DNA of 64,000 nt, taken from Chitinophagaceae bacterium (GTDB taxonomy: Bacteria; Bacteroidota; Bacteroidia; Chitinophagales; Chitinophagaceae). The position numbers were made by a program, and so were the translations under genes. The notes under the pieces were generated by a model that was given only the letters and a program-made list of their open reading frames with translations, made no database searches and was not told where the DNA came from. The stretch's first letter is position 1; every line of letters begins with the position of its first letter. The DNA lies in contig SAIX01000012.1 of NCBI GenBank assembly GCA_004028765.1, positions 1-64,000 of the forward strand. The letters run 5' to 3'. Below, in pieces: positions 1-64,000 of the stretch.

Positions 1-14
1 GTACTATATTTCTG

Positions 15-227
15 ATGACAAAGCAAGAAATTGGACATATCATTTTAAAAAGACGTCAAGATCTTCTCTTAAAACAAGAGGACTTGTCAGAATTAACCGG
101 GATCACTTCCAAAACCATTTACCTGATAGAAAATGGCAGCGGAAACCCATCACTGGAAACATTGGAGAAAATAGCTAGTGTATTGGGATTAGAAATCAAT
201 GTACAGATCAGAGACGTTGAATCATGA
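15..227 (+). CDS. HipB-like HTH antitoxin/repressor
   Basis: A 70-residue protein that is almost entirely an Xre/Cro-type helix-turn-helix (HTH_3), with the recognition region around LSELTGITSKTIYLIENG (residues 25-42) followed by the usual LETLEKIASVLGL helix. Proteins of this size in front of a split HipA kinase are the DNA-binding antitoxin and autorepressor of the locus. Its stop codon overlaps the next start as ATGA, which indicates translational coupling with the HipS-like gene. The ATG at 15 is the only sensible start. The upstream promoter lies at or beyond the window edge. Confidence 0.85.
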   Translation: MTKQEIGHIILKRRQDLLLKQEDLSELTGITSKTIYLIENGSGNPSLETLEKIASVLGLEINVQIRDVES

Positions 228-550
228 AAGGAGCGGTATACAACAATGGATTACTGGCAGGCTACTTAGAAAAGACAGCCAATGGCTATTTGTTTACCTA
301 TACAGAGAGCTATTATCAGAATAAGGACAATGCACCGATTAGTCTGACATTACCCAAGACACAACAACAATATGCGTCTGACAACTTGTTTGCTTTTTTT
401 CAAGGGCTTTTGTCAGAAGGTGTCAATAAGGATATTCAATGTCGACTATTGAAAATTGATGAAAACGATGATTTTACGCGCCTCTTGCAAACTGCAGGAG
501 ACGATACCATTGGCGCTATTACGGTAAAACCAGTTGAGGATGATTTGTAA
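224..550 (+). CDS. HipS-like protein (HipA N-terminal subdomain as a separate gene)
   Basis: A 108-residue protein matching the 'couple_hipA' N-terminal domain of HipA kinases: a short beta-rich start, then SLTLPKTQQQY and FFQGLLSEG, ending in a GAITVKP-type strand. In HipBST systems this domain is a free protein, HipS, which acts as the antitoxin of the kinase. It overlaps hipB by the ATGA tetranucleotide and its end overlaps the kinase start by 11 nt, so the three genes form one coupled operon. Known for the family: HipS neutralises HipT. Inferred here from gene order and size only. Confidence 0.8.
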   Translation: MKGAVYNNGLLAGYLEKTANGYLFTYTESYYQNKDNAPISLTLPKTQQQYASDNLFAFFQGLLSEGVNKDIQCRLLKIDENDDFTRLLQTAGDDTIGAITVKPVEDDL

Positions 551-1520
551 AGGATGTTATAAAGAAGATACGGACGGGTATTGTTTATCCTGTCGCAAAA
601 AGCTGTTTGATCGCTTACGAATCCCAGCTGTATTGTCATTTGATGCACCCAAGGCGGATAATATTGCCTCCTTCCAGGAGCATTCTAAAAGACTATCTAT
701 TTCCGGGGTGCAACTCAAATATTCTTTACGCCTGGAAAACAAAGCATTGGTTTTTACTGAGCAATCGGGTGAGTATATCTTAAAACCCATTCCACCATCC
801 AATCTACTGGTGGCAGTGGAAGATGCTCCCGAAAATGAACACCTCACCATGCAAATGGCTGAACAATTGTTTGGTATCCAGACAGCCGCCAATGCGCTAA
901 TTTATTTTAAAGATGGAGCACCCGCCTATATCACCAAACGTTTTGATGTAAGATCCGATGGTAGTAAATACCAACAGGAAGATTTTGCGCAGATCACCAG
1001 TCGTACCAAAGCGAGCCACGGAGAAACCTTTAAATATAATGGTAGCTACCTGGAGATCGGAGAAGCGATTCGAAAATTCGTAGCAGCCGCTGTACCTGCA
1101 CTCGAGCGCTTTTTTCAACTGGTGGTATTCAATTATATCGTATCCAATGGTGACGCGCACTTGAAAAACTTTTCCCTTATTCGCTCCACCGAAGGTGAAT
1201 ACCAGTTAACGCCTGCATACGATATCATGTCAACCGTCATTCATACCCCACAGGAATCCGATACCGCTTTGGATTTATATCCCGGTGATATGGACTCGGC
1301 TTTCTACCAGACCTATGGCTATTATGGCAGGGACAATTTTTTAGAACTCGCGGCTAAATTAGGATTATTGGAAAACCGCGCGATAAGAATGATAGATGCT
1401 TTTTCGGCGAGAAGAGAGCAGATGGAACAAATGGTGCAACGATCTTTTTTGAATGACGCGACAAAAGCGAAATACTTAAGCAATCTAGCAGATAAGATTA
1501 CGCGCCTGGATCCTAAGTAA
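540..1520 (+). CDS. HipT-like serine/threonine kinase toxin (HipA family) with N-terminal zinc-ribbon-like CxxC pair
   Basis: A HipA-family kinase. The ORF track opens it at a TTG (534), but the ATG at 540 is the better start and gives MICKGCY at the N-terminus. Residues 3-20 carry a CxxC-x9-CxxC arrangement typical of Bacteroidota HipA proteins and probably a small zinc knuckle. The SISGVQLKYS loop (around residues 55-65) corresponds to the phosphorylatable Ser loop, NGDAHLKNFS is the catalytic loop, and YDIMST holds the metal-binding Asp. The family phosphorylates tRNA ligases or tRNA-linked targets and arrests growth. The substrate here is unknown. The gene is complete. Confidence 0.82.
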   Translation: MICKGCYKEDTDGYCLSCRKKLFDRLRIPAVLSFDAPKADNIASFQEHSKRLSISGVQLKYSLRLENKALVFTEQSGEYILKPIPPSNLLVAVEDAPENEHLTMQMAEQLFGIQTAANALIYFKDGAPAYITKRFDVRSDGSKYQQEDFAQITSRTKASHGETFKYNGSYLEIGEAIRKFVAAAVPALERFFQLVVFNYIVSNGDAHLKNFSLIRSTEGEYQLTPAYDIMSTVIHTPQESDTALDLYPGDMDSAFYQTYGYYGRDNFLELAAKLGLLENRAIRMIDAFSARREQMEQMVQRSFLNDATKAKYLSNLADKITRLDPK

Positions 1521-1536
1521 ACTATCATCGCACGCT

Positions 1537-2991
1537 CTATCCCATGATGATCTGGCGCATCCTTTCGGTCAGAATTGTTTCGATATAGGCAACTGCTAGG
1601 TTATCCTTTTTCTTTTCTTCGAGTGCCTTGATAATATCCTGATCGGTAATGGGTATCATCAGACCACGATCATCTGTATAAGTATCACGGCACCGGTCAA
1701 TGATCAGGTTCAGATCACTGATCTTTCTGCAGGCCAGTATACCAAATTTGCCGCGGTTAGGCGAAAACCGGCTCGACAACTGATCCAATTCCGGGTTGGC
1801 AGGGTCAACGCTATAGTTTTTGCACTCAATCACGATATAAGAACTGGGCACTTTTTTAACCGTATGCAAGAGGTAGAAAAATCCATTCTTAGCTGCATTG
1901 TCAAATGTGATATCGATGCGCTTACGACCCTTGTGTATTTTAGTTTCTTTCTCCGGGCAAACCAGGTTCGGATAAAAAAGAAAATCCAGCAGACCGATCA
2001 TCAGGGTATGGTAATCATCAGCAGAAGCGGTTCCTGTAGGAATGGCTTTAAGCCGTTCGATCAGGTAATCGCAAAACTGTCCCATATCAAAATCCTCCAG
2101 ATCTTCATGCCCGATGGGGGTAATCTTCTTACCAATTTTCCTTTTAAAGTCTTCCAGAATAGCTGGGTGCTGCACAGAAAATTTCCGTAGGTAATCGCGT
2201 GTTAACGGCGCTACCTTTTCTTTCAGGCTTTTCTTCGTCACGTATTTCCGTATCGTTCCATCCTTTTTTTTCTTGGTTTGTACCAACGCCGTATTTAAAC
2301 GCAGGTGTTCGCTACGCAGGAAGTTCAAAATAAAATGCTGGTGATAGACCGCAGGTGTATAGCCAAACTTATACGCGACAATACTTTTGGGAACGAGCAG
2401 TACTCGCTTATGATCGATGATTAAGTATTGCGTAAGTTCAGACCTCCATTCAGCTTCCACCGGATCCCAGTAATAACCAGACGGTACATCTTCGGTCAAA
2501 GGAAAGCCCCAGAGATTGGCCTGACGAATAGTATACTCTAGCAAATGCTTGCGGATAATGTTGGTAGTCATGTCCGAAATCTTATCCGGTCCAATACGAT
2601 CCACGAAGATGGCGGTATCGGGCAGATCTTCGATAAGCCCGGATTCCACGGCCTTACTTTTTAAGATCCGATCAAAGATTCTTTCTGCATCACCATCACC
2701 CATTCCTTTTCCGTCCCTGCTACCATTTGAAAGCCCCAGACCGGTTTCACCAGGCTCCCCTAAGTATTCAAACATAAATCTCGCTTCCTCAATGCGTTTT
2801 TGTTTGATCAGATTCACCAGGTATTCAAAAAAGTTCAATACGGTTTTACTAGCTTGTTCTGACCAGCGATCGGTTCTGCGGGAAAGAAAAAAAGGATCGA
2901 TGAACAGCGGCGTATCATCGCTTAAATCAACATTGACAAAATCCAACTCACGTTGGGTCTGGGACATACCAAATCTTTTCGCTATGCGCAT
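1537..2991 (-). CDS. Predicted PD-(D/E)XK nuclease, last gene of a three-gene operon
   Basis: A 484-residue protein I do not recognise as a named family. Its C-terminal third shows a restriction-endonuclease-like core: RKRIDITF (Asp360), then IVIECKN (Glu389, Lys391), the D...ExK pattern of PD-(D/E)XK nucleases. The N-terminal 350 residues are mixed alpha/beta with a conserved-looking opening (FGMSQTQRELDFVNVDL) and may form a specificity or sensor region. It lies 76 nt after the HEPN gene on the same strand, and its stop faces the HipT stop only 16 nt away. The context (HEPN protein upstream, toxin-antitoxin locus next door) suggests antiviral defence. The function is inferred. Confidence 0.6.
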   Translation of the reverse strand: MRIAKRFGMSQTQRELDFVNVDLSDDTPLFIDPFFLSRRTDRWSEQASKTVLNFFEYLVNLIKQKRIEEARFMFEYLGEPGETGLGLSNGSRDGKGMGDGDAERIFDRILKSKAVESGLIEDLPDTAIFVDRIGPDKISDMTTNIIRKHLLEYTIRQANLWGFPLTEDVPSGYYWDPVEAEWRSELTQYLIIDHKRVLLVPKSIVAYKFGYTPAVYHQHFILNFLRSEHLRLNTALVQTKKKKDGTIRKYVTKKSLKEKVAPLTRDYLRKFSVQHPAILEDFKRKIGKKITPIGHEDLEDFDMGQFCDYLIERLKAIPTGTASADDYHTLMIGLLDFLFYPNLVCPEKETKIHKGRKRIDITFDNAAKNGFFYLLHTVKKVPSSYIVIECKNYSVDPANPELDQLSSRFSPNRGKFGILACRKISDLNLIIDRCRDTYTDDRGLMIPITDQDIIKALEEKKKDNLAVAYIETILTERMRQIIMG

Positions 2992-3067
2992 AGACAGTTA
3001 TTTGGGATAATACAAGGGGTAAGATATCGGACAGGGGGGAATAGTGTAAGTTACGGCAATTATAGAG

Positions 3068-4510
3068 TTATACAACCTCGGAGGAGCGCTGGCTATTCTC
3101 TACTAAGCTCACTACAGCGTATCCTTGCAACATCTCCTTCAATTCCACCGCCTTCCCCTCATCCACCATGGCTTCATCCAGTAGTCGGATGAATTTGTTT
3201 TTATCGAGCTGGCAGCTGATACAAACGACAATACTGAGGCGCAGGATCTCCAGCGCTTCTTTTAAAAAATCAATCGGGCTACCATAATGCTGGCTTATTT
3301 TTTCTTTGTGTTTTTGGTCAAGTAATCCGCCATGTGCAAAGGTGCTACGGATACCATAAGCTTCTTTAAGAATGCTGACTACAGTCAGCGGATCCTTACC
3401 GCATATTGCCGCCATCTTAGCCACGCGCTGACGAAGTTTATAGCCCACTTCCATATTCTCATTGGAAAAAATAGCTTCAAGTCCCATCATGGTACTGGCT
3501 ACTTGTTTTTCGATGATATCATGTTCCAGCAGTGCATCCGAATAGCGATCATAGGCGATGGTGAGAAAACTGGTCTTGCGATCATGGTAACAAAAATCTG
3601 CGGGCAGCAGTGCTGACATTTGTTCCATAAATCGGATCAGGGCAGCTTCTTCTACCTGGCGCAGATAATAGGTGATCTGTGGAAATTTGATATGCCCATT
3701 TGAAATCACTCCACCTCGCCGGTTGCTTTCTATCACGATATCAGATTGCAGGCTATATCGCATAGTCTTTACACTACCCACGGCGAATAATCTCAGTATC
3801 ACCACATAGCGTTTGATGATCGCCTGCAAATCGATATTACTATGTTTTCCCTGGTTAAATTCAGGCACTAGTTCAAAACTGCCTTCCAGTATGGCCATCG
3901 GATGGTGCATGGACTCGCCATAGGCATCTGCCACTCGTATTTCTCTAGGTGTTTCAATATCTACCTGTGTGGTTTGCCGCAGTACGGATTGATCCGGTAA
4001 ATTGATAGTTGTTGATTCGAGTGTAATCCCTTGCAATTCCATGCGAAGCGCAAATTTCATAGGACCAGCACAAAGGTCTCTGATCATCCGCCACAGCAAA
4101 TCTTTGGTTTGCTCATACAAAAGAGCATCGGTTTTACAGCTATAACAAGCTTTTAAGTATAGTTGTACCAATCCATCAATGTCTTGGTCAGGCTTAGTGC
4201 GATGCGGGCAATGTTGTTGCAATAAGCCAAGCAAATGGTTATAGGTATCCCACCCCTTAAGCTTTGGCCAAAAATATTTATAGGCATTAATGGGTGAGGG
4301 TTTGGTAATCGTCTGTCCACTCATCTCCGAGCAACGCACACCTTTAGGTGTGTACGTGAAATCCTTAGCGATCCACTGAAAATATTGATCGTGAAGATCG
4401 GGGATGGCAGCAGACTTAATTCCTTCCGTTAATTCCTTTCTGGTCTGCTGCAGCAATGCCCAGGCGGCTTCGGTGATATCTTGCGTAGCTTGTGTAATTT
4501 CTTCCATCAT
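3068..4510 (-). CDS. Apea-like HEPN domain protein
   Basis: A 480-residue protein. Residues about 320-430 look like an Apea-type HEPN domain: a helix containing GLEAIFSNENMEVGYKLRQR, then AYGIRSTFAHGG with R388-x4-H393, the RNase-type HEPN motif. The N-terminal 300 residues are unassigned. HEPN domains of this kind are common RNase effectors in abortive-infection systems. It lies 11 nt downstream of the repeat protein (4522-5991), so the two are almost certainly co-transcribed. I infer an RNA-cleaving effector. Other possible roles are a structural, non-catalytic HEPN subunit. Confidence 0.65.
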   Translation of the reverse strand: MMEEITQATQDITEAAWALLQQTRKELTEGIKSAAIPDLHDQYFQWIAKDFTYTPKGVRCSEMSGQTITKPSPINAYKYFWPKLKGWDTYNHLLGLLQQHCPHRTKPDQDIDGLVQLYLKACYSCKTDALLYEQTKDLLWRMIRDLCAGPMKFALRMELQGITLESTTINLPDQSVLRQTTQVDIETPREIRVADAYGESMHHPMAILEGSFELVPEFNQGKHSNIDLQAIIKRYVVILRLFAVGSVKTMRYSLQSDIVIESNRRGGVISNGHIKFPQITYYLRQVEEAALIRFMEQMSALLPADFCYHDRKTSFLTIAYDRYSDALLEHDIIEKQVASTMMGLEAIFSNENMEVGYKLRQRVAKMAAICGKDPLTVVSILKEAYGIRSTFAHGGLLDQKHKEKISQHYGSPIDFLKEALEILRLSIVVCISCQLDKNKFIRLLDEAMVDEGKAVELKEMLQGYAVVSLVENSQRSSEVV

Positions 4511-4521
4511 AAGCTGCGGGA

Positions 4522-5991
4522 TCAGTTGCGGACAGCTTCATAGCATTCTAATATATAATGCAGAATATCCACTGAACGCTCATACACACTAACGGCCAGT
4601 TCATATTCAGGAATATCTTCCGTATAATCATGCACCCAGGTATTGCATGTTTTGATCAGGTCCATGAATTCATCCTCGGTTAAATGGCTTGGATTTTTTT
4701 CCGTGAAGAAAAGAAACGCAGCACGGCTGATCCTGTTCCTTACCCCAGTATTGTATTTAGCCGCTTTGAATTTCTCTTCATTCCTAGCAATATAATCCGT
4801 TATCGCACCTTTCGCGGGTAACTTATCAATCACAAAACTGAATGTGCGACGCAGGGAACAAGCCATATGCACTACATAGTCCGGTCCCTTGCTGTTGAGG
4901 ACGTGTACCGCGCCGAGATAACTCTCTTTAATCGAGGAGTGAATAATCCCAAGTTTATAAACCAGGATTTCATTGATCTCGATATCATCATCGCTTACCG
5001 TTGGTGGTTCATATGCCGGCGCTGGTGAGATAACGGTTTCATGAAAGGGGCGATAGACTAAATCTCCGCGATCATTCACTTTTAAATGGGTATAGAGATC
5101 CAAAGCGTTGGTATAATCACGCTTTGCCAGTGTCGAGATCACAGCCGAGCCAACCGGGTAAATCCATTGGTTACTCTCCCTGCCCAAGGGGTAAATAGAA
5201 AGCGGATCTTTGTAACTGGTATATACGCTCGGTGTGATCGGACTAATAGATCTCACCGGATTAATCGTAGCGTACGGATGGTGATAACTAGTCAGCACAG
5301 TATCTCCAAAGCTACCGGTGGAACCAATGGGTTGAATCGGTCCAACATCCACTGAAGTAAACATACGGTCATATCGCTTGTTGAGCGCACCAACTGTCGG
5401 AAAACCAATCGCGCTATAATAGGTTTCTGAAGATCCTGTGATGGCTTGATCAACCGCTGCAGCACCATATACATTCTGATAATTCAAAATGGAATTAACT
5501 ACAGGTTTTGTGCTCATCGCAATACGACCGTTAGCTAGAGCTGAAAATTGGGTGATAGCATCCCCCTTCGTCCCTGAACCATACACATTGGTATAGTCTA
5601 AAATCGAAGGGGTCTTTGGCTGAATAGCAGTCAGGGTATTAAAAGCTGTAAGTGCGGAAGTACCATATACATTTGTATAGTTGAAAATTGAATCAACTTT
5701 GGGTGTGGTGGTGGCAAGCGCAATATTATTCTGCATACCCACTACACCATGCGGAAATATCATCGTAGCAGTATTGACCGGTGAGTTCACGGCAAAATTT
5801 TTGTTATCCACCATCCCAATACCGGCAACATACGTTTTGTTTTTATATTCATCGAGATCTACCATACCCACACCGCTGATATAGGTTTTATTTTTATAGT
5901 CGTTCAGGTTGACCATACCGATCCCCGAAACATAAGTCTTGTTTTCCCATTTGATAGACCCATTTCCTGAGCCTGTGTAATCGTTAATCAT
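4522..5991 (-). CDS. Repeat-containing protein with conserved C-terminal helical domain, first gene of HEPN/nuclease operon
   Basis: A 489-residue protein with two kinds of internal repeat. Residues about 15-70 contain three near-identical units of roughly 18 residues built on NKTYVSGIGMV. Residues about 90-200 contain looser units ending in NYTNVYG or NYQNVYG. No signal peptide is visible, so it is probably cytosolic. The last 150 residues are helical (IHSSIKESYLGAVHVLNSKG, SLRRTFSFVIDKLPAKG) and faintly recall the predicted nuclease/helical domains found beside prokaryotic Argonaute-like and abortive-infection genes; this resemblance is from memory and weak. As the promoter-proximal gene it could be the sensor or an assembly-forming subunit. 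Confidence 0.5.
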   Translation of the reverse strand: MINDYTGSGNGSIKWENKTYVSGIGMVNLNDYKNKTYISGVGMVDLDEYKNKTYVAGIGMVDNKNFAVNSPVNTATMIFPHGVVGMQNNIALATTTPKVDSIFNYTNVYGTSALTAFNTLTAIQPKTPSILDYTNVYGSGTKGDAITQFSALANGRIAMSTKPVVNSILNYQNVYGAAAVDQAITGSSETYYSAIGFPTVGALNKRYDRMFTSVDVGPIQPIGSTGSFGDTVLTSYHHPYATINPVRSISPITPSVYTSYKDPLSIYPLGRESNQWIYPVGSAVISTLAKRDYTNALDLYTHLKVNDRGDLVYRPFHETVISPAPAYEPPTVSDDDIEINEILVYKLGIIHSSIKESYLGAVHVLNSKGPDYVVHMACSLRRTFSFVIDKLPAKGAITDYIARNEEKFKAAKYNTGVRNRISRAAFLFFTEKNPSHLTEDEFMDLIKTCNTWVHDYTEDIPEYELAVSVYERSVDILHYILECYEAVRN

Positions 5992-6529
5992 GTTTTGTAT
6001 TATTAATAATCGTCAATTTATATAAATTTACTAAAAATTTTGGGATTTTCCAAGCGAACAAATGCGAATAACCAAATCTGGTTATTGTAAGCTCCCTAAC
6101 CGGAACGGATACACTTTATATACTCCCATAATAGACTCACACCAGTAGTTTTGCCAGCCCAGATAAAGGGCATTCAAACTTGCTTCATAATCAACGAATC
6201 AACAGTATAGTCCAATACCCGCTTCTGTATTATTAATTCATTATATCCCGGCTTGCTTTCCACCAGACAATTGCGTGATATTTTCTCTGACTTTATTTTT
6301 AGAATAACCCTGTATAAATAGTAGCTAAAATCCGTGCCGATGGCCCGATTCAGCTAATATTTGGGTAAAAACATGCTAAAAAATCATATCATCCTGATAA
6401 TCAATCAATTAACTCCTATAAAACTTTTAGATCAAAACTTTTTCTAAAAAAAGTCTATTTCCACCCAGTACCTCCATCTTAGTTATACTGTCTTTATAGG
6501 TGCAAACCGAGTCATTAAACGAGAGCGCC
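5992..6529. other. Intergenic region between divergent units
   Basis: About 540 bp of AT-rich DNA between the minus-strand HEPN operon and the plus-strand fecR gene. It holds the 6067-6086 palindrome. I see no ORF, no sigma-factor remnant and no convincing TAnnTTTG promoter facing fecR. Confidence 0.5.
6067..6086. promoter_or_regulatory. Palindrome, candidate operator of the HEPN/nuclease operon
   Basis: A perfect 8-bp inverted repeat AATAACCA-aatc-TGGTTATT about 75 bp upstream of the start of the minus-strand three-gene operon. The size and position suit a dimeric regulator. No regulator gene is obvious beside it. Confidence 0.4.
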
Positions 6530-7705
6530 ATGTCAGCAAACCCGATCCGCTTACAAACCCTGTTTAGAAAATATCTCCGTGGCAACATCACGCCATCGGA
6601 ACAGCAAGAGTTTTGGGAGTTAATGGCAGACTATGATGACAAGGATCTGCTGGAAGTGGAACTAAAAGTACTTTGGGAGAAGGAACAACCAGTCATCCGC
6701 CCCTCAGATAGCGTTAACTGGAAGCGCGTGGAAAACCGCTTGGCAACGATGATAAAAAACAGTGAGATCAATTACGATCGATTCAAACCAAGGCGCCTGA
6801 TCCCTGCCTGGACCAAATATGCAGCTGCAGCCATCATCATCGGTGTCATGGTATTCGTTGGCAAGCAATGGATCAATAATCAGCCTGAGCAACAAGCGAT
6901 CACGGCCCAAACCGATATCCCCGCTCCTGATAAAAGCCGGGCGATGATCACGCTGGCGGACGGAAAGACGATTTTGTACCTGGATCAGATCAAAAATGGT
7001 AGCAGTGTTGTAGCACAAAACGGGCTTATTGTGCGTAAGGCAGCAGATGGCAGTGTGCAGTATGAAAGCAACGGTGCGGCAACAGATCAGGCTATCGCTT
7101 ACAACACGTTCAGTAATCCCAGGGGATCAAAAGCGCAGAAACTGGTGCTGGATGATGGAACAGCCATCTGGCTGAATGCAGGAAGTTCTTTTCGATATCC
7201 ACTTGCATTTGTGGAAGGGAAACCCAGGCATGCAGAGCTGTTAGAAGGTGAAGCGTTTCTCGAAGTGAAGCATGATGAGAAAAGTCCCTTCACATTGAAA
7301 GTGGGATCGGAGCTGATCGAGGATTTGGGGACCAGTTTTAATGTGAATGCATACACAAGTGGAAATATTAAAACTACCCTGGTTGATGGTGCATTGAGAG
7401 TAAATGCCAAAGCGATTCAGCCGGGTGAGCAGTATCAAAACGGTATTATCACAAAACCGGAAATGGAACAGGTCGTGGCCTGGAAAAATGGGCAGTTCAA
7501 TTTCAATGAATCAAGTGTAGATGAGATACTAAAGCAGGCGGCAGTATGGTACGATATTGAAATTCTAATGGAGGGAAAAGTGAATGAACGATTCTCGTTC
7601 AGTGTGGACAGGAGTAAACCGGTATCTGCCTTACTCAAAGCGATGGAATTATCCGGTGGGGTACATTTTGAGATCGAGGGAAGGAAAGTCTATGTGAGAC
7701 CGTAG
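6530..7705 (+). CDS. FecR family anti-sigma factor/regulator
   Basis: Bacteroidota FecR protein. It has an N-terminal cytoplasmic helical domain (LRGNITPSEQQEFWELM), one transmembrane helix (YAAAAIIIGVMVFVGK), the periplasmic FecR domain (LDDGTAIWLNAGSSFRYP, GEAFLEV) and a C-terminal DUF4974 region (FNFNESSVDEILKQAAVWY). Such proteins relay TonB-receptor occupancy to an ECF sigma factor. The track starts at a GTG (6500), but the ATG at 6530 fits family starts better. The usual adjacent ECF sigma gene is absent: the upstream neighbour is an unrelated divergent operon. The partner sigma factor must lie elsewhere or be lost. It sits 124 nt before the SusC start and probably regulates it. Confidence 0.9.
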   Translation: MSANPIRLQTLFRKYLRGNITPSEQQEFWELMADYDDKDLLEVELKVLWEKEQPVIRPSDSVNWKRVENRLATMIKNSEINYDRFKPRRLIPAWTKYAAAAIIIGVMVFVGKQWINNQPEQQAITAQTDIPAPDKSRAMITLADGKTILYLDQIKNGSSVVAQNGLIVRKAADGSVQYESNGAATDQAIAYNTFSNPRGSKAQKLVLDDGTAIWLNAGSSFRYPLAFVEGKPRHAELLEGEAFLEVKHDEKSPFTLKVGSELIEDLGTSFNVNAYTSGNIKTTLVDGALRVNAKAIQPGEQYQNGIITKPEMEQVVAWKNGQFNFNESSVDEILKQAAVWYDIEILMEGKVNERFSFSVDRSKPVSALLKAMELSGGVHFEIEGRKVYVRP

Positions 7706-7829
7706 CAACAGAACAAAAGAAATTTCAGGTGCGACTAACACCTGTGGTTACTATAATATCCTACGAAAGACTACAAGCGGCTTGACGGGCGCTGACCAAA
7801 ACTATTGTAAACGTTTAAACCCAAACCCC

Positions 7830-10800
7830 ATGCATCCACATGCATCCGGCTTCACCATTCCACGTACTTACCAAAAACTGCTTATGGTAGCCAAATTAAC
7901 CATGCTGATCCTTGTGCTTGCTTTGAGCCAGGCAAGCGCACGCATTGGCGCGCAGACGGTCAAACTCAATGTAAAGAACGAAAAACTCGGCAATGTACTG
8001 AGAGAAATCAAACGCCAGACCGGCTATGATTATGTGTATAATGCGAAATTCGCCTCCGAAGCCCGCAGCATCACCATTATCACGAACGGTGAGGATCTGC
8101 AAGCTGTCCTGCAAAAATGTTTCCAGGATCAGCCCTTCACCTACGAGATCACCGACAAGATCATCGTGATCAAGGAAAAATCTGCCCCAAAGCCAGAAAC
8201 AAAAAACGCCGCGGCGGCTCCCCTCGCATTACCGCCACCCCCAACTGATGTAACCATTGTTGTAACAGATGCAGACGGTCAACCACTCGAAGGCGCTTCT
8301 GTCACAGTCAAAGGAAACAACAAAGGCCTTATCACAGATGCCACCGGAAAAGTAAGTTTCAAAGCGGTCGATGATAATGCGATACTTGTTGTTTCATTTA
8401 CAGGCTACCAATCGCAAGAATTTAATATCAATAAGCGTAGAACGATAGGAATCAAATTACAAACGTCAACCAGCCAGCTGGACGAAACGGTCGTTATTGC
8501 TTACGGCAAAACCACGAAACGTTTTGCTACTGAAAGCATTGTGAAGGTTAAAGGAGAGGACATTGAAAAGCAGCCGGTTGGCAATGCGATATTGGCCCTT
8601 GAATCAAGAGTTCCGGGACTACAGATCTATCAGACCAGCGGTATTCCGGGCAGAGGGTTTACGATCTTATTGCGCGGCATCAGCAGTATCAACGCCTCGG
8701 GCAGATCACCTTTGTATTTAGTTGATGGTGTTCCATTAAGTACAGCATCTATGGATAACAATAATCTGGGAACTCCGGGAGGGGTATCATCCACCCCGCT
8801 CGCAAGTTTAAATCCTCAGGATATTGCCAGTATTGAAGTGTTGAAGGATGCAGATGCGACCGCCATATATGGATCCCGAGGAGCGAACGGCGTCATTCTT
8901 ATTACAACCAACAAAGGAAAGCCGGGGAGAGTGAAATTGAACATCAACTTACAAAACGGACAAACTAAGGCTACGCGGTTTATGGATTTATTAAATAGAG
9001 AACAATATTTACAACTCAGGCATGAGGCATTTACAAATGATGGAGTAACTGCTCTGCCTTCCAATACTTACGACCTGAACGGAAATTGGGACACCACCAG
9101 ATATACGGATTGGCAGAAACTTTTTATCGGTAACACGGGACATTTTTTCACCGGTCAAGCATCACTTACAGGCGGAAGCGAGAATACCAGCTTTCTTTTA
9201 GGAACAAATTATACTAAAGAAACTACAATTTACCCGGGCAATTTTTATGATGAACGTTATAGTGTTCATTTTTCCGCGGATCATTTTTCCACCGACCGTA
9301 AGTTCAAAGTTTCTATCAATAGTATCTACACCATTCAGTTAAACAAACTACCACCTACTGATTTTGTTTCATCCAGATACCTGACGCTCTCACCTGTGGC
9401 TCCGGCCTTGTATGATTCATCCGGTAAACTAAATTGGCAAAACAATACCTGGTTAAATCCGTTCAGTAATTTGTATAATATAATTAAAAACAATTCCGAG
9501 TATTTAAACGGAAATGTTGCGCTTAGTTATCGGTTTAATCGAAATTTTCAATTTGTTACGAATTTAGGCTACAGCACTCAGATGTATGATCAAGTTCAGG
9601 TGGCGCCCCAAACTTCATTTAATCCGGCAAGCGGAACTCTTTCCAGTTCAGGATTCGCGAATCAAAAAAGAGAAAGATGGATTTTGGAGCCGCAGCTCAA
9701 CTACCAATTCACGCTCGGTAAAGCCAAGCTTACAGCTAGTGTGGGTAATACAACGATTAACGAAAAATCCACAGGTATGTCACTGTCGGCTAAAGGATTT
9801 TCCAATGACGGACTTATAGAAAACCCTGCTGCAGCTACAACTATACAAGTAACCTCTGTTAACTACTCACTGTATAAGTATATAGGTTTTTTCGGGAAAA
9901 TGAACTTTAACGCAGGAGATAAGTACTTATTCAATCTGACTGCTCGCAGAGATGGCAGCAGCCGGTTCGGACCCGGCAATCAATTTGGCAATTTCGGTGC
10001 GGCCGGCATAGGTTGGGTATTCAGCAAGGAAAAATTTATATCTGAGAAGAGTCTAATCAGTTTCGGTAAAATTCGGGCTTCGTACGGCACTACCGGGAAC
10101 GATCAAATAGGCGACTATCAATTCTTAGATACTTATACACCTTATACGAATGCTTATCTCGGTGTGAGTCCCTTGTTACCGCAACGATTGCAAAATCCTG
10201 ATTATGCATGGGAAAAGGTTAATAAACTCGATCTGGGATTAGATATAGGATTATTAAAGGATAAAATACTGATTAGTGCGGATTATTATGATCACAGGTC
10301 ATCGAACCAATTATTGAGCTATCCTCTTCCCGGAATTACAGGTTTCACTTCGGTTCTTACAAATCTGCCGGCTAAGATTCAAAATAGGGGTTTTGAGTTG
10401 CAAGTTAGCTCAACCAATATGCGTTCAAAAAACTTCAGGTGGGAATCAATTTTTAATATCACAGTTCCGCAAACCATATTGTTAGCGTATCCGGGCATTG
10501 AAAGCTCAGCTTTTTCTTTGCTGACAGTAGGAGAGTCTTTTTTTAGTTCTCGAGTCCTTCATTATTTGGGTGTAGATCCGCAAACAGGCTTGTACACCTT
10601 CGAAGACTACGATAAAGACGGCAAAATTTCCTCACCTAATGATTATAAAAAAATCATCAACAACGGGCAACAGTTTTACGGAGGATTTGAGAATAAACTC
10701 ATGTATAGGGGTTGGAGTCTAGACGTCAATTTTCATTTTGTCAGACAAAAATACGCCACTTCTTATTATGCCTTAAATGGTTCGGTTCCAATTGTAGCAA

Positions 10801-11144
10801 CCAATTATCCTTCTTATATACTGGAAAGGTGGCAGAGCGTCGGACAGGCAGCAGCAGTTCAAAAATTATCGAACTCTAATACAGCGACGGCCACAGCTTA
10901 CAATTTATTTTTAAATAGCGACGGAGCTTACAGTGACGCATCTTTCATCCGTTTGAAAACGGTCAATATAGGATATCAACTTCCGACTTCTCAATTGAAA
11001 AAAATGAAGATTCAAGGCTTAAGGCTATATGTATCCGCTCAAAATCTATTAACGTTTACGTCCTATAAGGGACTTGATCCGGAAACAAAAGGTCTAACAC
11101 CAATAACCAAAGTTATTACTACCGGCATTCAAATCACACTTTAA
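7830..11144 (+). CDS. SusC/RagA family TonB-linked outer-membrane receptor
   Basis: A 1104-residue TonB-dependent transporter if started at the ATG 7830 (the track uses a TTG at 7782). Order of parts: an N-terminal signal/anchor helix (LTMLILVLALSQAS), an STN secretin/TonB short domain (residues about 45-110), a carboxypeptidase-regulatory-like repeat (VTDADGQPLEGASVTVKG), a plug domain (GVILITTNKG), then the 22-strand barrel. The STN domain is the part that talks to FecR. Partner of the SusD-like lipoprotein 4 nt downstream. It imports an unknown oligomeric nutrient, and no glycan- or peptide-degrading gene nearby identifies the substrate. Confidence 0.93.
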   Translation: MHPHASGFTIPRTYQKLLMVAKLTMLILVLALSQASARIGAQTVKLNVKNEKLGNVLREIKRQTGYDYVYNAKFASEARSITIITNGEDLQAVLQKCFQDQPFTYEITDKIIVIKEKSAPKPETKNAAAAPLALPPPPTDVTIVVTDADGQPLEGASVTVKGNNKGLITDATGKVSFKAVDDNAILVVSFTGYQSQEFNINKRRTIGIKLQTSTSQLDETVVIAYGKTTKRFATESIVKVKGEDIEKQPVGNAILALESRVPGLQIYQTSGIPGRGFTILLRGISSINASGRSPLYLVDGVPLSTASMDNNNLGTPGGVSSTPLASLNPQDIASIEVLKDADATAIYGSRGANGVILITTNKGKPGRVKLNINLQNGQTKATRFMDLLNREQYLQLRHEAFTNDGVTALPSNTYDLNGNWDTTRYTDWQKLFIGNTGHFFTGQASLTGGSENTSFLLGTNYTKETTIYPGNFYDERYSVHFSADHFSTDRKFKVSINSIYTIQLNKLPPTDFVSSRYLTLSPVAPALYDSSGKLNWQNNTWLNPFSNLYNIIKNNSEYLNGNVALSYRFNRNFQFVTNLGYSTQMYDQVQVAPQTSFNPASGTLSSSGFANQKRERWILEPQLNYQFTLGKAKLTASVGNTTINEKSTGMSLSAKGFSNDGLIENPAAATTIQVTSVNYSLYKYIGFFGKMNFNAGDKYLFNLTARRDGSSRFGPGNQFGNFGAAGIGWVFSKEKFISEKSLISFGKIRASYGTTGNDQIGDYQFLDTYTPYTNAYLGVSPLLPQRLQNPDYAWEKVNKLDLGLDIGLLKDKILISADYYDHRSSNQLLSYPLPGITGFTSVLTNLPAKIQNRGFELQVSSTNMRSKNFRWESIFNITVPQTILLAYPGIESSAFSLLTVGESFFSSRVLHYLGVDPQTGLYTFEDYDKDGKISSPNDYKKIINNGQQFYGGFENKLMYRGWSLDVNFHFVRQKYATSYYALNGSVPIVATNYPSYILERWQSVGQAAAVQKLSNSNTATATAYNLFLNSDGAYSDASFIRLKTVNIGYQLPTSQLKKMKIQGLRLYVSAQNLLTFTSYKGLDPETKGLTPITKVITTGIQITL

Positions 11145-11148
11145 AAAT

Positions 11149-12543
11149 ATGTTTATGCGAAAGTTTATTATACAAGCAGTTATTTTGATAGCGTTGGTTT
11201 GTCCGCTGAGCAGTTGTAAAAAATTTGTTCGGGTCGATCCGCCAACCAATGTATTGCTCGGAACTGCAGTGTACTCCAATGACGGGGGTGCTATTGCCGC
11301 TCTATCAAGTGTCTACGCTAGAATGGCTACCTTCAATACCATGCAGTATTCAAGGGCAATGGGCTACTCATCCGATGAATTCAATAATTTCTCGACCAAT
11401 TCAAATGATATCCAATTTTTCACCAACGGGTTACTTACTAATAATGCTTATGTCAAGGGTTTTTGGAACGACGCCTATTTTTATATCTATCAGGCAAATG
11501 CACTTTTGGAAGGACTGCAAAAGTCTCCGGGTGTTAGTGCCAAAGTAAATACTCAATTACAAGGAGAAGCGAAATTCATCCGCGCATTTTATTACTATTA
11601 TTTGGTTAATCAATTCGGGGACGTACCACTTGTGACGAGTACAGATTATGCTACGAACGCGCTAATGCCGCGAACGCCTGCTTTAGACGTTGTCAAACAA
11701 ATCATTGCAGATCTCAAAGATGCGGAAGCGAATCTCAGTAATAATTATTTAGGAGGTGATGCGATAACCACAACAACAGAAAAGCTAAGACCTACCAAAG
11801 CGGCCGCTCGTTTTTTGCTTTCACGGACCTATCTATATCAAAAGGATTGGGCGAACGCTGAAGCTGCAGCAACAGCAGTTATTTCAACAGGGGTATATTC
11901 TTTAGTGACAGCAGATCTCACGAAGGTCATGCAAAAAAACAGCATCGAAGCGATTTGGCAAGTTTCTACGAATTCTACTTTTAATACCAATGAGGGCTAT
12001 TATTTCGTCGCGCTTTCGACGCCTGCGTATATTTCTTTGAGTACATCCCTTTTGAATGCTTTCGAACCGAATGATAAGCGACGAACAAATTGGGTAGGAT
12101 CAATTAATGTTGGCAGTACTACTTATTATTATCCATACAAGTACCGAATTCAAAACTCAACCACTGTTTCTGAATATGTCATGGTACTGCGATATGCTGA
12201 ATTGTTCCTGTTGAGAGCGGAGGCTTATGCGCAACAAAATAAATTAACTGAAGCTATCAGTGATCTTAATACCATTAGGACAAGAGCAGGTTTGCCTCTA
12301 TTGCCTTCTTCTCTAACCCAAACACAACTTTTAGCAGCTATTGAACAGGAGCATCGGATTGAAATGTTCAGCGAGTGGGGAGATCGTTGGCTATTCCTAA
12401 AACGTACCAGTAGGGTCGATGCGATAATGTCAGTCTACGCCCCGACTAAGGGTACTACATGGAATTCGAATTGGAGTCTATATCCGATACCAGTGAACGA
12501 GATCACTAATGATCCTAACATGAAACAAAACTCCGGGTATTAA
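11149..12543 (+). CDS. SusD/RagB family outer-membrane lipoprotein
   Basis: A 464-residue protein with a lipoprotein signal (ALVCPLSSCKK, lipidated Cys near residue 25). It has SusD-type features: an N-terminal SusD-like region with QANALLEGLQ, an ARFLLSRTYLYQKDW TPR segment, and a C-terminal RagB region (YAELFLLRAEAYAQ, RIEMFSEWGDRWLFLKR). It caps the SusC barrel and binds the ligand. It starts 4 nt after susC, and a second in-frame ATG two codons later (11155) could be the true start. Confidence 0.92.
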   Translation: MFMRKFIIQAVILIALVCPLSSCKKFVRVDPPTNVLLGTAVYSNDGGAIAALSSVYARMATFNTMQYSRAMGYSSDEFNNFSTNSNDIQFFTNGLLTNNAYVKGFWNDAYFYIYQANALLEGLQKSPGVSAKVNTQLQGEAKFIRAFYYYYLVNQFGDVPLVTSTDYATNALMPRTPALDVVKQIIADLKDAEANLSNNYLGGDAITTTTEKLRPTKAAARFLLSRTYLYQKDWANAEAAATAVISTGVYSLVTADLTKVMQKNSIEAIWQVSTNSTFNTNEGYYFVALSTPAYISLSTSLLNAFEPNDKRRTNWVGSINVGSTTYYYPYKYRIQNSTTVSEYVMVLRYAELFLLRAEAYAQQNKLTEAISDLNTIRTRAGLPLLPSSLTQTQLLAAIEQEHRIEMFSEWGDRWLFLKRTSRVDAIMSVYAPTKGTTWNSNWSLYPIPVNEITNDPNMKQNSGY

Positions 12544-12566
12544 TTTAAAAGTGACAAATTGAAAAT

Positions 12567-13901
12567 ATGAAGTATTGTTTTCTACTGTTTTTGAATAGTC
12601 TTATTGGATTATCATCCGTGCAAGCGCAAACTGAAGAAGAAAAAAATTTTTATCCAACTGTGGGCAGGAAGATGCCAGAGATAGAAATTAATCACATCAA
12701 ATATTTCAATAAAAGTTCCGTCAACAGCAATGATTTTAAAGGCAAGTGGGTTGTGTTTGATTTTTGGAACCGTACATGCGGAACATGTGTAGCCAGATTT
12801 CCTAAAGTTAACAGCCTTAATGAAAAGTATGGTGACAGGATGCAATTTCTTCTTGTTGGGTTACAGGATGATATTAATTTGATACAACCTATGTTTGATA
12901 AGTTTAAGGCTAGACTTAAGCTTACGATACCCTGCGCTTTTGATTCAGCTATTTTCAAACGGTTAGACATCGGACCTTGCCCGCATATTGTTATTGTTGA
13001 TCCAAATGGTATTGTACGCGGTGTTACAAGTAATATTAATGAGGATAATGTAAAAGATCTTTTAGCAGGAAGGTCAACCAATCTTGAGACGACCTATTTC
13101 CGCAGTTCCGAAGTTGGGGTTAATAAAAAAATAGATCTGGCAAAGCCCTTACTTGTGAATGGAAACGGAGGTACGGATTCGGGGTTCCTGTATCGTTCCT
13201 TAATATTTCCGTGGGATCCCTCATTTTCTTATCATTTAGACTTTGATCTAAAATGGGTCGTTAAGCAAAATCTTTTTCAGTTAACAGGGATTACTTTAAA
13301 CCGATTATATAACTACGGATTTATAGGGAAGTATGGCCTTTCACCAAATGATCCTGAATACTATGAGTTTCGCCGAGACCCGATAATCGAAATGAAAGAC
13401 TCAATTAAATTCCAAAAAGATCCAGATCCAGCTACCGGAAGAGGATTTTATTGCTTTAGTCTATCATTTAAGAAAGGAGAGATGAGTGTTGAAAGGCTAA
13501 AATCTCTGATAAAATCTAATGTCGATAATTTTTTCGGATTGGAGAGTAGTATTGAAAAAAGACAAAGCAGATACTGGAGCCTCATTTGTACTTCGGATTC
13601 TTCGCGGGAAAGACTGAAGGCAAGAAATTCAGACTCTTCTTACATAAGAGGGTTACCTCATGCTTCTTTCACGGCGAAGAATATACCTGTATTAAAGCTT
13701 ATTTATAAAATCTATAGTGGTGCCTACCCGGAGTACCCCATTTTTAATGACACTGGGATTAATGGGAATATTGACCTTACAATGGATTGTATTCTGACTT
13801 CCCTTGAAGATGTTAAGCGTGCTTTACGAGAGAATGGGTTAGACCTTGTATTAAAGGAACGCGAAATGAAAGCTATTGTTATTAGAGATGCAATACATTA
13901 A
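12567..13901 (+). CDS. TlpA-like thioredoxin-fold protein fused to a DUF3738-like domain
   Basis: A 444-residue exported protein (signal peptide cut after VQA). Residues about 30-165 are a TlpA/ResA-type thioredoxin fold with WNRTCGTC (Cys71/Cys74) and the cis-Pro region GPCPH. The last 90 residues match the DUF3738 pattern: LPHASFTAKNIPVLKLI, then FNDTGINGNIDLT and a closing LKEREMKAIVIRDA. It follows susD by 23 nt and is probably co-transcribed. This combination is common behind SusCD genes in Chitinophagaceae, but its role is unclear. Downstream of the stop is a 7-bp hairpin (GCGACAG...CTGTCGC, 13928-13960) without a clear T-run. Confidence 0.8.
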   Translation: MKYCFLLFLNSLIGLSSVQAQTEEEKNFYPTVGRKMPEIEINHIKYFNKSSVNSNDFKGKWVVFDFWNRTCGTCVARFPKVNSLNEKYGDRMQFLLVGLQDDINLIQPMFDKFKARLKLTIPCAFDSAIFKRLDIGPCPHIVIVDPNGIVRGVTSNINEDNVKDLLAGRSTNLETTYFRSSEVGVNKKIDLAKPLLVNGNGGTDSGFLYRSLIFPWDPSFSYHLDFDLKWVVKQNLFQLTGITLNRLYNYGFIGKYGLSPNDPEYYEFRRDPIIEMKDSIKFQKDPDPATGRGFYCFSLSFKKGEMSVERLKSLIKSNVDNFFGLESSIEKRQSRYWSLICTSDSSRERLKARNSDSSYIRGLPHASFTAKNIPVLKLIYKIYSGAYPEYPIFNDTGINGNIDLTMDCILTSLEDVKRALRENGLDLVLKEREMKAIVIRDAIH

Positions 13902-14152
13902 ACCATCCTTGAAAATACAAACACAAGGCGACAGCGACACTTTTGTAAGCCTTCTGTCGCGAAATAATATTGATCCGAATTACAAATTCATTAGGGCGTC
14001 AATTCATGGTGGCATTCACTTATTATTTTCAGCATAAAAAAATCTAAATACTCTAGGAATGAAGTATTACTGTTTTTAATAAAAAGGAAATACGAAAGAT
14101 CACGGCTCAAAATGATCTGTGTTCGTATTGAATATATTAAAATAAAGATATC

Positions 14153-14605
14153 ATGAAGAGAATTATTTTGCTATACGCAATTTTCATTGCCACTCGTGTG
14201 CAAGCCCAACGACCCGATCCCGTCCACTGGACCACCACCTACACTTCCACCAGCGACAAAACTGGTACACTCCATTTCACCGCCACTATCGACAAACCCT
14301 GGCATATTTATGCCCAGGTACAACCAAAAGAGGCGGTCGCGATTCCAACGAAGTTTGTGGTCAATACCAATCCTTTGATCACAGCCACCGGTAAACCCAA
14401 AGAGCTCGGCAAAAAAGAAACCTACAAAAACACTGAAGTCGGTATCACACAATATCAGTACGGAGATAAGGTAGAGTTTGTCCAGGAAATCAAACTGAAA
14501 GTAAAGGTCAAAACCAATCTCTCCGGCACCATCACTTACCAGGCGTGTAATGATGAATTGTGTTTACCGGTGAAGACGATACCCTTTAATGTTAAAATCG
14601 AATAA
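14153..14605 (+). CDS. DsbD alpha-domain-like secreted protein
   Basis: A 150-residue periplasmic protein with a signal peptide ending in VQAQ. The rest matches the N-terminal domain of DsbD: KPWHIYAQ near the start and the terminal CNDELCLPVKTIPF, whose two Cys residues correspond to the redox pair. It lacks the membrane and thioredoxin parts of full DsbD, so it probably accepts electrons from a separate partner. The thioredoxin-like gene 12567-13901 is upstream, but a 250-nt gap makes co-transcription uncertain. Confidence 0.75.
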   Translation: MKRIILLYAIFIATRVQAQRPDPVHWTTTYTSTSDKTGTLHFTATIDKPWHIYAQVQPKEAVAIPTKFVVNTNPLITATGKPKELGKKETYKNTEVGITQYQYGDKVEFVQEIKLKVKVKTNLSGTITYQACNDELCLPVKTIPFNVKIE

Positions 14606-14606
14606 G

Positions 14607-14996
14607 ATGCCGATCCTCTATAAAATATTCCTGTTCCTGCTTATAAAAAGTGGTGCAGTTATGTTGGGGAAAGGTAATCAAGAGCCTTCGGCATACAGTA
14701 ACAGCACTTCGGTTCAAAACACAATGATGTCATTCAAACCGATATTATCCTTGCAGGGGGATATCCAATTTCTCGAAGAAGCCATAACCATCTGCCAAGA
14801 ATACCTGCCTGCAGGTATTGATCGCCACTACGACCAAGGTTTGCCGGAAGCATCCAGGGCTGTCATCCAGTTTCATCAAATGGCAGATGAATGCAGGACA
14901 AAGATCAGTCACCAGTTGATCATAAGACTGGCGGGAAAGATACTGGTGGAGTGGAAGAGCCCCGGTGGTGAAAATGGTTTTCTAGGTGGACAATAA
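14607..14996 (+). CDS. Small unknown protein
   Basis: About 129 residues from the ATG at 14607, which follows the DsbD-like stop directly (the track start at 14589 overlaps that gene). It has one N-terminal hydrophobic stretch (YKIFLFLLIKSGAVML), then a soluble helical part (EEAITICQEYLPAG, ASRAVIQFHQMADECRTK). I do not recognise the family. It lies between the DsbD-like gene and an AraC-type regulator and is probably in the same transcript. Confidence 0.45.
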   Translation: MPILYKIFLFLLIKSGAVMLGKGNQEPSAYSNSTSVQNTMMSFKPILSLQGDIQFLEEAITICQEYLPAGIDRHYDQGLPEASRAVIQFHQMADECRTKISHQLIIRLAGKILVEWKSPGGENGFLGGQ

Positions 14997-15003
14997 TAAT
15001 AGT

Positions 15004-15411
15004 ATGCCATCGACAAATTCAACCATATCATTAGCCCATTATCGCCTGGCGGCAGAAGTTGCAGAGTATATCCGCGAACATGCCTGTGAGCGGGAGTTAC
15101 TATCCATTCCCCGGTTGGCCCAAAGATTTGGTGTATGCCGTACTACACTAAAGACCTGTTTCAAATACCGACATGGGGTGAGTGTACATAAGTATGTGCT
15201 TTCGGCACGAGTCGAGAAAGCAAAAAACCTAATACTTGAGCGGCCCATGCCCATCAAAGAGATAGCCTGGGAGTTGGGGTATACAGATGTGGCTAATTTC
15301 GCCCGGGATTTTCGGAAGGTGGTGGGTATAAGTGCGGGTGAGTGGGTTAGAGGTAATAGAGTTGGGCGGATGGAGATGGAAGAAGTGGGTTGTGGCTTAC
15401 AAATATCTTAA
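15004..15411 (+). CDS. AraC-type DNA-binding regulator (stand-alone HTH domain)
   Basis: About 135 residues from the ATG at 15004 (the track uses a GTG at 14986). Nearly all of it is an AraC HTH_18 domain, with a first HTH at IPRLAQRFGVCRTTLKTCFKYRHG and a second at MPIKEIAWELGYTDVANFARDFRKVVG. No sensor domain is present. In Bacteroidota such short AraC proteins are common near mobile elements. The start lies 7 nt after the preceding stop, which suggests coupling. The target is unknown. Confidence 0.8.
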   Translation: MPSTNSTISLAHYRLAAEVAEYIREHACERELLSIPRLAQRFGVCRTTLKTCFKYRHGVSVHKYVLSARVEKAKNLILERPMPIKEIAWELGYTDVANFARDFRKVVGISAGEWVRGNRVGRMEMEEVGCGLQIS

Positions 15412-15503
15412 TTTACTTATTTTCAGTTAATTATAAATTAGTTAGTATTGCAAATAATAATATTTTTACAAATATTATTTACAAATTAATTTGAAAATAT
15501 AAT

Positions 15504-15511
15504 TACATTTG
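15504..15511 (+). promoter_or_regulatory. Bacteroidota -7 promoter element upstream of the Abi_2-associated RNA
   Basis: TACATTTG matches the TAnnTTTG consensus exactly. No good -33 TTTG is present at 19-21 bp. It predicts a transcript start near 15518, just before the structured RNA at 15523. Confidence 0.5.
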
Positions 15512-15517
15512 TGCTAA

Positions 15518-15581
15518 CAACACCTGTCAAGCCTCTTGGTCCTTTACCGGGCTAAAGCGCAACTCTGACGGGTTTTTTTTT
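15518..15581 (+). ncRNA. Candidate structured RNA upstream of the Abi_2 gene
   Basis: A roughly 60-nt predicted transcript. Its ends pair (CCTGTCA at 15523-15529 with TGACGGG at 15566-15572, seven pairs including one G-U), followed by a run of nine T residues (15573-15581), the signature of intrinsic termination. Inside, AGCC (15530-15533) can pair with GGCT. It sits directly in front of an Abi_2 gene. A conserved 'Abi-F' RNA motif next to such genes has been described, as I recall; whether this RNA belongs to it needs a covariance search. It may be an RNA antitoxin or guard. Confidence 0.5.
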
Positions 15582-16593
15582 GCCCCCCACCGAAGGATTT
15601 TGGCAATATAAAACCATAACTGCTATCACTGATAAAATTCCATACAAACATCCGCCATTGCCTGTGCCCGATCAGATCGATCTATTACTAGGCAAAGGCT
15701 TGGTTATCGGTGACCGATCGCTGGCGGAAACGTTTCTTAACCACGTCAGTTATTTCCGGTTTAAAGAATATTCCTGGACTTTCAAAGATTATAAAGAAGC
15801 TGATGGCAATTACCATAAAGGGACTACGTTCGAGCAGGTAAGGGACCTGTATTACTTTGACAGGCGGTTGAAGCTACTCCTGTTTGAAGCAATAGAAAGT
15901 ATTGAGATCGCTGTAAAAACACAACTATCCAATATCATGTCGTTACGTCACGGGATACATTGGTACCTTGACGATGCGCACTTTTTTTCAGAGGCAGAGA
16001 AAAAGAAAATAAGAGAACGTGAAGGGGAAGATTTTAAATGGTTCGATCACAGCGCATTTTTGGCAGACCTGGAAGAAGAACTTGAAGATCCAGAGGAGAT
16101 TTCGCTAAAATATTATAAGAAATCCTACGAGCCAAAGCATCCACCGTCCTGGATGGTGATGGAAATGATCTCGTTTGGAACCTTGTCAAAAATGATTGCA
16201 AACCTGCAACCTTCGGATGAAAAAACTGCGATCTGTGAAAGCTTTCGTTTAACTAAACTGCAATTGGTTTCATGGTTACACTGTTTTGCATTTTTAAGGA
16301 ACCGCTGCGCACACCACGCCAGGCTAGTACATAATAATGTTCGATTTGCTCCGGCTATGCCTCGAAAAGCCAGCCGGATTTTTCTTACCGAACATGCCGA
16401 GGTGGAAGACAATAGTATATATGCCGCATGCGCTTGTATGCAGTTTATGCTACAAACCTGCAACCCACAGGCTTGCTTTGGGGCTAATTTAAAGGCATTA
16501 TTTGACCAGTTTCCTACTGTCAGGGCGTCAGATCTCGGGTTTACGGCGAATTGGCGAAAAGAGGCCCTGTGGAGAGGAAGTGAAGGCCTGTAA
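15580..16593 (+). CDS. Abi_2 (AbiD/AbiF-like) abortive-infection HEPN protein
   Basis: A 337-residue protein of the Abi_2 family. The family opening is present (QIDLLLGKGLVIGDRSLAE, then NHVSYFRFKEY), followed by DRRLKLLLFEAIESIEIAVKT and WMVMEMISFGTLSKMI. The catalytic-type HEPN motif is FLRNRCAHHARLVHN (R-N-x3-H). Members act as phage-triggered RNases. The track start is a TTG at 15580 inside the T-run of the preceding RNA, and no upstream ATG exists. The true start may be this TTG or another non-ATG codon before the PDQIDLLL segment. Expression probably depends on read-through of the RNA terminator, as in type III toxin-antitoxin loci. Confidence 0.82.
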   Translation: MPPTEGFWQYKTITAITDKIPYKHPPLPVPDQIDLLLGKGLVIGDRSLAETFLNHVSYFRFKEYSWTFKDYKEADGNYHKGTTFEQVRDLYYFDRRLKLLLFEAIESIEIAVKTQLSNIMSLRHGIHWYLDDAHFFSEAEKKKIREREGEDFKWFDHSAFLADLEEELEDPEEISLKYYKKSYEPKHPPSWMVMEMISFGTLSKMIANLQPSDEKTAICESFRLTKLQLVSWLHCFAFLRNRCAHHARLVHNNVRFAPAMPRKASRIFLTEHAEVEDNSIYAACACMQFMLQTCNPQACFGANLKALFDQFPTVRASDLGFTANWRKEALWRGSEGL

Positions 16594-16764
16594 GCGTTAC
16601 TATCCCGCTCAAAAAAAGAAATAATAAAGAAGCTGATACATAAAGTAAACGACTGGGGTGTTGATTACTCCAGTCCGATAATGAATGCCCCGATGTTTTA
16701 CTTTGATTTATTTATGTTAGCTCGATAATCCTTTCTTAAGGCTTTCAATACTACTAATCCCTCA

Positions 16765-17427
16765 TCATTGTAATCGTAAAACCAGACTATCTTTTTTTAC
16801 TCCAGTTGCTGAGATCGCGAAAGTTTTACGCCCTATTAATAACCGGTTATTAAATGCCATCTTCCCTATAAAGTATTGATTGGTCGCGGGTAGATTAAAA
16901 TAGCGAACCCGACCATCGTTATCTGTTTTTACTGAATCAATCACGCCACCAGCAAAACTGCTATCAAAGAAGATTTTGTTTACAAAGCGATAAATAGTTG
17001 CATTGTTTACCGGACTGGATAAGGAGTCATACACGGTTAAGATGAGCCCGTTCATAGCGCGTTCATCCGGATATAAACGAAAAATACTAGTACCTGCTGA
17101 GGAGGCGGACATACTACCATAATAAGGAATACTGGTCAGCGTATCTACTGCGACCAGTGTATAGGCTGCACTGCTTACATTGGTAAATTGAAATTTTCCA
17201 TTGTCATCGGTCAGCACCGAATAAATAAAGCTGCTATCTGTCAGACTCTTCTTCAAATAAATATTTCGATTTCTCAACGGTACTGTATCAATTTTTGCAT
17301 CAAAGGTTTTTACCAACACGGCTATTCCGTTGATGGTTTCTGTACCGCTCAGATCATCGAAGGTATCCTTCCGGCATGCAGCCATCAAAGTGGTGAGAGA
17401 TAATAGAAAAATCAGTTTAGATTTCAT
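16765..17427 (-). CDS. Secreted lipoprotein with carboxypeptidase-regulatory-like repeats
   Basis: A 220-residue lipoprotein (signal ending LMAACRK). Two beta-sandwich-like segments follow: LTDDNGKFQFTNVSSAAYTLVAVD and SVKTDNDGRVRYFNLPATNQY, each of the CarboxypepD_reg type. It is probably anchored in the outer membrane. It begins 5 nt after the 967-residue secreted protein and so forms a two-gene operon with it. Its function is unknown; a structural or adhesive accessory role is likely. Confidence 0.6.
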   Translation of the reverse strand: MKSKLIFLLSLTTLMAACRKDTFDDLSGTETINGIAVLVKTFDAKIDTVPLRNRNIYLKKSLTDSSFIYSVLTDDNGKFQFTNVSSAAYTLVAVDTLTSIPYYGSMSASSAGTSIFRLYPDERAMNGLILTVYDSLSSPVNNATIYRFVNKIFFDSSFAGGVIDSVKTDNDGRVRYFNLPATNQYFIGKMAFNNRLLIGRKTFAISATGVKKDSLVLRLQ

Positions 17428-17432
17428 GATAC

Positions 17433-20336
17433 TTATTTGAACAGTAATTTGAATAAGGATAGAACCATCGTTGGATCCATAGAGACTCCAAAATAACTGC
17501 CGGAGGTTTTGTATTTGGATGATTGATCAATAATCTGACCGTTCGCTACCTTATAGATATCGTATTTATAATAATGTGCGCCGTAATTAATACTTACGCC
17601 CGGTACTACATCATAGGCTAGTCCTGCGTATAGGTTGTCCAGAGGGTTTAATACTTCAAAGCCACCAAATAGACTGAGGCGCTTGAGTAAGAAGCGTGGA
17701 AGTAATCCGTCGTCAGCAGAGAAGGTTCTGGTAGGATGAATTTGGAAACCAAGGACGAATTTCGCCGCATCGTCTTTGTTGGTGATTTTGAAGGCTTGCC
17801 CCGCTGTATCCACGTATACTTGCCTTGCGGAATGCCTGTTGATGAAAATCCCTGTGCTCAGCGTTACGATCCGCTCTTTTCCAACAAAGTATTTCCTGGA
17901 AGGTGTTTTTTTGCTGGACTCGTCTGTAATGCGGTAGGTGTTGGTATAGGGAACAGTGGAGTCTTCTGCCGGTAGAACATAGGTGTTGTAGAGAAAATCT
18001 TCATCTTTCGGTTGGTATTCTGTTGGCAGATCAATTTTTTCTGGTGTGGGCAGTTTAAAATAATCATTCAACATCTTACGTAGCAGAAGGAATTGCCAGT
18101 ATTCATACCGAAGTTCAGATAATAAGGCCTCACAAGCTGCATTGCCAGCTGGACAGCGTTTGTCGACAGTTTTTTGTACTTCGGCTTTGTGGGCTTGGCT
18201 TAGTAATGCTGCCACTTCGTTTGCGGAGTTACGTAGTCTATCCAGATCGGTAATCAGGACTGGTGGCCTTGATCCGGACTCGCCCGTCCAAGACACCGTT
18301 TGTATATTTACCTGATCGAAGGTCTTAGGGTTTGGTTGAAAAGCAGATGGTGTGGTGCCAAAAAAATTCGAAAGTAAACTTGTAAGTCCGGCTGGCACCA
18401 GGCCAGTCGCTGCGTTTTGCAGTGCGCCTGTAGTGGCAATAAGCTGGCTTCGGAAAGTGCCGCTGTCGTTGAAGAAGCTGAATTTCTGGTCTATTGCAAT
18501 TTTATCATCCTTTTCTCCATTGACGATCCCAAATGATTCTTTAAACGATTCAGGCAAAATAGCCTTCTGGGTGATTGTCCTTCTATAAAAGTGATTACGA
18601 TCGTGAAAAAGAATAAAGTTTCTGGAATCAGGTTCAGAGAGCGGAAGTTGGATTCGATGAATGTATTGAGTAACTGTTGTGAATTGCTTGTAGTCTTTTA
18701 AAAGCTCTGCTTTCTTTTTCTTGCCAGGATCATTTAGGCCAAACTTGTCCGTGGCATTTTCCCTCTCCTTATTATAAAAATCAAACCTGGAGAACAGAGA
18801 GTCGTTTTTACGTAGAAACCAAAGATTCCAATTAATGAGCCTCATGTACTCCTTATATTGTTTTTCCTTGGTCAGATCCTGTGCCTCTTTTTTGGCAATC
18901 TCATCTACAAAAGTGGGAGAGGTAACATCAAAATAATTTAATTTGATATCACCGCCGCTATACCAGATCCATCTTTTCAGCCAGGTTCCAATAGATGAAG
19001 TGGGTGTGAAATAGCAGTCGTAGGCATGAAGCTTATCCAGCCATTTTTTTAGGGCTGGCAGATCCTTGCATTCCGGTTGTGCAGATTTGAATAATAATGG
19101 CTGGAGGTCTTTATCCATTGCATCCGGCTCTGCCGTGATCGCTTCCTTAATTTTTGATAATTCATCTCGATTTAACAAACCAATTGTTTGGTTGTGCCAA
19201 TCGATGATTTTTGTGAGATTGTCGTTATTTATTGTAATCTGAAGATCGAGTGATTCCTTGTCTGCATCATAAATGGACCTGATCCTATTCTTTTTAGAAG
19301 TGGGGGCTGCGGTAAATGAAGTTGTGGATAACATGGGCATGAATCGTCCTGAAAATTGACGCAATCCATCTGGTGCCTCATAAGCCGTTGAAGAAAGGTA
19401 AGCTGGTACATAGTATTTGCTTAGACTGGAATCACAACAGTATAGGTTTCTGACCAGTTTCTGTTTAAAGGAGACGTCCCGGAGTGATTGTTCAAAGCTG
19501 GAGACTTCCTGAAGCGCTGCTTCAACAGCTGAGCAGCGGCAGAGTTCAGAATTACATTCTGGGTTTATTCCAGTAGCGATATTATATGCATCCAGTTTTT
19601 CCTGCAACTCCCTCATTATATTTAATTGAGATTGCCAATCTGTTTTGAGCCTATCAACGGAATCCAATAGTTGCTTTGTGAATTGAGGGGTAGGTTTGTC
19701 CAAATTTTTTATGCGGTCGATGAGACCGAGTAATGATATTGAATCTGCTTCTCGTTTTTTCTGTACATCTTTTAGTGATTGCGTTATCGAGGATGCATCT
19801 CTTCTCTCTATCTCGGAGGACTTGAAATCGCTTAAGGCTAAAGTATATTCACTGCAGCTAATCAGGCTTAATATCCAGGGTGAAAACATGCTGGTATTAT
19901 CCTGGATATTCTTTTCGAGCAGTTTTGCTGCTTTGTAAATTTCCGATTCTTTGCTCGCAGAAGGGCATTGATCTATAAGTCGCTTGGCATTCAAGAGTAA
20001 ATGAAAATAGGAACGTATCAGTTTTGTTTTTTGGCTACTAGCGTCATCCACGAAGAGATTGTAAAAAACAGCTAATCGCTTATTAAGCGAGGCGGTGTAA
20101 TCTGCCTCTGGAGCTAGTCTAGCGTTTGGTGAAAATTGAATGGAGATGTGATCAATTTTGCGAAACTGAGGCGGTAAGGCATTTGTAATCCTGCCGTCAC
20201 CATCCAGTTTGACATAAATCCTGCGGGAAAAAATGTTTCCTACATCATAGGCAAATCCGGGAAAATGGGCCTTAACCTGGCCGAAACCAACATGCCCAGC
20301 CAGTAATAAAACCAGCAGCAAACAGAGCTGTTTCAT
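17433..20336 (-). CDS. Large secreted protein with possible C-terminal outer-membrane barrel
   Basis: A 967-residue protein with a signal peptide (LLLVLLLAGHVGFGQ). Residues about 80-300 are helical with coiled-coil character (SLKDVQKKREADSISLLGLIDR; LNIMRELQEKLDAYN). Several Cys pairs occur around 260-300 (NPECNSELCRCS, LYCCDSS). The last 130 residues alternate short hydrophobic strands (KRLSLFGGFEVLNPLDNLYAGLAYDVVPG) and end in KLLFK, which suggests an outer-membrane beta barrel. I do not recognise the family. It is transcribed with the lipoprotein 16765-17427. The combination resembles a surface apparatus rather than an enzyme. Confidence 0.5.
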   Translation of the reverse strand: MKQLCLLLVLLLAGHVGFGQVKAHFPGFAYDVGNIFSRRIYVKLDGDGRITNALPPQFRKIDHISIQFSPNARLAPEADYTASLNKRLAVFYNLFVDDASSQKTKLIRSYFHLLLNAKRLIDQCPSASKESEIYKAAKLLEKNIQDNTSMFSPWILSLISCSEYTLALSDFKSSEIERRDASSITQSLKDVQKKREADSISLLGLIDRIKNLDKPTPQFTKQLLDSVDRLKTDWQSQLNIMRELQEKLDAYNIATGINPECNSELCRCSAVEAALQEVSSFEQSLRDVSFKQKLVRNLYCCDSSLSKYYVPAYLSSTAYEAPDGLRQFSGRFMPMLSTTSFTAAPTSKKNRIRSIYDADKESLDLQITINNDNLTKIIDWHNQTIGLLNRDELSKIKEAITAEPDAMDKDLQPLLFKSAQPECKDLPALKKWLDKLHAYDCYFTPTSSIGTWLKRWIWYSGGDIKLNYFDVTSPTFVDEIAKKEAQDLTKEKQYKEYMRLINWNLWFLRKNDSLFSRFDFYNKERENATDKFGLNDPGKKKKAELLKDYKQFTTVTQYIHRIQLPLSEPDSRNFILFHDRNHFYRRTITQKAILPESFKESFGIVNGEKDDKIAIDQKFSFFNDSGTFRSQLIATTGALQNAATGLVPAGLTSLLSNFFGTTPSAFQPNPKTFDQVNIQTVSWTGESGSRPPVLITDLDRLRNSANEVAALLSQAHKAEVQKTVDKRCPAGNAACEALLSELRYEYWQFLLLRKMLNDYFKLPTPEKIDLPTEYQPKDEDFLYNTYVLPAEDSTVPYTNTYRITDESSKKTPSRKYFVGKERIVTLSTGIFINRHSARQVYVDTAGQAFKITNKDDAAKFVLGFQIHPTRTFSADDGLLPRFLLKRLSLFGGFEVLNPLDNLYAGLAYDVVPGVSINYGAHYYKYDIYKVANGQIIDQSSKYKTSGSYFGVSMDPTMVLSLFKLLFK

Positions 20337-20713
20337 TTAGCAATTTTATAGTTTTGAAATAGCCTTAACAGGCACCTGTCATTAACAGAAGCCGGTATCG
20401 AAGCTCTTGGCCATTCTTTAAAACAATTACTGATAACGCATCGCTGTGAGGCGTCTGCATTAAACCGGTGGGGGGGATTATTGGGGGGTAAGCAAGTATA
20501 GAATAAATATTTCATTCTTGCAAGTGTGGCAGTAAAGAATCAATGGTTTTGATTGTCCCTGTTGACATGATTTTCGTTTGCATTCCATGGAAAATGGTGT
20601 ATATTGAAAACGCTGGCATCCCCTCCCTTCGGCCGGTTTGCAAAATCCTAGCCATTGCCTCTGAAAAACGGGCTATTCATACTGATAGCCTTTATGTTTA
20701 TTAAAACAATTGT
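20337..20713. other. Intergenic region between divergent genes
   Basis: About 380 bp between the secreted-protein operon (minus) and the 20714 gene (plus). It must hold both promoters. I find only a weak -7 candidate (TATGTTTA, ending about 17 nt before 20714). No ORF or strong hairpin is seen. Confidence 0.4.
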
Positions 20714-21697
20714 ATGGCCAGCGAAAGCGAAGACTACTTAGCTTATGTCAAATACGAAGGTGCTTCCGTAGAAGAGGGATACCTGGATGCGCGCAAGTCT
20801 GCCGATGCACTCATCGGTATTGATGAGGTTATCCGCTATTTTCTCTACCAAAGTGACAACAGTTTTCAGCAAATCAGTTTTGAAATTCCTGTCAGGGTTC
20901 GTAAGGGCAGCTGGGAGACGCTTATTCCACATACACTGGCAGATTGGTTGCTGACGGCTATAGGTACGGCTGCCACAGCCTATGCTGGAACGGCTTTAAA
21001 GAAGATTGCTGAGAATGATTTTAAAGATGTATCTACTAAGGACATCGTCAAAAAGGCGATCAAATCCATCAAATGGGTTATACGAATTGCCAAACATGTA
21101 CACTCACTTGTTCAAAAACAGTTTATTGAAGTGGATTTTAAACAAGAAGGAGGGCAGGTTTTGGTCGGAATTAAGAACACAGAAGGGGAGGTTTTATATG
21201 TTCCACAAGAATATCTAGAGTTGTACAAAAATTGCCCTGATAAACTGTTTTCAAAACTTACCCGAAATGTGAATCCCGAAAGAAAACTGGAAATAGGATT
21301 TAACCCATCTGAGCCAGTGGATAAGGATGATACAAAGGAGCCCGTTGATATTACCATGGCCGATAAATTCATTTTTACAAAAGAAGACGAGGATGATGAA
21401 GTATTATTTCCAGAACTGGTGCATAACCAGTATGTTGAACTCGATGGACACGTGTCGCGCGGAAATGAAAAAACCAACACGATAGGTTTTGAATACAAGG
21501 GGCATATCCTGACCTGTATTCCCACACAGGGAAATATCAAAATGTATAAAACCCAAATCTTTACCAACTGTGTCTTGAAGGGGTATGTTGATCGAATGGA
21601 TGAGCATGGTCGGGCAATCGAAAAGCGACCCAGGATTAAGTTTATTGATCTTGTTTCAGTAACACCGCCAGGTGAACAGATAAATATGTTTTCGTAA
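20714..21697 (+). CDS. Unknown protein, first gene of a nuclease cluster
   Basis: A 327-residue protein. The N-terminal segment (LAYVKYEGASVEEGYLDARKSADALIGIDEVIRYFL) and VRVRKGSWETLIPH are family-like features that I associate with unnamed proteins found in prophage and defence islands. A possible membrane-associated helix (LLTAIGTAATAYAGTAL) lies near residue 80. The C-terminal half is beta-rich. It precedes the TM0106-type nuclease by 17 nt and is presumably co-transcribed with it. No function can be assigned from sequence. Confidence 0.5.
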   Translation: MASESEDYLAYVKYEGASVEEGYLDARKSADALIGIDEVIRYFLYQSDNSFQQISFEIPVRVRKGSWETLIPHTLADWLLTAIGTAATAYAGTALKKIAENDFKDVSTKDIVKKAIKSIKWVIRIAKHVHSLVQKQFIEVDFKQEGGQVLVGIKNTEGEVLYVPQEYLELYKNCPDKLFSKLTRNVNPERKLEIGFNPSEPVDKDDTKEPVDITMADKFIFTKEDEDDEVLFPELVHNQYVELDGHVSRGNEKTNTIGFEYKGHILTCIPTQGNIKMYKTQIFTNCVLKGYVDRMDEHGRAIEKRPRIKFIDLVSVTPPGEQINMFS

Positions 21698-21714
21698 ATA
21701 TTTAAAGCGTTATT

Positions 21715-23202
21715 ATGACTATTACTTCTTCGCAGCTCTATAATTATTATCAATGCCCGCATAAAGTATGGATGGATGAGAACGGACCGAAAGATCAGGA
21801 GATTCAGGAGACCAATCCTTTCGTGCAACTGCTATGGGATAAAGGTGTGCAGCATGAAGCAAACATTATTAAGGGTATTGGAGCTTACCTGGACCTCAGC
21901 CAGGGATCTCGTGAGACAAGAGTTGATCAGACGAGAAAAGCATTGGATGCAAAAGTGCCCTTGTTATACCAACCTGTTTTGACCAATGGTCACCTGCTTG
22001 GAATACCGGACTTGTTGGAATTACAAGCAGATGGTCAGTATTTGCCGATCGATATTAAATCAGGACAGGGATTTGAAGGACAAGCTGAGGAAGGGGATCA
22101 AAAACAAAAAAAGCATTATGCACTTCAACTGTGCTTATATGTCGAGATACTTCAATCAATGGGGTATTGTAATACGAGGGTGGGTTTTATTATCGATGGA
22201 GATGGGAATAGGGTTGCCTATGATCTGAATCTTGCATTGGGTCTTAAAAACCCGCAAACCTATTGGGCGTATTACGAGCAAATGCTGCAGGAAGTGCGAA
22301 ATATTCTTTCCGGTAAGGAATCAAACGATCCTGCCTTGAGCGGGGTATGTAAACTATGCAGTTGGTACTATGTCTGTAAACAATGGTGTGCTGATAATGA
22401 TGATCCAACACAAGTGTTTTACCTGGGCAGGAGCGTTCGTGATAAACTAAAGGCGGAAGCAGGCATTCATACTGTTGCAGATGTTGCGGCATTGGATGTA
22501 CAAGCATTGCTGGCACAGAAAAAGAAAGACAAAACTTTTTTAAAGGGCTTGGCTGAAGGCTCGCTAACCAGCGCTAAGCGGAGAGCTGAGCTTTTCCGGT
22601 CGAAAGGGGCACCGGTGGCGTATGAAAAAATAAATCTTCCCAAAGTTCAATACGAATTGTTTTTTGATATTGAAGACGATCCGACACAGGATTTTGTTTA
22701 CCTGCATGGTATTTATGTTCGGGAGAACGGCAAAGAATACTTTAAGGATTTCACCGCTACACAGATCAGTACTGCAGCAGAAGAAAAAGCATGGGCGGAT
22801 TTCTGGCAATATATCTGGTCGTTACCGAAAGATGATTTTGCCGTGTATTATTATTCATCTCATGAAAAAGCAACCTATGGACGGTTGCAAAAAAAATATC
22901 CCGTTGTTATCAGTGAAGAACAGCTTGCTGCTTTTTTTGATCATCCCTATGTCATTGACCTTTATACCAATATTGTTTTAAAACTGACGGACTGGCCACT
23001 TAGCAGTTATTCGATTAAAGAGCTGGCCACGTACCTGGGTTTTAAATGGCGTGATGCAACGCCATCGGGTGCTTTATCCATTCAATGGTTTAATGATTAT
23101 ATACAAAAGAATGATCCCGCCATATTAAAACGTATCCTGGAATACAATGAGGATGATTGTATTGCAACCATGGTGGTGAAGGATAAATTGGCCAGCATGT
23201 GA
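21715..23202 (+). CDS. TM0106-family RecB-like nuclease with RNase H-like domain
   Basis: A 495-residue protein. Part one (1-230) is a Cas4/RecB-like PD-(D/E)XK nuclease: an early Cys (YQCPHKVW), GIPDLLE and LPIDIKSGQ as catalytic motifs, and a late CKLCSWYYVCKQWC cluster that could complete an iron-sulfur site. A short helix-hairpin-helix-like segment follows (IHTVADVAALDVQAL). Part two is a DEDD/YprB-type exonuclease domain with FFDIEDDP, VYYYSSHEKAT, VIDLYTNIV and EYNEDDCIAT. This is the architecture of the TM0106 family, probably acting on DNA or RNA ends in repair or defence. Confidence 0.8.
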   Translation: MTITSSQLYNYYQCPHKVWMDENGPKDQEIQETNPFVQLLWDKGVQHEANIIKGIGAYLDLSQGSRETRVDQTRKALDAKVPLLYQPVLTNGHLLGIPDLLELQADGQYLPIDIKSGQGFEGQAEEGDQKQKKHYALQLCLYVEILQSMGYCNTRVGFIIDGDGNRVAYDLNLALGLKNPQTYWAYYEQMLQEVRNILSGKESNDPALSGVCKLCSWYYVCKQWCADNDDPTQVFYLGRSVRDKLKAEAGIHTVADVAALDVQALLAQKKKDKTFLKGLAEGSLTSAKRRAELFRSKGAPVAYEKINLPKVQYELFFDIEDDPTQDFVYLHGIYVRENGKEYFKDFTATQISTAAEEKAWADFWQYIWSLPKDDFAVYYYSSHEKATYGRLQKKYPVVISEEQLAAFFDHPYVIDLYTNIVLKLTDWPLSSYSIKELATYLGFKWRDATPSGALSIQWFNDYIQKNDPAILKRILEYNEDDCIATMVVKDKLASM

Positions 23203-23295
23203 ATGGATCAGTTGTTGATCCATTCGGATGGCTTCAGTATATTTATATTCCCCCCGTTTAAGGATCATTCTTTACTGAACTAAGCTGCTTATTAC

Positions 23296-24189
23296 ATGGA
23301 ATATTATTCAACGTCACATTTTGCCAAACTGTTTGGTGTACCCGCCGCACAACTTTTTAGTGATCTGCAGCAATGGGGATGGATTGAACGATCGGGTGAT
23401 AAATGGGTGTTAACCCAACTCGGGAGACAGAAAGGCGGTGAAGCCCGATCTAATTCAAACTATGGAGAATACATTGTATGGCCGGAAGATATTTTTTTCG
23501 AGGAGGATCTTGACCGATCACAGTTCCTTAATTCCACTTCGATTGGAGATCATTTTAAGATTTCTTCCCGCCGGATGAACCTGATCCTGTCGGAGCTGGG
23601 CTGGATCGAAAAGGCGATTGCTGGTTGGGTAATCACGAAGCTGGGCAGGGAGCTTGGTGGGAGACAGCTGGAGCATGATATTTCCGGCGGGACCTATGTG
23701 CTTTGGCCGAAGGAGATTGTGAATAACCCGAACCTTCGCAATATTTTTTTCGAAACCGTACTTGAAGCAAAGGATGCAGCCCCTGTAGCAATAAAAACTG
23801 AAGCAACACCTATTGAAGCACCACTAACAGATAGTTTTCGCAATAAATTCCCGGCAACCTTCCGAACAAAAGATGGTCATATGGTTCGTTCACGCGCTGA
23901 AGTGATCATTGATAATGCACTGTACGATTACAAACTGGTTCATGCTTACGAAAGAAAAGTGCCGATCGAAGAAGATTTGTATTCAGATTTCTTCCTTCCG
24001 GCCGAAGGCGTCTACATTGAATATTGGGGTATGGAACACGATGAGAAATACCGCGAACGAAAGAAAGTGAAACTAGATCTGTATAAGAAAAATGAATTAA
24101 AGCTGATCGAACTGACTGATGAGGATCTAGCAAACTTGGACGATCATTTGCCAAGAAAACTCCTGAAGCATAATATCAAGGTGTACTAG
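23296..24189 (+). CDS. Winged-helix repeats fused to a Vsr/PD-(D/E)XK-like nuclease
   Basis: A 297-residue protein. The first 150 residues hold two related units of antirepressor-like winged-helix character, each ending in a 'W(V/A)...T(Q/K)LGR..GG' segment (WVLTQLGRQKGGEA and WVITKLGRELGGRQ). The C-terminal 120 residues look like a Vsr/DUF559-like endonuclease: RSRAEVIIDNAL, SDFFLPAEGVYIEYWG with D-x(n)-E-x-W, and a final LKLIELTDEDL. It follows the TM0106-type gene by 93 nt. Its 3' end overlaps the convergent WYL gene by 14 nt. A DNA-nicking accessory nuclease is likely. Confidence 0.6.
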   Translation: MEYYSTSHFAKLFGVPAAQLFSDLQQWGWIERSGDKWVLTQLGRQKGGEARSNSNYGEYIVWPEDIFFEEDLDRSQFLNSTSIGDHFKISSRRMNLILSELGWIEKAIAGWVITKLGRELGGRQLEHDISGGTYVLWPKEIVNNPNLRNIFFETVLEAKDAAPVAIKTEATPIEAPLTDSFRNKFPATFRTKDGHMVRSRAEVIIDNALYDYKLVHAYERKVPIEEDLYSDFFLPAEGVYIEYWGMEHDEKYRERKKVKLDLYKKNELKLIELTDEDLANLDDHLPRKLLKHNIKVY

Positions 24190-25207
24190 AAGATTGTGCA
24201 TATTGGGTAAAAGCTTTTTTGTGTCGCCCTGCTACTAATTCAGCCAGTCGTTTGGGTGTGACAACCTTCACAGTTTCACCATAGGAAAGAATCAATCTTT
24301 CAAGTTCGTAGTTGGGTATTACCTGCAGCTGGACTTCCAGCATGTTTGCATTGATCCATTTTGCTTTCTGAGAACCGTGGAGAGGTTTGGAGGCAATGTA
24401 TTTGCCGGTAATACCAAAAAACTGTAGTACAATGGATTCAGTTTTTTTGTCCATCGGTTTTGTAACCCCTATAATGTCCTCAAAATATTCCTTCCAATCA
24501 ATCTTTGTATTCTTCTTGTAGGGTTTACGTATCGGCGTGATCTGTTGTATCCGATCCAGTGGAAGATTCCAGGTATAGATTTCTTTGTCTGGGTTATAAC
24601 CAAAGAGAAACCAGCGATTATTATATTGTTTGAGGTAATAAGGATGAATAATCAGTTCGAACGGCTGTGTACTTTCAAATGGCTGGTAGCGGATCTGCAA
24701 GACTTGCTTTTGGTAAATTGCACTGTATAAAACTTCCAGGTGTTCGATCCCCACCAGGTATTCGTTGCCGTCAAAATCAATGACCGGCTGATCCTGTTTT
24801 TTGTCGGCAATGCCCTGCTGTAATTTGGGCAGCAGTTCATGCATCCATTCAAATTGTGGCATCCCTTTAAACTGGGATAAAATATCAATGGTGCTTCGAA
24901 GCTGTTCTATTTCTAGCTGGTTCAGCGGCATACTATTGATAGAGAACGAAGGATCGGCATACCGGTAATAGACTTTCTTGCCATCCCGCAATTTTTCCAG
25001 CTCTATATGCCATCCTTCCTTGCTTTCCATAAAGGAGATGTCCTCGAAGATCTGACGCCGGCTGATTCCATTGGAATCCGGGTCGAGGTCCAGCAATACT
25101 TTCTCGCAGGCCTCGATCAAGTCATCAATAAAATACATTCGCCCATGATTGCGGAAGCAATTGTCCAGCACACGGTAGCGAATAAGGGCGTTTTTATTGG
25201 TAGGCAT
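24176..25207 (-). CDS. WYL-domain transcriptional regulator
   Basis: About 343 residues. The track starts at a TTG (25213); the ATG at 25207 gives the usual Bacteroidota opening MPTNKNALIRYRVLD. An N-terminal winged helix (ISRRQIFEDISFME) is followed by a WYL-type ligand-binding domain (IRYQPF, NNRWFLFGYN, PLDRI) and a C-terminal WCX-type extension (YELERLILSYGETVKVV). WYL regulators such as CapW and BrxR keep defence loci silent until damage or infection. This one is divergent from the retron, with a 19-bp palindrome between the genes, so it probably controls the retron and itself. Confidence 0.85.
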   Translation of the reverse strand: MPTNKNALIRYRVLDNCFRNHGRMYFIDDLIEACEKVLLDLDPDSNGISRRQIFEDISFMESKEGWHIELEKLRDGKKVYYRYADPSFSINSMPLNQLEIEQLRSTIDILSQFKGMPQFEWMHELLPKLQQGIADKKQDQPVIDFDGNEYLVGIEHLEVLYSAIYQKQVLQIRYQPFESTQPFELIIHPYYLKQYNNRWFLFGYNPDKEIYTWNLPLDRIQQITPIRKPYKKNTKIDWKEYFEDIIGVTKPMDKKTESIVLQFFGITGKYIASKPLHGSQKAKWINANMLEVQLQVIPNYELERLILSYGETVKVVTPKRLAELVAGRHKKAFTQYAQSSSTP

Positions 25208-25226
25208 ACCCAAAATTATGTATTAT

Positions 25227-25245
25227 TGTGCAGTTACACTGCACA
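25227..25245. promoter_or_regulatory. Palindromic operator between the WYL gene and the retron
   Basis: A perfect inverted repeat TGTGCAGT-tac-ACTGCACA lies 20 bp from the WYL start and 26 bp before the retron a1 repeat. It is the obvious candidate binding site for the WYL dimer. A sequence CAAAATTA at 25211-25218 (TAATTTTG on the minus strand) fits a -7 element for the WYL gene, but would make its message nearly leaderless. Confidence 0.55.
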
Positions 25246-25270
25246 GAAAGCAGCGTAGTTTGCTTTAGAT

Positions 25271-25467
25271 CTTTGAAAACCTGCCGCACAGATATTGAAT
25301 CGGCCAGTTGGGATGGAACATCGTTCTGTTCAAATCGACTGGTTTCTTGCCATCCGGTAAGATGAAGGGTTAGACGTTATTTATATATTTTTATATGACG
25401 ATAACGTATTTCGCTTTTCTATACTTTTCTTTCATATACAAAGAATACAGCGGCAGGTTTTTCAAAG
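25271..25467 (+). ncRNA. Retron msr-msd non-coding RNA
   Basis: Terminal inverted repeats of the a1/a2 type: CTTTGAAAACCTGCCGC (25271-25287) pairs over 17 bases with GCGGCAGGTTTTTCAAAG (25450-25467), leaving one bulged T. Between them, ACGTTAT (25374-25380) pairs with ATAACGT (25401-25407), a stem with a 20-nt AT-rich loop that suits the msd. In the msr part, CCAGTTG (25304) pairs with CGACTGG (25336), and GGATGG (25311) pairs with CCATCC (25350). These two stems interleave and may form a pseudoknot. The reverse transcriptase starts 13 nt after a2. The priming guanosine cannot be fixed by eye. Confidence 0.85.
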
Positions 25468-25479
25468 GTTTTATAACAC

Positions 25480-27534
25480 ATGCCGCCAGAGGACAAACAT
25501 ATCAAGTATATCCGCCAATCGTTTGCGAAGCTGCAAACCAAGGAGGATTTGCTGGATCTGCTTAATTATGCGAAGGATATAGTATATAAGGGTAAATCGA
25601 TCCCTTTTAGTCTGAGCCAACTTACCTGGTTTTCTAATCCGACGATCAACAAACGCAGGTATATCCGCTTTGAAGTATCGAAGAAAAGAAAAGGAGAAGT
25701 GCGTGTTATCCATGCACCTCGAAAAGGGCTAAAAGCTATCCAGAAATCTCTGGCCTATATACTGCAATCTGTGTTTGAGCCCGGTAAAGCAGCCACCGGT
25801 TTTGTATGGAATAAATCTGTAGTGGATAATGCGAGGGTACATGCTGGTAATTGGTATGTCTACAATCTCGATCTAAGAGATTTTTTTTCGAGCGTTGATC
25901 AGGCCAGGGTATGGAAATGTTTGCAGCTTCCACCTTTTAACATGCCCATCCAGGTGGCCAATATTGTGGCAGCACTATGTTGTACAAAAATGCAGGTAGA
26001 ACGAATGGATGATAAGGGAGAGTGGCAGAATGAGAAACGTAATGTATTACCACAAGGCGCGCCTACTTCGCCGGTTCTTTCCAATGTCGTGTGTCAGAAG
26101 TTGGATTACCTGCTCGCAGCAGTAGCTAAAAAGTATGGTGCTAAATACAGCCGATACGCTGATGATATCACATTCAGTTCCCTGCATAGTATTTACCAGC
26201 CGGATGGTGATTTTTTAAAAGAAGTTGCAAGAATCATTACGCAACAGCGCTTTCAAATCAAGGAAAGCAAAACGCGTCTCCAGAAGCAAGGATATCGACA
26301 GGAAGTAACCGGCCTTGTTGTCAATGAAAAACCGAACGTTTCCAAACGTTTTATTAAGGGGCTTCGCATGTGGTTGTATTACTGGGAATGTTATGGTTAT
26401 GCAAAGACACTCGAATATTTTAAGGAATATTATTCTGCAGACCGACCTCAAAACAAGATTCCTAACATGATTGACGTTATCCACGGCCGACTCGATTTTT
26501 TATCGATGGTGCGTGGTAAAGCAGATCCGTTATATCTGAAGTTAAAAAAGAGGTTCGATACGTTACTCCCTCCGACCGCAATTCAGAATCGTGAGATAGA
26601 AAAAGTCGGTTATCCTGAAATGGCCAATATCCGGCCACGGGAAACGATGGAGTTTCTGAAGCATTTTAAGTATGATGATGATTATCCGTTCAAACACCTA
26701 GTACATCAACCGATCGATCCAGAAAAATTCGATTTTTATGAGTTGTTGAAAGACGCTAAAAAAGAATTTATAAGAATATCGCGCACCTATGACAACAGGC
26801 TCGAACTTCCTAAAACTTTATACGAAGCGGTCAATGAGTTATTTCAGGTGCTAGAAACCAAGGGGCTTAAATACTTTAATGATAAGAAACTCCACCCGAT
26901 TCATGAACGGGAAACGGGTCGTATCATACAAAAATTCAAAAGGAACTACCGCTTTGGTAACGAGAAAAGTGAAACGACATCTTTAACCACTGTACTGGTA
27001 AGCGCCGCTGAAAACAGGAGATTTGTAGCTCATGAAGAGGGTGTCACATATAGTTTTAGTGTAGTGGATACTTCCGGGATCTTTCGTAAAGAACAATTAG
27101 TGTTTTTGCCGGATGAAAAACGCTTTAAAATAAAAGCGAATTTTTTTACCTGGGTGCCTAATGTAATCATTGCCTTCGGTGTTATGTTTGAAAATATCCT
27201 TAAGCATAGCAATGTGAACGGTGAGCGGCCCTTTGATCCCGCAAAAAAACAGATCCTGATCGATCTGAACAGACAGAAGCAAAAGGATTGTACTTCGATC
27301 ACCCTTTCTTTACTTGACAAAGAATCTCTGTGTAGCGCAAATGTTGATAGCATGTTGCGGAATCTGCGCCGCGAATTCCTGTCCGTATTAAAAGGGGTAT
27401 GTGATTTCAAGGTACAGTTTACAGATGAGGCAGGCCAGAGCTATGAAACCAGGGTCCTGCCATATGCTGAGGCTACTGAGAAAATTGATACAAATCCTGG
27501 TGGATTTAAATATGTATTTACATTTTACGATTAA
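25480..27534 (+). CDS. Retron reverse transcriptase with a long C-terminal, ATPase-like extension
   Basis: A 684-residue protein. Residues 1-360 are a retron-type reverse transcriptase: NARVH at 117-121 (the retron NAxxH motif), DLRDFFSSVD, LPQGAPTSPVLSN, YSRYADDITFSS (YADD at 226-229) and VTGLVVN (276-282, the VTG motif). Most retron enzymes end near residue 320-350. Here about 320 more residues follow. Their last 180 (FENILKHS at 570-577, SITLSLLDKES, then a closing GGFKYVFTF strand) recall the N-box and end of a histidine-kinase ATPase fold, but without clear glycine-rich boxes. The next gene starts 2 nt downstream. The RT call is firm; the ATPase call is tentative. Confidence 0.88.
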   Translation: MPPEDKHIKYIRQSFAKLQTKEDLLDLLNYAKDIVYKGKSIPFSLSQLTWFSNPTINKRRYIRFEVSKKRKGEVRVIHAPRKGLKAIQKSLAYILQSVFEPGKAATGFVWNKSVVDNARVHAGNWYVYNLDLRDFFSSVDQARVWKCLQLPPFNMPIQVANIVAALCCTKMQVERMDDKGEWQNEKRNVLPQGAPTSPVLSNVVCQKLDYLLAAVAKKYGAKYSRYADDITFSSLHSIYQPDGDFLKEVARIITQQRFQIKESKTRLQKQGYRQEVTGLVVNEKPNVSKRFIKGLRMWLYYWECYGYAKTLEYFKEYYSADRPQNKIPNMIDVIHGRLDFLSMVRGKADPLYLKLKKRFDTLLPPTAIQNREIEKVGYPEMANIRPRETMEFLKHFKYDDDYPFKHLVHQPIDPEKFDFYELLKDAKKEFIRISRTYDNRLELPKTLYEAVNELFQVLETKGLKYFNDKKLHPIHERETGRIIQKFKRNYRFGNEKSETTSLTTVLVSAAENRRFVAHEEGVTYSFSVVDTSGIFRKEQLVFLPDEKRFKIKANFFTWVPNVIIAFGVMFENILKHSNVNGERPFDPAKKQILIDLNRQKQKDCTSITLSLLDKESLCSANVDSMLRNLRREFLSVLKGVCDFKVQFTDEAGQSYETRVLPYAEATEKIDTNPGGFKYVFTFYD

Positions 27535-27536
27535 AT

Positions 27537-28130
27537 ATGAATAAGCTATTAGTAATCGATAATAGATTAGCGGAATGGGTGCATGACAAATACGATAAGG
27601 TAGAATTTGCTCGGTTTCCTGATGATTATTTTGATTGGGATGAGGAAGGCAACTACTGCCGTCCGCGTTTCGAAAAAAAGGAATTCGATTTTGTAATGAT
27701 GCACCATAGCCAGCTCAGCCCTAAACCGCTGCCTTCGAATTTTACCGAGCTGCTTTCTCTTGAGTTAGAAAACAAATTGATTTTTTTTAGCGGCGGAATC
27801 ACTAAAGAAGAACTGACGCTTGAGAATCCTGAGCTTCCATATAGTATTGCACTCAGAGATTCCATTGAACGTGGGTTTAGAAATTTTGCGCGTAAATCGA
27901 TTCGCGCCAACCAGTGGCTGATCGGCCTTTTTTTTGAGTCCTATATCCCATCGCTAATCCGATCCATTCAGGAAATGATGGATCGAGGAATAGATGTGTC
28001 GGTGGTCAAACAATCATCCCCTTTAAATGAACTACTACTCTTAAAGAATGTATTTGCTGGAACAGATCTATATGAAAAAATTATGCGGTTGAATGATCGC
28101 AATCTGATGGAAGAGCTCAAAAAACTTTAA
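27537..28130 (+). CDS. Pseudo-receiver-like protein of the retron operon
   Basis: A 197-residue protein placed 2 nt after the reverse transcriptase and 1 nt before the next gene. Its first 110 residues read like a degenerate response-regulator receiver: LLVIDNRLAEW (strand 1), FDFVMMHHSQL in place of strand 3 with its phospho-Asp, and NKLIFFSGGI as strand 4. The usual phosphorylated Asp appears to be replaced. The C-terminal half is helical. No family is recognised. I infer a regulatory or bridging partner between the ATPase-like extension of the RT and the receiver protein encoded downstream. Confidence 0.5.
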   Translation: MNKLLVIDNRLAEWVHDKYDKVEFARFPDDYFDWDEEGNYCRPRFEKKEFDFVMMHHSQLSPKPLPSNFTELLSLELENKLIFFSGGITKEELTLENPELPYSIALRDSIERGFRNFARKSIRANQWLIGLFFESYIPSLIRSIQEMMDRGIDVSVVKQSSPLNELLLLKNVFAGTDLYEKIMRLNDRNLMEELKKL

Positions 28131-28131
28131 C

Positions 28132-30039
28132 ATGCAGAGGATTATATTAACGGAACAGCCAGAAAAATATACTGTTGGATTTGACAATGTTGACATTGTT
28201 GATGTGGCGCCGTTGGTAGGAGAAGTTCCGGCCAATTGGAAGCTCTATGGACAGGAGTTTGGACCCTATATTATTTGCGAAAGCCTGCAGAGGGTCGATT
28301 CATTTGTAGCTATTGATTTTGGCATTACCTGCGTCAATCAATACTTACTGGCGCACCATGTGCTTTCGACGTTAAAAGATCCTGTCGTTGTTTTAGTAGC
28401 AGATGAAAATATTCCTAATCTTCAGTTAGCGAAAGATTTTGGGTTGTTGCGTAACGAAGGAATTGCGGTTATTCGGATTGAACAACTAAGCGAACTTTTC
28501 ACGGCACAGGAATTGCTGGAAAAATATGTTGAGCAATTTCACGATACATTTGATCCGAATCGGTATTTCAAAGAATCACCAGCTTTTTTCAAAATGGATC
28601 GTCACCAAATGATCAATGAGTGGGGAGCCATCAAATTGTTACTCAACCATGGACTTACGCTGCAGCAAATAGAAGCAGCTTATCCATTGCCCAAAACTGT
28701 TTTTTTTAAACAGAAATTGGCAAGTTTGAATATCGGAGAAACGTCGGTACTTTCTTTGAGCAGTTATCCGGAACTAAGTAAGCTGCAACAAGCAAAGGGT
28801 AATTTTTTATCAGCAGCAGCAGCGGTTCGTAAAATTTTGCTTATCGATGACAATGCGGATAAGGGGTGGCAATTTGCGTTACAACAGTTGTTCTCTTCTG
28901 CGCAAATAGACGTTTGCGCTTGCTACCAGGATGCTTGTGCTATTACGAATTTCGCGCAGTATGATCTTATTTTCCTTGATCTGCGATTGCCGGATGTTTT
29001 TGGCGGATCTTATCCTGATATTGAAAATGGTAAAAGTTTAATACGGGACATAAAAGCTAAACCCAATGCACGTTATATTCCTCTTATTGTGTTTACTGCG
29101 TCTCAGCAGGCAAGGACTATGCATGAAGTTCTTAATGGTGGTGCCGATGCTATGTATGTCAAAGAAGCACCCGATTGGGATTCGCAGCAATCTGTTCAGA
29201 ATTATCATGAATTCCTGGACATGCTTCAGTTGCAGATAAAAAAAGGAGCCGAATTAAAAATCTATTGGCAGGCAATCGTGCAAATTAAAAGCAACTTTTT
29301 ATCCCAGATCGCTAATCAACCTGGATTTGCATTTGAAGATCGGATTGAAGAAAGGTTAGAGATGTTTTACGGCTTGCTTAAAAAGAAATATGAGGAACTG
29401 GAGTATAACAAAACTATGTTTCATTTTTCTGCAGATATACTTGCATTTATCACGCTATGGAGTATCCTGAACGATATTCAGGAGGCGTATTTTGAAAAAG
29501 GACTTGGGGAGTCTTTTACGAAAGTGAAAAATTTTTCTACTACTCCTCCAAGCTATACCCCGGTACCTTTGGATAATTGGCGTATCAAGGGGCAAACGCC
29601 AGACAAATATTTCGTAGTCGAAAAGCCTATCATTGAGGAGAACATTACTGTGACTGGCAGCCGTTCAAGACCTGGCCTAGATTATATCAGGAGAGATATT
29701 TATTCGGATTTCCAAATCAACAGGACTTCTCCTTACTTCGGATTTGATCCTGCCGGATTTCAATTTCGAAAAGTAGATTACCGCACGAAATTGTTCGTGC
29801 AAATTGGGTTTCTTTTGATGGCCAAAAATGAGCTCATAGGCACCACTAAACAGGCAGGATATTTGCAGACACTACGCGATGCCAATGAGCAACGAAATAA
29901 GCTATACCTGACGCATGGGGAAGATGGTAGTAATTTTTACGCGGTAAAAGAAAAGGATAAGCATTTTTCGTCTGCAATCACGCTTGATTTGTTCAAGTTG
30001 GTAGCTTTTCTGCTAACCGGAAACGATACTATTATATGA
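28132..30039 (+). CDS. Receiver-domain protein with C-terminal HEPN-like motif, predicted retron effector
   Basis: A 635-residue protein. Residues about 233-347 form a complete receiver domain: KILLIDDN (acidic pair 239-240), DLIFLDLRLPD (phospho-Asp 283), IVFTAS (Thr322) and MYVKEAPD (Lys344). Residues 1-220 are an unassigned alpha/beta region. After a helical stretch (370-460), the C-terminus contains LRDANEQRNKLYLTHG, an R-N-x5-H motif (Arg588 to His595) like that of HEPN RNases. I infer phosphorylation-controlled RNA cleavage, with the retron acting as sensor. It is the last gene of the operon. No terminator with a T-run is evident after it. Confidence 0.6.
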   Translation: MQRIILTEQPEKYTVGFDNVDIVDVAPLVGEVPANWKLYGQEFGPYIICESLQRVDSFVAIDFGITCVNQYLLAHHVLSTLKDPVVVLVADENIPNLQLAKDFGLLRNEGIAVIRIEQLSELFTAQELLEKYVEQFHDTFDPNRYFKESPAFFKMDRHQMINEWGAIKLLLNHGLTLQQIEAAYPLPKTVFFKQKLASLNIGETSVLSLSSYPELSKLQQAKGNFLSAAAAVRKILLIDDNADKGWQFALQQLFSSAQIDVCACYQDACAITNFAQYDLIFLDLRLPDVFGGSYPDIENGKSLIRDIKAKPNARYIPLIVFTASQQARTMHEVLNGGADAMYVKEAPDWDSQQSVQNYHEFLDMLQLQIKKGAELKIYWQAIVQIKSNFLSQIANQPGFAFEDRIEERLEMFYGLLKKKYEELEYNKTMFHFSADILAFITLWSILNDIQEAYFEKGLGESFTKVKNFSTTPPSYTPVPLDNWRIKGQTPDKYFVVEKPIIEENITVTGSRSRPGLDYIRRDIYSDFQINRTSPYFGFDPAGFQFRKVDYRTKLFVQIGFLLMAKNELIGTTKQAGYLQTLRDANEQRNKLYLTHGEDGSNFYAVKEKDKHFSSAITLDLFKLVAFLLTGNDTII

Positions 30040-30044
30040 TGCAA

Positions 30045-30070
30045 TGTCCGATTTGACCAAAAGAGTGTCC
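30045..30070 (+). promoter_or_regulatory. Direct repeats with 21-bp period, candidate LytTR site
   Basis: TGTCC occurs at 30045-30049 and again at 30066-30070, exactly 21 bp apart. LytTR regulators bind two imperfect 9-bp repeats separated by about 12 bp, the same period. A LytTR gene starts 200 bp downstream. This is suggestive only. Confidence 0.3.
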
Positions 30071-30271
30071 AAACTGATAATTTTTCAGTAGGCGTTTATT
30101 CGCAATTTTAGCCGATTAAAACGACTGTTTTGCGACCCGATTACGATCATAAGCTTTTCCTGGACCAGCGGCTGCGTTACACCTTCCTGGTAGTGGCCAT
30201 GCTAACACTTCGACAGCGGTAGTTATTACGACTATTATCCACCTGTCTGTTTATTCGCTTATTCCCCTTTC

Positions 30272-30964
30272 ATGAATTGCCTGATTATTGATGATAATCC
30301 TAAGACCTCAGTGGTTCTTTCGGATCAATTACGCGGACTCCAAATAGTTGCACGGGTACATATCGCCGTGCAACCTTACCTGATCCGTTCGCTAATGGCG
30401 GTAGAGACAATTGATGTGGTTTTAATCCGCGTCCGACTTTGGAATTATGCAGTTTTTGAAAGATTGGAGTACATGCCACTAATCATTTTTCTATGTGGGG
30501 GAAAAGATAAACTGACGGACAAATCGGGTACATCAGTACCCTACCGTTTGCGGGAGCCATATTACCCTGCCGATATACAGTTACTATTTCGTCGCATAGC
30601 GTCTGAAAGGCTCATTGAATCACCATCCTATTTCTTTGTACGCAGTGAAGGCAGGTTTCATAGGGTGTTTTTTGAACATCTTGAGATGATAGAGCGCATG
30701 CAGATGGGTTATGTGAAGATATGGACGCGGTTTACGTTTTTCCTGGTGAGCACTACACTGAACCAACTTCTCCGGCAGGTGCCTGAAGGCCGTTTCATCC
30801 GAGTTAGTGATACGCTCATTCTTCCACTTTCAGAAGCGCGAACTATAGAAGGAGACAGTTATACGTATCGTGGACGCGAGATACTGTTGACTTTTCGTTT
30901 TGCTGCTGCTGCCAGAAAAGAAATGCAGCAGGCTGCTAACTGGTCGAGTTGGCCATCCAATTAG
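30272..30964 (+). CDS. LytTR-family regulator with a degenerate receiver domain
   Basis: A 230-residue protein. The N-terminal half begins like a receiver (MNCLIIDDNPKTS), but strand 3 reads DVVLIRVRLWN, with no Asp at the phosphorylation position, so it is probably not phosphorylated. The C-terminal half is a LytTR DNA-binding domain (FFVRSEGRFHRVFFEHLEMIERM, then RFIRVSDTLILPL). No LytS-type histidine kinase gene is adjacent. It could respond to a partner protein or ligand instead. It lies 230 bp after the retron operon and may be independent of it. Confidence 0.8.
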   Translation: MNCLIIDDNPKTSVVLSDQLRGLQIVARVHIAVQPYLIRSLMAVETIDVVLIRVRLWNYAVFERLEYMPLIIFLCGGKDKLTDKSGTSVPYRLREPYYPADIQLLFRRIASERLIESPSYFFVRSEGRFHRVFFEHLEMIERMQMGYVKIWTRFTFFLVSTTLNQLLRQVPEGRFIRVSDTLILPLSEARTIEGDSYTYRGREILLTFRFAAAARKEMQQAANWSSWPSN

Positions 30965-30992
30965 TTTTTTCTCATGTGCGTTTATATAACAG

Positions 30993-31014
30993 CCGGTGCG
31001 ATTCTTCGCACCGG
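30993..31014 (+). terminator. Hairpin between the LytTR gene and panD
   Basis: A perfect 9-bp stem CCGGTGCGA-ttct-TCGCACCGG, followed by AATTTTAAAAAG. It may terminate the LytTR transcript or act in the panD leader, 30 nt before the panD start. Confidence 0.5.
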
Positions 31015-31043
31015 AATTTTAAAAAGATGACCAAGGAATTGAT

Positions 31044-31421
31044 ATGATGATACAAGTATTAAGGGCCAAGATCCATCACGCCACCATCACAGAGGCTAAT
31101 CTGCAGTATGTAGGTAGCCTGACATTAGATGAAGACCTGATGGATGCGGCAGGCATGTTCGAATTTGAAAAGATACAGGTCGTGAACGTGAACAATGGCG
31201 AGCGGATTGAGACCTACCTGATCAAAGGAAAGAGAGGCAGCCAGGTCTGTTGCCTGAATGGGCCCGCAGCAAGAAAAGGTATGAAGGGAGATATGGTCAT
31301 CATTTTGAGTTATGGACTCGTGGAAATCGGTAAGGCTAAAACATGGTACCCGATCATCGTGCATCCGTTAGCAGGTAATCTATTACCTGCCGAACGTTCA
31401 GTAAAGACAGTTGATTCATAA
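31044..31421 (+). CDS. panD: Aspartate 1-decarboxylase
   Basis: A 125-residue pyruvoyl enzyme that converts L-aspartate to beta-alanine for pantothenate and coenzyme A synthesis. The self-cleavage site is visible in [16 protein letters not shown]: cleavage between Gly24 and Ser25 creates the pyruvoyl group. NGPAARKG and the G-D-x-V-I-I-L-S-Y segment ([10 protein letters not shown]) are typical. Length is normal for the family. Two ATG codons in tandem (31044, 31047) are possible starts. No other pantothenate gene is nearby, so it appears as a lone metabolic gene, perhaps a second copy, inside accessory DNA. Confidence 0.93.
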
Positions 31422-31549
31422 CAGGTATAGTTTTAGTTACAAGCAAGGACCAGGACTGCGGCGGTTTCAGCCCCGCCTGCAGTTCTTCCTTCAACAAGGC
31501 AATTTTCTCATGTTCGATGTTAGTTTTTGATAGACATTATTCGAGCAAC

Positions 31550-31578
31550 GGCCGGGATTTCTATCCTGGCCCCTTTTT
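31550..31578 (+). terminator. Rho-independent terminator-like hairpin
   Basis: GGCCGGGAT-ttct-ATCCTGGCC (nine pairs, one G-U) followed by CCTTTTTAAGAT, about 130 bp after panD. The interval 31422-31827 contains this hairpin, a second one at 31672 and no credible gene. Confidence 0.6.
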
Positions 31579-31671
31579 AAGATATTCCGAAAGGATTCGG
31601 CTACCAATACATGCAAGTCGCGCGATTTGCATCACCGGCGCCTCGCGAGTGCCGGGCTGGCATTAGCCGAC

Positions 31672-31702
31672 GGCGGGCGGATAAAACCGCCTGCCCATTT
31701 TT
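31672..31702 (+). terminator. Second hairpin with the same TTTTTAAGAT tail
   Basis: GGCGGGCGG-ataaaa-CCGCCTGCC (nine pairs, one G-U) followed by CATTTTTAAGAT. It is about 120 bp downstream of the previous hairpin and shares its tail, so it could be the 3' end of a short RNA starting between them. Confidence 0.45.
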
Positions 31703-31827
31703 AAGATCCTTTGTTCTTCCGGAAGATACCCATCTTCAGCAGGAACGGGAAGGTATTGCCCTGCCCCGGAACTCAATATGCATGTACGCCGGTGACGCTT
31801 CAGGTAGTCACCAAAACGTAAGCATAT

Positions 31828-33093
31828 ATGAAAAAAATGGTTTTACTACTGGGTGTCGTATTGGTACTCAGCTCTTGCAGGAAAATGATATCCAACAATC
31901 CTGCAGATCATGTCCGCACTATTCTTTCCGCACAACTCAGTGAGCCTGATCTCTTGTCGGTAAACTGGCAGAGTCTCCAATCTGCACCGTTAAGCAACCA
32001 TCACCGACTGTATCTTCTGCAGATGGGTAAAGAAAATATCGTACTTGAAACCAATGAGCAAGATGATTTTGTCAAAGGCGCTATTTACCAGACAGCAGGT
32101 AAAGTCAGTAAGGTAAATGGTAAGGGTGTTTTCAATGGAAGTTTTCAGTGGTCAGACCTGCAAAGAAATAATCACTTGCAGTATAGTATCGAAGACGGTG
32201 TGGTAAGCCAATTGCATACTTTCAAAGAAGTAGGTGCAAACGGGATCGGACAGCGGATCACGATGAAGGAATGTACTGACTGCACGCTCCCGGAGGTAAT
32301 CGTAGGTGCATCTTATCCGAGTGGTGGCGGCATTTCCTACGGCGCATGGTTGAGCCTGCTTTCGATGTTCAATATGGGCGGCCCTGCGGATTATATACTT
32401 ATCGACTGGTCAAGCGGTGGCGGCGGTGGTGGTGTTAACTCGGCTCCGGTAATCACCATCGATTTGGAGGCGCCGGAAAACAAAACTAAAATAGAGCCTA
32501 AGAAATATACAGACTGCTTTGGTTCTATTCCCGATAACAGCACTACGCTCTATACAGTAACTATTTCTACCGATCTGCCCAGCGATGGACATCCTGAAAT
32601 CTTTTATAACTGGCATGATATGTCTCCCGGTCATGCTTTTGTTGAACTGAACAAATCCACTCCTTATGGAGGTGTGGCGCAAAGCTTTGGATTTTATCCT
32701 ACCAGCAGTTACAAACTCCTTCCGCTCGATAATAGTACCAGCTTAGCTGCAAAAGTTGTCGACGACGGGGGGCATGAATACCAGGCACGTTATACCATTT
32801 CGGTAACGGCTTCACAATTCCAGGCCGCGGTCTACGCAGTTAATAATGCACGTGACTTATACAATGTGGGTCTGTATAACTGTACAGATTTTGCACTCGA
32901 TGTGTTTAATGCAGCAGGTGGCAATCTCACTATCCCAAAACATGCGATCCCCGGATTTGAAGTAGATGGCGGCAGTAATACACCGCAGGGATTATATGAG
33001 AAGATTCAGTCCCTGAAAAATAGCGGCACCACCGGTACGACTACTACCAACAGCAAAGAATATGGCGGTAGCAGTAAAGGACCTTGTAATTAA
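31828..33093 (+). CDS. Lipoprotein with a possible permuted papain-like domain
   Basis: A 421-residue lipoprotein (signal LGVVLVLSSCRK, lipidated Cys near 17). Residues 20-170 are beta-rich. A Ser/Gly-rich linker (SSGGGGGG) precedes the C-terminal domain, which has SPGHAFVELNK and, 75 residues later, YNCTDFALDVFNAAG. A His followed later by an N-C-T-D-F Cys is a pattern I associate with permuted papain-like peptidases or amidases, including domains found in secreted effectors. A Ser/Thr-rich tail closes the protein. The substrate is unknown. A small membrane protein follows 15 nt downstream. Confidence 0.55.
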   Translation: MKKMVLLLGVVLVLSSCRKMISNNPADHVRTILSAQLSEPDLLSVNWQSLQSAPLSNHHRLYLLQMGKENIVLETNEQDDFVKGAIYQTAGKVSKVNGKGVFNGSFQWSDLQRNNHLQYSIEDGVVSQLHTFKEVGANGIGQRITMKECTDCTLPEVIVGASYPSGGGISYGAWLSLLSMFNMGGPADYILIDWSSGGGGGGVNSAPVITIDLEAPENKTKIEPKKYTDCFGSIPDNSTTLYTVTISTDLPSDGHPEIFYNWHDMSPGHAFVELNKSTPYGGVAQSFGFYPTSSYKLLPLDNSTSLAAKVVDDGGHEYQARYTISVTASQFQAAVYAVNNARDLYNVGLYNCTDFALDVFNAAGGNLTIPKHAIPGFEVDGGSNTPQGLYEKIQSLKNSGTTGTTTTNSKEYGGSSKGPCN

Positions 33094-33108
33094 TCTAAAA
33101 TCAACACC

Positions 33109-33492
33109 ATGAAACAATCCACGGTCACTACTATCATGACTCATCCATTTCTGCAATGCTTAAGTTTTTGTATCATCCTGATCAACGGCCAGGTATTTGC
33201 TGCACCGTATGGCTGGTATATCCGTTATGCGATGCCGGATGGTGAGTGGTTCGCCTATATTGGCGCTGCAGGAATTCTTGTTACTGCTATCAGCATTTTC
33301 GGGTTAAGAAAAATTTTGCAGGGTACGGGTCTATTACTCATGTGGCTGTCGCTGATCCTCTTTATTGCGCAGACCACCCATGCAATGCGCTCGCAGCTGG
33401 TTGATGGACCGTTTGCACCTATCACGTACCTACTCTTTGTGGTAGTGACCGTGTTGATTGTTACAAACTATATAAAATGGAAGAGCTATTGA
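33109..33492 (+). CDS. Small integral membrane protein
   Basis: A 127-residue protein with about four hydrophobic segments: LQCLSFCIILINGQVFAA, WFAYIGAAGILVTAISIFG, GLLLMWLSLILFIAQT and ITYLLFVVVTVLIVTNYI. No family is recognised. It follows the papain-like lipoprotein by 15 nt and overlaps the Crp/Fnr-like gene by 16 nt, so all three are probably one transcript. It could be an immunity protein for the lipoprotein's domain, but that is speculation. Confidence 0.55.
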   Translation: MKQSTVTTIMTHPFLQCLSFCIILINGQVFAAPYGWYIRYAMPDGEWFAYIGAAGILVTAISIFGLRKILQGTGLLLMWLSLILFIAQTTHAMRSQLVDGPFAPITYLLFVVVTVLIVTNYIKWKSY

Positions 33493-34049
33493 AGCTGCTG
33501 CAAGGATTTCATCCTGTTGCAGATGAGTTACAAATATTTTTATTGCACCACTTACCCAAAGAAACCCATCGTGCGAATAAGATCATCTTACACGAGGGGG
33601 AAGTATGTGATTGGGTGGCATTCGTGGAACGCGGTCTCATTAAAATCTATTATGAGTGCGATGATATGAGCGAACGTATTGTGTGGTTTCACAAAGAAGG
33701 CGATGTAATCGGTTCGATGAAGAGCTATTACTCTGGACTTCCATCGAAGCTTACTATACGGGCGATGGAGGAAACGCATATCCGGAAGATACGGCGTGCA
33801 GAGTTAGATGCGCTGATGGCTAAGTTCCCGGAATTTAATATCAATGCGCGGAAGATCACCGAACTGTATTATGCCATGAGCGAGGATCATGTAATCCTGC
33901 TGGCGATGCCGCCAAAAGAACGGTATAAAAAACTGCAGGAGGAGTATCCGTGGATACTGGAAGATAAACGGATCAAGGATTATATGGTGGCGGCGTATCT
34001 GGGGATTAATAAAGCTACCTTAAGCCTCTATCGGAACGGAGGAGCTTAA
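33477..34049 (+). CDS. Crp/Fnr-family transcriptional regulator
   Basis: A 190-residue protein with a cyclic-nucleotide-binding-type beta roll (IILHEGEVCDWVAFVERGLIKIYYE, then WFHKEGDVIGS) and a C-terminal HTH (KDYMVAAYLGINKATLSLYRN). Bacteroidota carry many such proteins with unknown ligands. The residues around GDVIGS do not clearly match a cAMP pocket. It overlaps the preceding membrane protein gene by 16 nt. A long hairpin follows its stop. Confidence 0.85.
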   Translation: MEELLKLLQGFHPVADELQIFLLHHLPKETHRANKIILHEGEVCDWVAFVERGLIKIYYECDDMSERIVWFHKEGDVIGSMKSYYSGLPSKLTIRAMEETHIRKIRRAELDALMAKFPEFNINARKITELYYAMSEDHVILLAMPPKERYKKLQEEYPWILEDKRIKDYMVAAYLGINKATLSLYRNGGA

Positions 34050-34075
34050 ATGAGCTAAATGTTATCACAGTAATT

Positions 34076-34109
34076 GCATAATAACAAGTAAATTGTTATT
34101 ATGCTTTTT
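34076..34109 (+). terminator. Terminator hairpin after the Crp/Fnr-like gene
   Basis: A perfect 12-bp inverted repeat GCATAATAACAA-gtaaa-TTGTTATTATGC followed by TTTTT. It can also read as an operator-like site, because its core ATAACAA...TTGTTAT recurs upstream of the next operon at 34164. Confidence 0.6.
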
Positions 34110-34163
34110 AGTTTAAATTATTGATATATATTAAGTTGTGAATAAATTAACATATTTTGCATT

Positions 34164-34182
34164 ATAACAAATATTGTGTTAT
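34164..34182. promoter_or_regulatory. Operator-like palindrome of the AbiE-like operon
   Basis: ATAACA-N7-TGTTAT overlaps the -33 region of the promoter for the AbiEi-like gene. AbiEi proteins autorepress by binding inverted repeats at their promoter, so this is the likely site. Related TGTTAT half-sites occur nearby at 34076-34104. Confidence 0.5.
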
Positions 34183-34204
34183 TTTAATAATTATGTTATA
34201 TTTG
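34173..34204 (+). promoter_or_regulatory. Promoter of the AbiE-like operon
   Basis: ATTG (34173-34176), a 20-bp spacer and TATATTTG (34197-34204) match the Bacteroidota -33/-7 consensus. The -7 element ends only 4 nt before the GTG start at 34209, so the message is nearly leaderless. Confidence 0.6.
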
Positions 34205-34208
34205 AATA

Positions 34209-35192
34209 GTGAATACAGTCGCACGACATATTAAAGATGATTTTGGGATTTCGATCCAGATACAACCCCTAGATAGATCGGAACTTGCGCGCCTACCCCT
34301 TTTTGTGCGGAGCGGCGTTGAACTTTATGAAGGTAAACTTAGTGGTGTACCGGTTTTGTGGGCTGAAAAAAAAGACCTGGAAGAAATAACCCCGACCAAA
34401 CTCAGAAAACAGGTTGAGCAACTGGAAAAGTATTTTCAGAAAATAGTTGTGTTCATATTGCCTAAGTTGGAGAGTTGGATTCGTAGTCGGCTGATCGAAA
34501 ACCAGGTTGCTTTCGTCGAACCCGGGCGGCAGCTGTATATTCCGCAGCTCTTTTTACAATTGAGTGAAATCCCGGCCAGAGGGGGGCGGAAGCTAATAGT
34601 GGACAAGCTTAGTTTTCCTGCGCAAAGTTTTATAATCGATCATTTAAACCAAGGACAATCAATGAGTGGGAGTTTCCAGGAACTCGCACGTCGCATTGAC
34701 TGTTCGGCTATGACGATATCGCGTATCGCGCGGGAATTGGAATCCTTAGAGATTGTAACCATCGAAGGGGGGAGACCAAAGCAAATGGTATTTACCCGGG
34801 AGGGAAAAGCGCTTTGGGAAAAGGCCCATCCCTTCCTCAGCTCACCTGTCAAGGAAATATGGTTCACCAATGAGCAACTTTCGGTCAATCATTTTGTGAA
34901 GGCGGGTAACAGTGCGCTCTCGGCTTATACTGATATAAATGATATATACCCGCAGACCTTTGCTATAGGAAAAGAGTCTTTTAAAGACATGCGCGACAGT
35001 GGCATGGTTACTGATCTCAATAAATACGAGGGCAGGTTTCTTATAGAAGTCTGGCATTATGATCCGCTAATCATTCGCCATGAAGGTGGACTGGTGGATC
35101 GCTTATCGTTGTATCTAACCATGGAGGGCGTATCGCGGGACGACCGTGTAAAAGCTGCATTGGAAGAACTTTTAAAAGAGCATACATGGTAA
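34209..35192 (+). CDS. AbiEi-like antitoxin/autorepressor
   Basis: A 327-residue protein with a central MarR-like winged helix (MSGSFQELARRIDCSAMTISRIARELESLEIV, then KQMVFTREGKALWE). The C-terminal region resembles the AbiEi antitoxin domain (VKAGNSALSAYTDINDI). The start is a GTG at 34209 and no nearby ATG competes. It overlaps the nucleotidyltransferase gene by 7 nt, the usual AbiEi-AbiEii order. Known for the family: it represses its own operon and counteracts the AbiEii toxin. Here the operon continues with two more genes. Confidence 0.75.
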   Translation: MNTVARHIKDDFGISIQIQPLDRSELARLPLFVRSGVELYEGKLSGVPVLWAEKKDLEEITPTKLRKQVEQLEKYFQKIVVFILPKLESWIRSRLIENQVAFVEPGRQLYIPQLFLQLSEIPARGGRKLIVDKLSFPAQSFIIDHLNQGQSMSGSFQELARRIDCSAMTISRIARELESLEIVTIEGGRPKQMVFTREGKALWEKAHPFLSSPVKEIWFTNEQLSVNHFVKAGNSALSAYTDINDIYPQTFAIGKESFKDMRDSGMVTDLNKYEGRFLIEVWHYDPLIIRHEGGLVDRLSLYLTMEGVSRDDRVKAALEELLKEHTW

Positions 35193-35953
35193 TCGGACTC
35201 GATCTGTTCACGGAACACTTCAGTGATTATACAGATCATTATATACTGATAGGTGGATCTGCCTGTGATGTCCAGATGGCAGCGAGAAATGAAGAGTTTA
35301 GGGCCACAAAGGATCTTGATATTATTCTTGTTGTAGAGGCCCTAAGCCCTGACTTTGTGAACCATTTCTGGGATTTTATCAAAGGGGGTGAATATGCAAT
35401 TGCTGAGGTAGGCAATAAAAAAAGATTTTATCGGTTTGTCAAACCCCATGTCGACGGTTATCCTGTCAGGATAGAGCTTTTCTCTCGTCATCCGGAGACC
35501 TTGCCTGATCCGCCAGCAGATATGTATATCACAGATATTCCGACAGAGGAAGAGGCCTCGAGCCTATCTGCTATATTGCTTGATGATGCGTATTACGGAT
35601 TTGCCATCGATAACTGTGATATTATCGAGGGATTACGGTTGGCAAATGATCGATGCCTTGTCTGTCTTAAAACGCGCGCATTTTTGAATAATAGGGAAAG
35701 AAAGGCAAATGGTGCTGATATCCATGATGTAGATATTTACAAACATAGACGCGATGTATTACAATTGATGGGGGTTATCGATCCAGCTATCGTAGTCTCG
35801 GTGCCCGAAACCATACAAAATGATCTTAAAAACTTCATTGCTTATGTTAATGAAGAACCAGATACGATCCAGCAGATATTAAAGGACATAGAGCTTGACA
35901 CCAGTCCCGATGAGGTAGTTAAACTGATGCGGAATATTTTTTCACTTACCTAA
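35186..35953 (+). CDS. AbiEii-like nucleotidyltransferase
   Basis: A 255-residue protein of the nucleotidyltransferase superfamily. It shows YILIGGSACDVQ followed by RATKDLDIILVVE, the GS...DxD catalytic signature, and a third acidic strand at YPVRIELFSRHPE. AbiEii/MenT-type toxins add nucleotides to tRNA or other RNA. It is shorter than classical AbiEii (about 300 residues). Translationally coupled to the antitoxin-like gene and followed after 8 nt by the next gene. A housekeeping nucleotidyltransferase is less likely given the partner. Confidence 0.75.
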   Translation: MVIGLDLFTEHFSDYTDHYILIGGSACDVQMAARNEEFRATKDLDIILVVEALSPDFVNHFWDFIKGGEYAIAEVGNKKRFYRFVKPHVDGYPVRIELFSRHPETLPDPPADMYITDIPTEEEASSLSAILLDDAYYGFAIDNCDIIEGLRLANDRCLVCLKTRAFLNNRERKANGADIHDVDIYKHRRDVLQLMGVIDPAIVVSVPETIQNDLKNFIAYVNEEPDTIQQILKDIELDTSPDEVVKLMRNIFSLT

Positions 35954-35961
35954 ATACCGCT

Positions 35962-36744
35962 ATGCCAAACAATATCGATAGCTGGCTTCAGTTAACACCA
36001 TCTGACTGGCTGGTAAGGGATCGTTACGAGGTGTTAAGTGAGAATGAAAAGCGCACTCGTTTTGAGTTAGTCGATAAACTCATGCTACCACTTCCTAAAA
36101 GAGTGCCCCATGATTTCAAAGACTTAAGAGGATTACTGCAGTACGAATGGCGAATGATAATCGATGCATACCGGGTTAATTTTGAAGATAAGTATTGCTA
36201 TGAATCCGTCGAAGAGGCTTTTGATGATTGGGATCTTTGGAGCGAGGACGACGAAGAGATTAAAAGCCTTCATATCAATACCGATGTTTGGATTGCTCAA
36301 GCTAGGTCGGTTTTTGGGGAGAAGATCAAGCATTTCTACAGTGCGCTTGCTACGGAACAAGATTATAATAAACATTTTTCGAACCCAAACTGGCCGGATC
36401 AAAGAATTATTGCGGAATCCTATAAAAGAGCCTTGCTGTTGCCACTTGTCGATACAAACTACCTCGATCAGATGTTCGTTCAAATGGCGGAATATTTTTC
36501 AGATGCTATTTATTACAACCACTGCTTTAAATTCATTGTCGAAACGGACCAACTTTGTGGTTACTCCCAAGGAATACCTTGTACGCATTTGCTATTCAAG
36601 CTTGATCCGGTTCAGATTATTTACCATGTCTACCCGATACCTGATAAGGAGATCGCGCCTAATAAGGCTGAGTGGATGGAACTGGAAGATGGCGAAGAGA
36701 TTGTCTGTGACAATTTAATGGATGCGGATGCATTGAATGCATAG
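35962..36744 (+). CDS. Unknown protein, third gene of the AbiE-like operon
   Basis: A 260-residue soluble protein of no family I recognise. It is acidic and helical (VEEAFDDWDLWSEDDEEIK), with a middle segment rich in aromatic residues (FSDAIYYNHCFKFIVETDQLCGYSQG) and a short C-terminal beta part. It starts 8 nt after the nucleotidyltransferase and lies 20 nt before the 1222-residue nuclease-like protein, so co-expression is nearly certain. It could be an adaptor between the two. Confidence 0.5.
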   Translation: MPNNIDSWLQLTPSDWLVRDRYEVLSENEKRTRFELVDKLMLPLPKRVPHDFKDLRGLLQYEWRMIIDAYRVNFEDKYCYESVEEAFDDWDLWSEDDEEIKSLHINTDVWIAQARSVFGEKIKHFYSALATEQDYNKHFSNPNWPDQRIIAESYKRALLLPLVDTNYLDQMFVQMAEYFSDAIYYNHCFKFIVETDQLCGYSQGIPCTHLLFKLDPVQIIYHVYPIPDKEIAPNKAEWMELEDGEEIVCDNLMDADALNA

Positions 36745-36764
36745 AGAATCAACGCAAAAAACAG

Positions 36765-39700
36765 ATGCCAAGATTCGATACAATAGCTTTTTTCAAACGG
36801 TTTGATAAAGCGCAGATGCTTGTATTGCTACAAGCGATCAGTTGTCATCCATCGAATCAAAAATACACGCATCGTTTTGAACATCTTATCGCACTGTTGC
36901 TTGGAATACCAGAAGCAGGGTTTGCGAGTCGGGTTGTGCAACGGTCGGATCTCGTTTTTCTTTTTGAAAAAATAAGCGCACAATATGAAAACGATTTTGG
37001 CTCAGTAGAAGATTTTCAAGGCTTCTCGCAGCTGGCGCTTATCCCTTTGTTTTATGGGCAAAGAAAATATCACATCTTTTATAGTTGTTTTGAAAGACCG
37101 GTTGAAAACTGGCAGCAATTAGTTGATATCATCGAGACAACAAAAAATAGCGAGAAGACGCTTTCTTCTTTTAAGGAGGCAATGATGCATTCATTACAGA
37201 TGCAAACTGATTTGCTAAAATGTATCCTAAAACAGGATGGTATCGACCAGGAGTACCATCATCCATACGTTCCCGATGAGTGTTTTTTGCAATCGGTGGC
37301 GCCTTATTTCAATGCTTACAGTGATCAGATAAGGATGTTTTTCGATCCTGAATCTATCGCGCATTTAAAAGAAGAGGATTTGCTGGAACTTACACCAAAT
37401 GTTGGTGATCTTTTTCAGGGTTTATACGTCAGCATCCACGGAAAACTTTATTGGTTGATGCCGCAGGTGCATTATAGTGTGTTGGTTCAATACCTTTTTA
37501 ATATTTTGGATTCAGATAATGACACGAGGACGGAATCCTGGAATGGCTTGTATAATAGGTGCCAGCGGCAGCTACTTAGTACATTCCACAAGAGTAGCCG
37601 AATTGTGGCTATCACGACACAAGAGCAGCGCCATATTCTTCGTGCGCCGGAGCTCCTATTCCTGTTTGACCTAAACAAGATATTTTTTTTCCAGATCATT
37701 CCCCATAGTCATGGGAAAAGTCTTATGCATACACTTGAAAAATGCAATGCCGCTACGGAGAAAATCATGCACAATATTAATAACCAGGAGGCGGTGGTTG
37801 TTTTTCCATCAGAACAGAGTGTTGGAATGGGTATTGCTCCTGCGAATCTTGAATTCCATGTGGTATATGTTATGGAAAACCTCCAAAACAGTTATTCGTA
37901 TAAGAGGATGCTAGGCGGAAGCAATTGGTCTAATTGGTATTTCGAGTTTGCGGATCTGGCCCAGGTATTAAAAATGCTCGAAACGCCTTTGGAGTTTTAT
38001 AAATTTCTGGGTGAAGATGAATGGTTACTGGAGAATTGTCAAATGCCATTGGGTAGTGAGTTTATGGACCGATTTATTTGTTTCTATCGAAATGGACGTA
38101 CCTATTCAAGAATGGCGGAACTGCCAGAAATGGTATATTTCAAGCATCACCAATGGAGCCGTTACTATTTTGAGAAAACCTTCGAGCGATATAAGGCTAA
38201 TCCAAAGCTTTTTGAAGCAATGGGTTTACAGTTTTGCAAGTATGATGATATAACTCATTATAGGAACAATGTCTACAGGCTTGCGAACACATCCCGTTAC
38301 GATCAGATGTATCTGGTCCAATTGCCTGACAGGTTTATCACCATTTACCTTGCGGATGATCCGCTGGCTTTAAGTTTTGAAGAATACAGGTTTGGGTATG
38401 AAGTGCTGGCGGCTATGTTTGGCGATTTTCTGGACCGTGCAGGTACTGTCGTTTCATCGGCGTTGGTTAGATATGGTATCGAGGATCTCTGCATTTACAT
38501 TTTTCCGCAGAATTATATTTCGTTAAAAGAGTTGTCGTTTTTGGAGGACAGTGCAAAAGAAATAACAAGGGATAATCCATTTGCTTTAACAGCATCTTTT
38601 AATGGAGGTAAAAAAACAGTGTATTGCCTCTACGACCACAAGAACATCCATCCATATTTTGCAGCAGAAGATAATTCTGCAGAGAGAAGGCTTTATCGGG
38701 AGTTACTTACCCAGATTTTTTCTACAGGTGATGAAGAAAGCAGTGGTTTGATAGTATCATTGATAGAGCTGTCAGTGCCGTTGGGAAGAAAGGGTTACTC
38801 TATGGACGAGGTGGAGATTGAAAACATTGATATTAGACATTATCAAAAGCCGCCTCAGTCCACCCAAACGGATCGCGGTAAGGTCAGACGTTTAATCGCC
38901 GGTTACCTTAAGGAAAATAATTATGAACCGCGAGTATACGATGGATCGCAAGCAATGGATCTTGCTTATCAGCTATACCTCTTTTTACATTCCCAACTTA
39001 AAGAGGAAATCAAAAATTCCGACCCTGAAATTATTATTTACGCCTATCGTCAGCTGGAATATAATGAAGGGCTAGCAGAGAGACAGAAGCTGCAATTGGG
39101 CATGCAGGCAGATAGGGTCACCGATTATAAAGTAGCGGACAAATTAAAGGAATCGGTTGCAGATGCCATCGCCACAGCCTCGACGATCCGCTATATCATA
39201 CATGCCTGTTTGCAAACCAGGCCAGATGGAAATAATTATATCACCGAGTCCTCCTGGACCTATCTGATGGCAATGGCCGAACAGATTATACAGACAGCCA
39301 TGCTGTACGATTATATCAAATACGGACTGGTGAATCATACCATTCTGATTAACGAGTATCATGAGTTCCAGGAAGTAATAACAGGTGGCAAATTTGAAAT
39401 GAATAGCTACCTGGATCAAGAGGCGGCCAGTAAGGTAAGTTTGGTCAGAAATGCTTTCAAAAATGCTAAAACGGATCGTAAAAAAAATGAAGTGTCTGAA
39501 GAATTTGAAGAATGGGAGGGTGAGTTCTCAAAGGTATTCTCGCAGCAATTCGGGGTTTCATACGACAATATCATTGTGGTTCTTTATGTGATTTCAAAAG
39601 CCGATTATGACACAGTTCAGAACTTCCCTGTAAGTTTTGCTAGCAAAGTGCAGTTGACAGACATCATACTATCCAATATGACAATAGACCTTACCCGCGA

Positions 39701-40433
39701 GGAAATAGAAAAGACAATTGAATTTCTAACTTTAAAGCCTGGTGTATTTGGTCCTGCACAACCCCTGTATCATGGGGTGCTTTTGCGTAAACGACAACGC
39801 TTGACGCTGTGTCCTTTTGTTGAAATAAAAGAGGGCGAGCTGATGTTTGGGCGTGAGGTATTGGATGGTGCATTGAACATTTGGAGTGAAGTAGTGAAGG
39901 GAAGCCTGCCGTTTAAAGTAGAAGAAAATTCCGAAGTTTATAAATTTCTAAATCAGGTACGAATCGAAAAAGGAGCTGGATTTGAGAAAAAGATAGAACG
40001 TATTGCTGAAGACACACTTGGAAGAGATTGTGTGGAGATGAGAATTGACAATTTTAAAAGACTTTCGGACCATTTTAATACTAGGGAAGATTGTGGTGAG
40101 ATAGATCTGCTTTGCGTTAATGCTGTATCCAAGACCCTGTTTGTGATGGACTGTAAAAATCTCCTAAAGAAGTTGGGGCTATACCAGATTAGCAGGGAAA
40201 TAGAATCATTCTTTATTAAACGCGATTCACACTATCACCAGTTGGTTCAAAAAAAGGAATTTGTTGAAGAGCATTTAGCTGAAGTATTGCTTCACTTTGG
40301 AGTCAATGATGTGACGGGTTGGACAATAAAGCATGGTTTTGTGGTTTCCAATGTGCAGTTTGCTGCATTCTATAATAACCAGTCTGCTGATTTTATTTTA
40401 GCTGAGGAACTTGCGGCATATCTCACAGCTTGA
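36765..40433 (+). CDS. 1222-residue protein with C-terminal PD-(D/E)XK nuclease motif
   Basis: A very large soluble protein, fourth gene of the AbiE-like operon. I recognise no domain in the first 1050 residues, which are mostly helical and may be a target-sensing scaffold. Near residues 1110-1131, CGEIDLLCVN followed by LFVMDCKNL gives the (E)ID...DxK pattern of a restriction-like nuclease, with Asp in place of the more usual Glu before x-Lys. The 88 residues after it (REIESFFIKRDSHYHQLVQKK) complete the domain. The architecture resembles defence effectors. The link with an AbiE-like pair is unusual. Confidence 0.55.
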   Translation: MPRFDTIAFFKRFDKAQMLVLLQAISCHPSNQKYTHRFEHLIALLLGIPEAGFASRVVQRSDLVFLFEKISAQYENDFGSVEDFQGFSQLALIPLFYGQRKYHIFYSCFERPVENWQQLVDIIETTKNSEKTLSSFKEAMMHSLQMQTDLLKCILKQDGIDQEYHHPYVPDECFLQSVAPYFNAYSDQIRMFFDPESIAHLKEEDLLELTPNVGDLFQGLYVSIHGKLYWLMPQVHYSVLVQYLFNILDSDNDTRTESWNGLYNRCQRQLLSTFHKSSRIVAITTQEQRHILRAPELLFLFDLNKIFFFQIIPHSHGKSLMHTLEKCNAATEKIMHNINNQEAVVVFPSEQSVGMGIAPANLEFHVVYVMENLQNSYSYKRMLGGSNWSNWYFEFADLAQVLKMLETPLEFYKFLGEDEWLLENCQMPLGSEFMDRFICFYRNGRTYSRMAELPEMVYFKHHQWSRYYFEKTFERYKANPKLFEAMGLQFCKYDDITHYRNNVYRLANTSRYDQMYLVQLPDRFITIYLADDPLALSFEEYRFGYEVLAAMFGDFLDRAGTVVSSALVRYGIEDLCIYIFPQNYISLKELSFLEDSAKEITRDNPFALTASFNGGKKTVYCLYDHKNIHPYFAAEDNSAERRLYRELLTQIFSTGDEESSGLIVSLIELSVPLGRKGYSMDEVEIENIDIRHYQKPPQSTQTDRGKVRRLIAGYLKENNYEPRVYDGSQAMDLAYQLYLFLHSQLKEEIKNSDPEIIIYAYRQLEYNEGLAERQKLQLGMQADRVTDYKVADKLKESVADAIATASTIRYIIHACLQTRPDGNNYITESSWTYLMAMAEQIIQTAMLYDYIKYGLVNHTILINEYHEFQEVITGGKFEMNSYLDQEAASKVSLVRNAFKNAKTDRKKNEVSEEFEEWEGEFSKVFSQQFGVSYDNIIVVLYVISKADYDTVQNFPVSFASKVQLTDIILSNMTIDLTREEIEKTIEFLTLKPGVFGPAQPLYHGVLLRKRQRLTLCPFVEIKEGELMFGREVLDGALNIWSEVVKGSLPFKVEENSEVYKFLNQVRIEKGAGFEKKIERIAEDTLGRDCVEMRIDNFKRLSDHFNTREDCGEIDLLCVNAVSKTLFVMDCKNLLKKLGLYQISREIESFFIKRDSHYHQLVQKKEFVEEHLAEVLLHFGVNDVTGWTIKHGFVVSNVQFAAFYNNQSADFILAEELAAYLTA

Positions 40434-40480
40434 CGTATGTTAGGTGAAACTAGATGTAAATAGTATGTTGTTCATAAAAC

Positions 40481-40503
40481 AAACAGCTATTTCTTAGCTG
40501 TTT
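40481..40503 (+). terminator. Hairpin after the four-gene operon
   Basis: AAACAGCTA-tttct-TAGCTGTTT, nine perfect pairs, 48 nt after the stop of the 1222-residue gene. No T-run follows (GGGAATT), so intrinsic termination is uncertain. Confidence 0.4.
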
Positions 40504-40566
40504 GGGAATTAAACAAAATTGTCTGCTGTCGTTTTAATTCCAAATCCATCCCACAAAACGCCGCTA

Positions 40567-40574
40567 TAATTTTG
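40567..40574 (+). promoter_or_regulatory. -7 element of the transfer operon
   Basis: TAATTTTG matches TAnnTTTG and lies 32 nt before the TraO-like start. I see no clear -33 TTTG at the right distance. Confidence 0.45.
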
Positions 40575-40606
40575 GTGTATCAAATCGATATCCAAAATCT
40601 ATTGTT

Positions 40607-41113
40607 ATGAAAACATTTGTGGTGGTGATGTTAGCGGTGATTAGTGTGGGTACAAATGCGCAATCCGTTTCCCTTCGATATGCCGGTGTGCTTACTCCAG
40701 CCGACCATCTTTCTCTTCGTTACGAGCACGGGACCAATGGTGCTATCAATCTTTCCCTGGGTGGTTTTTATGAGCGCTCCCGTGATTATTTCTTAAACTA
40801 TTCCTGCTATGGCTCTGATCTGCTGGCTGAATATTCAGCTAACCGAAATGCAGATGCCTTGCCTTTGTTCGGTTTGCGATTTGGCCTGGGCGCGACATGG
40901 CAGGTTGTGAGCGAACCGTGGCTGTATAAAGGATTGTCCTTTTCAGAGCGTATGAATTACGGATTGCTTGGAGAAGCAAACCTGGACTGTCACCTAAGTG
41001 ATGCATTTCGACTAAATCTTTTCGGGCAACATAAATATCTGCTACGATCCTTGTCCGGCGGCACACGGTTCTGCTTTGGCCTGGGACTCGCTTATCATCT
41101 AAGTTCCTACTAA
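40607..41113 (+). CDS. TraO-like outer-membrane protein
   Basis: A 168-residue protein with a signal peptide (VGTNAQS) and a small outer-membrane beta-barrel character. The C-terminal half (GLLGEANLDCHLSDAFRL, then SLSGGTRFCFGLGLAYHL) parallels the end of Bacteroidota conjugation protein TraO, which is placed after traN in CTnDOT-type elements. Here it is the first gene of the run, separated from the other tra genes by the surface-protein genes. The alternative is a generic porin-family protein. Confidence 0.55.
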   Translation: MKTFVVVMLAVISVGTNAQSVSLRYAGVLTPADHLSLRYEHGTNGAINLSLGGFYERSRDYFLNYSCYGSDLLAEYSANRNADALPLFGLRFGLGATWQVVSEPWLYKGLSFSERMNYGLLGEANLDCHLSDAFRLNLFGQHKYLLRSLSGGTRFCFGLGLAYHLSSY

Positions 41114-41136
41114 CGCTTATTTAAAATCCAATATCC

Positions 41137-44100
41137 ATGAAGCTGTTTACGCAACTCCCGCGATGGGGGATGGGGCTTGCCTTTGCCCTGGTGACCCTCC
41201 TTTTTGTTCCCACTGTTTCCAAAGCGCAGGTGAATGAAGGACACTATATCATTATCGAGTTACTGGAACAAACCTATGATTGCAGCACAGGACAGGCGTA
41301 TGTGAAGTTCCATATCACTAACTATGATCAGTATGGTGGTACGGGTTCTTATCATACGGTCTATACTATTGATCTGGGGGCCAGCCGTATTGTAGGCAGG
41401 AGCTTGCCTGGTGGCGATGCTGATGTCTGGTTCACGGGCGCATATCATCCGGGCGATGATATTGTCTGCACTGCGCAAGGGATTAGTGATAACGATGCGC
41501 CACAGACTGATTTCCGTTTTGTTGGTAGTGGCGGAACCGTTCCACCCAAACCGTCCATCAGTTCATCTGCCTCGATGCCTTTGTGCAACGGTGCATCAAC
41601 AGTCTTATCTGTCAGTGACGTTTCCTATAGTTACGTTTGGTCGAATGGCGCAACAGGCAGTTCTATTAATGTGTCGGCGGCAGGTACCTATACTGTTCAT
41701 ACGGTGGGTCAATGTGGTAATTCGCCTGAAAGTGATCCCATAGTTGTTACTACCGCAACTGCACCACCTGCGCCTGTTATCGGAAGCAGCAATGGCACAT
41801 TACTCTGCAACGGACAATCAACGACATTCAATGCCACTTCTACTGGTGGTACAGTCAACTGGAGTAATGGTGCTACAGGTGCGAATATGGTGACGGCCGC
41901 GGCCGGAACCTATTACGCATCTGAGACAAATGGATGCGGAACAAGTGGCAACAGTAATGTAATTGTCATTTCAACAAATCATACACCTCAAGCCCCTTCG
42001 GTCAGCAGCAGTAATGGTGTATCACTTTGTAATGGCGCGACCACGGTGTTATCTGCTGCGCCGACAGCGGGCGGATCTATTAACTGGAACACCGGTGCGA
42101 CAGGTGGATCGATCACAGTCAGTAGTCCGGGAAGTTATTACGTGTATGAAACCAATAGCTGCGGAACCAGTGCCAATAGCAACGTAATAGAGATCACAAC
42201 AGGGTCAACACCTTCTGCACCTTCCATTTCTTCTTCCAATGGAACACTATTGTGTAACGGTGCATCTACTGTTTTATCAGCTTCAGGTTCAGGAACGATC
42301 AATTGGAATACAGGTTCGGTTACTGGCTTCATTGGTGTTACGAGTGCAGGAAGTTATTATGCGGTTGCTTCCAACAATTGCGGTACCAGTGGTGCAAGTA
42401 ATACCATAGTGATCAATACTTCATTAACACCGGGAGCACTTACTGTTTCAGTATCGGGCGGGCCATTGCTTTGTAATGGCGCATCAGCTACGCTTAGTGC
42501 GTCACCATCATATGGCGGCTCCATTCATTGGAATACGGGTGCAAGTGGTAATAGTTTATCTGTCAGCAGCGCTGGTAATTATTATGCGTATGAATCCAAT
42601 GGCTGCGGTAGTGGCTCGCAAAGTAATACGGTAACGATCTTAACAGGTTCCACACCGGCTGCACCCACTGTTACCCCATCCGGTAATCAACTACTGTGCA
42701 ATGGTGCATCGGTTACGCTTTCATCAAGTGGGTCGAACGTGTTATGGTCGAATGGTGCAACAGGTAATACGATCAGTACTTCAACTGCGGGTAATTATTA
42801 TACGATCGACCGTAACGCCTGCGGTAATAGTTCCGCTTCCAATACAGTAAACGTTTCAACTGTGGTATGCCCGACACCAGTACCGGGCGGTTCCTTCCTG
42901 GTTTGTCCTGGTGCGCTCAAAACACTGGATGCAGGCGGCGGATATGATACCTATCAATGGTCGAATGGCGCTACGACACGAACCGTTGCAGTTGGTCCAG
43001 GTACATACACAGTGACGGTAAGTAAACAGGGATGTTTTGCGACCTCAGCTGCTGTAACAGTTGGTTACTATACGGTAGTAACGCCGAGTGTATCGGCCTC
43101 GGGTGCGACGACATTTTGTGCAGGTGGTAGTGTGAGCCTGTCTGCGAGTTATGGTAATGCGTTTTCGTGGAGCAATGGTGGGACTTCTTCTTCCATCAAT
43201 GTCAACAGTAGCGGGGCTTATTATGTAACGGTTACGGATGGCAATGGATGCCAGGCGACTTCTGCAGCCGTACAGGTTACGGTGAACGCAGCACCGACAG
43301 CAAGTATTAGCGGCAATGCAAGCGTATGTCAAAATAATTCGTCGCCTGTGGTGGTGTTTAGCGGTAGCGGCGGTGTTGCTCCTTATACTTTTTCATACCG
43401 CATTAATGGCGGTTCTGTGCAAAACGTCACCACTACCAGTGGCAACAGCGTAAGTGTTTCTGTTCCGACTTCATCCGCAGGAAGTTTTATTTATAGTCTG
43501 GTGGATGTCAAGGAAAGCAGCTCGACGGCATGTAATAATGCGGCGAGTGGATCTGCGACTGTTATAGTGAACGCGCTACCTACTGCAACAATTTCTGGGA
43601 CTACCGCAGTTTGTAAAAACAGCGTGGCACCAGTGGTTACATTTTCTGCCAGCGGTGGTAGTGGCCCATACACGTTTATCTATAAAATCAATGGTGGTGC
43701 GAGCCAGGTAGTCAGCACATCTTCCGGCAGCAGCGTTTCGATTGCAGTGCCTACTTCTTCGGCTGGAACTTTTGTGTACTCGCTGGTGAGTGTGCAGGAG
43801 TCTGGTTCTTGTCTTAATAGTGCGAGTGGAACGGCGACTGTTACGGTGAATGCATTACCTACTGCAACGATTGCAGGCAGTGCGACAGTTTGTAAGGGTT
43901 CCCTTTCACCGTTGATCACTTTCACAGGAACTGGTGGTGTCAGCCCTTATACGTTCAGCTACCGGATCAATGGTGGGACGGCACAAACGATCTCTACTGT
44001 TTCAGGCAACAGTATTACCCTTGCTGTACCTACTTCCAGTGCAGGTGACTTTACTTATGATTTACTAAGTGTGCAGGAAAGTAGTGGAACAGCCTGCACG

Positions 44101-45741
44101 AACGCGGCAAGTGGATCGGTGACGGTGCGCGTGAACGCACTGCCAGCGGCTACAATCGGAAGCGATGTAACTGTGTGCAGGAATGCTGCGTCGCCTGCTA
44201 TTACATTTACCGGTAGCGGCGGCACAGCGCCTTATACATTCTCGTATAAGATTAATGGCGGCGCACTACAGACCATTACCACCACATCAGGTAATAGTGT
44301 CTCTGTAATTGTTCCTACAGCAGCGCCTGGAAGTTTTGTGTATTCGCTGGTCAGTGTGCAGGAAGCAAGTTCGACAGCATGTTCAGCATCGGTATCGGGA
44401 GGCGCAACAGTGGTGGTTAATCCGTTGCCAACGGCTACCATTAGTGGAAGCGCAACGGTTTGTCAGAACGGTAGTTCTCCCGTGGTAACATTTACCGGTA
44501 CGAACGGCACTGCCCCTTATTCGTTCGTTTATCGCATTAACAGTGGTCCCGATCAAACGATTACCAGCTCCGGAAATACTGCGTCGATCAACGCGCCAAC
44601 CAGCGTCAGCGGAACATTTACTTATACACTGATCTCGGTAACGGATGCGAGCACGACTACTTGCAGCAATACAGCTACAGGTAATGCCGTAATCGTCGTA
44701 AATGCGCAACCTGCCAGAGCAATCATTACAACCGGCAACGCACATCTCTGTAATGGTGAAACAGGTGTGCTCAAAATCACCAATTATGTTTCCGGTAATA
44801 ATTACAGCTGGTATAGAGACGGCGTACTGATCCGTAGTTCAATAAAAGATACGCTGCAGGTAAGCGTTGCGGGAACTTATACCGTGTTGCCTGTTTCTGC
44901 ACAAGGATGTGAGGCGGCTAAGGTTTCAGATGCAGTGATCATTACTACTGGATCTGTTAGCACACCCGTGATCACAGGATCGCTAAAAGTTTGCCCACAG
45001 GGAAAGACAATACTTACTGCAAAGACAATCGAAGGAAATGGTTACAACCGGTGGCGATGGTCTTCGCCACCGGGTTCTAAAATACTATCGGAGGATAGCA
45101 GTTTTTTCGTAGGCGCCGGGCAGTATCGTGTTTGGGTTAGTGCACAGGGCTGTGCTGACAGTGTAAGTATAGCTGTAACAGCGGACGATACTGAGTTCCC
45201 GGCGGGAAAATTATCAAGCGATAAAATAATCCTCAAATACGGTGAAACGGTAACACTAAAGGCCGAGGTAATAGGAGCTGAAACGTACAGGTGGAACCTG
45301 GGGAATGGAAGAACTTTTCAAACAACAAGCAACACCATCCGGGAAAGTTATTTCGTTGGCGGCGACTCAATACCGGTGAGAGTATGGGCTACAAGTTCCA
45401 GAAACTGCACTACGCTTTTTACAACGGCTATTAAAGTAAATGCAATGCCGCGCGATACACTACCGGATCGCTCGTTTACCGGCAGCGTAAAAGATTGGAA
45501 CGTGTTTCCGATTCCATTCCACGAGCAGTTAAAAATCACAACAGTACTCAAAAGGAGTGAAACGGTACGAATCGACCTTTTCTCTGGCGATGGCAAATTG
45601 ATTAAGACCTGGTCGCTGCCTGGAAAGAAAGGAGAGAATCTCTTCACGCTAGACGCAGGTGATCTCACACCTGGTGTACTGTATTTCATCACCAGTTATT
45701 ATAATGGTGAAAAACATTTTGAGAAAGTCTACAAATACTAA
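41137..45741 (+). CDS. Giant repeat surface protein with T9SS C-terminal sorting domain
   Basis: A 1534-residue secreted protein (signal peptide ending VSKAQ). After a 130-residue N-terminal domain come about seven units of roughly 70 residues (LLCNGAST...WSNGATG...GTYY) and, after a short bridge, about six units of roughly 95 residues (ALPTATISGSATVC...APYTFSYRINGG...SVQESSSTAC). The last 80 residues (WNVFPIPFHEQLKI ... LTPGVLYFITSYYNGEKHFEKVYKY) are a type A T9SS sorting domain. It is probably a large surface adhesin exported by the host T9SS. It is 23 nt after the TraO-like gene and 5 nt before a lipoprotein gene. Confidence 0.88.
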   Translation: MKLFTQLPRWGMGLAFALVTLLFVPTVSKAQVNEGHYIIIELLEQTYDCSTGQAYVKFHITNYDQYGGTGSYHTVYTIDLGASRIVGRSLPGGDADVWFTGAYHPGDDIVCTAQGISDNDAPQTDFRFVGSGGTVPPKPSISSSASMPLCNGASTVLSVSDVSYSYVWSNGATGSSINVSAAGTYTVHTVGQCGNSPESDPIVVTTATAPPAPVIGSSNGTLLCNGQSTTFNATSTGGTVNWSNGATGANMVTAAAGTYYASETNGCGTSGNSNVIVISTNHTPQAPSVSSSNGVSLCNGATTVLSAAPTAGGSINWNTGATGGSITVSSPGSYYVYETNSCGTSANSNVIEITTGSTPSAPSISSSNGTLLCNGASTVLSASGSGTINWNTGSVTGFIGVTSAGSYYAVASNNCGTSGASNTIVINTSLTPGALTVSVSGGPLLCNGASATLSASPSYGGSIHWNTGASGNSLSVSSAGNYYAYESNGCGSGSQSNTVTILTGSTPAAPTVTPSGNQLLCNGASVTLSSSGSNVLWSNGATGNTISTSTAGNYYTIDRNACGNSSASNTVNVSTVVCPTPVPGGSFLVCPGALKTLDAGGGYDTYQWSNGATTRTVAVGPGTYTVTVSKQGCFATSAAVTVGYYTVVTPSVSASGATTFCAGGSVSLSASYGNAFSWSNGGTSSSINVNSSGAYYVTVTDGNGCQATSAAVQVTVNAAPTASISGNASVCQNNSSPVVVFSGSGGVAPYTFSYRINGGSVQNVTTTSGNSVSVSVPTSSAGSFIYSLVDVKESSSTACNNAASGSATVIVNALPTATISGTTAVCKNSVAPVVTFSASGGSGPYTFIYKINGGASQVVSTSSGSSVSIAVPTSSAGTFVYSLVSVQESGSCLNSASGTATVTVNALPTATIAGSATVCKGSLSPLITFTGTGGVSPYTFSYRINGGTAQTISTVSGNSITLAVPTSSAGDFTYDLLSVQESSGTACTNAASGSVTVRVNALPAATIGSDVTVCRNAASPAITFTGSGGTAPYTFSYKINGGALQTITTTSGNSVSVIVPTAAPGSFVYSLVSVQEASSTACSASVSGGATVVVNPLPTATISGSATVCQNGSSPVVTFTGTNGTAPYSFVYRINSGPDQTITSSGNTASINAPTSVSGTFTYTLISVTDASTTTCSNTATGNAVIVVNAQPARAIITTGNAHLCNGETGVLKITNYVSGNNYSWYRDGVLIRSSIKDTLQVSVAGTYTVLPVSAQGCEAAKVSDAVIITTGSVSTPVITGSLKVCPQGKTILTAKTIEGNGYNRWRWSSPPGSKILSEDSSFFVGAGQYRVWVSAQGCADSVSIAVTADDTEFPAGKLSSDKIILKYGETVTLKAEVIGAETYRWNLGNGRTFQTTSNTIRESYFVGGDSIPVRVWATSSRNCTTLFTTAIKVNAMPRDTLPDRSFTGSVKDWNVFPIPFHEQLKITTVLKRSETVRIDLFSGDGKLIKTWSLPGKKGENLFTLDAGDLTPGVLYFITSYYNGEKHFEKVYKY
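41550..42880 (+). repeat. In-gene tandem repeats, first block (about 210 bp units)
   Basis: Degenerate tandem units encoding PxxSSSNGxxLCNGASTxL and WNTGATGxxI segments. Units differ at many positions, so they are protein-level repeats and not recent DNA duplications. Confidence 0.7.
43286..44718 (+). repeat. In-gene tandem repeats, second block (about 285 bp units)
   Basis: About five to six degenerate units encoding NALPTATISG, APYTFSYRINGG and SVPTSSAGTFVYSLVSVQESS. They could support copy-number variation by recombination. Confidence 0.7.
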
Positions 45742-45746
45742 ATCTT

Positions 45747-46427
45747 ATGAAAAACCTATTCTTCATTTCTTTACTGGTGTTGCTTGCCGGGTGCAGTGAC
45801 AAATACGATTCCCTTGTTCAGAGTGCGCCTCCCCCCGTTCTTTCCTTCGGAAGCGATACGCTTTGTATCCGCGAAAAAGATCCCACCAATGTGAACGGCA
45901 CAGGCAAGGGTGTATTGACTATTTACTGTTCCCCGGCAGGCCACCAGTTTAATCTGTCCTTCAGCGATACCAGCGGCAAACTGCATTTTGTCTATCGCGG
46001 CGTGGCACTAGCAGATTCGAAACCCTTCCTGGTTGCAGATAACGCGAACCGCTTGTATTGTTATGCAGATGCGCCGGGACTATATGCAGTTGATTTTACC
46101 CTAACTGATCAATTAGGTAAAACATGCACCCGAACACTAATCGTACAGTGTAGCGCAGGCATAAAACCAACAGCCGCACTTTCCTGGGAACAAATCGGGT
46201 TGGATGGTGGCAATTGGCAATATTATTTCAACGCTTCGGGAAGCAGCCAACCCTTCGGGGCTATCATGTCCTATCACTACATGATCGACGGCGATAAGAT
46301 CACAGTAAACCATCCCATGATGAAATATTTCTTTCATACGCCGGGAATGCATGCGGTGTCTTTTTATGTGATAGATGACTTAAGTCTTTCTTCTGATACA
46401 CTCAACTATTCAATCCTCACGAAATGA
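45747..46427 (+). CDS. PKD-like lipoprotein
   Basis: A 226-residue lipoprotein (signal LLVLLAGCSDK). Two Ig/PKD-like beta-sandwich segments are plausible: GLYAVDFTLTDQLGKTCTRTLIVQCSAG, and the closing GMHAVSFYVIDDLSLSSDTLNYSI. It lies 5 nt after the giant surface protein, and its stop overlaps the next start (ATGA). It may anchor or accompany the adhesin at the surface. Confidence 0.6.
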   Translation: MKNLFFISLLVLLAGCSDKYDSLVQSAPPPVLSFGSDTLCIREKDPTNVNGTGKGVLTIYCSPAGHQFNLSFSDTSGKLHFVYRGVALADSKPFLVADNANRLYCYADAPGLYAVDFTLTDQLGKTCTRTLIVQCSAGIKPTAALSWEQIGLDGGNWQYYFNASGSSQPFGAIMSYHYMIDGDKITVNHPMMKYFFHTPGMHAVSFYVIDDLSLSSDTLNYSILTK

Positions 46428-47398
46428 GAACGATTTTCTTCTTGCTATTGCTGCCGTTTTGTTCCATGTCGCAAACCGCGCCAGCACCGGTGGTTAATAG
46501 TTTTCCATCGCTTTCTATCTCAGCGCACAGTCGCGGTTGGGCCATGGGCAATACAGGTATCGCCGCCGCAGAAGGCAATCAAGCGCTGGAATCCAATATC
46601 GCCAAGATCGCCTCCGTTCAAAATTTCCATCAAGCTAGTATTAGTTACCTGCCGTGGATGCGGGCTGTTTCTAACGACAGTCGTTTTATGCATGCTGATT
46701 ATATCGCTTCAGTTGGTGATGCCTCCGCGCTTGGGGTTGCTATCAATTACCTGGATTTAGGAAACGTAGCAATACGTGACGATAACGGCGCAACACTGGG
46801 ACTGTATAAGTCAAGTGAGTTTAATATCGGTGGTTCTTATGCTTTACAATTGGGTGCAAACGCATCGCTGGGCGCTACTATGCGCTTTATCGGATCACGG
46901 TATTTCAGCACGGCTACCGAAAATAAATATAGCCTGTGTGGTGATCTTGGTTTTTGCCAGTTTGTGAATATGGGTGATGGTGTGCGACTGCAATGGGGTG
47001 CAACGGTATCCAACCTGGGTGCGGCCATCAACCTGCCGGCAACGGCCGGCGTGGGTCTTGCTTACATCAAGCATGATGAGGCCAACAATCGGTGGACAAT
47101 ATCCTTAGATGCTTCCCGGCTTTTACAAGACGACTGGAAAGGACTACGCGTTAGTACAGGTGTGGAGTATGGATTTGACGAGCAATTTTTCTTAAGGGGC
47201 GGGGTAAACCTCGAGAATAAAGCAAAAGGCGACCGAAAATATTTTTCATTGGGTGCAGGCTATAAAGGATTCATAAGCGATCAAAGCTGGGCCTTGGATA
47301 TCCATTATCTGATTCCTTTTGCAATCGTTAGTGGCGTGTCGCCCTTTCAAAATGCATTTGGGCTTACTCTTTCTATTAACATCGGAAATTTTCAATAG
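46424..47398 (+). CDS. PorV-like T9SS outer-membrane protein
   Basis: A 324-residue barrel protein (signal peptide SMSQ). The opening (LSISAHSRGWAMGNTGIAAAEGNQALESNIAKIA) and the following ISYLPWMR match the PorV/LptO pattern. PorV shuttles sorting-domain substrates from the T9SS translocon to the attachment complex. Its placement with a sorting-domain protein inside the transfer region suggests a dedicated shuttle for that adhesin. The start overlaps the lipoprotein stop by 4 nt. Confidence 0.72.
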   Translation: MRTIFFLLLLPFCSMSQTAPAPVVNSFPSLSISAHSRGWAMGNTGIAAAEGNQALESNIAKIASVQNFHQASISYLPWMRAVSNDSRFMHADYIASVGDASALGVAINYLDLGNVAIRDDNGATLGLYKSSEFNIGGSYALQLGANASLGATMRFIGSRYFSTATENKYSLCGDLGFCQFVNMGDGVRLQWGATVSNLGAAINLPATAGVGLAYIKHDEANNRWTISLDASRLLQDDWKGLRVSTGVEYGFDEQFFLRGGVNLENKAKGDRKYFSLGAGYKGFISDQSWALDIHYLIPFAIVSGVSPFQNAFGLTLSINIGNFQ

Positions 47399-47403
47399 CG
47401 CTT

Positions 47404-47535
47404 ATGTTTAAAGGTCTTGACTGGGTGCAGTACATCAAAACCATTGCCGTGGTAGTGTTCGGTTATTATGTCGTAATCGGTTGGATATACAGAAAAGAAT
47501 GGTTGCAGTGGTGGCGCGATAGAATAAAAAAGTGA
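47404..47535 (+). CDS. 43-residue single-span membrane protein (below ORF-track cutoff)
   Basis: A complete small ORF opening MFKGLDWVQYIK, with one hydrophobic helix (IAVVVFGYYVVIGWIY) and a basic, Trp-rich tail (KEWLQWWRDRIKK). It starts 5 nt after the PorV-like stop and lies about 110 nt before TraE. Its position and membrane topology suggest a small accessory component of the transfer apparatus. The family is unknown. Confidence 0.5.
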   Translation: MFKGLDWVQYIKTIAVVVFGYYVVIGWIYRKEWLQWWRDRIKK

Positions 47536-47643
47536 GTAAAGACAAGAAGCGCTGCAACGACATGCCCTGCTGCCCGTGCAGGAGAACCAAGTGCGTCAAG
47601 AGAAGTGGTGGCGGGCATGTTTTTACAATCAAATAATGTGTGT

Positions 47644-47949
47644 ATGAAAAAGTGGGAAAAGAAAATACAAATACTTGTAACACTATTGCTGGTTACGATT
47701 GCAGGCCATAGTCAGGACGGTAATGCTGGTATACTCGATGCAAACCAGAAAGTCAGAAGTTATTTCCAATCGGGAACGCAACTTATGTATGCAGTGGGTG
47801 CAATCGTTGGGCTTATTGGCGCGGTTAAAGTTTTTAATAAATGGAATGCAGGAGATCATGACACGGGCAAGGTCGCCGCGGCTTGGTTTGGAAGCTGCGT
47901 ATTTCTGGTGGTAGTGACAACGGTTATCCGGGCGTTTTTCGGAATCTAA
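47644..47949 (+). CDS. traE: TraE (DUF4134) conjugation protein
   Basis: About 101 residues from the ATG at 47644 (the track uses a GTG at 47605). It has a signal sequence, then SYFQSGTQLMYAVGAIVGLIGAVKVFNKWNAGDHDTGK and a second membrane helix (AAAWFGSCVFLVVVTTVIRAF). This is the DUF4134 pattern of Bacteroidota TraE, a VirB2-like pilin candidate. It begins the core type IV secretion cluster. Confidence 0.92.
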   Translation: MKKWEKKIQILVTLLLVTIAGHSQDGNAGILDANQKVRSYFQSGTQLMYAVGAIVGLIGAVKVFNKWNAGDHDTGKVAAAWFGSCVFLVVVTTVIRAFFGI

Positions 47950-47997
47950 GCCGAAGTATCGTAAAAGTTTTTAGTGGCGAGGGATTAAAGTGGTGCT

Positions 47998-48300
47998 ATG
48001 AATAGCGTATATACAATCAATAAGGGTGTGGGAAGACCTGTTGTGTTCAAAGGGTTAAAAGCACAGTGGATTTGGTATCTCGGCGGTGGGATACTCGGCT
48101 TGCTATTACTGTTTACACTGCTGTACATCATGGGGCTCCCTGTTGTGTTCTGTATTACACTAATTATATTTCTGGGCTGCATGCTCTTTTATCTCGTGTA
48201 CCGTTTCAATGCAAGGTTTGGAGAATATGGACTCATGAAAAAAATGGCGGCAAAGGCGGTGCCGCCAGTAATATACTGTGATCAAATGTTTCGTGCGTGA
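47998..48300 (+). CDS. traF: TraF (DUF4133) conjugation protein
   Basis: A 100-residue protein with the family opening YTINKGVGRPVVFKGLKAQWIWY and two adjacent membrane helices (YLGGGILGLLLLFTLLYIMGL and VVFCITLIIFLGCMLFYLV). DUF4133 is the VirB3-like partner of TraG. Its stop codon overlaps the GTG start of traG (GTGA). Confidence 0.92.
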   Translation: MNSVYTINKGVGRPVVFKGLKAQWIWYLGGGILGLLLLFTLLYIMGLPVVFCITLIIFLGCMLFYLVYRFNARFGEYGLMKKMAAKAVPPVIYCDQMFRA

Positions 48301-50711
48301 AAAAGTTATCAGAGAAAATTCCTTTATACAGTGTGGAAAATGATATGCTGCTCTCCAAAATAGGCGACATCACGGTGGCGTACACGATAACACTTCCTGA
48401 AATATTCTCTCTCTCCAATGCTGAATATGAGGCCCTGCATCAAAGCTGGATCAAGGCCATCAAAATATTGCCAGCGGGATATATACTTCACAAACAGGAT
48501 TGGTTTACCCAGGAAAGATTTCAAGGTGATTTTGAGCGAGAACATACGTTTCTATCGCATGCAAGTGAAAGGTTCTTTCATGAGCGACCCTATCTGTCAC
48601 ACCGTTGTTATTTGATGCTGACGATGCCTGCGCAGGAGAGGGTAGCCGTCAATTCTTATTCATCAACGCTCCTGCGCAAGCATTTGGTTCCCAAAGAAAC
48701 GCTTGACCCCGGGTTTGCAAAAACTTCTGAAAATGTTTGTTCTCAGTTCGTGCGCATTTTATCAGATGGCGGTCTGATAGCATGCGAACGATTACATAAC
48801 GACGCTTTGGTGAAGTTGGTCAATGAATACCTTTTGCTGGATACAGATAATCTGCGACGTGACCTTGATTTTTCAGATGGGGTGCGAGTCGGTGAGAAAT
48901 ACTGTACCATGTTTTCGTTTGCGCAAGCGGATGATCTTCCGGGGTTTTGCGGTCCCCGTATCGCTTACGAAAAATATTCGACCGCGACTACAAAGTTCCC
49001 CATTGGTTTTGTTTCGCCACTCTGCCAGCTCTTACCAGTGGATCATTTGTACCAGCAGTTTATCCGTATTGAAGACGGGCCTGCTGTCATGAAACGGTTA
49101 GAGAAGAAAAGATTGCGACTACAGTCTTTATCGGCCTATTCGCGGGACAACGCTTACGCGTGTGATGCGGTGAACCGATACCTGGAAGAGGCTATTGGGG
49201 AGCAAAGACAGCCGGTATCTGCGCATTTTCACTTGTTGGCGTGGACAGATGACGGCACCCGTATTCAAGAGGTGCGAAATGCTTGTAGCGCTGCCATAGC
49301 TTCCATCGACGCAAACCCAAGAGTTGAAACTGTAGGTGCGCCACAGCTTTATTGGGCAGGCATTCCGGGCAACGCGGCGGATCTACCCTTGAATGAAACC
49401 TTCTTGACATTCTCCCAACAGGCAAGTTGTTTTATCAATACGGAGACAGGGTATCGTTCTACGGGTGTGGATTTTGGGGTACGCTTAGGGGATCGCGAGT
49501 CCGGAAGACCGCTCCTGGTTGATATTTCGGATGAGCCGATGAAAAGGGGCATCATCACTAACCGCAATAAATTTATCCTAAGTCCCTCTGGTGGTGGTAA
49601 GTCTTTTACGGTAAACCATCTAAAGCGCTCTTATTATGAGTTAAACGCGCATATCCTGATTGTGGACATAGGACATTCCTATCGCAGTCTCTGTCGGATG
49701 TTAGCCGGCTATTATTTTACCTATTCCGATGAGAAGCCCATGCGGTTTAATCCTTTTATTACTTCAGACGGAAAAGCACCAGACCAGGAGAAACAGGAAA
49801 GTATAAAGACGCTACTTGTTACGCTTTGGAAAAAAGACGATGAAAAATTTACGCGTAGCGAATATGTTGCTCTTTCAAATGCCATAACTCTTTATTACAA
49901 TAAGCCCATTGGCGATAGATCTTTTGATAGTTTTTACGAGTTCCTGCAAACGGAATACGCAGAGATTGTCAGATCCGAGAATTTGAAGGATCGCGATTTT
50001 GACCTGACGAATTTCCTATATGTCCTGCGTCTGTATTACAGGGACGGACAGTATGGATTTCTCCTTAATGCAAAAGAAAATCTCGATTTACTGAATGAAC
50101 GCTTTATTGTTTTCGAGCTAGATACTATCAAAGACCATCCGATTTTACTACCCGTAGTTACGATCATCATCATGGAGGCGTTCATCGCCAAGATGCGTAA
50201 ACTAAAGGGCATCCGGAAAATTATACTGATAGAGGAAGCATGGAAGGCTATCATGCAGGATACGATGGCGGAGTACATCAAATACCTGTATAAGACGGTA
50301 AGAAAACATTTTGGTGAGGCCTATATCGTTACCCAGGATATCGATGACATTCTTTCTTCGTCGATCGTAAAACAAACCATCATCAATAACAGCGACTGTA
50401 AGATACTTCTGGACCAGTCAAAATTCGAAAACCGGTTCGAGGAGGTCCACCGACTGCTAGGATTGACGGAAAAAGAAAAGGGATTGGTGCTTTCAATGAA
50501 CAGGGCAAACGATCCGACGAAGAGATACAAAGAGGTTTTTATTTCCTTAGGCGGGCGCGTTTCAAAAGTGTACCGGGTGGAAGTGTCACCGGAAGAATAC
50601 TATACCTACACGACAGAAGAAAGAGAAAGGGTCAAAGTGGATGAGGCGATAAAAGTGTTCGGCGGAATAGAGGCTGCGATACAGTCGATCGTGGTAGAGA
50701 GTGGAAAATGA
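48297..50711 (+). CDS. traG: TraG conjugation ATPase (VirB4 family)
   Basis: An 804-residue cytoplasmic ATPase that powers the type IV secretion channel. Walker A is SPSGGGKSFTVNH (around residue 430) and Walker B is KIILIEEAWK. Start codon is GTG at 48297, overlapping the traF stop. Length is close to the family norm (about 830), and the gene is intact. Confidence 0.94.
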   Translation: MKKLSEKIPLYSVENDMLLSKIGDITVAYTITLPEIFSLSNAEYEALHQSWIKAIKILPAGYILHKQDWFTQERFQGDFEREHTFLSHASERFFHERPYLSHRCYLMLTMPAQERVAVNSYSSTLLRKHLVPKETLDPGFAKTSENVCSQFVRILSDGGLIACERLHNDALVKLVNEYLLLDTDNLRRDLDFSDGVRVGEKYCTMFSFAQADDLPGFCGPRIAYEKYSTATTKFPIGFVSPLCQLLPVDHLYQQFIRIEDGPAVMKRLEKKRLRLQSLSAYSRDNAYACDAVNRYLEEAIGEQRQPVSAHFHLLAWTDDGTRIQEVRNACSAAIASIDANPRVETVGAPQLYWAGIPGNAADLPLNETFLTFSQQASCFINTETGYRSTGVDFGVRLGDRESGRPLLVDISDEPMKRGIITNRNKFILSPSGGGKSFTVNHLKRSYYELNAHILIVDIGHSYRSLCRMLAGYYFTYSDEKPMRFNPFITSDGKAPDQEKQESIKTLLVTLWKKDDEKFTRSEYVALSNAITLYYNKPIGDRSFDSFYEFLQTEYAEIVRSENLKDRDFDLTNFLYVLRLYYRDGQYGFLLNAKENLDLLNERFIVFELDTIKDHPILLPVVTIIIMEAFIAKMRKLKGIRKIILIEEAWKAIMQDTMAEYIKYLYKTVRKHFGEAYIVTQDIDDILSSSIVKQTIINNSDCKILLDQSKFENRFEEVHRLLGLTEKEKGLVLSMNRANDPTKRYKEVFISLGGRVSKVYRVEVSPEEYYTYTTEERERVKVDEAIKVFGGIEAAIQSIVVESGK

Positions 50712-50735
50712 TTAATTAATAAAAAAATGTGAGTC

Positions 50736-51533
50736 ATGAATAAGTGGGTGTGGAATAAAAGTGTTTTATGGCAGGGGGACTGTCTTGAATTATTGCCGAA
50801 AGTACAGGATCGATCGGTAGATATGGTGCTCTGTGATCTGCCGTATGGAACAACTTCTTGCAAATGGGATAAGAAAATCGACATTGTTCGGTTATGGGAA
50901 CAGTACCTGAGGGTGATTAAACCCAATGGTGCAATTATCCTTACAGCCAGTCAGCCGTTTACTACCGAGCTGATCAATAGCAACCCTAAGCTTTTTAAGT
51001 ATGAGTGGATATGGGTCAAGAATACCTGTACGGGTTTTCAGATGTCCAAGACCCAGCCTTTAAAAAAGCATGAGAATGTTCTCGTGTTCTCAGAGGGAAA
51101 AATGAGTAGTTCAAAGGCCGGATTCTCTAAGAGAATGTTGTACTACCCTCAAGGGCTGGTGCGGATCGATAAAAAAGTTTCTAAACGCGCGAGTAAAGAA
51201 GATTGCATTATACATATCAAGCGATCCAGTAGCCATATACAGGAGTTCACCAACTATCCCATGTCGGTGCTTCATTTTAAAAAAGAGAATGGATTACACC
51301 CGACACAAAAACCGGTTCCGCTCTTCGAGTACTTAATACAAACCTACTCGACCCCGGGTGGGGTGGTGCTTGACAATTGTTCAGGAAGCGGCACCACCGG
51401 TATTGCCTGCCTGAATACCAACCGTCGTTTTATCCTGATGGAGCAGGATAGTGCCTATGTGGAACGAACCGTTAAACGTATCCGCGAACATTTGAAAAGT
51501 ATGAAGAAGAAGCAAGTAACAACATGCAAGTAA
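50736..51533 (+). CDS. Beta-class DNA methyltransferase inside the tra operon
   Basis: A 265-residue N6-adenine or N4-cytosine methyltransferase. Motif IV (CDLPYGTT) comes before motif I (NCSGSGTTG), the beta-class order, with the SAM-site Thr-Gln-Lys-Pro segment HPTQKPVPL between. No restriction partner is adjacent, so it is an orphan enzyme. It probably protects the transferred DNA from the recipient's restriction. Its 3' end overlaps the TraI-like gene by 10 nt, so it is embedded in the transfer operon. Confidence 0.85.
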   Translation: MNKWVWNKSVLWQGDCLELLPKVQDRSVDMVLCDLPYGTTSCKWDKKIDIVRLWEQYLRVIKPNGAIILTASQPFTTELINSNPKLFKYEWIWVKNTCTGFQMSKTQPLKKHENVLVFSEGKMSSSKAGFSKRMLYYPQGLVRIDKKVSKRASKEDCIIHIKRSSSHIQEFTNYPMSVLHFKKENGLHPTQKPVPLFEYLIQTYSTPGGVVLDNCSGSGTTGIACLNTNRRFILMEQDSAYVERTVKRIREHLKSMKKKQVTTCK

Positions 51534-52135
51534 AAATACTGTTTGTGCTCTTGGTCTGCTGCACGTCAAAAGTTTGTGCGCAGTCTATCGATCCGGTATC
51601 GCTGTTAATAGGTAAGATAGTAAAAGCCCTTGATCTGCAGGTGCAGAAGCTACAGAACCAAACCCTTTCCTTACAGCAATTACAATTGGTGGCGGAGCAT
51701 GAACTCTCAAAAACAAAGCTCGCGGAAATCGCCGATTGGCAACAAAGGCAGCAGGCTTTGTATGATGGTTATTTTAAAGAATTGCAAACAGTAAAGAACG
51801 CTGTCAAATCCCTTACTCAGATTCGACAAATTGTATCGATGCAGGCTGACGTGATTCGAGCGTACAAGAAAATTTCAGGCAGTTCAACCAACAAAGACCG
51901 CTTGCTCAGTCTAAGCCACGATATCCTTCAATCCTTGGAAGCCGTTACGAACAATGGACAAATGGCCATGAATGACGCAGCGCGTATAAAGGCAATTCTT
52001 AGAAAAAGAGATGCAATGGAAGAATGTCTTGCGCAAATGCTAGCGATCAACAAGGTACAACAACATGCGGCTATCGATTCCTTACAAAGACTGTCAGACT
52101 TTCAGTTACTAAAACGCTTAAACAACAAAAGATGA
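51524..52135 (+). CDS. TraI-like secreted conjugation protein
   Basis: A 203-residue periplasmic protein with a signal peptide (SKVCAQS) and a long helical, coiled-coil body (KALDLQVQKLQNQTLSLQQLQLV). Position between traG and traJ, size and coiled-coil character match TraI (DUF4141-like) of CTnDOT elements, although sequence identity is low to my eye. Its stop overlaps the next start (ATGA at 52132). Confidence 0.6.
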   Translation: MQVKILFVLLVCCTSKVCAQSIDPVSLLIGKIVKALDLQVQKLQNQTLSLQQLQLVAEHELSKTKLAEIADWQQRQQALYDGYFKELQTVKNAVKSLTQIRQIVSMQADVIRAYKKISGSSTNKDRLLSLSHDILQSLEAVTNNGQMAMNDAARIKAILRKRDAMEECLAQMLAINKVQQHAAIDSLQRLSDFQLLKRLNNKR

Positions 52136-52752
52136 AAATTGGGCTGGTGTGGATCATGATATGCACCGCATATGTGCGAACCCATGCGCAAACGCAAGAG
52201 ATGGAACAGTTAAGGCTGGATCTGGAAAAACTAGCGCAGTTTAAGTTGATGCTCACCGAAATGAAGTCAGGGTATCAAACGATGCTCAGCGGATATAGTG
52301 CTTTGCGCGATATCGGTAAGACCAATTTTAACTTACATAAAGGGTTCCTGGATGGTTTACTGGCGGTAAATCCTTCAGTCGCTCGTCAGCCTGCAGTACA
52401 AAGAATTTACGCGCATCAGAATAGAATAATAAGCGACAGTAAATCATGGATCACACGCTTAAGAAATACGCAGGTCTTTAAAGCGTCAGAGATAGCTGAA
52501 GTGGTAGCAGATTATTCAAACCTCATTTTGCTGCTGGAAGCAGATCGGGATCTTTTAGAAAAAGTACTCACCCCGGGAACCTACAGGATGAGTGACGCAG
52601 AACGATCGGAGATTATTTCAACTATCGAGGTCTCGGTACAAAAGCATACTCAGAAGTTCAGCGAGTTGCAGGAACAATATAATCGACAGTTATCGCTTCG
52701 GTTACAATCAAAAAAAGATGCGCAGGATATCAGACGCCTGGGTAAACAATAA
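52132..52752 (+). CDS. TerB-like conjugation accessory protein
   Basis: About 206 residues from the ATG at 52132 (the track start at 52024 overlaps the previous gene). It has a signal peptide (VRTHAQT) and the segment LEKLAQFKLMLTEMKSGYQTMLSGYSALRDIGKTNFNLHKGFLDGLL, which matches proteins annotated as 'TerB' in Bacteroidota transfer operons. These are periplasmic and unrelated in function to tellurite resistance as far as known. It precedes traJ by 12 nt. Confidence 0.75.
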   Translation: MKIGLVWIMICTAYVRTHAQTQEMEQLRLDLEKLAQFKLMLTEMKSGYQTMLSGYSALRDIGKTNFNLHKGFLDGLLAVNPSVARQPAVQRIYAHQNRIISDSKSWITRLRNTQVFKASEIAEVVADYSNLILLLEADRDLLEKVLTPGTYRMSDAERSEIISTIEVSVQKHTQKFSELQEQYNRQLSLRLQSKKDAQDIRRLGKQ

Positions 52753-52764
52753 ACAGCAGCTATA

Positions 52765-53763
52765 ATGAAAAGAATGTATGTGTTGATTTTATTCTTACCG
52801 ATTGGAGTGCATGCGCAAACCCTTTCCAATGGAACGTACATGCAATCGGTACTGGACCAGTTGTATAACGCGATGATGCCTATGTGCGGCCAGCTGATCG
52901 GTTCTGCCAGACTGATTGCAGGACTGGCTACGCTGTGCTATATCGGTATGCGGGTTTGGAAAAGTATTGCAGCAGCAGAACCATTGGATCTCTTCGGTTT
53001 GCTTCGCCCTTTTGTTATCGGGTTCTGTATTCTCATTTTCCCCTCCTTTATTACGCTGTTGAATGGGATACTGCAGCCCACCGTAGCAGCTACTTCCTAC
53101 ATGGTAAGGAACAGCAATACTGTGATGGAAAAATACCTGGCTGCCCAACAGGCATCAAATGGTGGGCTGGGCATGTTAAATCCGGCCAGTTGGATCAGGG
53201 CCGGAATAAAAGAAATTCTGGAAGTCGTCTTTCAAACGGCGGCGCTGATCATCGATGTAATCAGAACCTTCTATTTAATAGTACTAGCGATCATCGGTCC
53301 TATTGTTTTTGCACTTTCCATTTTCGATGGCTTCCAGCATTTGCTTACTGTTTGGCTGGCGCGGTACATCAATGTATTTCTCTGGCTGCCGGTGGCCAAT
53401 ATTTTTGGCGCCATCATTGCCAAAGTCCAGGAGACCATGATTGCAAACGCGCCTGTGGACGATGCGCTACCGTATTCCACCACCAACTGGGCTTATATCG
53501 CATTTCTTTTGATTGGTGTCATTGGATATTTCACCGTTCCATCCGTGGCTAATTATATAGTGAATGCAGGTGGTGGCAATGCACTCTTGCATAAAGTAAC
53601 CTCCATGACCGTAGGTGCTGCAAAACAAACAGCTAGTGCGGTTACGACTGCCAGCACAGGAATGTCTGCCGATGCCTTTGGAAAAGGGGCAAATAAAATG
53701 ACCCAGGGCATGAGCGAGTCTGGTGCATCGAACAATTACTTCAAAGAAAAAATAAAAGGGTAA
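52765..53763 (+). CDS. traJ: TraJ conjugation protein (VirB6-like)
   Basis: A 332-residue inner-membrane channel protein with a signal peptide (GVHAQ) and about six membrane helices (ARLIAGLATLCYIGMRVW, FVIGFCILIFPSFITLL, TFYLIVLAIIGPIVFALSIF, YIAFLLIGVIGYFTV). The C-terminal tail is soluble. This matches TraJ. It is followed by traK after 3 nt. Confidence 0.92.
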   Translation: MKRMYVLILFLPIGVHAQTLSNGTYMQSVLDQLYNAMMPMCGQLIGSARLIAGLATLCYIGMRVWKSIAAAEPLDLFGLLRPFVIGFCILIFPSFITLLNGILQPTVAATSYMVRNSNTVMEKYLAAQQASNGGLGMLNPASWIRAGIKEILEVVFQTAALIIDVIRTFYLIVLAIIGPIVFALSIFDGFQHLLTVWLARYINVFLWLPVANIFGAIIAKVQETMIANAPVDDALPYSTTNWAYIAFLLIGVIGYFTVPSVANYIVNAGGGNALLHKVTSMTVGAAKQTASAVTTASTGMSADAFGKGANKMTQGMSESGASNNYFKEKIKG

Positions 53764-53766
53764 AGC

Positions 53767-54384
53767 ATGTTCGAGCCTACTAGAAATATAGACACTGCTT
53801 TTCGCTCGATGCGTATGGTCATGCTTACGGTGATCATCGCATGTCTGCTCATAAGTGCTTACGCGGTGTATAAAAATGGCAAGATCGCAGAGCGCATGCA
53901 GGACAGGGTGTATGTCCTGAACTCTGGAGTTGCCATGGAAGCGGTTGCGGGTACCAGGCGCGATAACTTGAGCGTAGAAGCAAAGGATCATGTGCGCCGG
54001 TTTCATGAACTGTTCTTTTCACTCGATCCTGATGAAAAAGCGATTTCTAGTAATATCCGCCGCGCACTATACCTGGCAGATGCAACGGCTAAAAAACAGT
54101 ACGATGATTTGGTGGAAACTGGATATGTCTCGGGCATTATTTCAGGCAATATTAGTCAGCATATATCAGTAGATAGTGTTGCTGTGTCACTTAGCAGTGA
54201 GCCTTATGCGTTTACATGTTATGCGACACTAAAGATCATACGCTCTTCGAGCATCGTCAGTCGAAGCCTGATTACGGCGGGCGTACTGCGAGTCGTATCT
54301 AGATCGGAGCATAATCCGCACGGGTTCCTGATTGAAAAATGGGAAGTGATAGAAAATAAGGATATCAAAATCGAGAACAGATGA
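53767..54384 (+). CDS. traK: TraK conjugation protein (VirB8-like)
   Basis: A 205-residue protein with one N-terminal membrane helix (MVMLTVIIACLLISAYAVY) and a periplasmic NTF2-like domain. The opening FEPTRNIDTAFRSMR is typical of TraK. It overlaps traM by 4 nt (ATGA), leaving no room for a traL gene, which is normally found between traK and traM. Confidence 0.92.
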   Translation: MFEPTRNIDTAFRSMRMVMLTVIIACLLISAYAVYKNGKIAERMQDRVYVLNSGVAMEAVAGTRRDNLSVEAKDHVRRFHELFFSLDPDEKAISSNIRRALYLADATAKKQYDDLVETGYVSGIISGNISQHISVDSVAVSLSSEPYAFTCYATLKIIRSSSIVSRSLITAGVLRVVSRSEHNPHGFLIEKWEVIENKDIKIENR

Positions 54385-55475
54385 ATGAAAGGAATAAAAG
54401 ACAGCTAAGGTTTTTATTGTTGCTACCGGTCATAGTCGTTCCATTTACTACTACACTGTTCTGGCTTCTGGGGGGCGGATCTAAGGAAGTATCTACCAAA
54501 TCACAACAAAGTGGTTTAAATACCAAATTACCGGGAGCAAACATTTCAAAAGATAGTGCCAAGGATAAGCTTTCTTTTTATGAGCAGGCTATTGCAGATT
54601 CCTTGCATAAAGAGTCAGTTGCCAGGAACGATCCCTTTTATCGCGAAAGCGAATCAAAGAGTCCGGAATCAAAAACAGAGGCAGATGAAAGAATAAAGGA
54701 GATATATAAAAGGAACCATGTCTATCAAAGCTACAACGAGCAGAAACCCCAATACGAGCCCGTCAGAGGGAGCCCAACTAGCACAGTTACTCAAATAGTA
54801 AGTGCCCAAGAAAAAGACCCAGAGATAGAGGCCATCAATCAGACGCTTGAGCAATTAAAAAGTCTACAGTCAACGCCGCAGCCTAAGGTCAACAAAACAA
54901 GCATAGCAACCAATACAGTCCAGGCAAAACAGGTGGACAGTGATGATGATAGTTTCTTCGGAAAAAAAGATTCAGGAAGGCTCAATAGATTTATAGACGA
55001 CCGCAAAGAACCCTCAACAGGATTTTCTGCCATCATAGCCTATACACAAATTGTACAGTCGGGAATGCCGGTTAAGATGCAGTTGGAAAGAGCTATGAAA
55101 TGTGGTACTACAATTATCCCGGTTGGGTATGAACTCACAGGTATCGCTGCGCTGGAAGGGGATCGTATGATGATTACAGTCTCCACGGTCCAGGTACAGG
55201 GTGAGATTATCCCCGTGTCACTTGTAGTACATGATCTGGATGGACTCGAAGGAATATACGTGCCTGGCTCATTAAAGAGTGAAGTATTAAAGTCAACCGC
55301 AGAACAAAGTCTTCAATCGGTCAACATACTAAGTCTTGACCCCACCGTGCAATCCCAATTGGCGGCAGCGGGCATAAGTGCCGCCAAAGGGTTACTCAGC
55401 AAAAAAGTAAAGGCTGTAAGAACCATCATCACCGCGGGATACAAGATCATCTTAAGAAACAAAAAAAACGAGTGA
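54381..55475 (+). CDS. traM: TraM conjugation protein (VirB10-like)
   Basis: A 364-residue protein with one membrane helix (FLLLLPVIVVPFTTTLFWLL), a charged periplasmic spacer and a C-terminal VirB10-like beta domain (GMPVKMQLERAMKCGTTIIPVGYELTGIAAL ... GIYVPGSLKSEVLK). This is the TraM pattern. It precedes traN by 1 nt. Confidence 0.92.
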   Translation: MNERNKRQLRFLLLLPVIVVPFTTTLFWLLGGGSKEVSTKSQQSGLNTKLPGANISKDSAKDKLSFYEQAIADSLHKESVARNDPFYRESESKSPESKTEADERIKEIYKRNHVYQSYNEQKPQYEPVRGSPTSTVTQIVSAQEKDPEIEAINQTLEQLKSLQSTPQPKVNKTSIATNTVQAKQVDSDDDSFFGKKDSGRLNRFIDDRKEPSTGFSAIIAYTQIVQSGMPVKMQLERAMKCGTTIIPVGYELTGIAALEGDRMMITVSTVQVQGEIIPVSLVVHDLDGLEGIYVPGSLKSEVLKSTAEQSLQSVNILSLDPTVQSQLAAAGISAAKGLLSKKVKAVRTIITAGYKIILRNKKNE

Positions 55476-55476
55476 G

Positions 55477-56247
55477 ATGAGAGTTGTTGTAGTAATTATA
55501 ATACTCTTTGCATGTGAGTGTGTATCCGCACAGGTGGAAATGCCAAGGGTATTTGCGGTCGGCGTTAACCGAACCACTAGTATCATTTTTCCCGCGAGCA
55601 TCGTCTCGGTGGATCGGGGAAGTGAAAAAATAATCATTCAAAAGGCTACCAATTATATCCTTAAAGTAAAAGCGGAAAGCAATTTCTCCGACACCACCAG
55701 TTTAACAGTCGTTACTTCTGACGGAAAGCTCTATCCGTTTCTGGTTCATTTTAATCTCTCGGCAGCAGCTCTCACTATTCAATTAGGTAGAGATGATGCA
55801 ATCAACCGTGATACAAGTTTAGATGTGCTGGATAGAGAGGTAAGAAGGTTTAACCAAAATCTTTTCGGCGTGTCATTCACCGAAGGAAAAGTGCGCCTTT
55901 CTTTAACGGGTGTTTACTCAACCGGAGAACTCGTGCTGTGCAGGTTCAGGTTGGAAAATCATTCTTCTCTCTCATACGCAGTGGGTGGACTGCAGGTGGT
56001 GTCAAAGGAATCAAGTATTGCCCGACGGGCGTCCGCACAGGAGAGAAAAATCACTCCGGTGTTTTTCTTGCAACAGGAAATGGTAGTGCGCGAAAAGTCT
56101 GTCCAGGTATTTGTCATTTTTCTACCTAAGCCCACCCTTAATCTTTCCCGCAGTCTTGAATTCCGTCTGTCCGAAAAAGACGGCGAAAGAAACCTGGTAC
56201 TGCAGGTCAGAAATAAGTTTTTGATCAAGGCAGTGTTGATACGATAA
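55477..56247 (+). CDS. traN: TraN conjugation protein (VirB9-like)
   Basis: A 256-residue periplasmic/outer-membrane-associated protein with a signal peptide (CECVSAQV). It shows the beta-rich pattern of DUF4138/TraN (VNRTTSIIFPASIVSVDRGSEKIIIQKA). With TraM and TraO it forms the outer part of the channel. The downstream gene starts after 13 nt. Confidence 0.92.
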   Translation: MRVVVVIIILFACECVSAQVEMPRVFAVGVNRTTSIIFPASIVSVDRGSEKIIIQKATNYILKVKAESNFSDTTSLTVVTSDGKLYPFLVHFNLSAAALTIQLGRDDAINRDTSLDVLDREVRRFNQNLFGVSFTEGKVRLSLTGVYSTGELVLCRFRLENHSSLSYAVGGLQVVSKESSIARRASAQERKITPVFFLQQEMVVREKSVQVFVIFLPKPTLNLSRSLEFRLSEKDGERNLVLQVRNKFLIKAVLIR

Positions 56248-56260
56248 AAATTTTGGAGAC

Positions 56261-57829
56261 ATGTATATACAGATAAGCGAACTGGCAGCCGTTGTCAGAG
56301 AAATGGAAGACCAGCTTCAGGACTTGAAGGTCTTTGTGTCGGTTGATAAAAGCTTGCAGATGATCTCGGTGCGCGATCTATATTTTTTTGAAACGGAAGA
56401 TAAGGTTAATGCTTTCGAGGAATTCAACGAAAGCCGAGGCAAAGAGGTAATCACGCTTCTTCTTTTACACGCCTACGGATATATCGAAGCAAAGGCTTTT
56501 GAGGCTTTTTCTGGTGGGATAAGAAATGCCATATATGTCGACCTAAAAAGTCTAGCTGCTCAGAATGAAATTGAGGAAAGACTCGATATCCGTACAGAAC
56601 TAGAGAGTGAAATGGAGGCCATGAAATGGAGCGATATAAAATATGAATACCGCAGAGTAGATGATAAAAAATTGCCTTTTGACGAGTTGATAAGTTTCAA
56701 TCGGTTAGAATTTTTAATGGAGACACTTTCCGCGCATGCGCAGCTAAGTATTGAAAACAGGCAATGGGTAGAGGATATCACCAGACGATATTGGACTGGG
56801 TATCCTATGGAAAAAGAAATCCAACCGATCCTGGATGGCAGGTATGCCCAGATCAATCAACCAATTATTAGTAACCATAAAAATGAGAGTATGAATGTAG
56901 AGACTTTTGAGTACTTAAAAGAAAGAGTACGCTACACGGGCTTTGGGGAGGGTTTAAATAACCAACTGGAAAGAGGTTTAAAGGAAGGATTACCGGAGTT
57001 TACCGTCTACGGAAGTCATGAATTCGGTAAAGACAGGGTCGATATGGCCTTGCATTTTTCGCGTTCCAGTCGAGAGGGTAGCGAAAAATATTTTTTCAAT
57101 CGCTATGAAATCGCCTTAAAGGCCGAGGGAAGTGAATCCCGGCAAATGTTCTTTATCAACAACAAGGGTCAGAGTATAACGCTGCGGGAAGCCTATAATC
57201 TGATGAAGGGAAGAAGCGTTTTCAAAGAACTTACCCCAAAAGAAGGCGCGCGTTACAATGCATGGCTTAAGCTGGATTTTCAGAAAAGAGATGAGCATGG
57301 TAACGCGAAACTCCAAACCTTCAATGAGAATTATGGATTCGATTTAAAAGAAGCAGTTGGTCGTCTCCCGTTAAAAGAATTGAAGGAACCGGATAAGCTG
57401 GCAAAACTCTTTGAACAGCTCCAGAAAGGCGATCTGGTTGAAGCTACACTGCTTCGCAAAGAAAATGGAGAAACCACTGAGCGAGAAGTTACTGTATTGA
57501 TCACAGCCGATCCTAAATACAAGTCGATGCAAATGTTCGACATGGAAGGCAGAAAACTGCATGTGCCAGGCCCGAAACATGACACAAGGTATGGACAGGC
57601 GCCAGTAGATGAAAAGCGTATAGAGAATGGTACAGCAGTGCGGGTGGGGGAAGTGGCAAAACAGGTGGCGGATAACTTGCAAACATCTTCTGTTAAACCT
57701 GGTGAAGCGGAAGGGGGATCGAAACCTATCCATAAAAACCAGAATCTGTTACCGAAGCGTGTAAATAATCAAAGCAATCTGCTCCAGAAGAAAAAACAGA
57801 AAAACAAAAAAGGCAGATCGATCTCATAA
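56261..57829 (+). CDS. Conserved mobile-element protein (DUF3945-like)
   Basis: A 522-residue soluble protein. The middle segment (GLPEFTVYGSHEFGKDRVDMALHFSRS, then ITLREAYNLMKGRSVFKEL and YNAWLKLDF) is characteristic of unnamed proteins on Bacteroidota plasmids and conjugative elements, in the DUF3945 group as I recall. The C-terminus is basic and low-complexity (LLQKKKQKNKKGRS), which may bind nucleic acid. It is co-transcribed with the tra genes. Function unknown. Confidence 0.65.
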   Translation: MYIQISELAAVVREMEDQLQDLKVFVSVDKSLQMISVRDLYFFETEDKVNAFEEFNESRGKEVITLLLLHAYGYIEAKAFEAFSGGIRNAIYVDLKSLAAQNEIEERLDIRTELESEMEAMKWSDIKYEYRRVDDKKLPFDELISFNRLEFLMETLSAHAQLSIENRQWVEDITRRYWTGYPMEKEIQPILDGRYAQINQPIISNHKNESMNVETFEYLKERVRYTGFGEGLNNQLERGLKEGLPEFTVYGSHEFGKDRVDMALHFSRSSREGSEKYFFNRYEIALKAEGSESRQMFFINNKGQSITLREAYNLMKGRSVFKELTPKEGARYNAWLKLDFQKRDEHGNAKLQTFNENYGFDLKEAVGRLPLKELKEPDKLAKLFEQLQKGDLVEATLLRKENGETTEREVTVLITADPKYKSMQMFDMEGRKLHVPGPKHDTRYGQAPVDEKRIENGTAVRVGEVAKQVADNLQTSSVKPGEAEGGSKPIHKNQNLLPKRVNNQSNLLQKKKQKNKKGRSIS

Positions 57830-57839
57830 ACCACAAAGT

Positions 57840-58532
57840 ATGAACAAGAGGAATTTGGAAATGCTGGCAGCGCGGCTGCAAAAACTGGGTTTTGATGCTG
57901 ATATACAATACCGGCTTTCCGCTCATTGCTGTTTTGCGCCTTCAGAGTTTACAATCTCACATACAATGAAAGCAGGTGGTGATGAGTGCGAGTTTTTCGT
58001 TCAATGTATGCGTGGAGAGCAGGGGATGTATGATGCGATGTCATTTACTGCCGTGTTACGAAAGCTTCCGGAAATACCTGTAGAGTTATCTGCGCTGAAT
58101 GAAGCAATGAGCACCATCGACTGGACAGCCTTGTATGCATGCCGTAACACAATGCAGGTAGTAACTGTGGAGCAGGATACATTTACTGCGGCGGCACTAT
58201 TGGAAGATGTTGCAAAAGTGGATACCGAAGGGCTCTTACGTTTTCGATACTGGGGTGGTACACCACTGGAAGCACTCGTTCCAGGCTTACATGCTTTAAA
58301 GACAACGCATGAGATTTCACAAAGGTTCTATCTTATCACAGAAGACCCCATCTCTTTTATGGACGCTTTCCGGTTCCTGCAGAGTAACTGGATGGCAAGA
58401 AAGGTGAATATGGATAAGAGATCCCTTTTGCAAAAGCGGGATCGCAATGCAGACAAAGCCGGTAGTGCAGCGGGTAAACTACTTGCTAAGAGAGTCCGGC
58501 CCAACAAAAAACCGGGTGGATATAAAGAGTAG
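57840..58532 (+). CDS. Unknown element-encoded protein
   Basis: A 230-residue soluble protein, mixed alpha/beta, with a basic C-terminal tail (LLAKRVRPNKKPGGYKE). It begins 10 nt after the DUF3945-like gene and ends 3 nt before the next one. No family is recognised. Its position suggests a role linked to transfer or DNA processing. Confidence 0.5.
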   Translation: MNKRNLEMLAARLQKLGFDADIQYRLSAHCCFAPSEFTISHTMKAGGDECEFFVQCMRGEQGMYDAMSFTAVLRKLPEIPVELSALNEAMSTIDWTALYACRNTMQVVTVEQDTFTAAALLEDVAKVDTEGLLRFRYWGGTPLEALVPGLHALKTTHEISQRFYLITEDPISFMDAFRFLQSNWMARKVNMDKRSLLQKRDRNADKAGSAAGKLLAKRVRPNKKPGGYKE

Positions 58533-58535
58533 GTT

Positions 58536-58811
58536 ATGTTCATCTGCGATTTTTTCTCGGTAGTGGCAGACGATGTGCGGATCACAGCTTCGCACATCAG
58601 CCTCTACCTGGCTATTTATGCGCAATGGGTGGAACAGGGGTCACCCGGCGAAATATGCGTTGATCGGCCAAAGCTTATGAATCTATCCAAAATAGGTGGT
58701 CGATCGACCTACGATAAATGCCTGCACGATCTGCACGATTTCCGGTATGTGGCCTATTATCCGGCGCGAGCAAAGGGGAAAAGCCGGGTAGTTTTACGGA
58801 AACTGGTTTAA
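58536..58811 (+). CDS. Small winged-helix-like protein
   Basis: A 91-residue protein with a likely winged helix (ASHISLYLAIYAQWVEQG, then RPKLMNLSKIGGRSTYDKCLHDLHDFRYVAYY). Such small proteins are frequent near the integration module of Bacteroidota elements and may regulate excision. It is the last gene before the strong terminator. Confidence 0.6.
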   Translation: MFICDFFSVVADDVRITASHISLYLAIYAQWVEQGSPGEICVDRPKLMNLSKIGGRSTYDKCLHDLHDFRYVAYYPARAKGKSRVVLRKLV

Positions 58812-58830
58812 AGCCTCTGAAAAGCGTTGG

Positions 58831-58857
58831 AAACCGGTGAAATTCACCGGTTTTTTT
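58831..58857 (+). terminator. Strong rho-independent terminator of the tra operon
   Basis: AAACCGGTG-aaatt-CACCGGTTT, nine perfect pairs, running into a seven-T tract. It lies 20 nt after the last tra-operon gene. Confidence 0.9.
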
Positions 58858-58880
58858 GTGGGTGATTGAAAGTGTGAAGT

Positions 58881-59054
58881 ATGGAAAACGAAGTAAAGAT
58901 TACACCAGAAAAGGTGGTGAACCTATTAGCAAAGAGCGGTACTTTTGTAACGTTACCCGAGGCGGAGATAATATTATCATTCCTCACCAATTTGGCCTCA
59001 ATTTCCTTAACCCAAATCCAGGAAAATGAAGGCAGATTTATATATCCGCGTTAG
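58881..59054 (+). CDS. 57-residue ORF overlapping the recombinase start (below ORF-track cutoff)
   Basis: MENEVKITPEKVVNLLAKSG, then TLPEAEIILSFLTNLASISL. I associate this short helical protein with genes located just before serine recombinases in Bacteroidota elements. Its last 29 nt overlap the recombinase start, so translation of the two is probably coupled. It could be a directionality or control factor. Confidence 0.55.
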   Translation: MENEVKITPEKVVNLLAKSGTFVTLPEAEIILSFLTNLASISLTQIQENEGRFIYPR

Positions 59055-60699
59055 TACGGATGAACAGGCCGAAAAGGGCTATTCCCAAAGAGACCAGGAA
59101 GATCGTTTGCGTAAGTATTGCGATTTCAAAAAAATTGAAATACGCGGGGTTATTTACGAAGACTATTCTGCAAAGACATTCCGCAGACCCGCCTGGCAAA
59201 AACTCTTAAGCACGCTGAGACTTCGCAAAAGACAAACCAATCTTATCCTGTTTACTAAGTGGGATCGTTTTAGTAGAAACGCGGCTGACGCGTTTCAAAT
59301 GATCAAGACATTGCGCAATCTGGGAGTAGAACCCTGTGCAATTGAGCAACCACTGGATCTCGATATTCCGGAAAATAAAATCATGCTTGGCATCTATCTC
59401 ACGGCGCCCGAAGTTGAGAACGATCGTAGATCACTCAACGTGCGATATGGGATGCGACGCGCGGTAAAAGAGGGTAGATGGATGAATGGAGCGCCCATCG
59501 GATACATCAACCGGACAGCACCCGATGGAAAGAAATTCATAGAAATAGAGCAGCCGTACGCTGACATCATGAAATGGGCTTTTGAAACGATCATTCAAAG
59601 ACAGCTTCATATCGTAGAAGTCTATCGACTCGCAAAAGAGAAAGGGTTACCGGTTTGTAAACAAACGTTCTGGAATAGCATCCACAACCCGGTGTATTGC
59701 GGTAAAATATTTCTGCGTGGATACAAGGAAGAACCGGATTCCATCATCAAAGGAAACCATGAGCCGATCATTTCTGAAAAATTATTTTTAGAAGTACAAG
59801 ATGTGTTGACTGGTAAAAAACGGGTTCGAAAAATTTATACCGAAACGCCAACACTCTACGTTCTCAGAGGGTATCTAGTTTGCCAGCGTTGTGGCAGAAC
59901 ACTAACGGCAAGCGCATCGAAGGGGCGTTCGATGTATTACCATTACTACCATTGCGTCCTTCCCTGCAAAGAGAGGTGGAAAGCAGAAGAAGTAAACGAC
60001 GCATTTGCAGCAGAGTTAGCCAAACTGATTCCACGTCCCGGCATGTCAGATGTCTACGCGCAGATCATCAACGATATGTATAAAAAGCACGTGGCTACCA
60101 ATAGTTTTGAAGTCAAAAAACTATCCGAAAGGGTGTCGGAATTACAGTCAAATATCAATAAGGCGAGAATGAAGTTCATGGCCGATGATATCGACAAAAA
60201 CGACTATCATTCCTACCGTAAAGAATGCGAAGATGAGATAACGCGGCTCGAGGCGACACTGGTCGACCTGACAAAAAACAAGATGGATATTACCAGCCTT
60301 GTCCGCCGAGCGATTGAAAATCTCAGTCGCTTAAATGAGATGTTTTTGACCGGGAAGACGGAGGAAAGACGTCGTATTATAAGTGCAATTTTCCCTGAAA
60401 AGCTCGTTTTCGATGGGAACTGGTTTCGAACCGCTCGAATGAATGAGGCAGTATACCTGATATTCAATGTGGGTGCGGGTTTCAGCGGAAATGATGGTCA
60501 AAATTTGAGCAACGAATCGCTCCAAAAAACTGCAAGCGGTTCGAAAAAGCCCGAAAAAGGCACTTTTCAGAATGTAAAACTTCGAACCGCTTTTTCTAAA
60601 ATGGGTGATCCGCTGAAACGCCCTATTGACGCGGGTTTTGAGAATAAAAAAAGTGGACTTCTCTTTGAAATTTTTGAGAAGTCCACTTCCGTTGCCTGA
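59026..60699 (+). CDS. Large serine recombinase/integrase
   Basis: A 557-residue site-specific recombinase. The catalytic Ser is Ser10 in LYIRVSTDEQ. The resolvase domain spans about 1-145, followed by the Recombinase domain and a zinc ribbon (CQRCGRTLTAS ... HCVLPCKERW). A coiled coil at about 370-430 (LSERVSELQSNINKARMKF, ITRLEATLVDLTKNK) controls synapsis. It integrates and excises the element. The last codons overlap the 3' end of the tRNA-Gln gene by 7 nt, and the last 16 codons contain the tRNA terminator hairpin, so the attachment site is at or near this junction. Confidence 0.92.
   Translation: MKADLYIRVSTDEQAEKGYSQRDQEDRLRKYCDFKKIEIRGVIYEDYSAKTFRRPAWQKLLSTLRLRKRQTNLILFTKWDRFSRNAADAFQMIKTLRNLGVEPCAIEQPLDLDIPENKIMLGIYLTAPEVENDRRSLNVRYGMRRAVKEGRWMNGAPIGYINRTAPDGKKFIEIEQPYADIMKWAFETIIQRQLHIVEVYRLAKEKGLPVCKQTFWNSIHNPVYCGKIFLRGYKEEPDSIIKGNHEPIISEKLFLEVQDVLTGKKRVRKIYTETPTLYVLRGYLVCQRCGRTLTASASKGRSMYYHYYHCVLPCKERWKAEEVNDAFAAELAKLIPRPGMSDVYAQIINDMYKKHVATNSFEVKKLSERVSELQSNINKARMKFMADDIDKNDYHSYRKECEDEITRLEATLVDLTKNKMDITSLVRRAIENLSRLNEMFLTGKTEERRRIISAIFPEKLVFDGNWFRTARMNEAVYLIFNVGAGFSGNDGQNLSNESLQKTASGSKKPEKGTFQNVKLRTAFSKMGDPLKRPIDAGFENKKSGLLFEIFEKSTSVA
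60644..60688 (-). terminator. Terminator of tRNA-Gln inside the recombinase 3' end
   Basis: A perfect 13-bp inverted repeat, AAGTGGACTTCTC (60651-60663) and GAGAAGTCCACTT (60676-60688). On the minus strand it is followed by a T-tract (A-run near 60646-60652 on the plus strand). It lies 5 nt after the tRNA 3' end. Confidence 0.8.
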
Positions 60700-60762
60700 C
60701 CTGGATTCGAACCAAGACAAACTGAACCAAAATCAGTTGTACTACCCTTATACTATCAGGCA
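60693..60762 (-). tRNA. tRNA-Gln (anticodon UUG)
   Basis: A 70-nt cloverleaf on the minus strand. The acceptor arms are TGCCTGA and TCAGGCA. The D stem is GTAT/GTAC. The anticodon arm is ACTGA-TT-TTG-GT-TCAGT, giving anticodon UUG. The T arm is CTTGG-TTCGAAT-CCAGG. CCA is not encoded. The 3' end faces the mobile element, the usual orientation for integration at a tRNA. Confidence 0.95.
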
Positions 60763-60788
60763 AAACCAACATTCTTTCGAATGGGGTG

Positions 60789-60820
60789 CAAAAATAAGGT
60801 TGGGCAGGTATTGTTCCAAA
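60789..60820 (-). promoter_or_regulatory. Promoter of tRNA-Gln
   Basis: On the minus strand, TTTG (60820-60817), a 20-bp spacer and TATTTTTG (60796-60789) match the Bacteroidota -33/-7 consensus at the ideal distance, about 27 nt upstream of the tRNA. Confidence 0.75.
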
Positions 60821-60958
60821 ATTTTTTCAGCCCGTCAGATTGTCAAGCTCTTCCCGAAAACCTTTTCGCAACTCGGGGAGCTGCATCTGCAGGAATGCTG
60901 TAAATTAACATCTTAAAGGGATGATTGTCCCGAAATCATTTCACCAAACGATTGCATC

Positions 60959-61636
60959 ATGACCGGCAAACTGATCCTACTCGGCGTATTTGTTACCTGT
61001 ATGTTTTTAATGGCTTATAAATCGGATAAAAAGAAAAAAGTTGTTTTCTTCGGTGACTCCATCACACAGGCTGGCGCCAACCCGGGCGGCTATATCCGCC
61101 TGATGGATTCGATCATACAGTCTGAAGGCAATACACAATATGAGCTGATCGGCGCAGGTATCGGCGGGGATAAAATTTATGATCTCTACCTGCGGATGGA
61201 ACAGGATGTGATGAAACATTCTCCCGATATCGTAGTGATCTACGTAGGCGTAAATGATGTTTGGCACAAAGCATCCAGTGGCACAGGTACAGACTATGTG
61301 AAATTTGGCCGCTTTTATGAAGCCGTTGTGAAAAAACTGCAGGCTGCCGGAAGCAAAGTCATTATATGCACCCCTGCCGTCATCGGCGAAAAAACGGATC
61401 ATTCCAACCAGCAGGACGGCGACCTGAATCAGTACAGCAACTGGATCCGCGGTTACGCTGCAAAAAATGAATTGCCGCTTGTTGACCTGCGCAACCATTT
61501 TATGAATTACAATATGCAGCACAATCCGCAAAACAAGGAAGCAGGTATCCTCACCACCGATCGTGTACACCTTACGCACGACGGTAACCTGCTCGTGGCT
61601 GAAGAAATGTGGAAAGTGATCAAAACCGTCAAATAA
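60959..61636 (+). CDS. SGNH/GDSL-family hydrolase
   Basis: A 225-residue esterase/acetylhydrolase with an N-terminal signal or anchor helix. The four SGNH blocks are visible: FFGDSITQAG (Ser), GIGGDKI (Gly), VYVGVNDVW (Asn) and DRVHLTHDG (Asp/His). It probably removes acetyl groups from sugars outside the cytoplasm. It precedes the esterase-like gene 61649-62425 by 12 nt and likely works with it in carbohydrate deacetylation. Confidence 0.9.
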   Translation: MTGKLILLGVFVTCMFLMAYKSDKKKKVVFFGDSITQAGANPGGYIRLMDSIIQSEGNTQYELIGAGIGGDKIYDLYLRMEQDVMKHSPDIVVIYVGVNDVWHKASSGTGTDYVKFGRFYEAVVKKLQAAGSKVIICTPAVIGEKTDHSNQQDGDLNQYSNWIRGYAAKNELPLVDLRNHFMNYNMQHNPQNKEAGILTTDRVHLTHDGNLLVAEEMWKVIKTVK

Positions 61637-61648
61637 GCCGGTACGATC

Positions 61649-62425
61649 ATGAAACGCATGTTATGGATGGCCGCTGTACTGATCGCGTCTGCTTTTACAA
61701 CGGATTTGACAAAACAGGGCAACCGTAAAATTCATATCTATATTCTCGCCGGGCAGTCGAATATGGCTGGCCGCGGCACTGTGGAAGCCATTGATACGAC
61801 CCTGAACCCGCATATTTTTATGTTCAATAAAGAGGAGCAATGGGTTCCTGCCAGGGAACCGCTGGCATTTGATAAACCAAAAGTGGTGGGAGTAGGGCCG
61901 GGATTTGCTTTTGCAAATGCCATGGTAAAAGCCGATCCTTCCGCGGATATTTACCTGGTTCCCTGTGCCGTGGGTGGTACACGTATCGATCTCTGGCAAC
62001 CCGGCGCGTATGATTCGGCCACCAAAACACATCCATATGATGATGCGTTGCGAAGGATACAAAAAGCAATCCCTTCGGGAGAAGTAAAAGGCATCCTCTG
62101 GCACCAGGGAGAAAGTGATTGCAACCCGGGACTAAGCGGTTCTTATGAACAAAAATTAAGGGTATTGATCAATCGTTTCAGAACTGCACTGGATAAACCC
62201 GATCTGCCTTTTGTAGTAGGAGAGATTGCACATTTCCGCACGATTCCCAATCCTGATAAAGATATCGTGAACAAAGCCATTAAAAATGTTGCTTCCACCA
62301 CACTGAATTGCGGTTATGTGGAAACGCAGGGGCTGCAGCACAGGGGCGATACGCTTCATTTCGACAGCCCTTCTGCGAGAGAAGTCGGGAAAAGATATGC
62401 TTTCGCAATGCAGCAATTCCTTTAA
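61649..62425 (+). CDS. Sialate O-acetylesterase-like hydrolase (SASA family)
   Basis: A 258-residue exported protein (signal peptide to about residue 20). ILAGQSNMAGRG carries the nucleophile Ser, WHQGESD is the family signature, and DTLHFDSPSAREVGKRYA holds the catalytic His. This is the DUF303/SASA fold acting on acetylated sugars. Its stop codon lies within a 21-bp perfect inverted repeat that separates it from the convergent tyrS. Confidence 0.9.
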   Translation: MKRMLWMAAVLIASAFTTDLTKQGNRKIHIYILAGQSNMAGRGTVEAIDTTLNPHIFMFNKEEQWVPAREPLAFDKPKVVGVGPGFAFANAMVKADPSADIYLVPCAVGGTRIDLWQPGAYDSATKTHPYDDALRRIQKAIPSGEVKGILWHQGESDCNPGLSGSYEQKLRVLINRFRTALDKPDLPFVVGEIAHFRTIPNPDKDIVNKAIKNVASTTLNCGYVETQGLQHRGDTLHFDSPSAREVGKRYAFAMQQFL

Positions 62426-62464
62426 ATAAGGTACAGCAATACGCCTTATTTAAAGGAATTGCTG
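62411..62464. terminator. Long inverted repeat between convergent genes, likely bidirectional terminator
   Basis: A perfect 21-bp inverted repeat (62411-62431 and 62444-62464, 12-nt loop) that starts CAGCAATTCC and is AT-rich at the loop side. It includes the stop of the esterase gene and ends 8 nt before the tyrS stop. No long T-run follows on either strand. Confidence 0.6.
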
Positions 62465-62471
62465 AACCGTA

Positions 62472-63755
62472 TTACACCGCTTTTACAAGGAAATAATTCT
62501 TTTTTCCCTTTTGCACCAGCAGGTAGCGGTTATTCAGCAGATCAGCAGAAACAATCTGTGTTTTTTCAACACCCACTTTGTTTTTATTGATCCCCAATCC
62601 GCCGCCCTGCCACATTTTACGCGCTTCACCTTTGCTGGGAAAAATGTTTGTATCGGCCAGAAAACTGATCATATCATAACCTTCTTCCAGAAGCGCACGG
62701 TTTACTTCGATCATCGGCACACCTTCCATTACCTGCAGCAATTGTTCTTCCGTCAGGCTTTGCAAAATATCCGTAGTGGCATTGCCGAATAAAATATCAG
62801 ATGCTTTTACCGCAAACGCATAATCGGCACGGCTATGCACAAAACAGGTGATCTCTTCTGCCAGTTTTTTCTGCAGTGCCCGTTCATGGGGAGCGGATGC
62901 ATGTTGGGATAACAATGCCTCAATTTCCTGCTGGGGAAGCAGGGTGAATATTTTGATCCATTTGGTGGCATCCTCATCACTGGCATTCAGCCAGAACTGG
63001 TAAAACTGGTAAGGAGATGTTTTTTTGGGATCGAGCCACACATTGCCTTTTTCCGTTTTGCCGAATTTCCCCCCATCGGCTTTGGTGATCAGCGGACAGG
63101 TAAACGCAAATGCTTCGCCTCCTGCTTTACGGCGGATGAGTTCCGTTCCCGTAACGATATTGCCCCACTGGTCGCTGCCGCCCATCTGCAGTTTGCAATT
63201 TTTATTTTGGTAGAGCCAGTAAAAATCATAGCCCTGCACCAGCTGGTAGGTAAATTCGGTAAAACTCATGCCCGCTTCGCTGTCAAGTCTTTTCTTCACG
63301 CTGTCTTTCGACATCATATAATTCACCGTGATGTATTTCCCCACATCGCGTATAAAATGCAGGAAACTGAAATCTTTGAACCAGTCGTAATTGTTCACCA
63401 TTTCAGCCGCATTCGGTTTGTCGGAACTGAAATCGAGAAATTTTTCCAGTTGTGCTTTCACACCGGCCTGGTTGAATTGCAAAGTTTCTTCGCTCAGCAG
63501 GTTCCTTTCCTGGCTTTTGCCGGATGGGTCGCCCACCATACCCGTGGCACCGCCCACGAGTGCATAAGGTTTATGCCCTGCACGCTGCATATGCACCAGT
63601 AATAAGATCGGAACAAGGCTGCCGATATGTAAACTGTCGGAAGTGGGATCAAAACCAATATACCCGGAAACCGTTTCTTTATTCAGTAACTCTTCTGTTC
63701 CGGGCATAATATCCTGTATCATCCCTCTCCAGCGCAATTCTTCGATCAGATTCAT
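62472..63755 (-). CDS. tyrS: Tyrosyl-tRNA synthetase
   Basis: About 427 residues from the ATG at 63755 ([11 protein letters not shown]), the normal size. The track extends the ORF to 63917, but that start lies upstream of the promoter-like sequence at 63776. HIGH-type motif: [13 protein letters not shown]-type motif: KFGKTEKG. The tyrosine pocket ([37 protein letters not shown]) and the C-terminal S4 domain ([18 protein letters not shown]) are present. It charges tRNA-Tyr and is a chromosomal housekeeping gene. Confidence 0.96.
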
Positions 63756-63775
63756 GGTCATCGATTCAATTTGCG

Positions 63776-63783
63776 CAAAAATA
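63776..63783 (-). promoter_or_regulatory. -7 element of tyrS
   Basis: TATTTTTG on the minus strand matches TAnnTTTG, with CTTG at about 20 bp further upstream as a weak -33. It sits 21 nt before the ATG at 63755 and supports that start. Confidence 0.6.
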
Positions 63784-63921
63784 AGGAATGGGGACAAGCA
63801 GGCAAGGCGGCAGGTAAAATCGTGCAGGGTAAATCCGGAACCCGAAATGAAATAATGAGACAGGTTTTCTCCACGATATGCACGATTCACGATTTGTGAT
63901 TCTCGGTCTCTCCCCACACCC

Positions 63922-63929
63922 TAACTTTG
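63922..63929 (+). promoter_or_regulatory. -7 element of the gene at the right edge
   Basis: TAACTTTG matches TAnnTTTG and ends 4 nt before the ATG at 63934, which would give a very short leader. Confidence 0.45.
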
Positions 63930-63933
63930 CCCT

Positions 63934-64000
63934 ATGAAAACTGTTGGCGAAGGAACGCGCATCCTGAATTTTCTCGTGGATACATCCCTTGTTTTTTTGG
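63934..64000 (+). CDS. N-terminus of a probable RDD-family membrane protein (cut by window edge)
   Basis: The first 22 codons are visible: MKTVGEGTRILNFLVDTSLVFL. 'R-I-L-N-F-L-V-D-T' leading into a hydrophobic helix is the typical start of an RDD-domain membrane protein. The gene continues beyond the window. Confidence 0.5.
   Translation, partial: MKTVGEGTRILNFLVDTSLVFL

Follow-up and report, generated by a model that had tools for sequence, protein, structure and literature searches.

Directly in front of an Abi_2 gene on contig SAIX01000012.1 of a Chitinophagaceae bacterium (assembly GCA_004028765.1) lies a short hairpin that ends in a run of T residues. The question is whether this element is an antitoxin RNA acting on the protein encoded behind it, a leader that controls the gene in cis or just a terminator. 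In the present study, it was addressed in the first 64,000 nucleotides of the contig, referred to below as the window.

Layout of the locus and its surroundings

The initial annotation described a structured RNA with a 7-bp closing stem, nine T residues and then the Abi_2 reading frame, and each of these elements was located in the sequence (Table 1). An eighth base pair of the closing stem is possible via A15522. The promoter box TAnnTTTG, which is the −7 consensus of Bacteroidota, precedes the stem by 17–19 nt in 20 of 29 loci, where chance would give about 0.007 per locus. No convincing −33 element was found upstream of the −7 box at the window RNA, so the claim of a promoter of its own is carried by the −7 box only. 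On the plus strand, a sigma-70 scan had no hit in the promoter region, as is expected for Bacteroidota. AT-rich inverted repeats at 15448–15505 (12 nt at 92%; an 18-nt palindrome at 83%) overlap the promoter region; they are possibly an operator, or a chance feature of AT-rich DNA.

Table 1. Coordinates of the features of the abiF locus in the window
Feature	Position	Strand	Basis
−7 promoter box TACATTTG, Bacteroidota-type	15504..15511	+	direct reading; TAnnTTTG kept in place in 20/29 loci
abiF-type antitoxin RNA (AbiFr-like), predicted, ~65 nt	~15516..15581	+	model R2 and RF03085 matches; 5' end placed from the promoter box
closing stem, 5' arm CCUGUCA	15523..15529	+	helix covariation and fold
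second short helix, G15531-C15558 and C15532-G15557, its arms enclosing a 24-nt apical region	15531..15558	+	alignment
3' internal loop (G)CAACUC, putative toxin-contacting single strand	15559..15565	+	6–7 nt in 79/80 loci; role by analogy with PMC12737573
closing stem, 3' arm UGACGGG (15566–15572), and U9 (15573–15581): intrinsic terminator made by the antitoxin itself	15566..15581	+	sequence and fold
abiF gene, predicted Abi_2/HEPN RNase toxin	15580..16593	+	PF07751 1.4e-54; 8VZ6 2.7e-42; N-terminal alignment; start TTG 15580 or ATC 15625/ATT 15637

The region 20714–25213, about 4 kb from abiF, is a probable defence island. It contains a 327-aa ORF of unknown kind, a TM0106 RecB-like nuclease with an RNase_H_2 domain (21715–23202), a PDC-S69 candidate (23296–24189) and a WYL regulator (24176–25213, minus strand). 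At 25480–30039 (plus strand), a reverse transcriptase resembling PADLOC RT-Protease_XI/RT-TIR_XII (3e-98) is fused to a HisKin-conflict kinase domain (PF22561), and downstream of the fusion lie a 197-aa ORF and a response-regulator protein (PF00072); this region is a candidate for a defence system combining a reverse transcriptase with two-component-like parts.

The AbiF protein and its start codon

The ORF matched the Abi_2 family with 185.7 bits (cut-off 25.6) and PADLOC AbiD at 2.8e-68. As was found by the phmmer search, its best relative in the PDB, full-length and about 28% identical, is 8VZ6, "PbAbiF dimer bound to ncRNA". The AlphaFold model (mean pLDDT 94) matched 8VZ6 in Foldseek with E = 4.6e-18 and TM 0.83/0.90; PbAbiF was the only significant Foldseek match, and the fold is not of the ToxN type. 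The HEPN motif (R-x4-H) is intact as RNRCAH, R-N-x-x-A-H is present in all 29 of 29 proteins, and R, N, A, H and H are invariant in the alignment. The genome of the window carries a single Abi_2 gene. Family match, motif and fold thus agree with the Abi_2 HEPN gene of the initial annotation, and the ORF is assigned on these grounds to the AbiF toxins of the Abi_2/AbiD/F HEPN class. It is probable, by analogy, that the protein is an RNA-cutting anti-phage toxin.

The absence of an ATG and a beginning in or after the T-run had also been proposed, and this description holds. Near the N-terminus, neither ATG nor GTG occurs in frame; TTG 15580 is the sole usual in-frame start ahead of the conserved region there, lying inside the T-run and overlapping the terminator, and the methionine of relatives aligns with ATC 15625 (several relatives) or ATT 15637. 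All three codons are candidates for the start. Given that ATG stands at this place in 76 of 80 relatives, the start in the window is unusual, and a decayed or poorly expressed gene is therefore conceivable. According to such an explanation, the RNA would still be made while the toxin goes untranslated, which would suit both the missing ATG/GTG and the occurrence of toxin-less RNA matches elsewhere (see below). However, the frame runs for 337 aa without stops, the catalytic residues are all intact, the predicted fold is confident, and the nearest relative (L005, 51% identical) likewise has no ATG and starts with TTG. Decay of this copy is accordingly improbable.

Structure and distribution of the RNA

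An Rfam scan of the whole window at gathering thresholds returned one tRNA only. In a narrow E-value scan, RF03085 (Rfam abiF) matched 15523–15573; a match to RprA in the same scan (E = 6.2) was dismissed as a chance one. In this search with the Abi-F covariance model, as suggested by the initial annotation, all 37 positions of RF03085 are aligned, but at 20 bits the window RNA falls below the family as curated (gathering score 37). The two share the two-helix architecture and the conserved core; in the window RNA, the 3' internal loop is one nucleotide larger and the apical region is longer.

Because the match was below the gathering score, an independent covariance test was built. A related protein was present in 32 of 399 genomes of the same taxonomic family, the window's own genome counted, and the covariance model R2 was made from 28 relatives with an RNA spotted by eye directly upstream, the window being excluded. 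On the genome of the window (3.7 Mb), the top site genome-wide was 15511–15581 (33.2 bits, E = 2.6e-4). It was the single R2 match in the window, and a repeat of the motif was absent from 15400–15640.

The single-strand fold of the window RNA is better than that of nearly all shuffled sequences (z = −2.55). In a structure-blind MAFFT alignment, 90% of cells are paired under the two-helix structure, compared with 27–49% for slid versions; eight of ten pairs vary on both sides, and the covariation score is 0.391 versus 0.171 for shuffles and at most 0.137 for slid controls. The covariation was seen again on 80 matches, and RNAalifold independently gave the same helices. Conservation of the stem among related Abi_2 loci, on which the initial annotation had made its reading depend, was thus found, together with compensatory changes. 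The window RNA is among the lowest scorers of its set, partly because of the extra nucleotide and the longer apical region mentioned above. The latter usually comprises 11–14 nt; the 24 nt of the window group it with 15 of 80 loci at 22–30 nt, some of which have an extra hairpin. Judging from its sequence, the window RNA is assigned to the abiF-type (AbiFr) RNAs in the wider sense, i.e., a conserved two-helix structure directly upstream of abiF on the same strand.

The position of the stem and U9 terminator immediately before abiF would also be compatible with a cis-acting attenuator or riboswitch-like leader that is inactive in trans, and control of abiF by termination in cis is known from C. 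difficile (PMC12373285). However, a terminator would need far less conservation than is seen in the inner helix, the internal loop and the loop sequence, and the solved structure of PbAbiF has its ncRNA bound. The AbiF of C. difficile is toxic; its abiF-motif RNA RCd22, which is produced mainly as a short transcript ended at the terminator, neutralises the toxin both in cis and in trans. It does so by binding AbiF directly, and the effect depends on the stem (PMC12373285). A leader limited to cis action is thus quite improbable.

R2 recovered the RNA shortly ahead of the gene, in the same orientation, at 77 of 80 named AbiF loci, which come from Bacteroidota, Pseudomonadota, Acidobacteriota, Spirochaetota, Verrucomicrobiota and Actinomycetota; two of the 77 matches are weak (E 0.006 and 0.013), and at one of the three misses (L191) a similar hairpin is visible by eye. 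These loci were collected with an alignment query against genome contigs, whereas a single-protein query found no relatives there. In other Bacteroidia families, 23 of 26 Abi_2 genes have the RNA a short way upstream on their own strand (hand count, distinct genes). RF03085 at its cut-off found 3 of 29 loci in the family of the window and 2 of 20 further Bacteroidota loci, places that R2 also finds. The RNA keeps its place beside Abi_2 although the genes upstream vary from locus to locus, and in the window a promoter box separates the RNA from the AraC-type gene (14986–15411), so that, even if the hairpin lies about 110 nt downstream of this gene on the same strand, a mere AraC terminator with abiF expressed otherwise is hardly tenable.

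The exact RNA core was not found in the viral contigs searched. The protein was absent from nine congeners in the family sample, and searching the DNA of 40 relatives, including 24 congeners, gave no copy of the locus; such a distribution fits a gene that is gained and lost by transfer.

An RNA-first search of the order gave 44 matches, of which 31 adjoin an Abi_2 gene or fragment, 1 is near a remnant and 12 are neither (hand count); at least two of the 12 (L105, L106) look like chance matches. Matches with no adjoining Abi_2 gene include L058/L109, L059/L110, L060/L111, L061/L112, L062, L101 and L102, which may be stand-alone antitoxins, remnants or chance. At L109 an AbiH gene is convergent with the RNA match, at L111, from the genus of the window, a nucleotidyltransferase follows it, and one congener of the window (G396) has an RNA match and no toxin gene. 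At L097, two abiF-type RNAs about 0.8 kb apart (3153 and 3967, minus strand; boxes TATCTTTG and TATCTTTA) each directly precede a small non-Abi_2 ORF; the locus also contains GmrSD_N and a weak match to HEPN, and this arrangement is possibly another use of the RNA. At L100 (G579), AbiF and its RNA lie between hsdS and hsdR of a type I restriction operon, and a second abiF-type RNA lies directly before hsdR; the large ORF behind it was considered as a large HEPN effector, which was ruled out, as it is the HsdR subunit. Tandem motifs before Abi_2, as in RCd22 of C. difficile, occur at L076 (1269–1324 and 1341–1397) and L119 (786–847 and 961–1018).

Comparison with known systems and the proposed mechanism

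In its full-length protein fold, HEPN motif and origin from Bacteroidota, the locus resembles PbAbiF-AbiFr of a Prevotellaceae bacterium (8VZ6). This complex was reportedly studied by Zilberzwige-Tal et al. (Cell 2025). In that complex each monomer carries one RNA molecule, and the AbiF of the window would do the same. The two proteins differ by the low identity noted above, and the window RNA has a long apical region. According to a review, the RNase is inhibited by nucleotides in a single-stranded bulge of the RNA bound to PbAbiF (PMC12737573), and by analogy this bulge would correspond to the 3' internal loop of the window RNA. The function in Bacteroidota is less obscure than the initial annotation supposed, as the solved complex itself comes from this phylum.

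AbiFCd-RCd22, encoded by the phi027 prophage of Clostridioides difficile, has the same order of promoter, abiF-type RNA, terminator and abiF (PMC12373285) and a similar HEPN motif, RNQCAH. It differs in that RCd22 contains two motifs, with the terminator in a hairpin of its own, while the single motif of the window doubles as terminator, and in its prophage location, the abiF of the window lying near other defence genes. With ToxIN-type type III systems the locus shares an upstream RNA antitoxin, an intrinsic terminator and a toxin. Classical type III antitoxins are typically built of tandem repeats, which the window antitoxin does not have, and its toxin is a HEPN protein. The proposed type III reading therefore stands in layout and in its agreement with PMC12373285 and PMC12737573, but not in tandem repeats or toxin fold.

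Since layout, RNA class and protein are the same as in C. difficile, the same mechanism is the best explanation. An AbiF toxin paired with an abiF-type antitoxin RNA that acts like a type III toxin-antitoxin is given a probability of about 0.88; to this reading the window contributes the anatomy, conservation, covariation, catalytic motif and fold. One promoter would give rise to a short structured RNA, the closing stem and U9 would stop most transcripts, leaving the RNA in excess, and a minority would continue into abiF, whose translation, from a non-ATG start, is probably weak. The RNA would bind and silence the AbiF HEPN RNase dimer; read-through, binding, neutralisation and toxicity are carried over here from published relatives. 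A fall in the RNA, for which a phage shutting off host transcription is a conceivable trigger, would free AbiF, which would cut RNA, halt growth and limit phage spread. It is very likely, by this analogy, that the small folded RNA keeps AbiF switched off.

As antitoxin and terminator are one hairpin, binding of AbiF could change termination. A tentative and rather doubtful extension is that AbiF binds nascent RNA and alters termination, so that free toxin senses its own antitoxin during transcription, that the rare AUC/AUU/UUG start is a second throttle, and that toxin-less abiF-type RNAs in related genomes are stand-alone antitoxins.

For C. difficile, toxicity and its neutralisation by the RNA were reported in 2025, and the Prevotellaceae complex has been solved; the locus of the window is a well-formed, ordinary member of this known kind. 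Its local features are a single motif with a closing stem that also serves as terminator, the long apical region and the lack of an ATG/GTG start. With a model from one family of Bacteroidota, the RNA is recovered at nearly all AbiF genes sampled, whereas about nine in ten go undetected by the current Rfam model at its cut-off. AbiF is the proposed ancestor of Cas13, and the range of its RNA partners therefore bears on the origin of RNA guidance.
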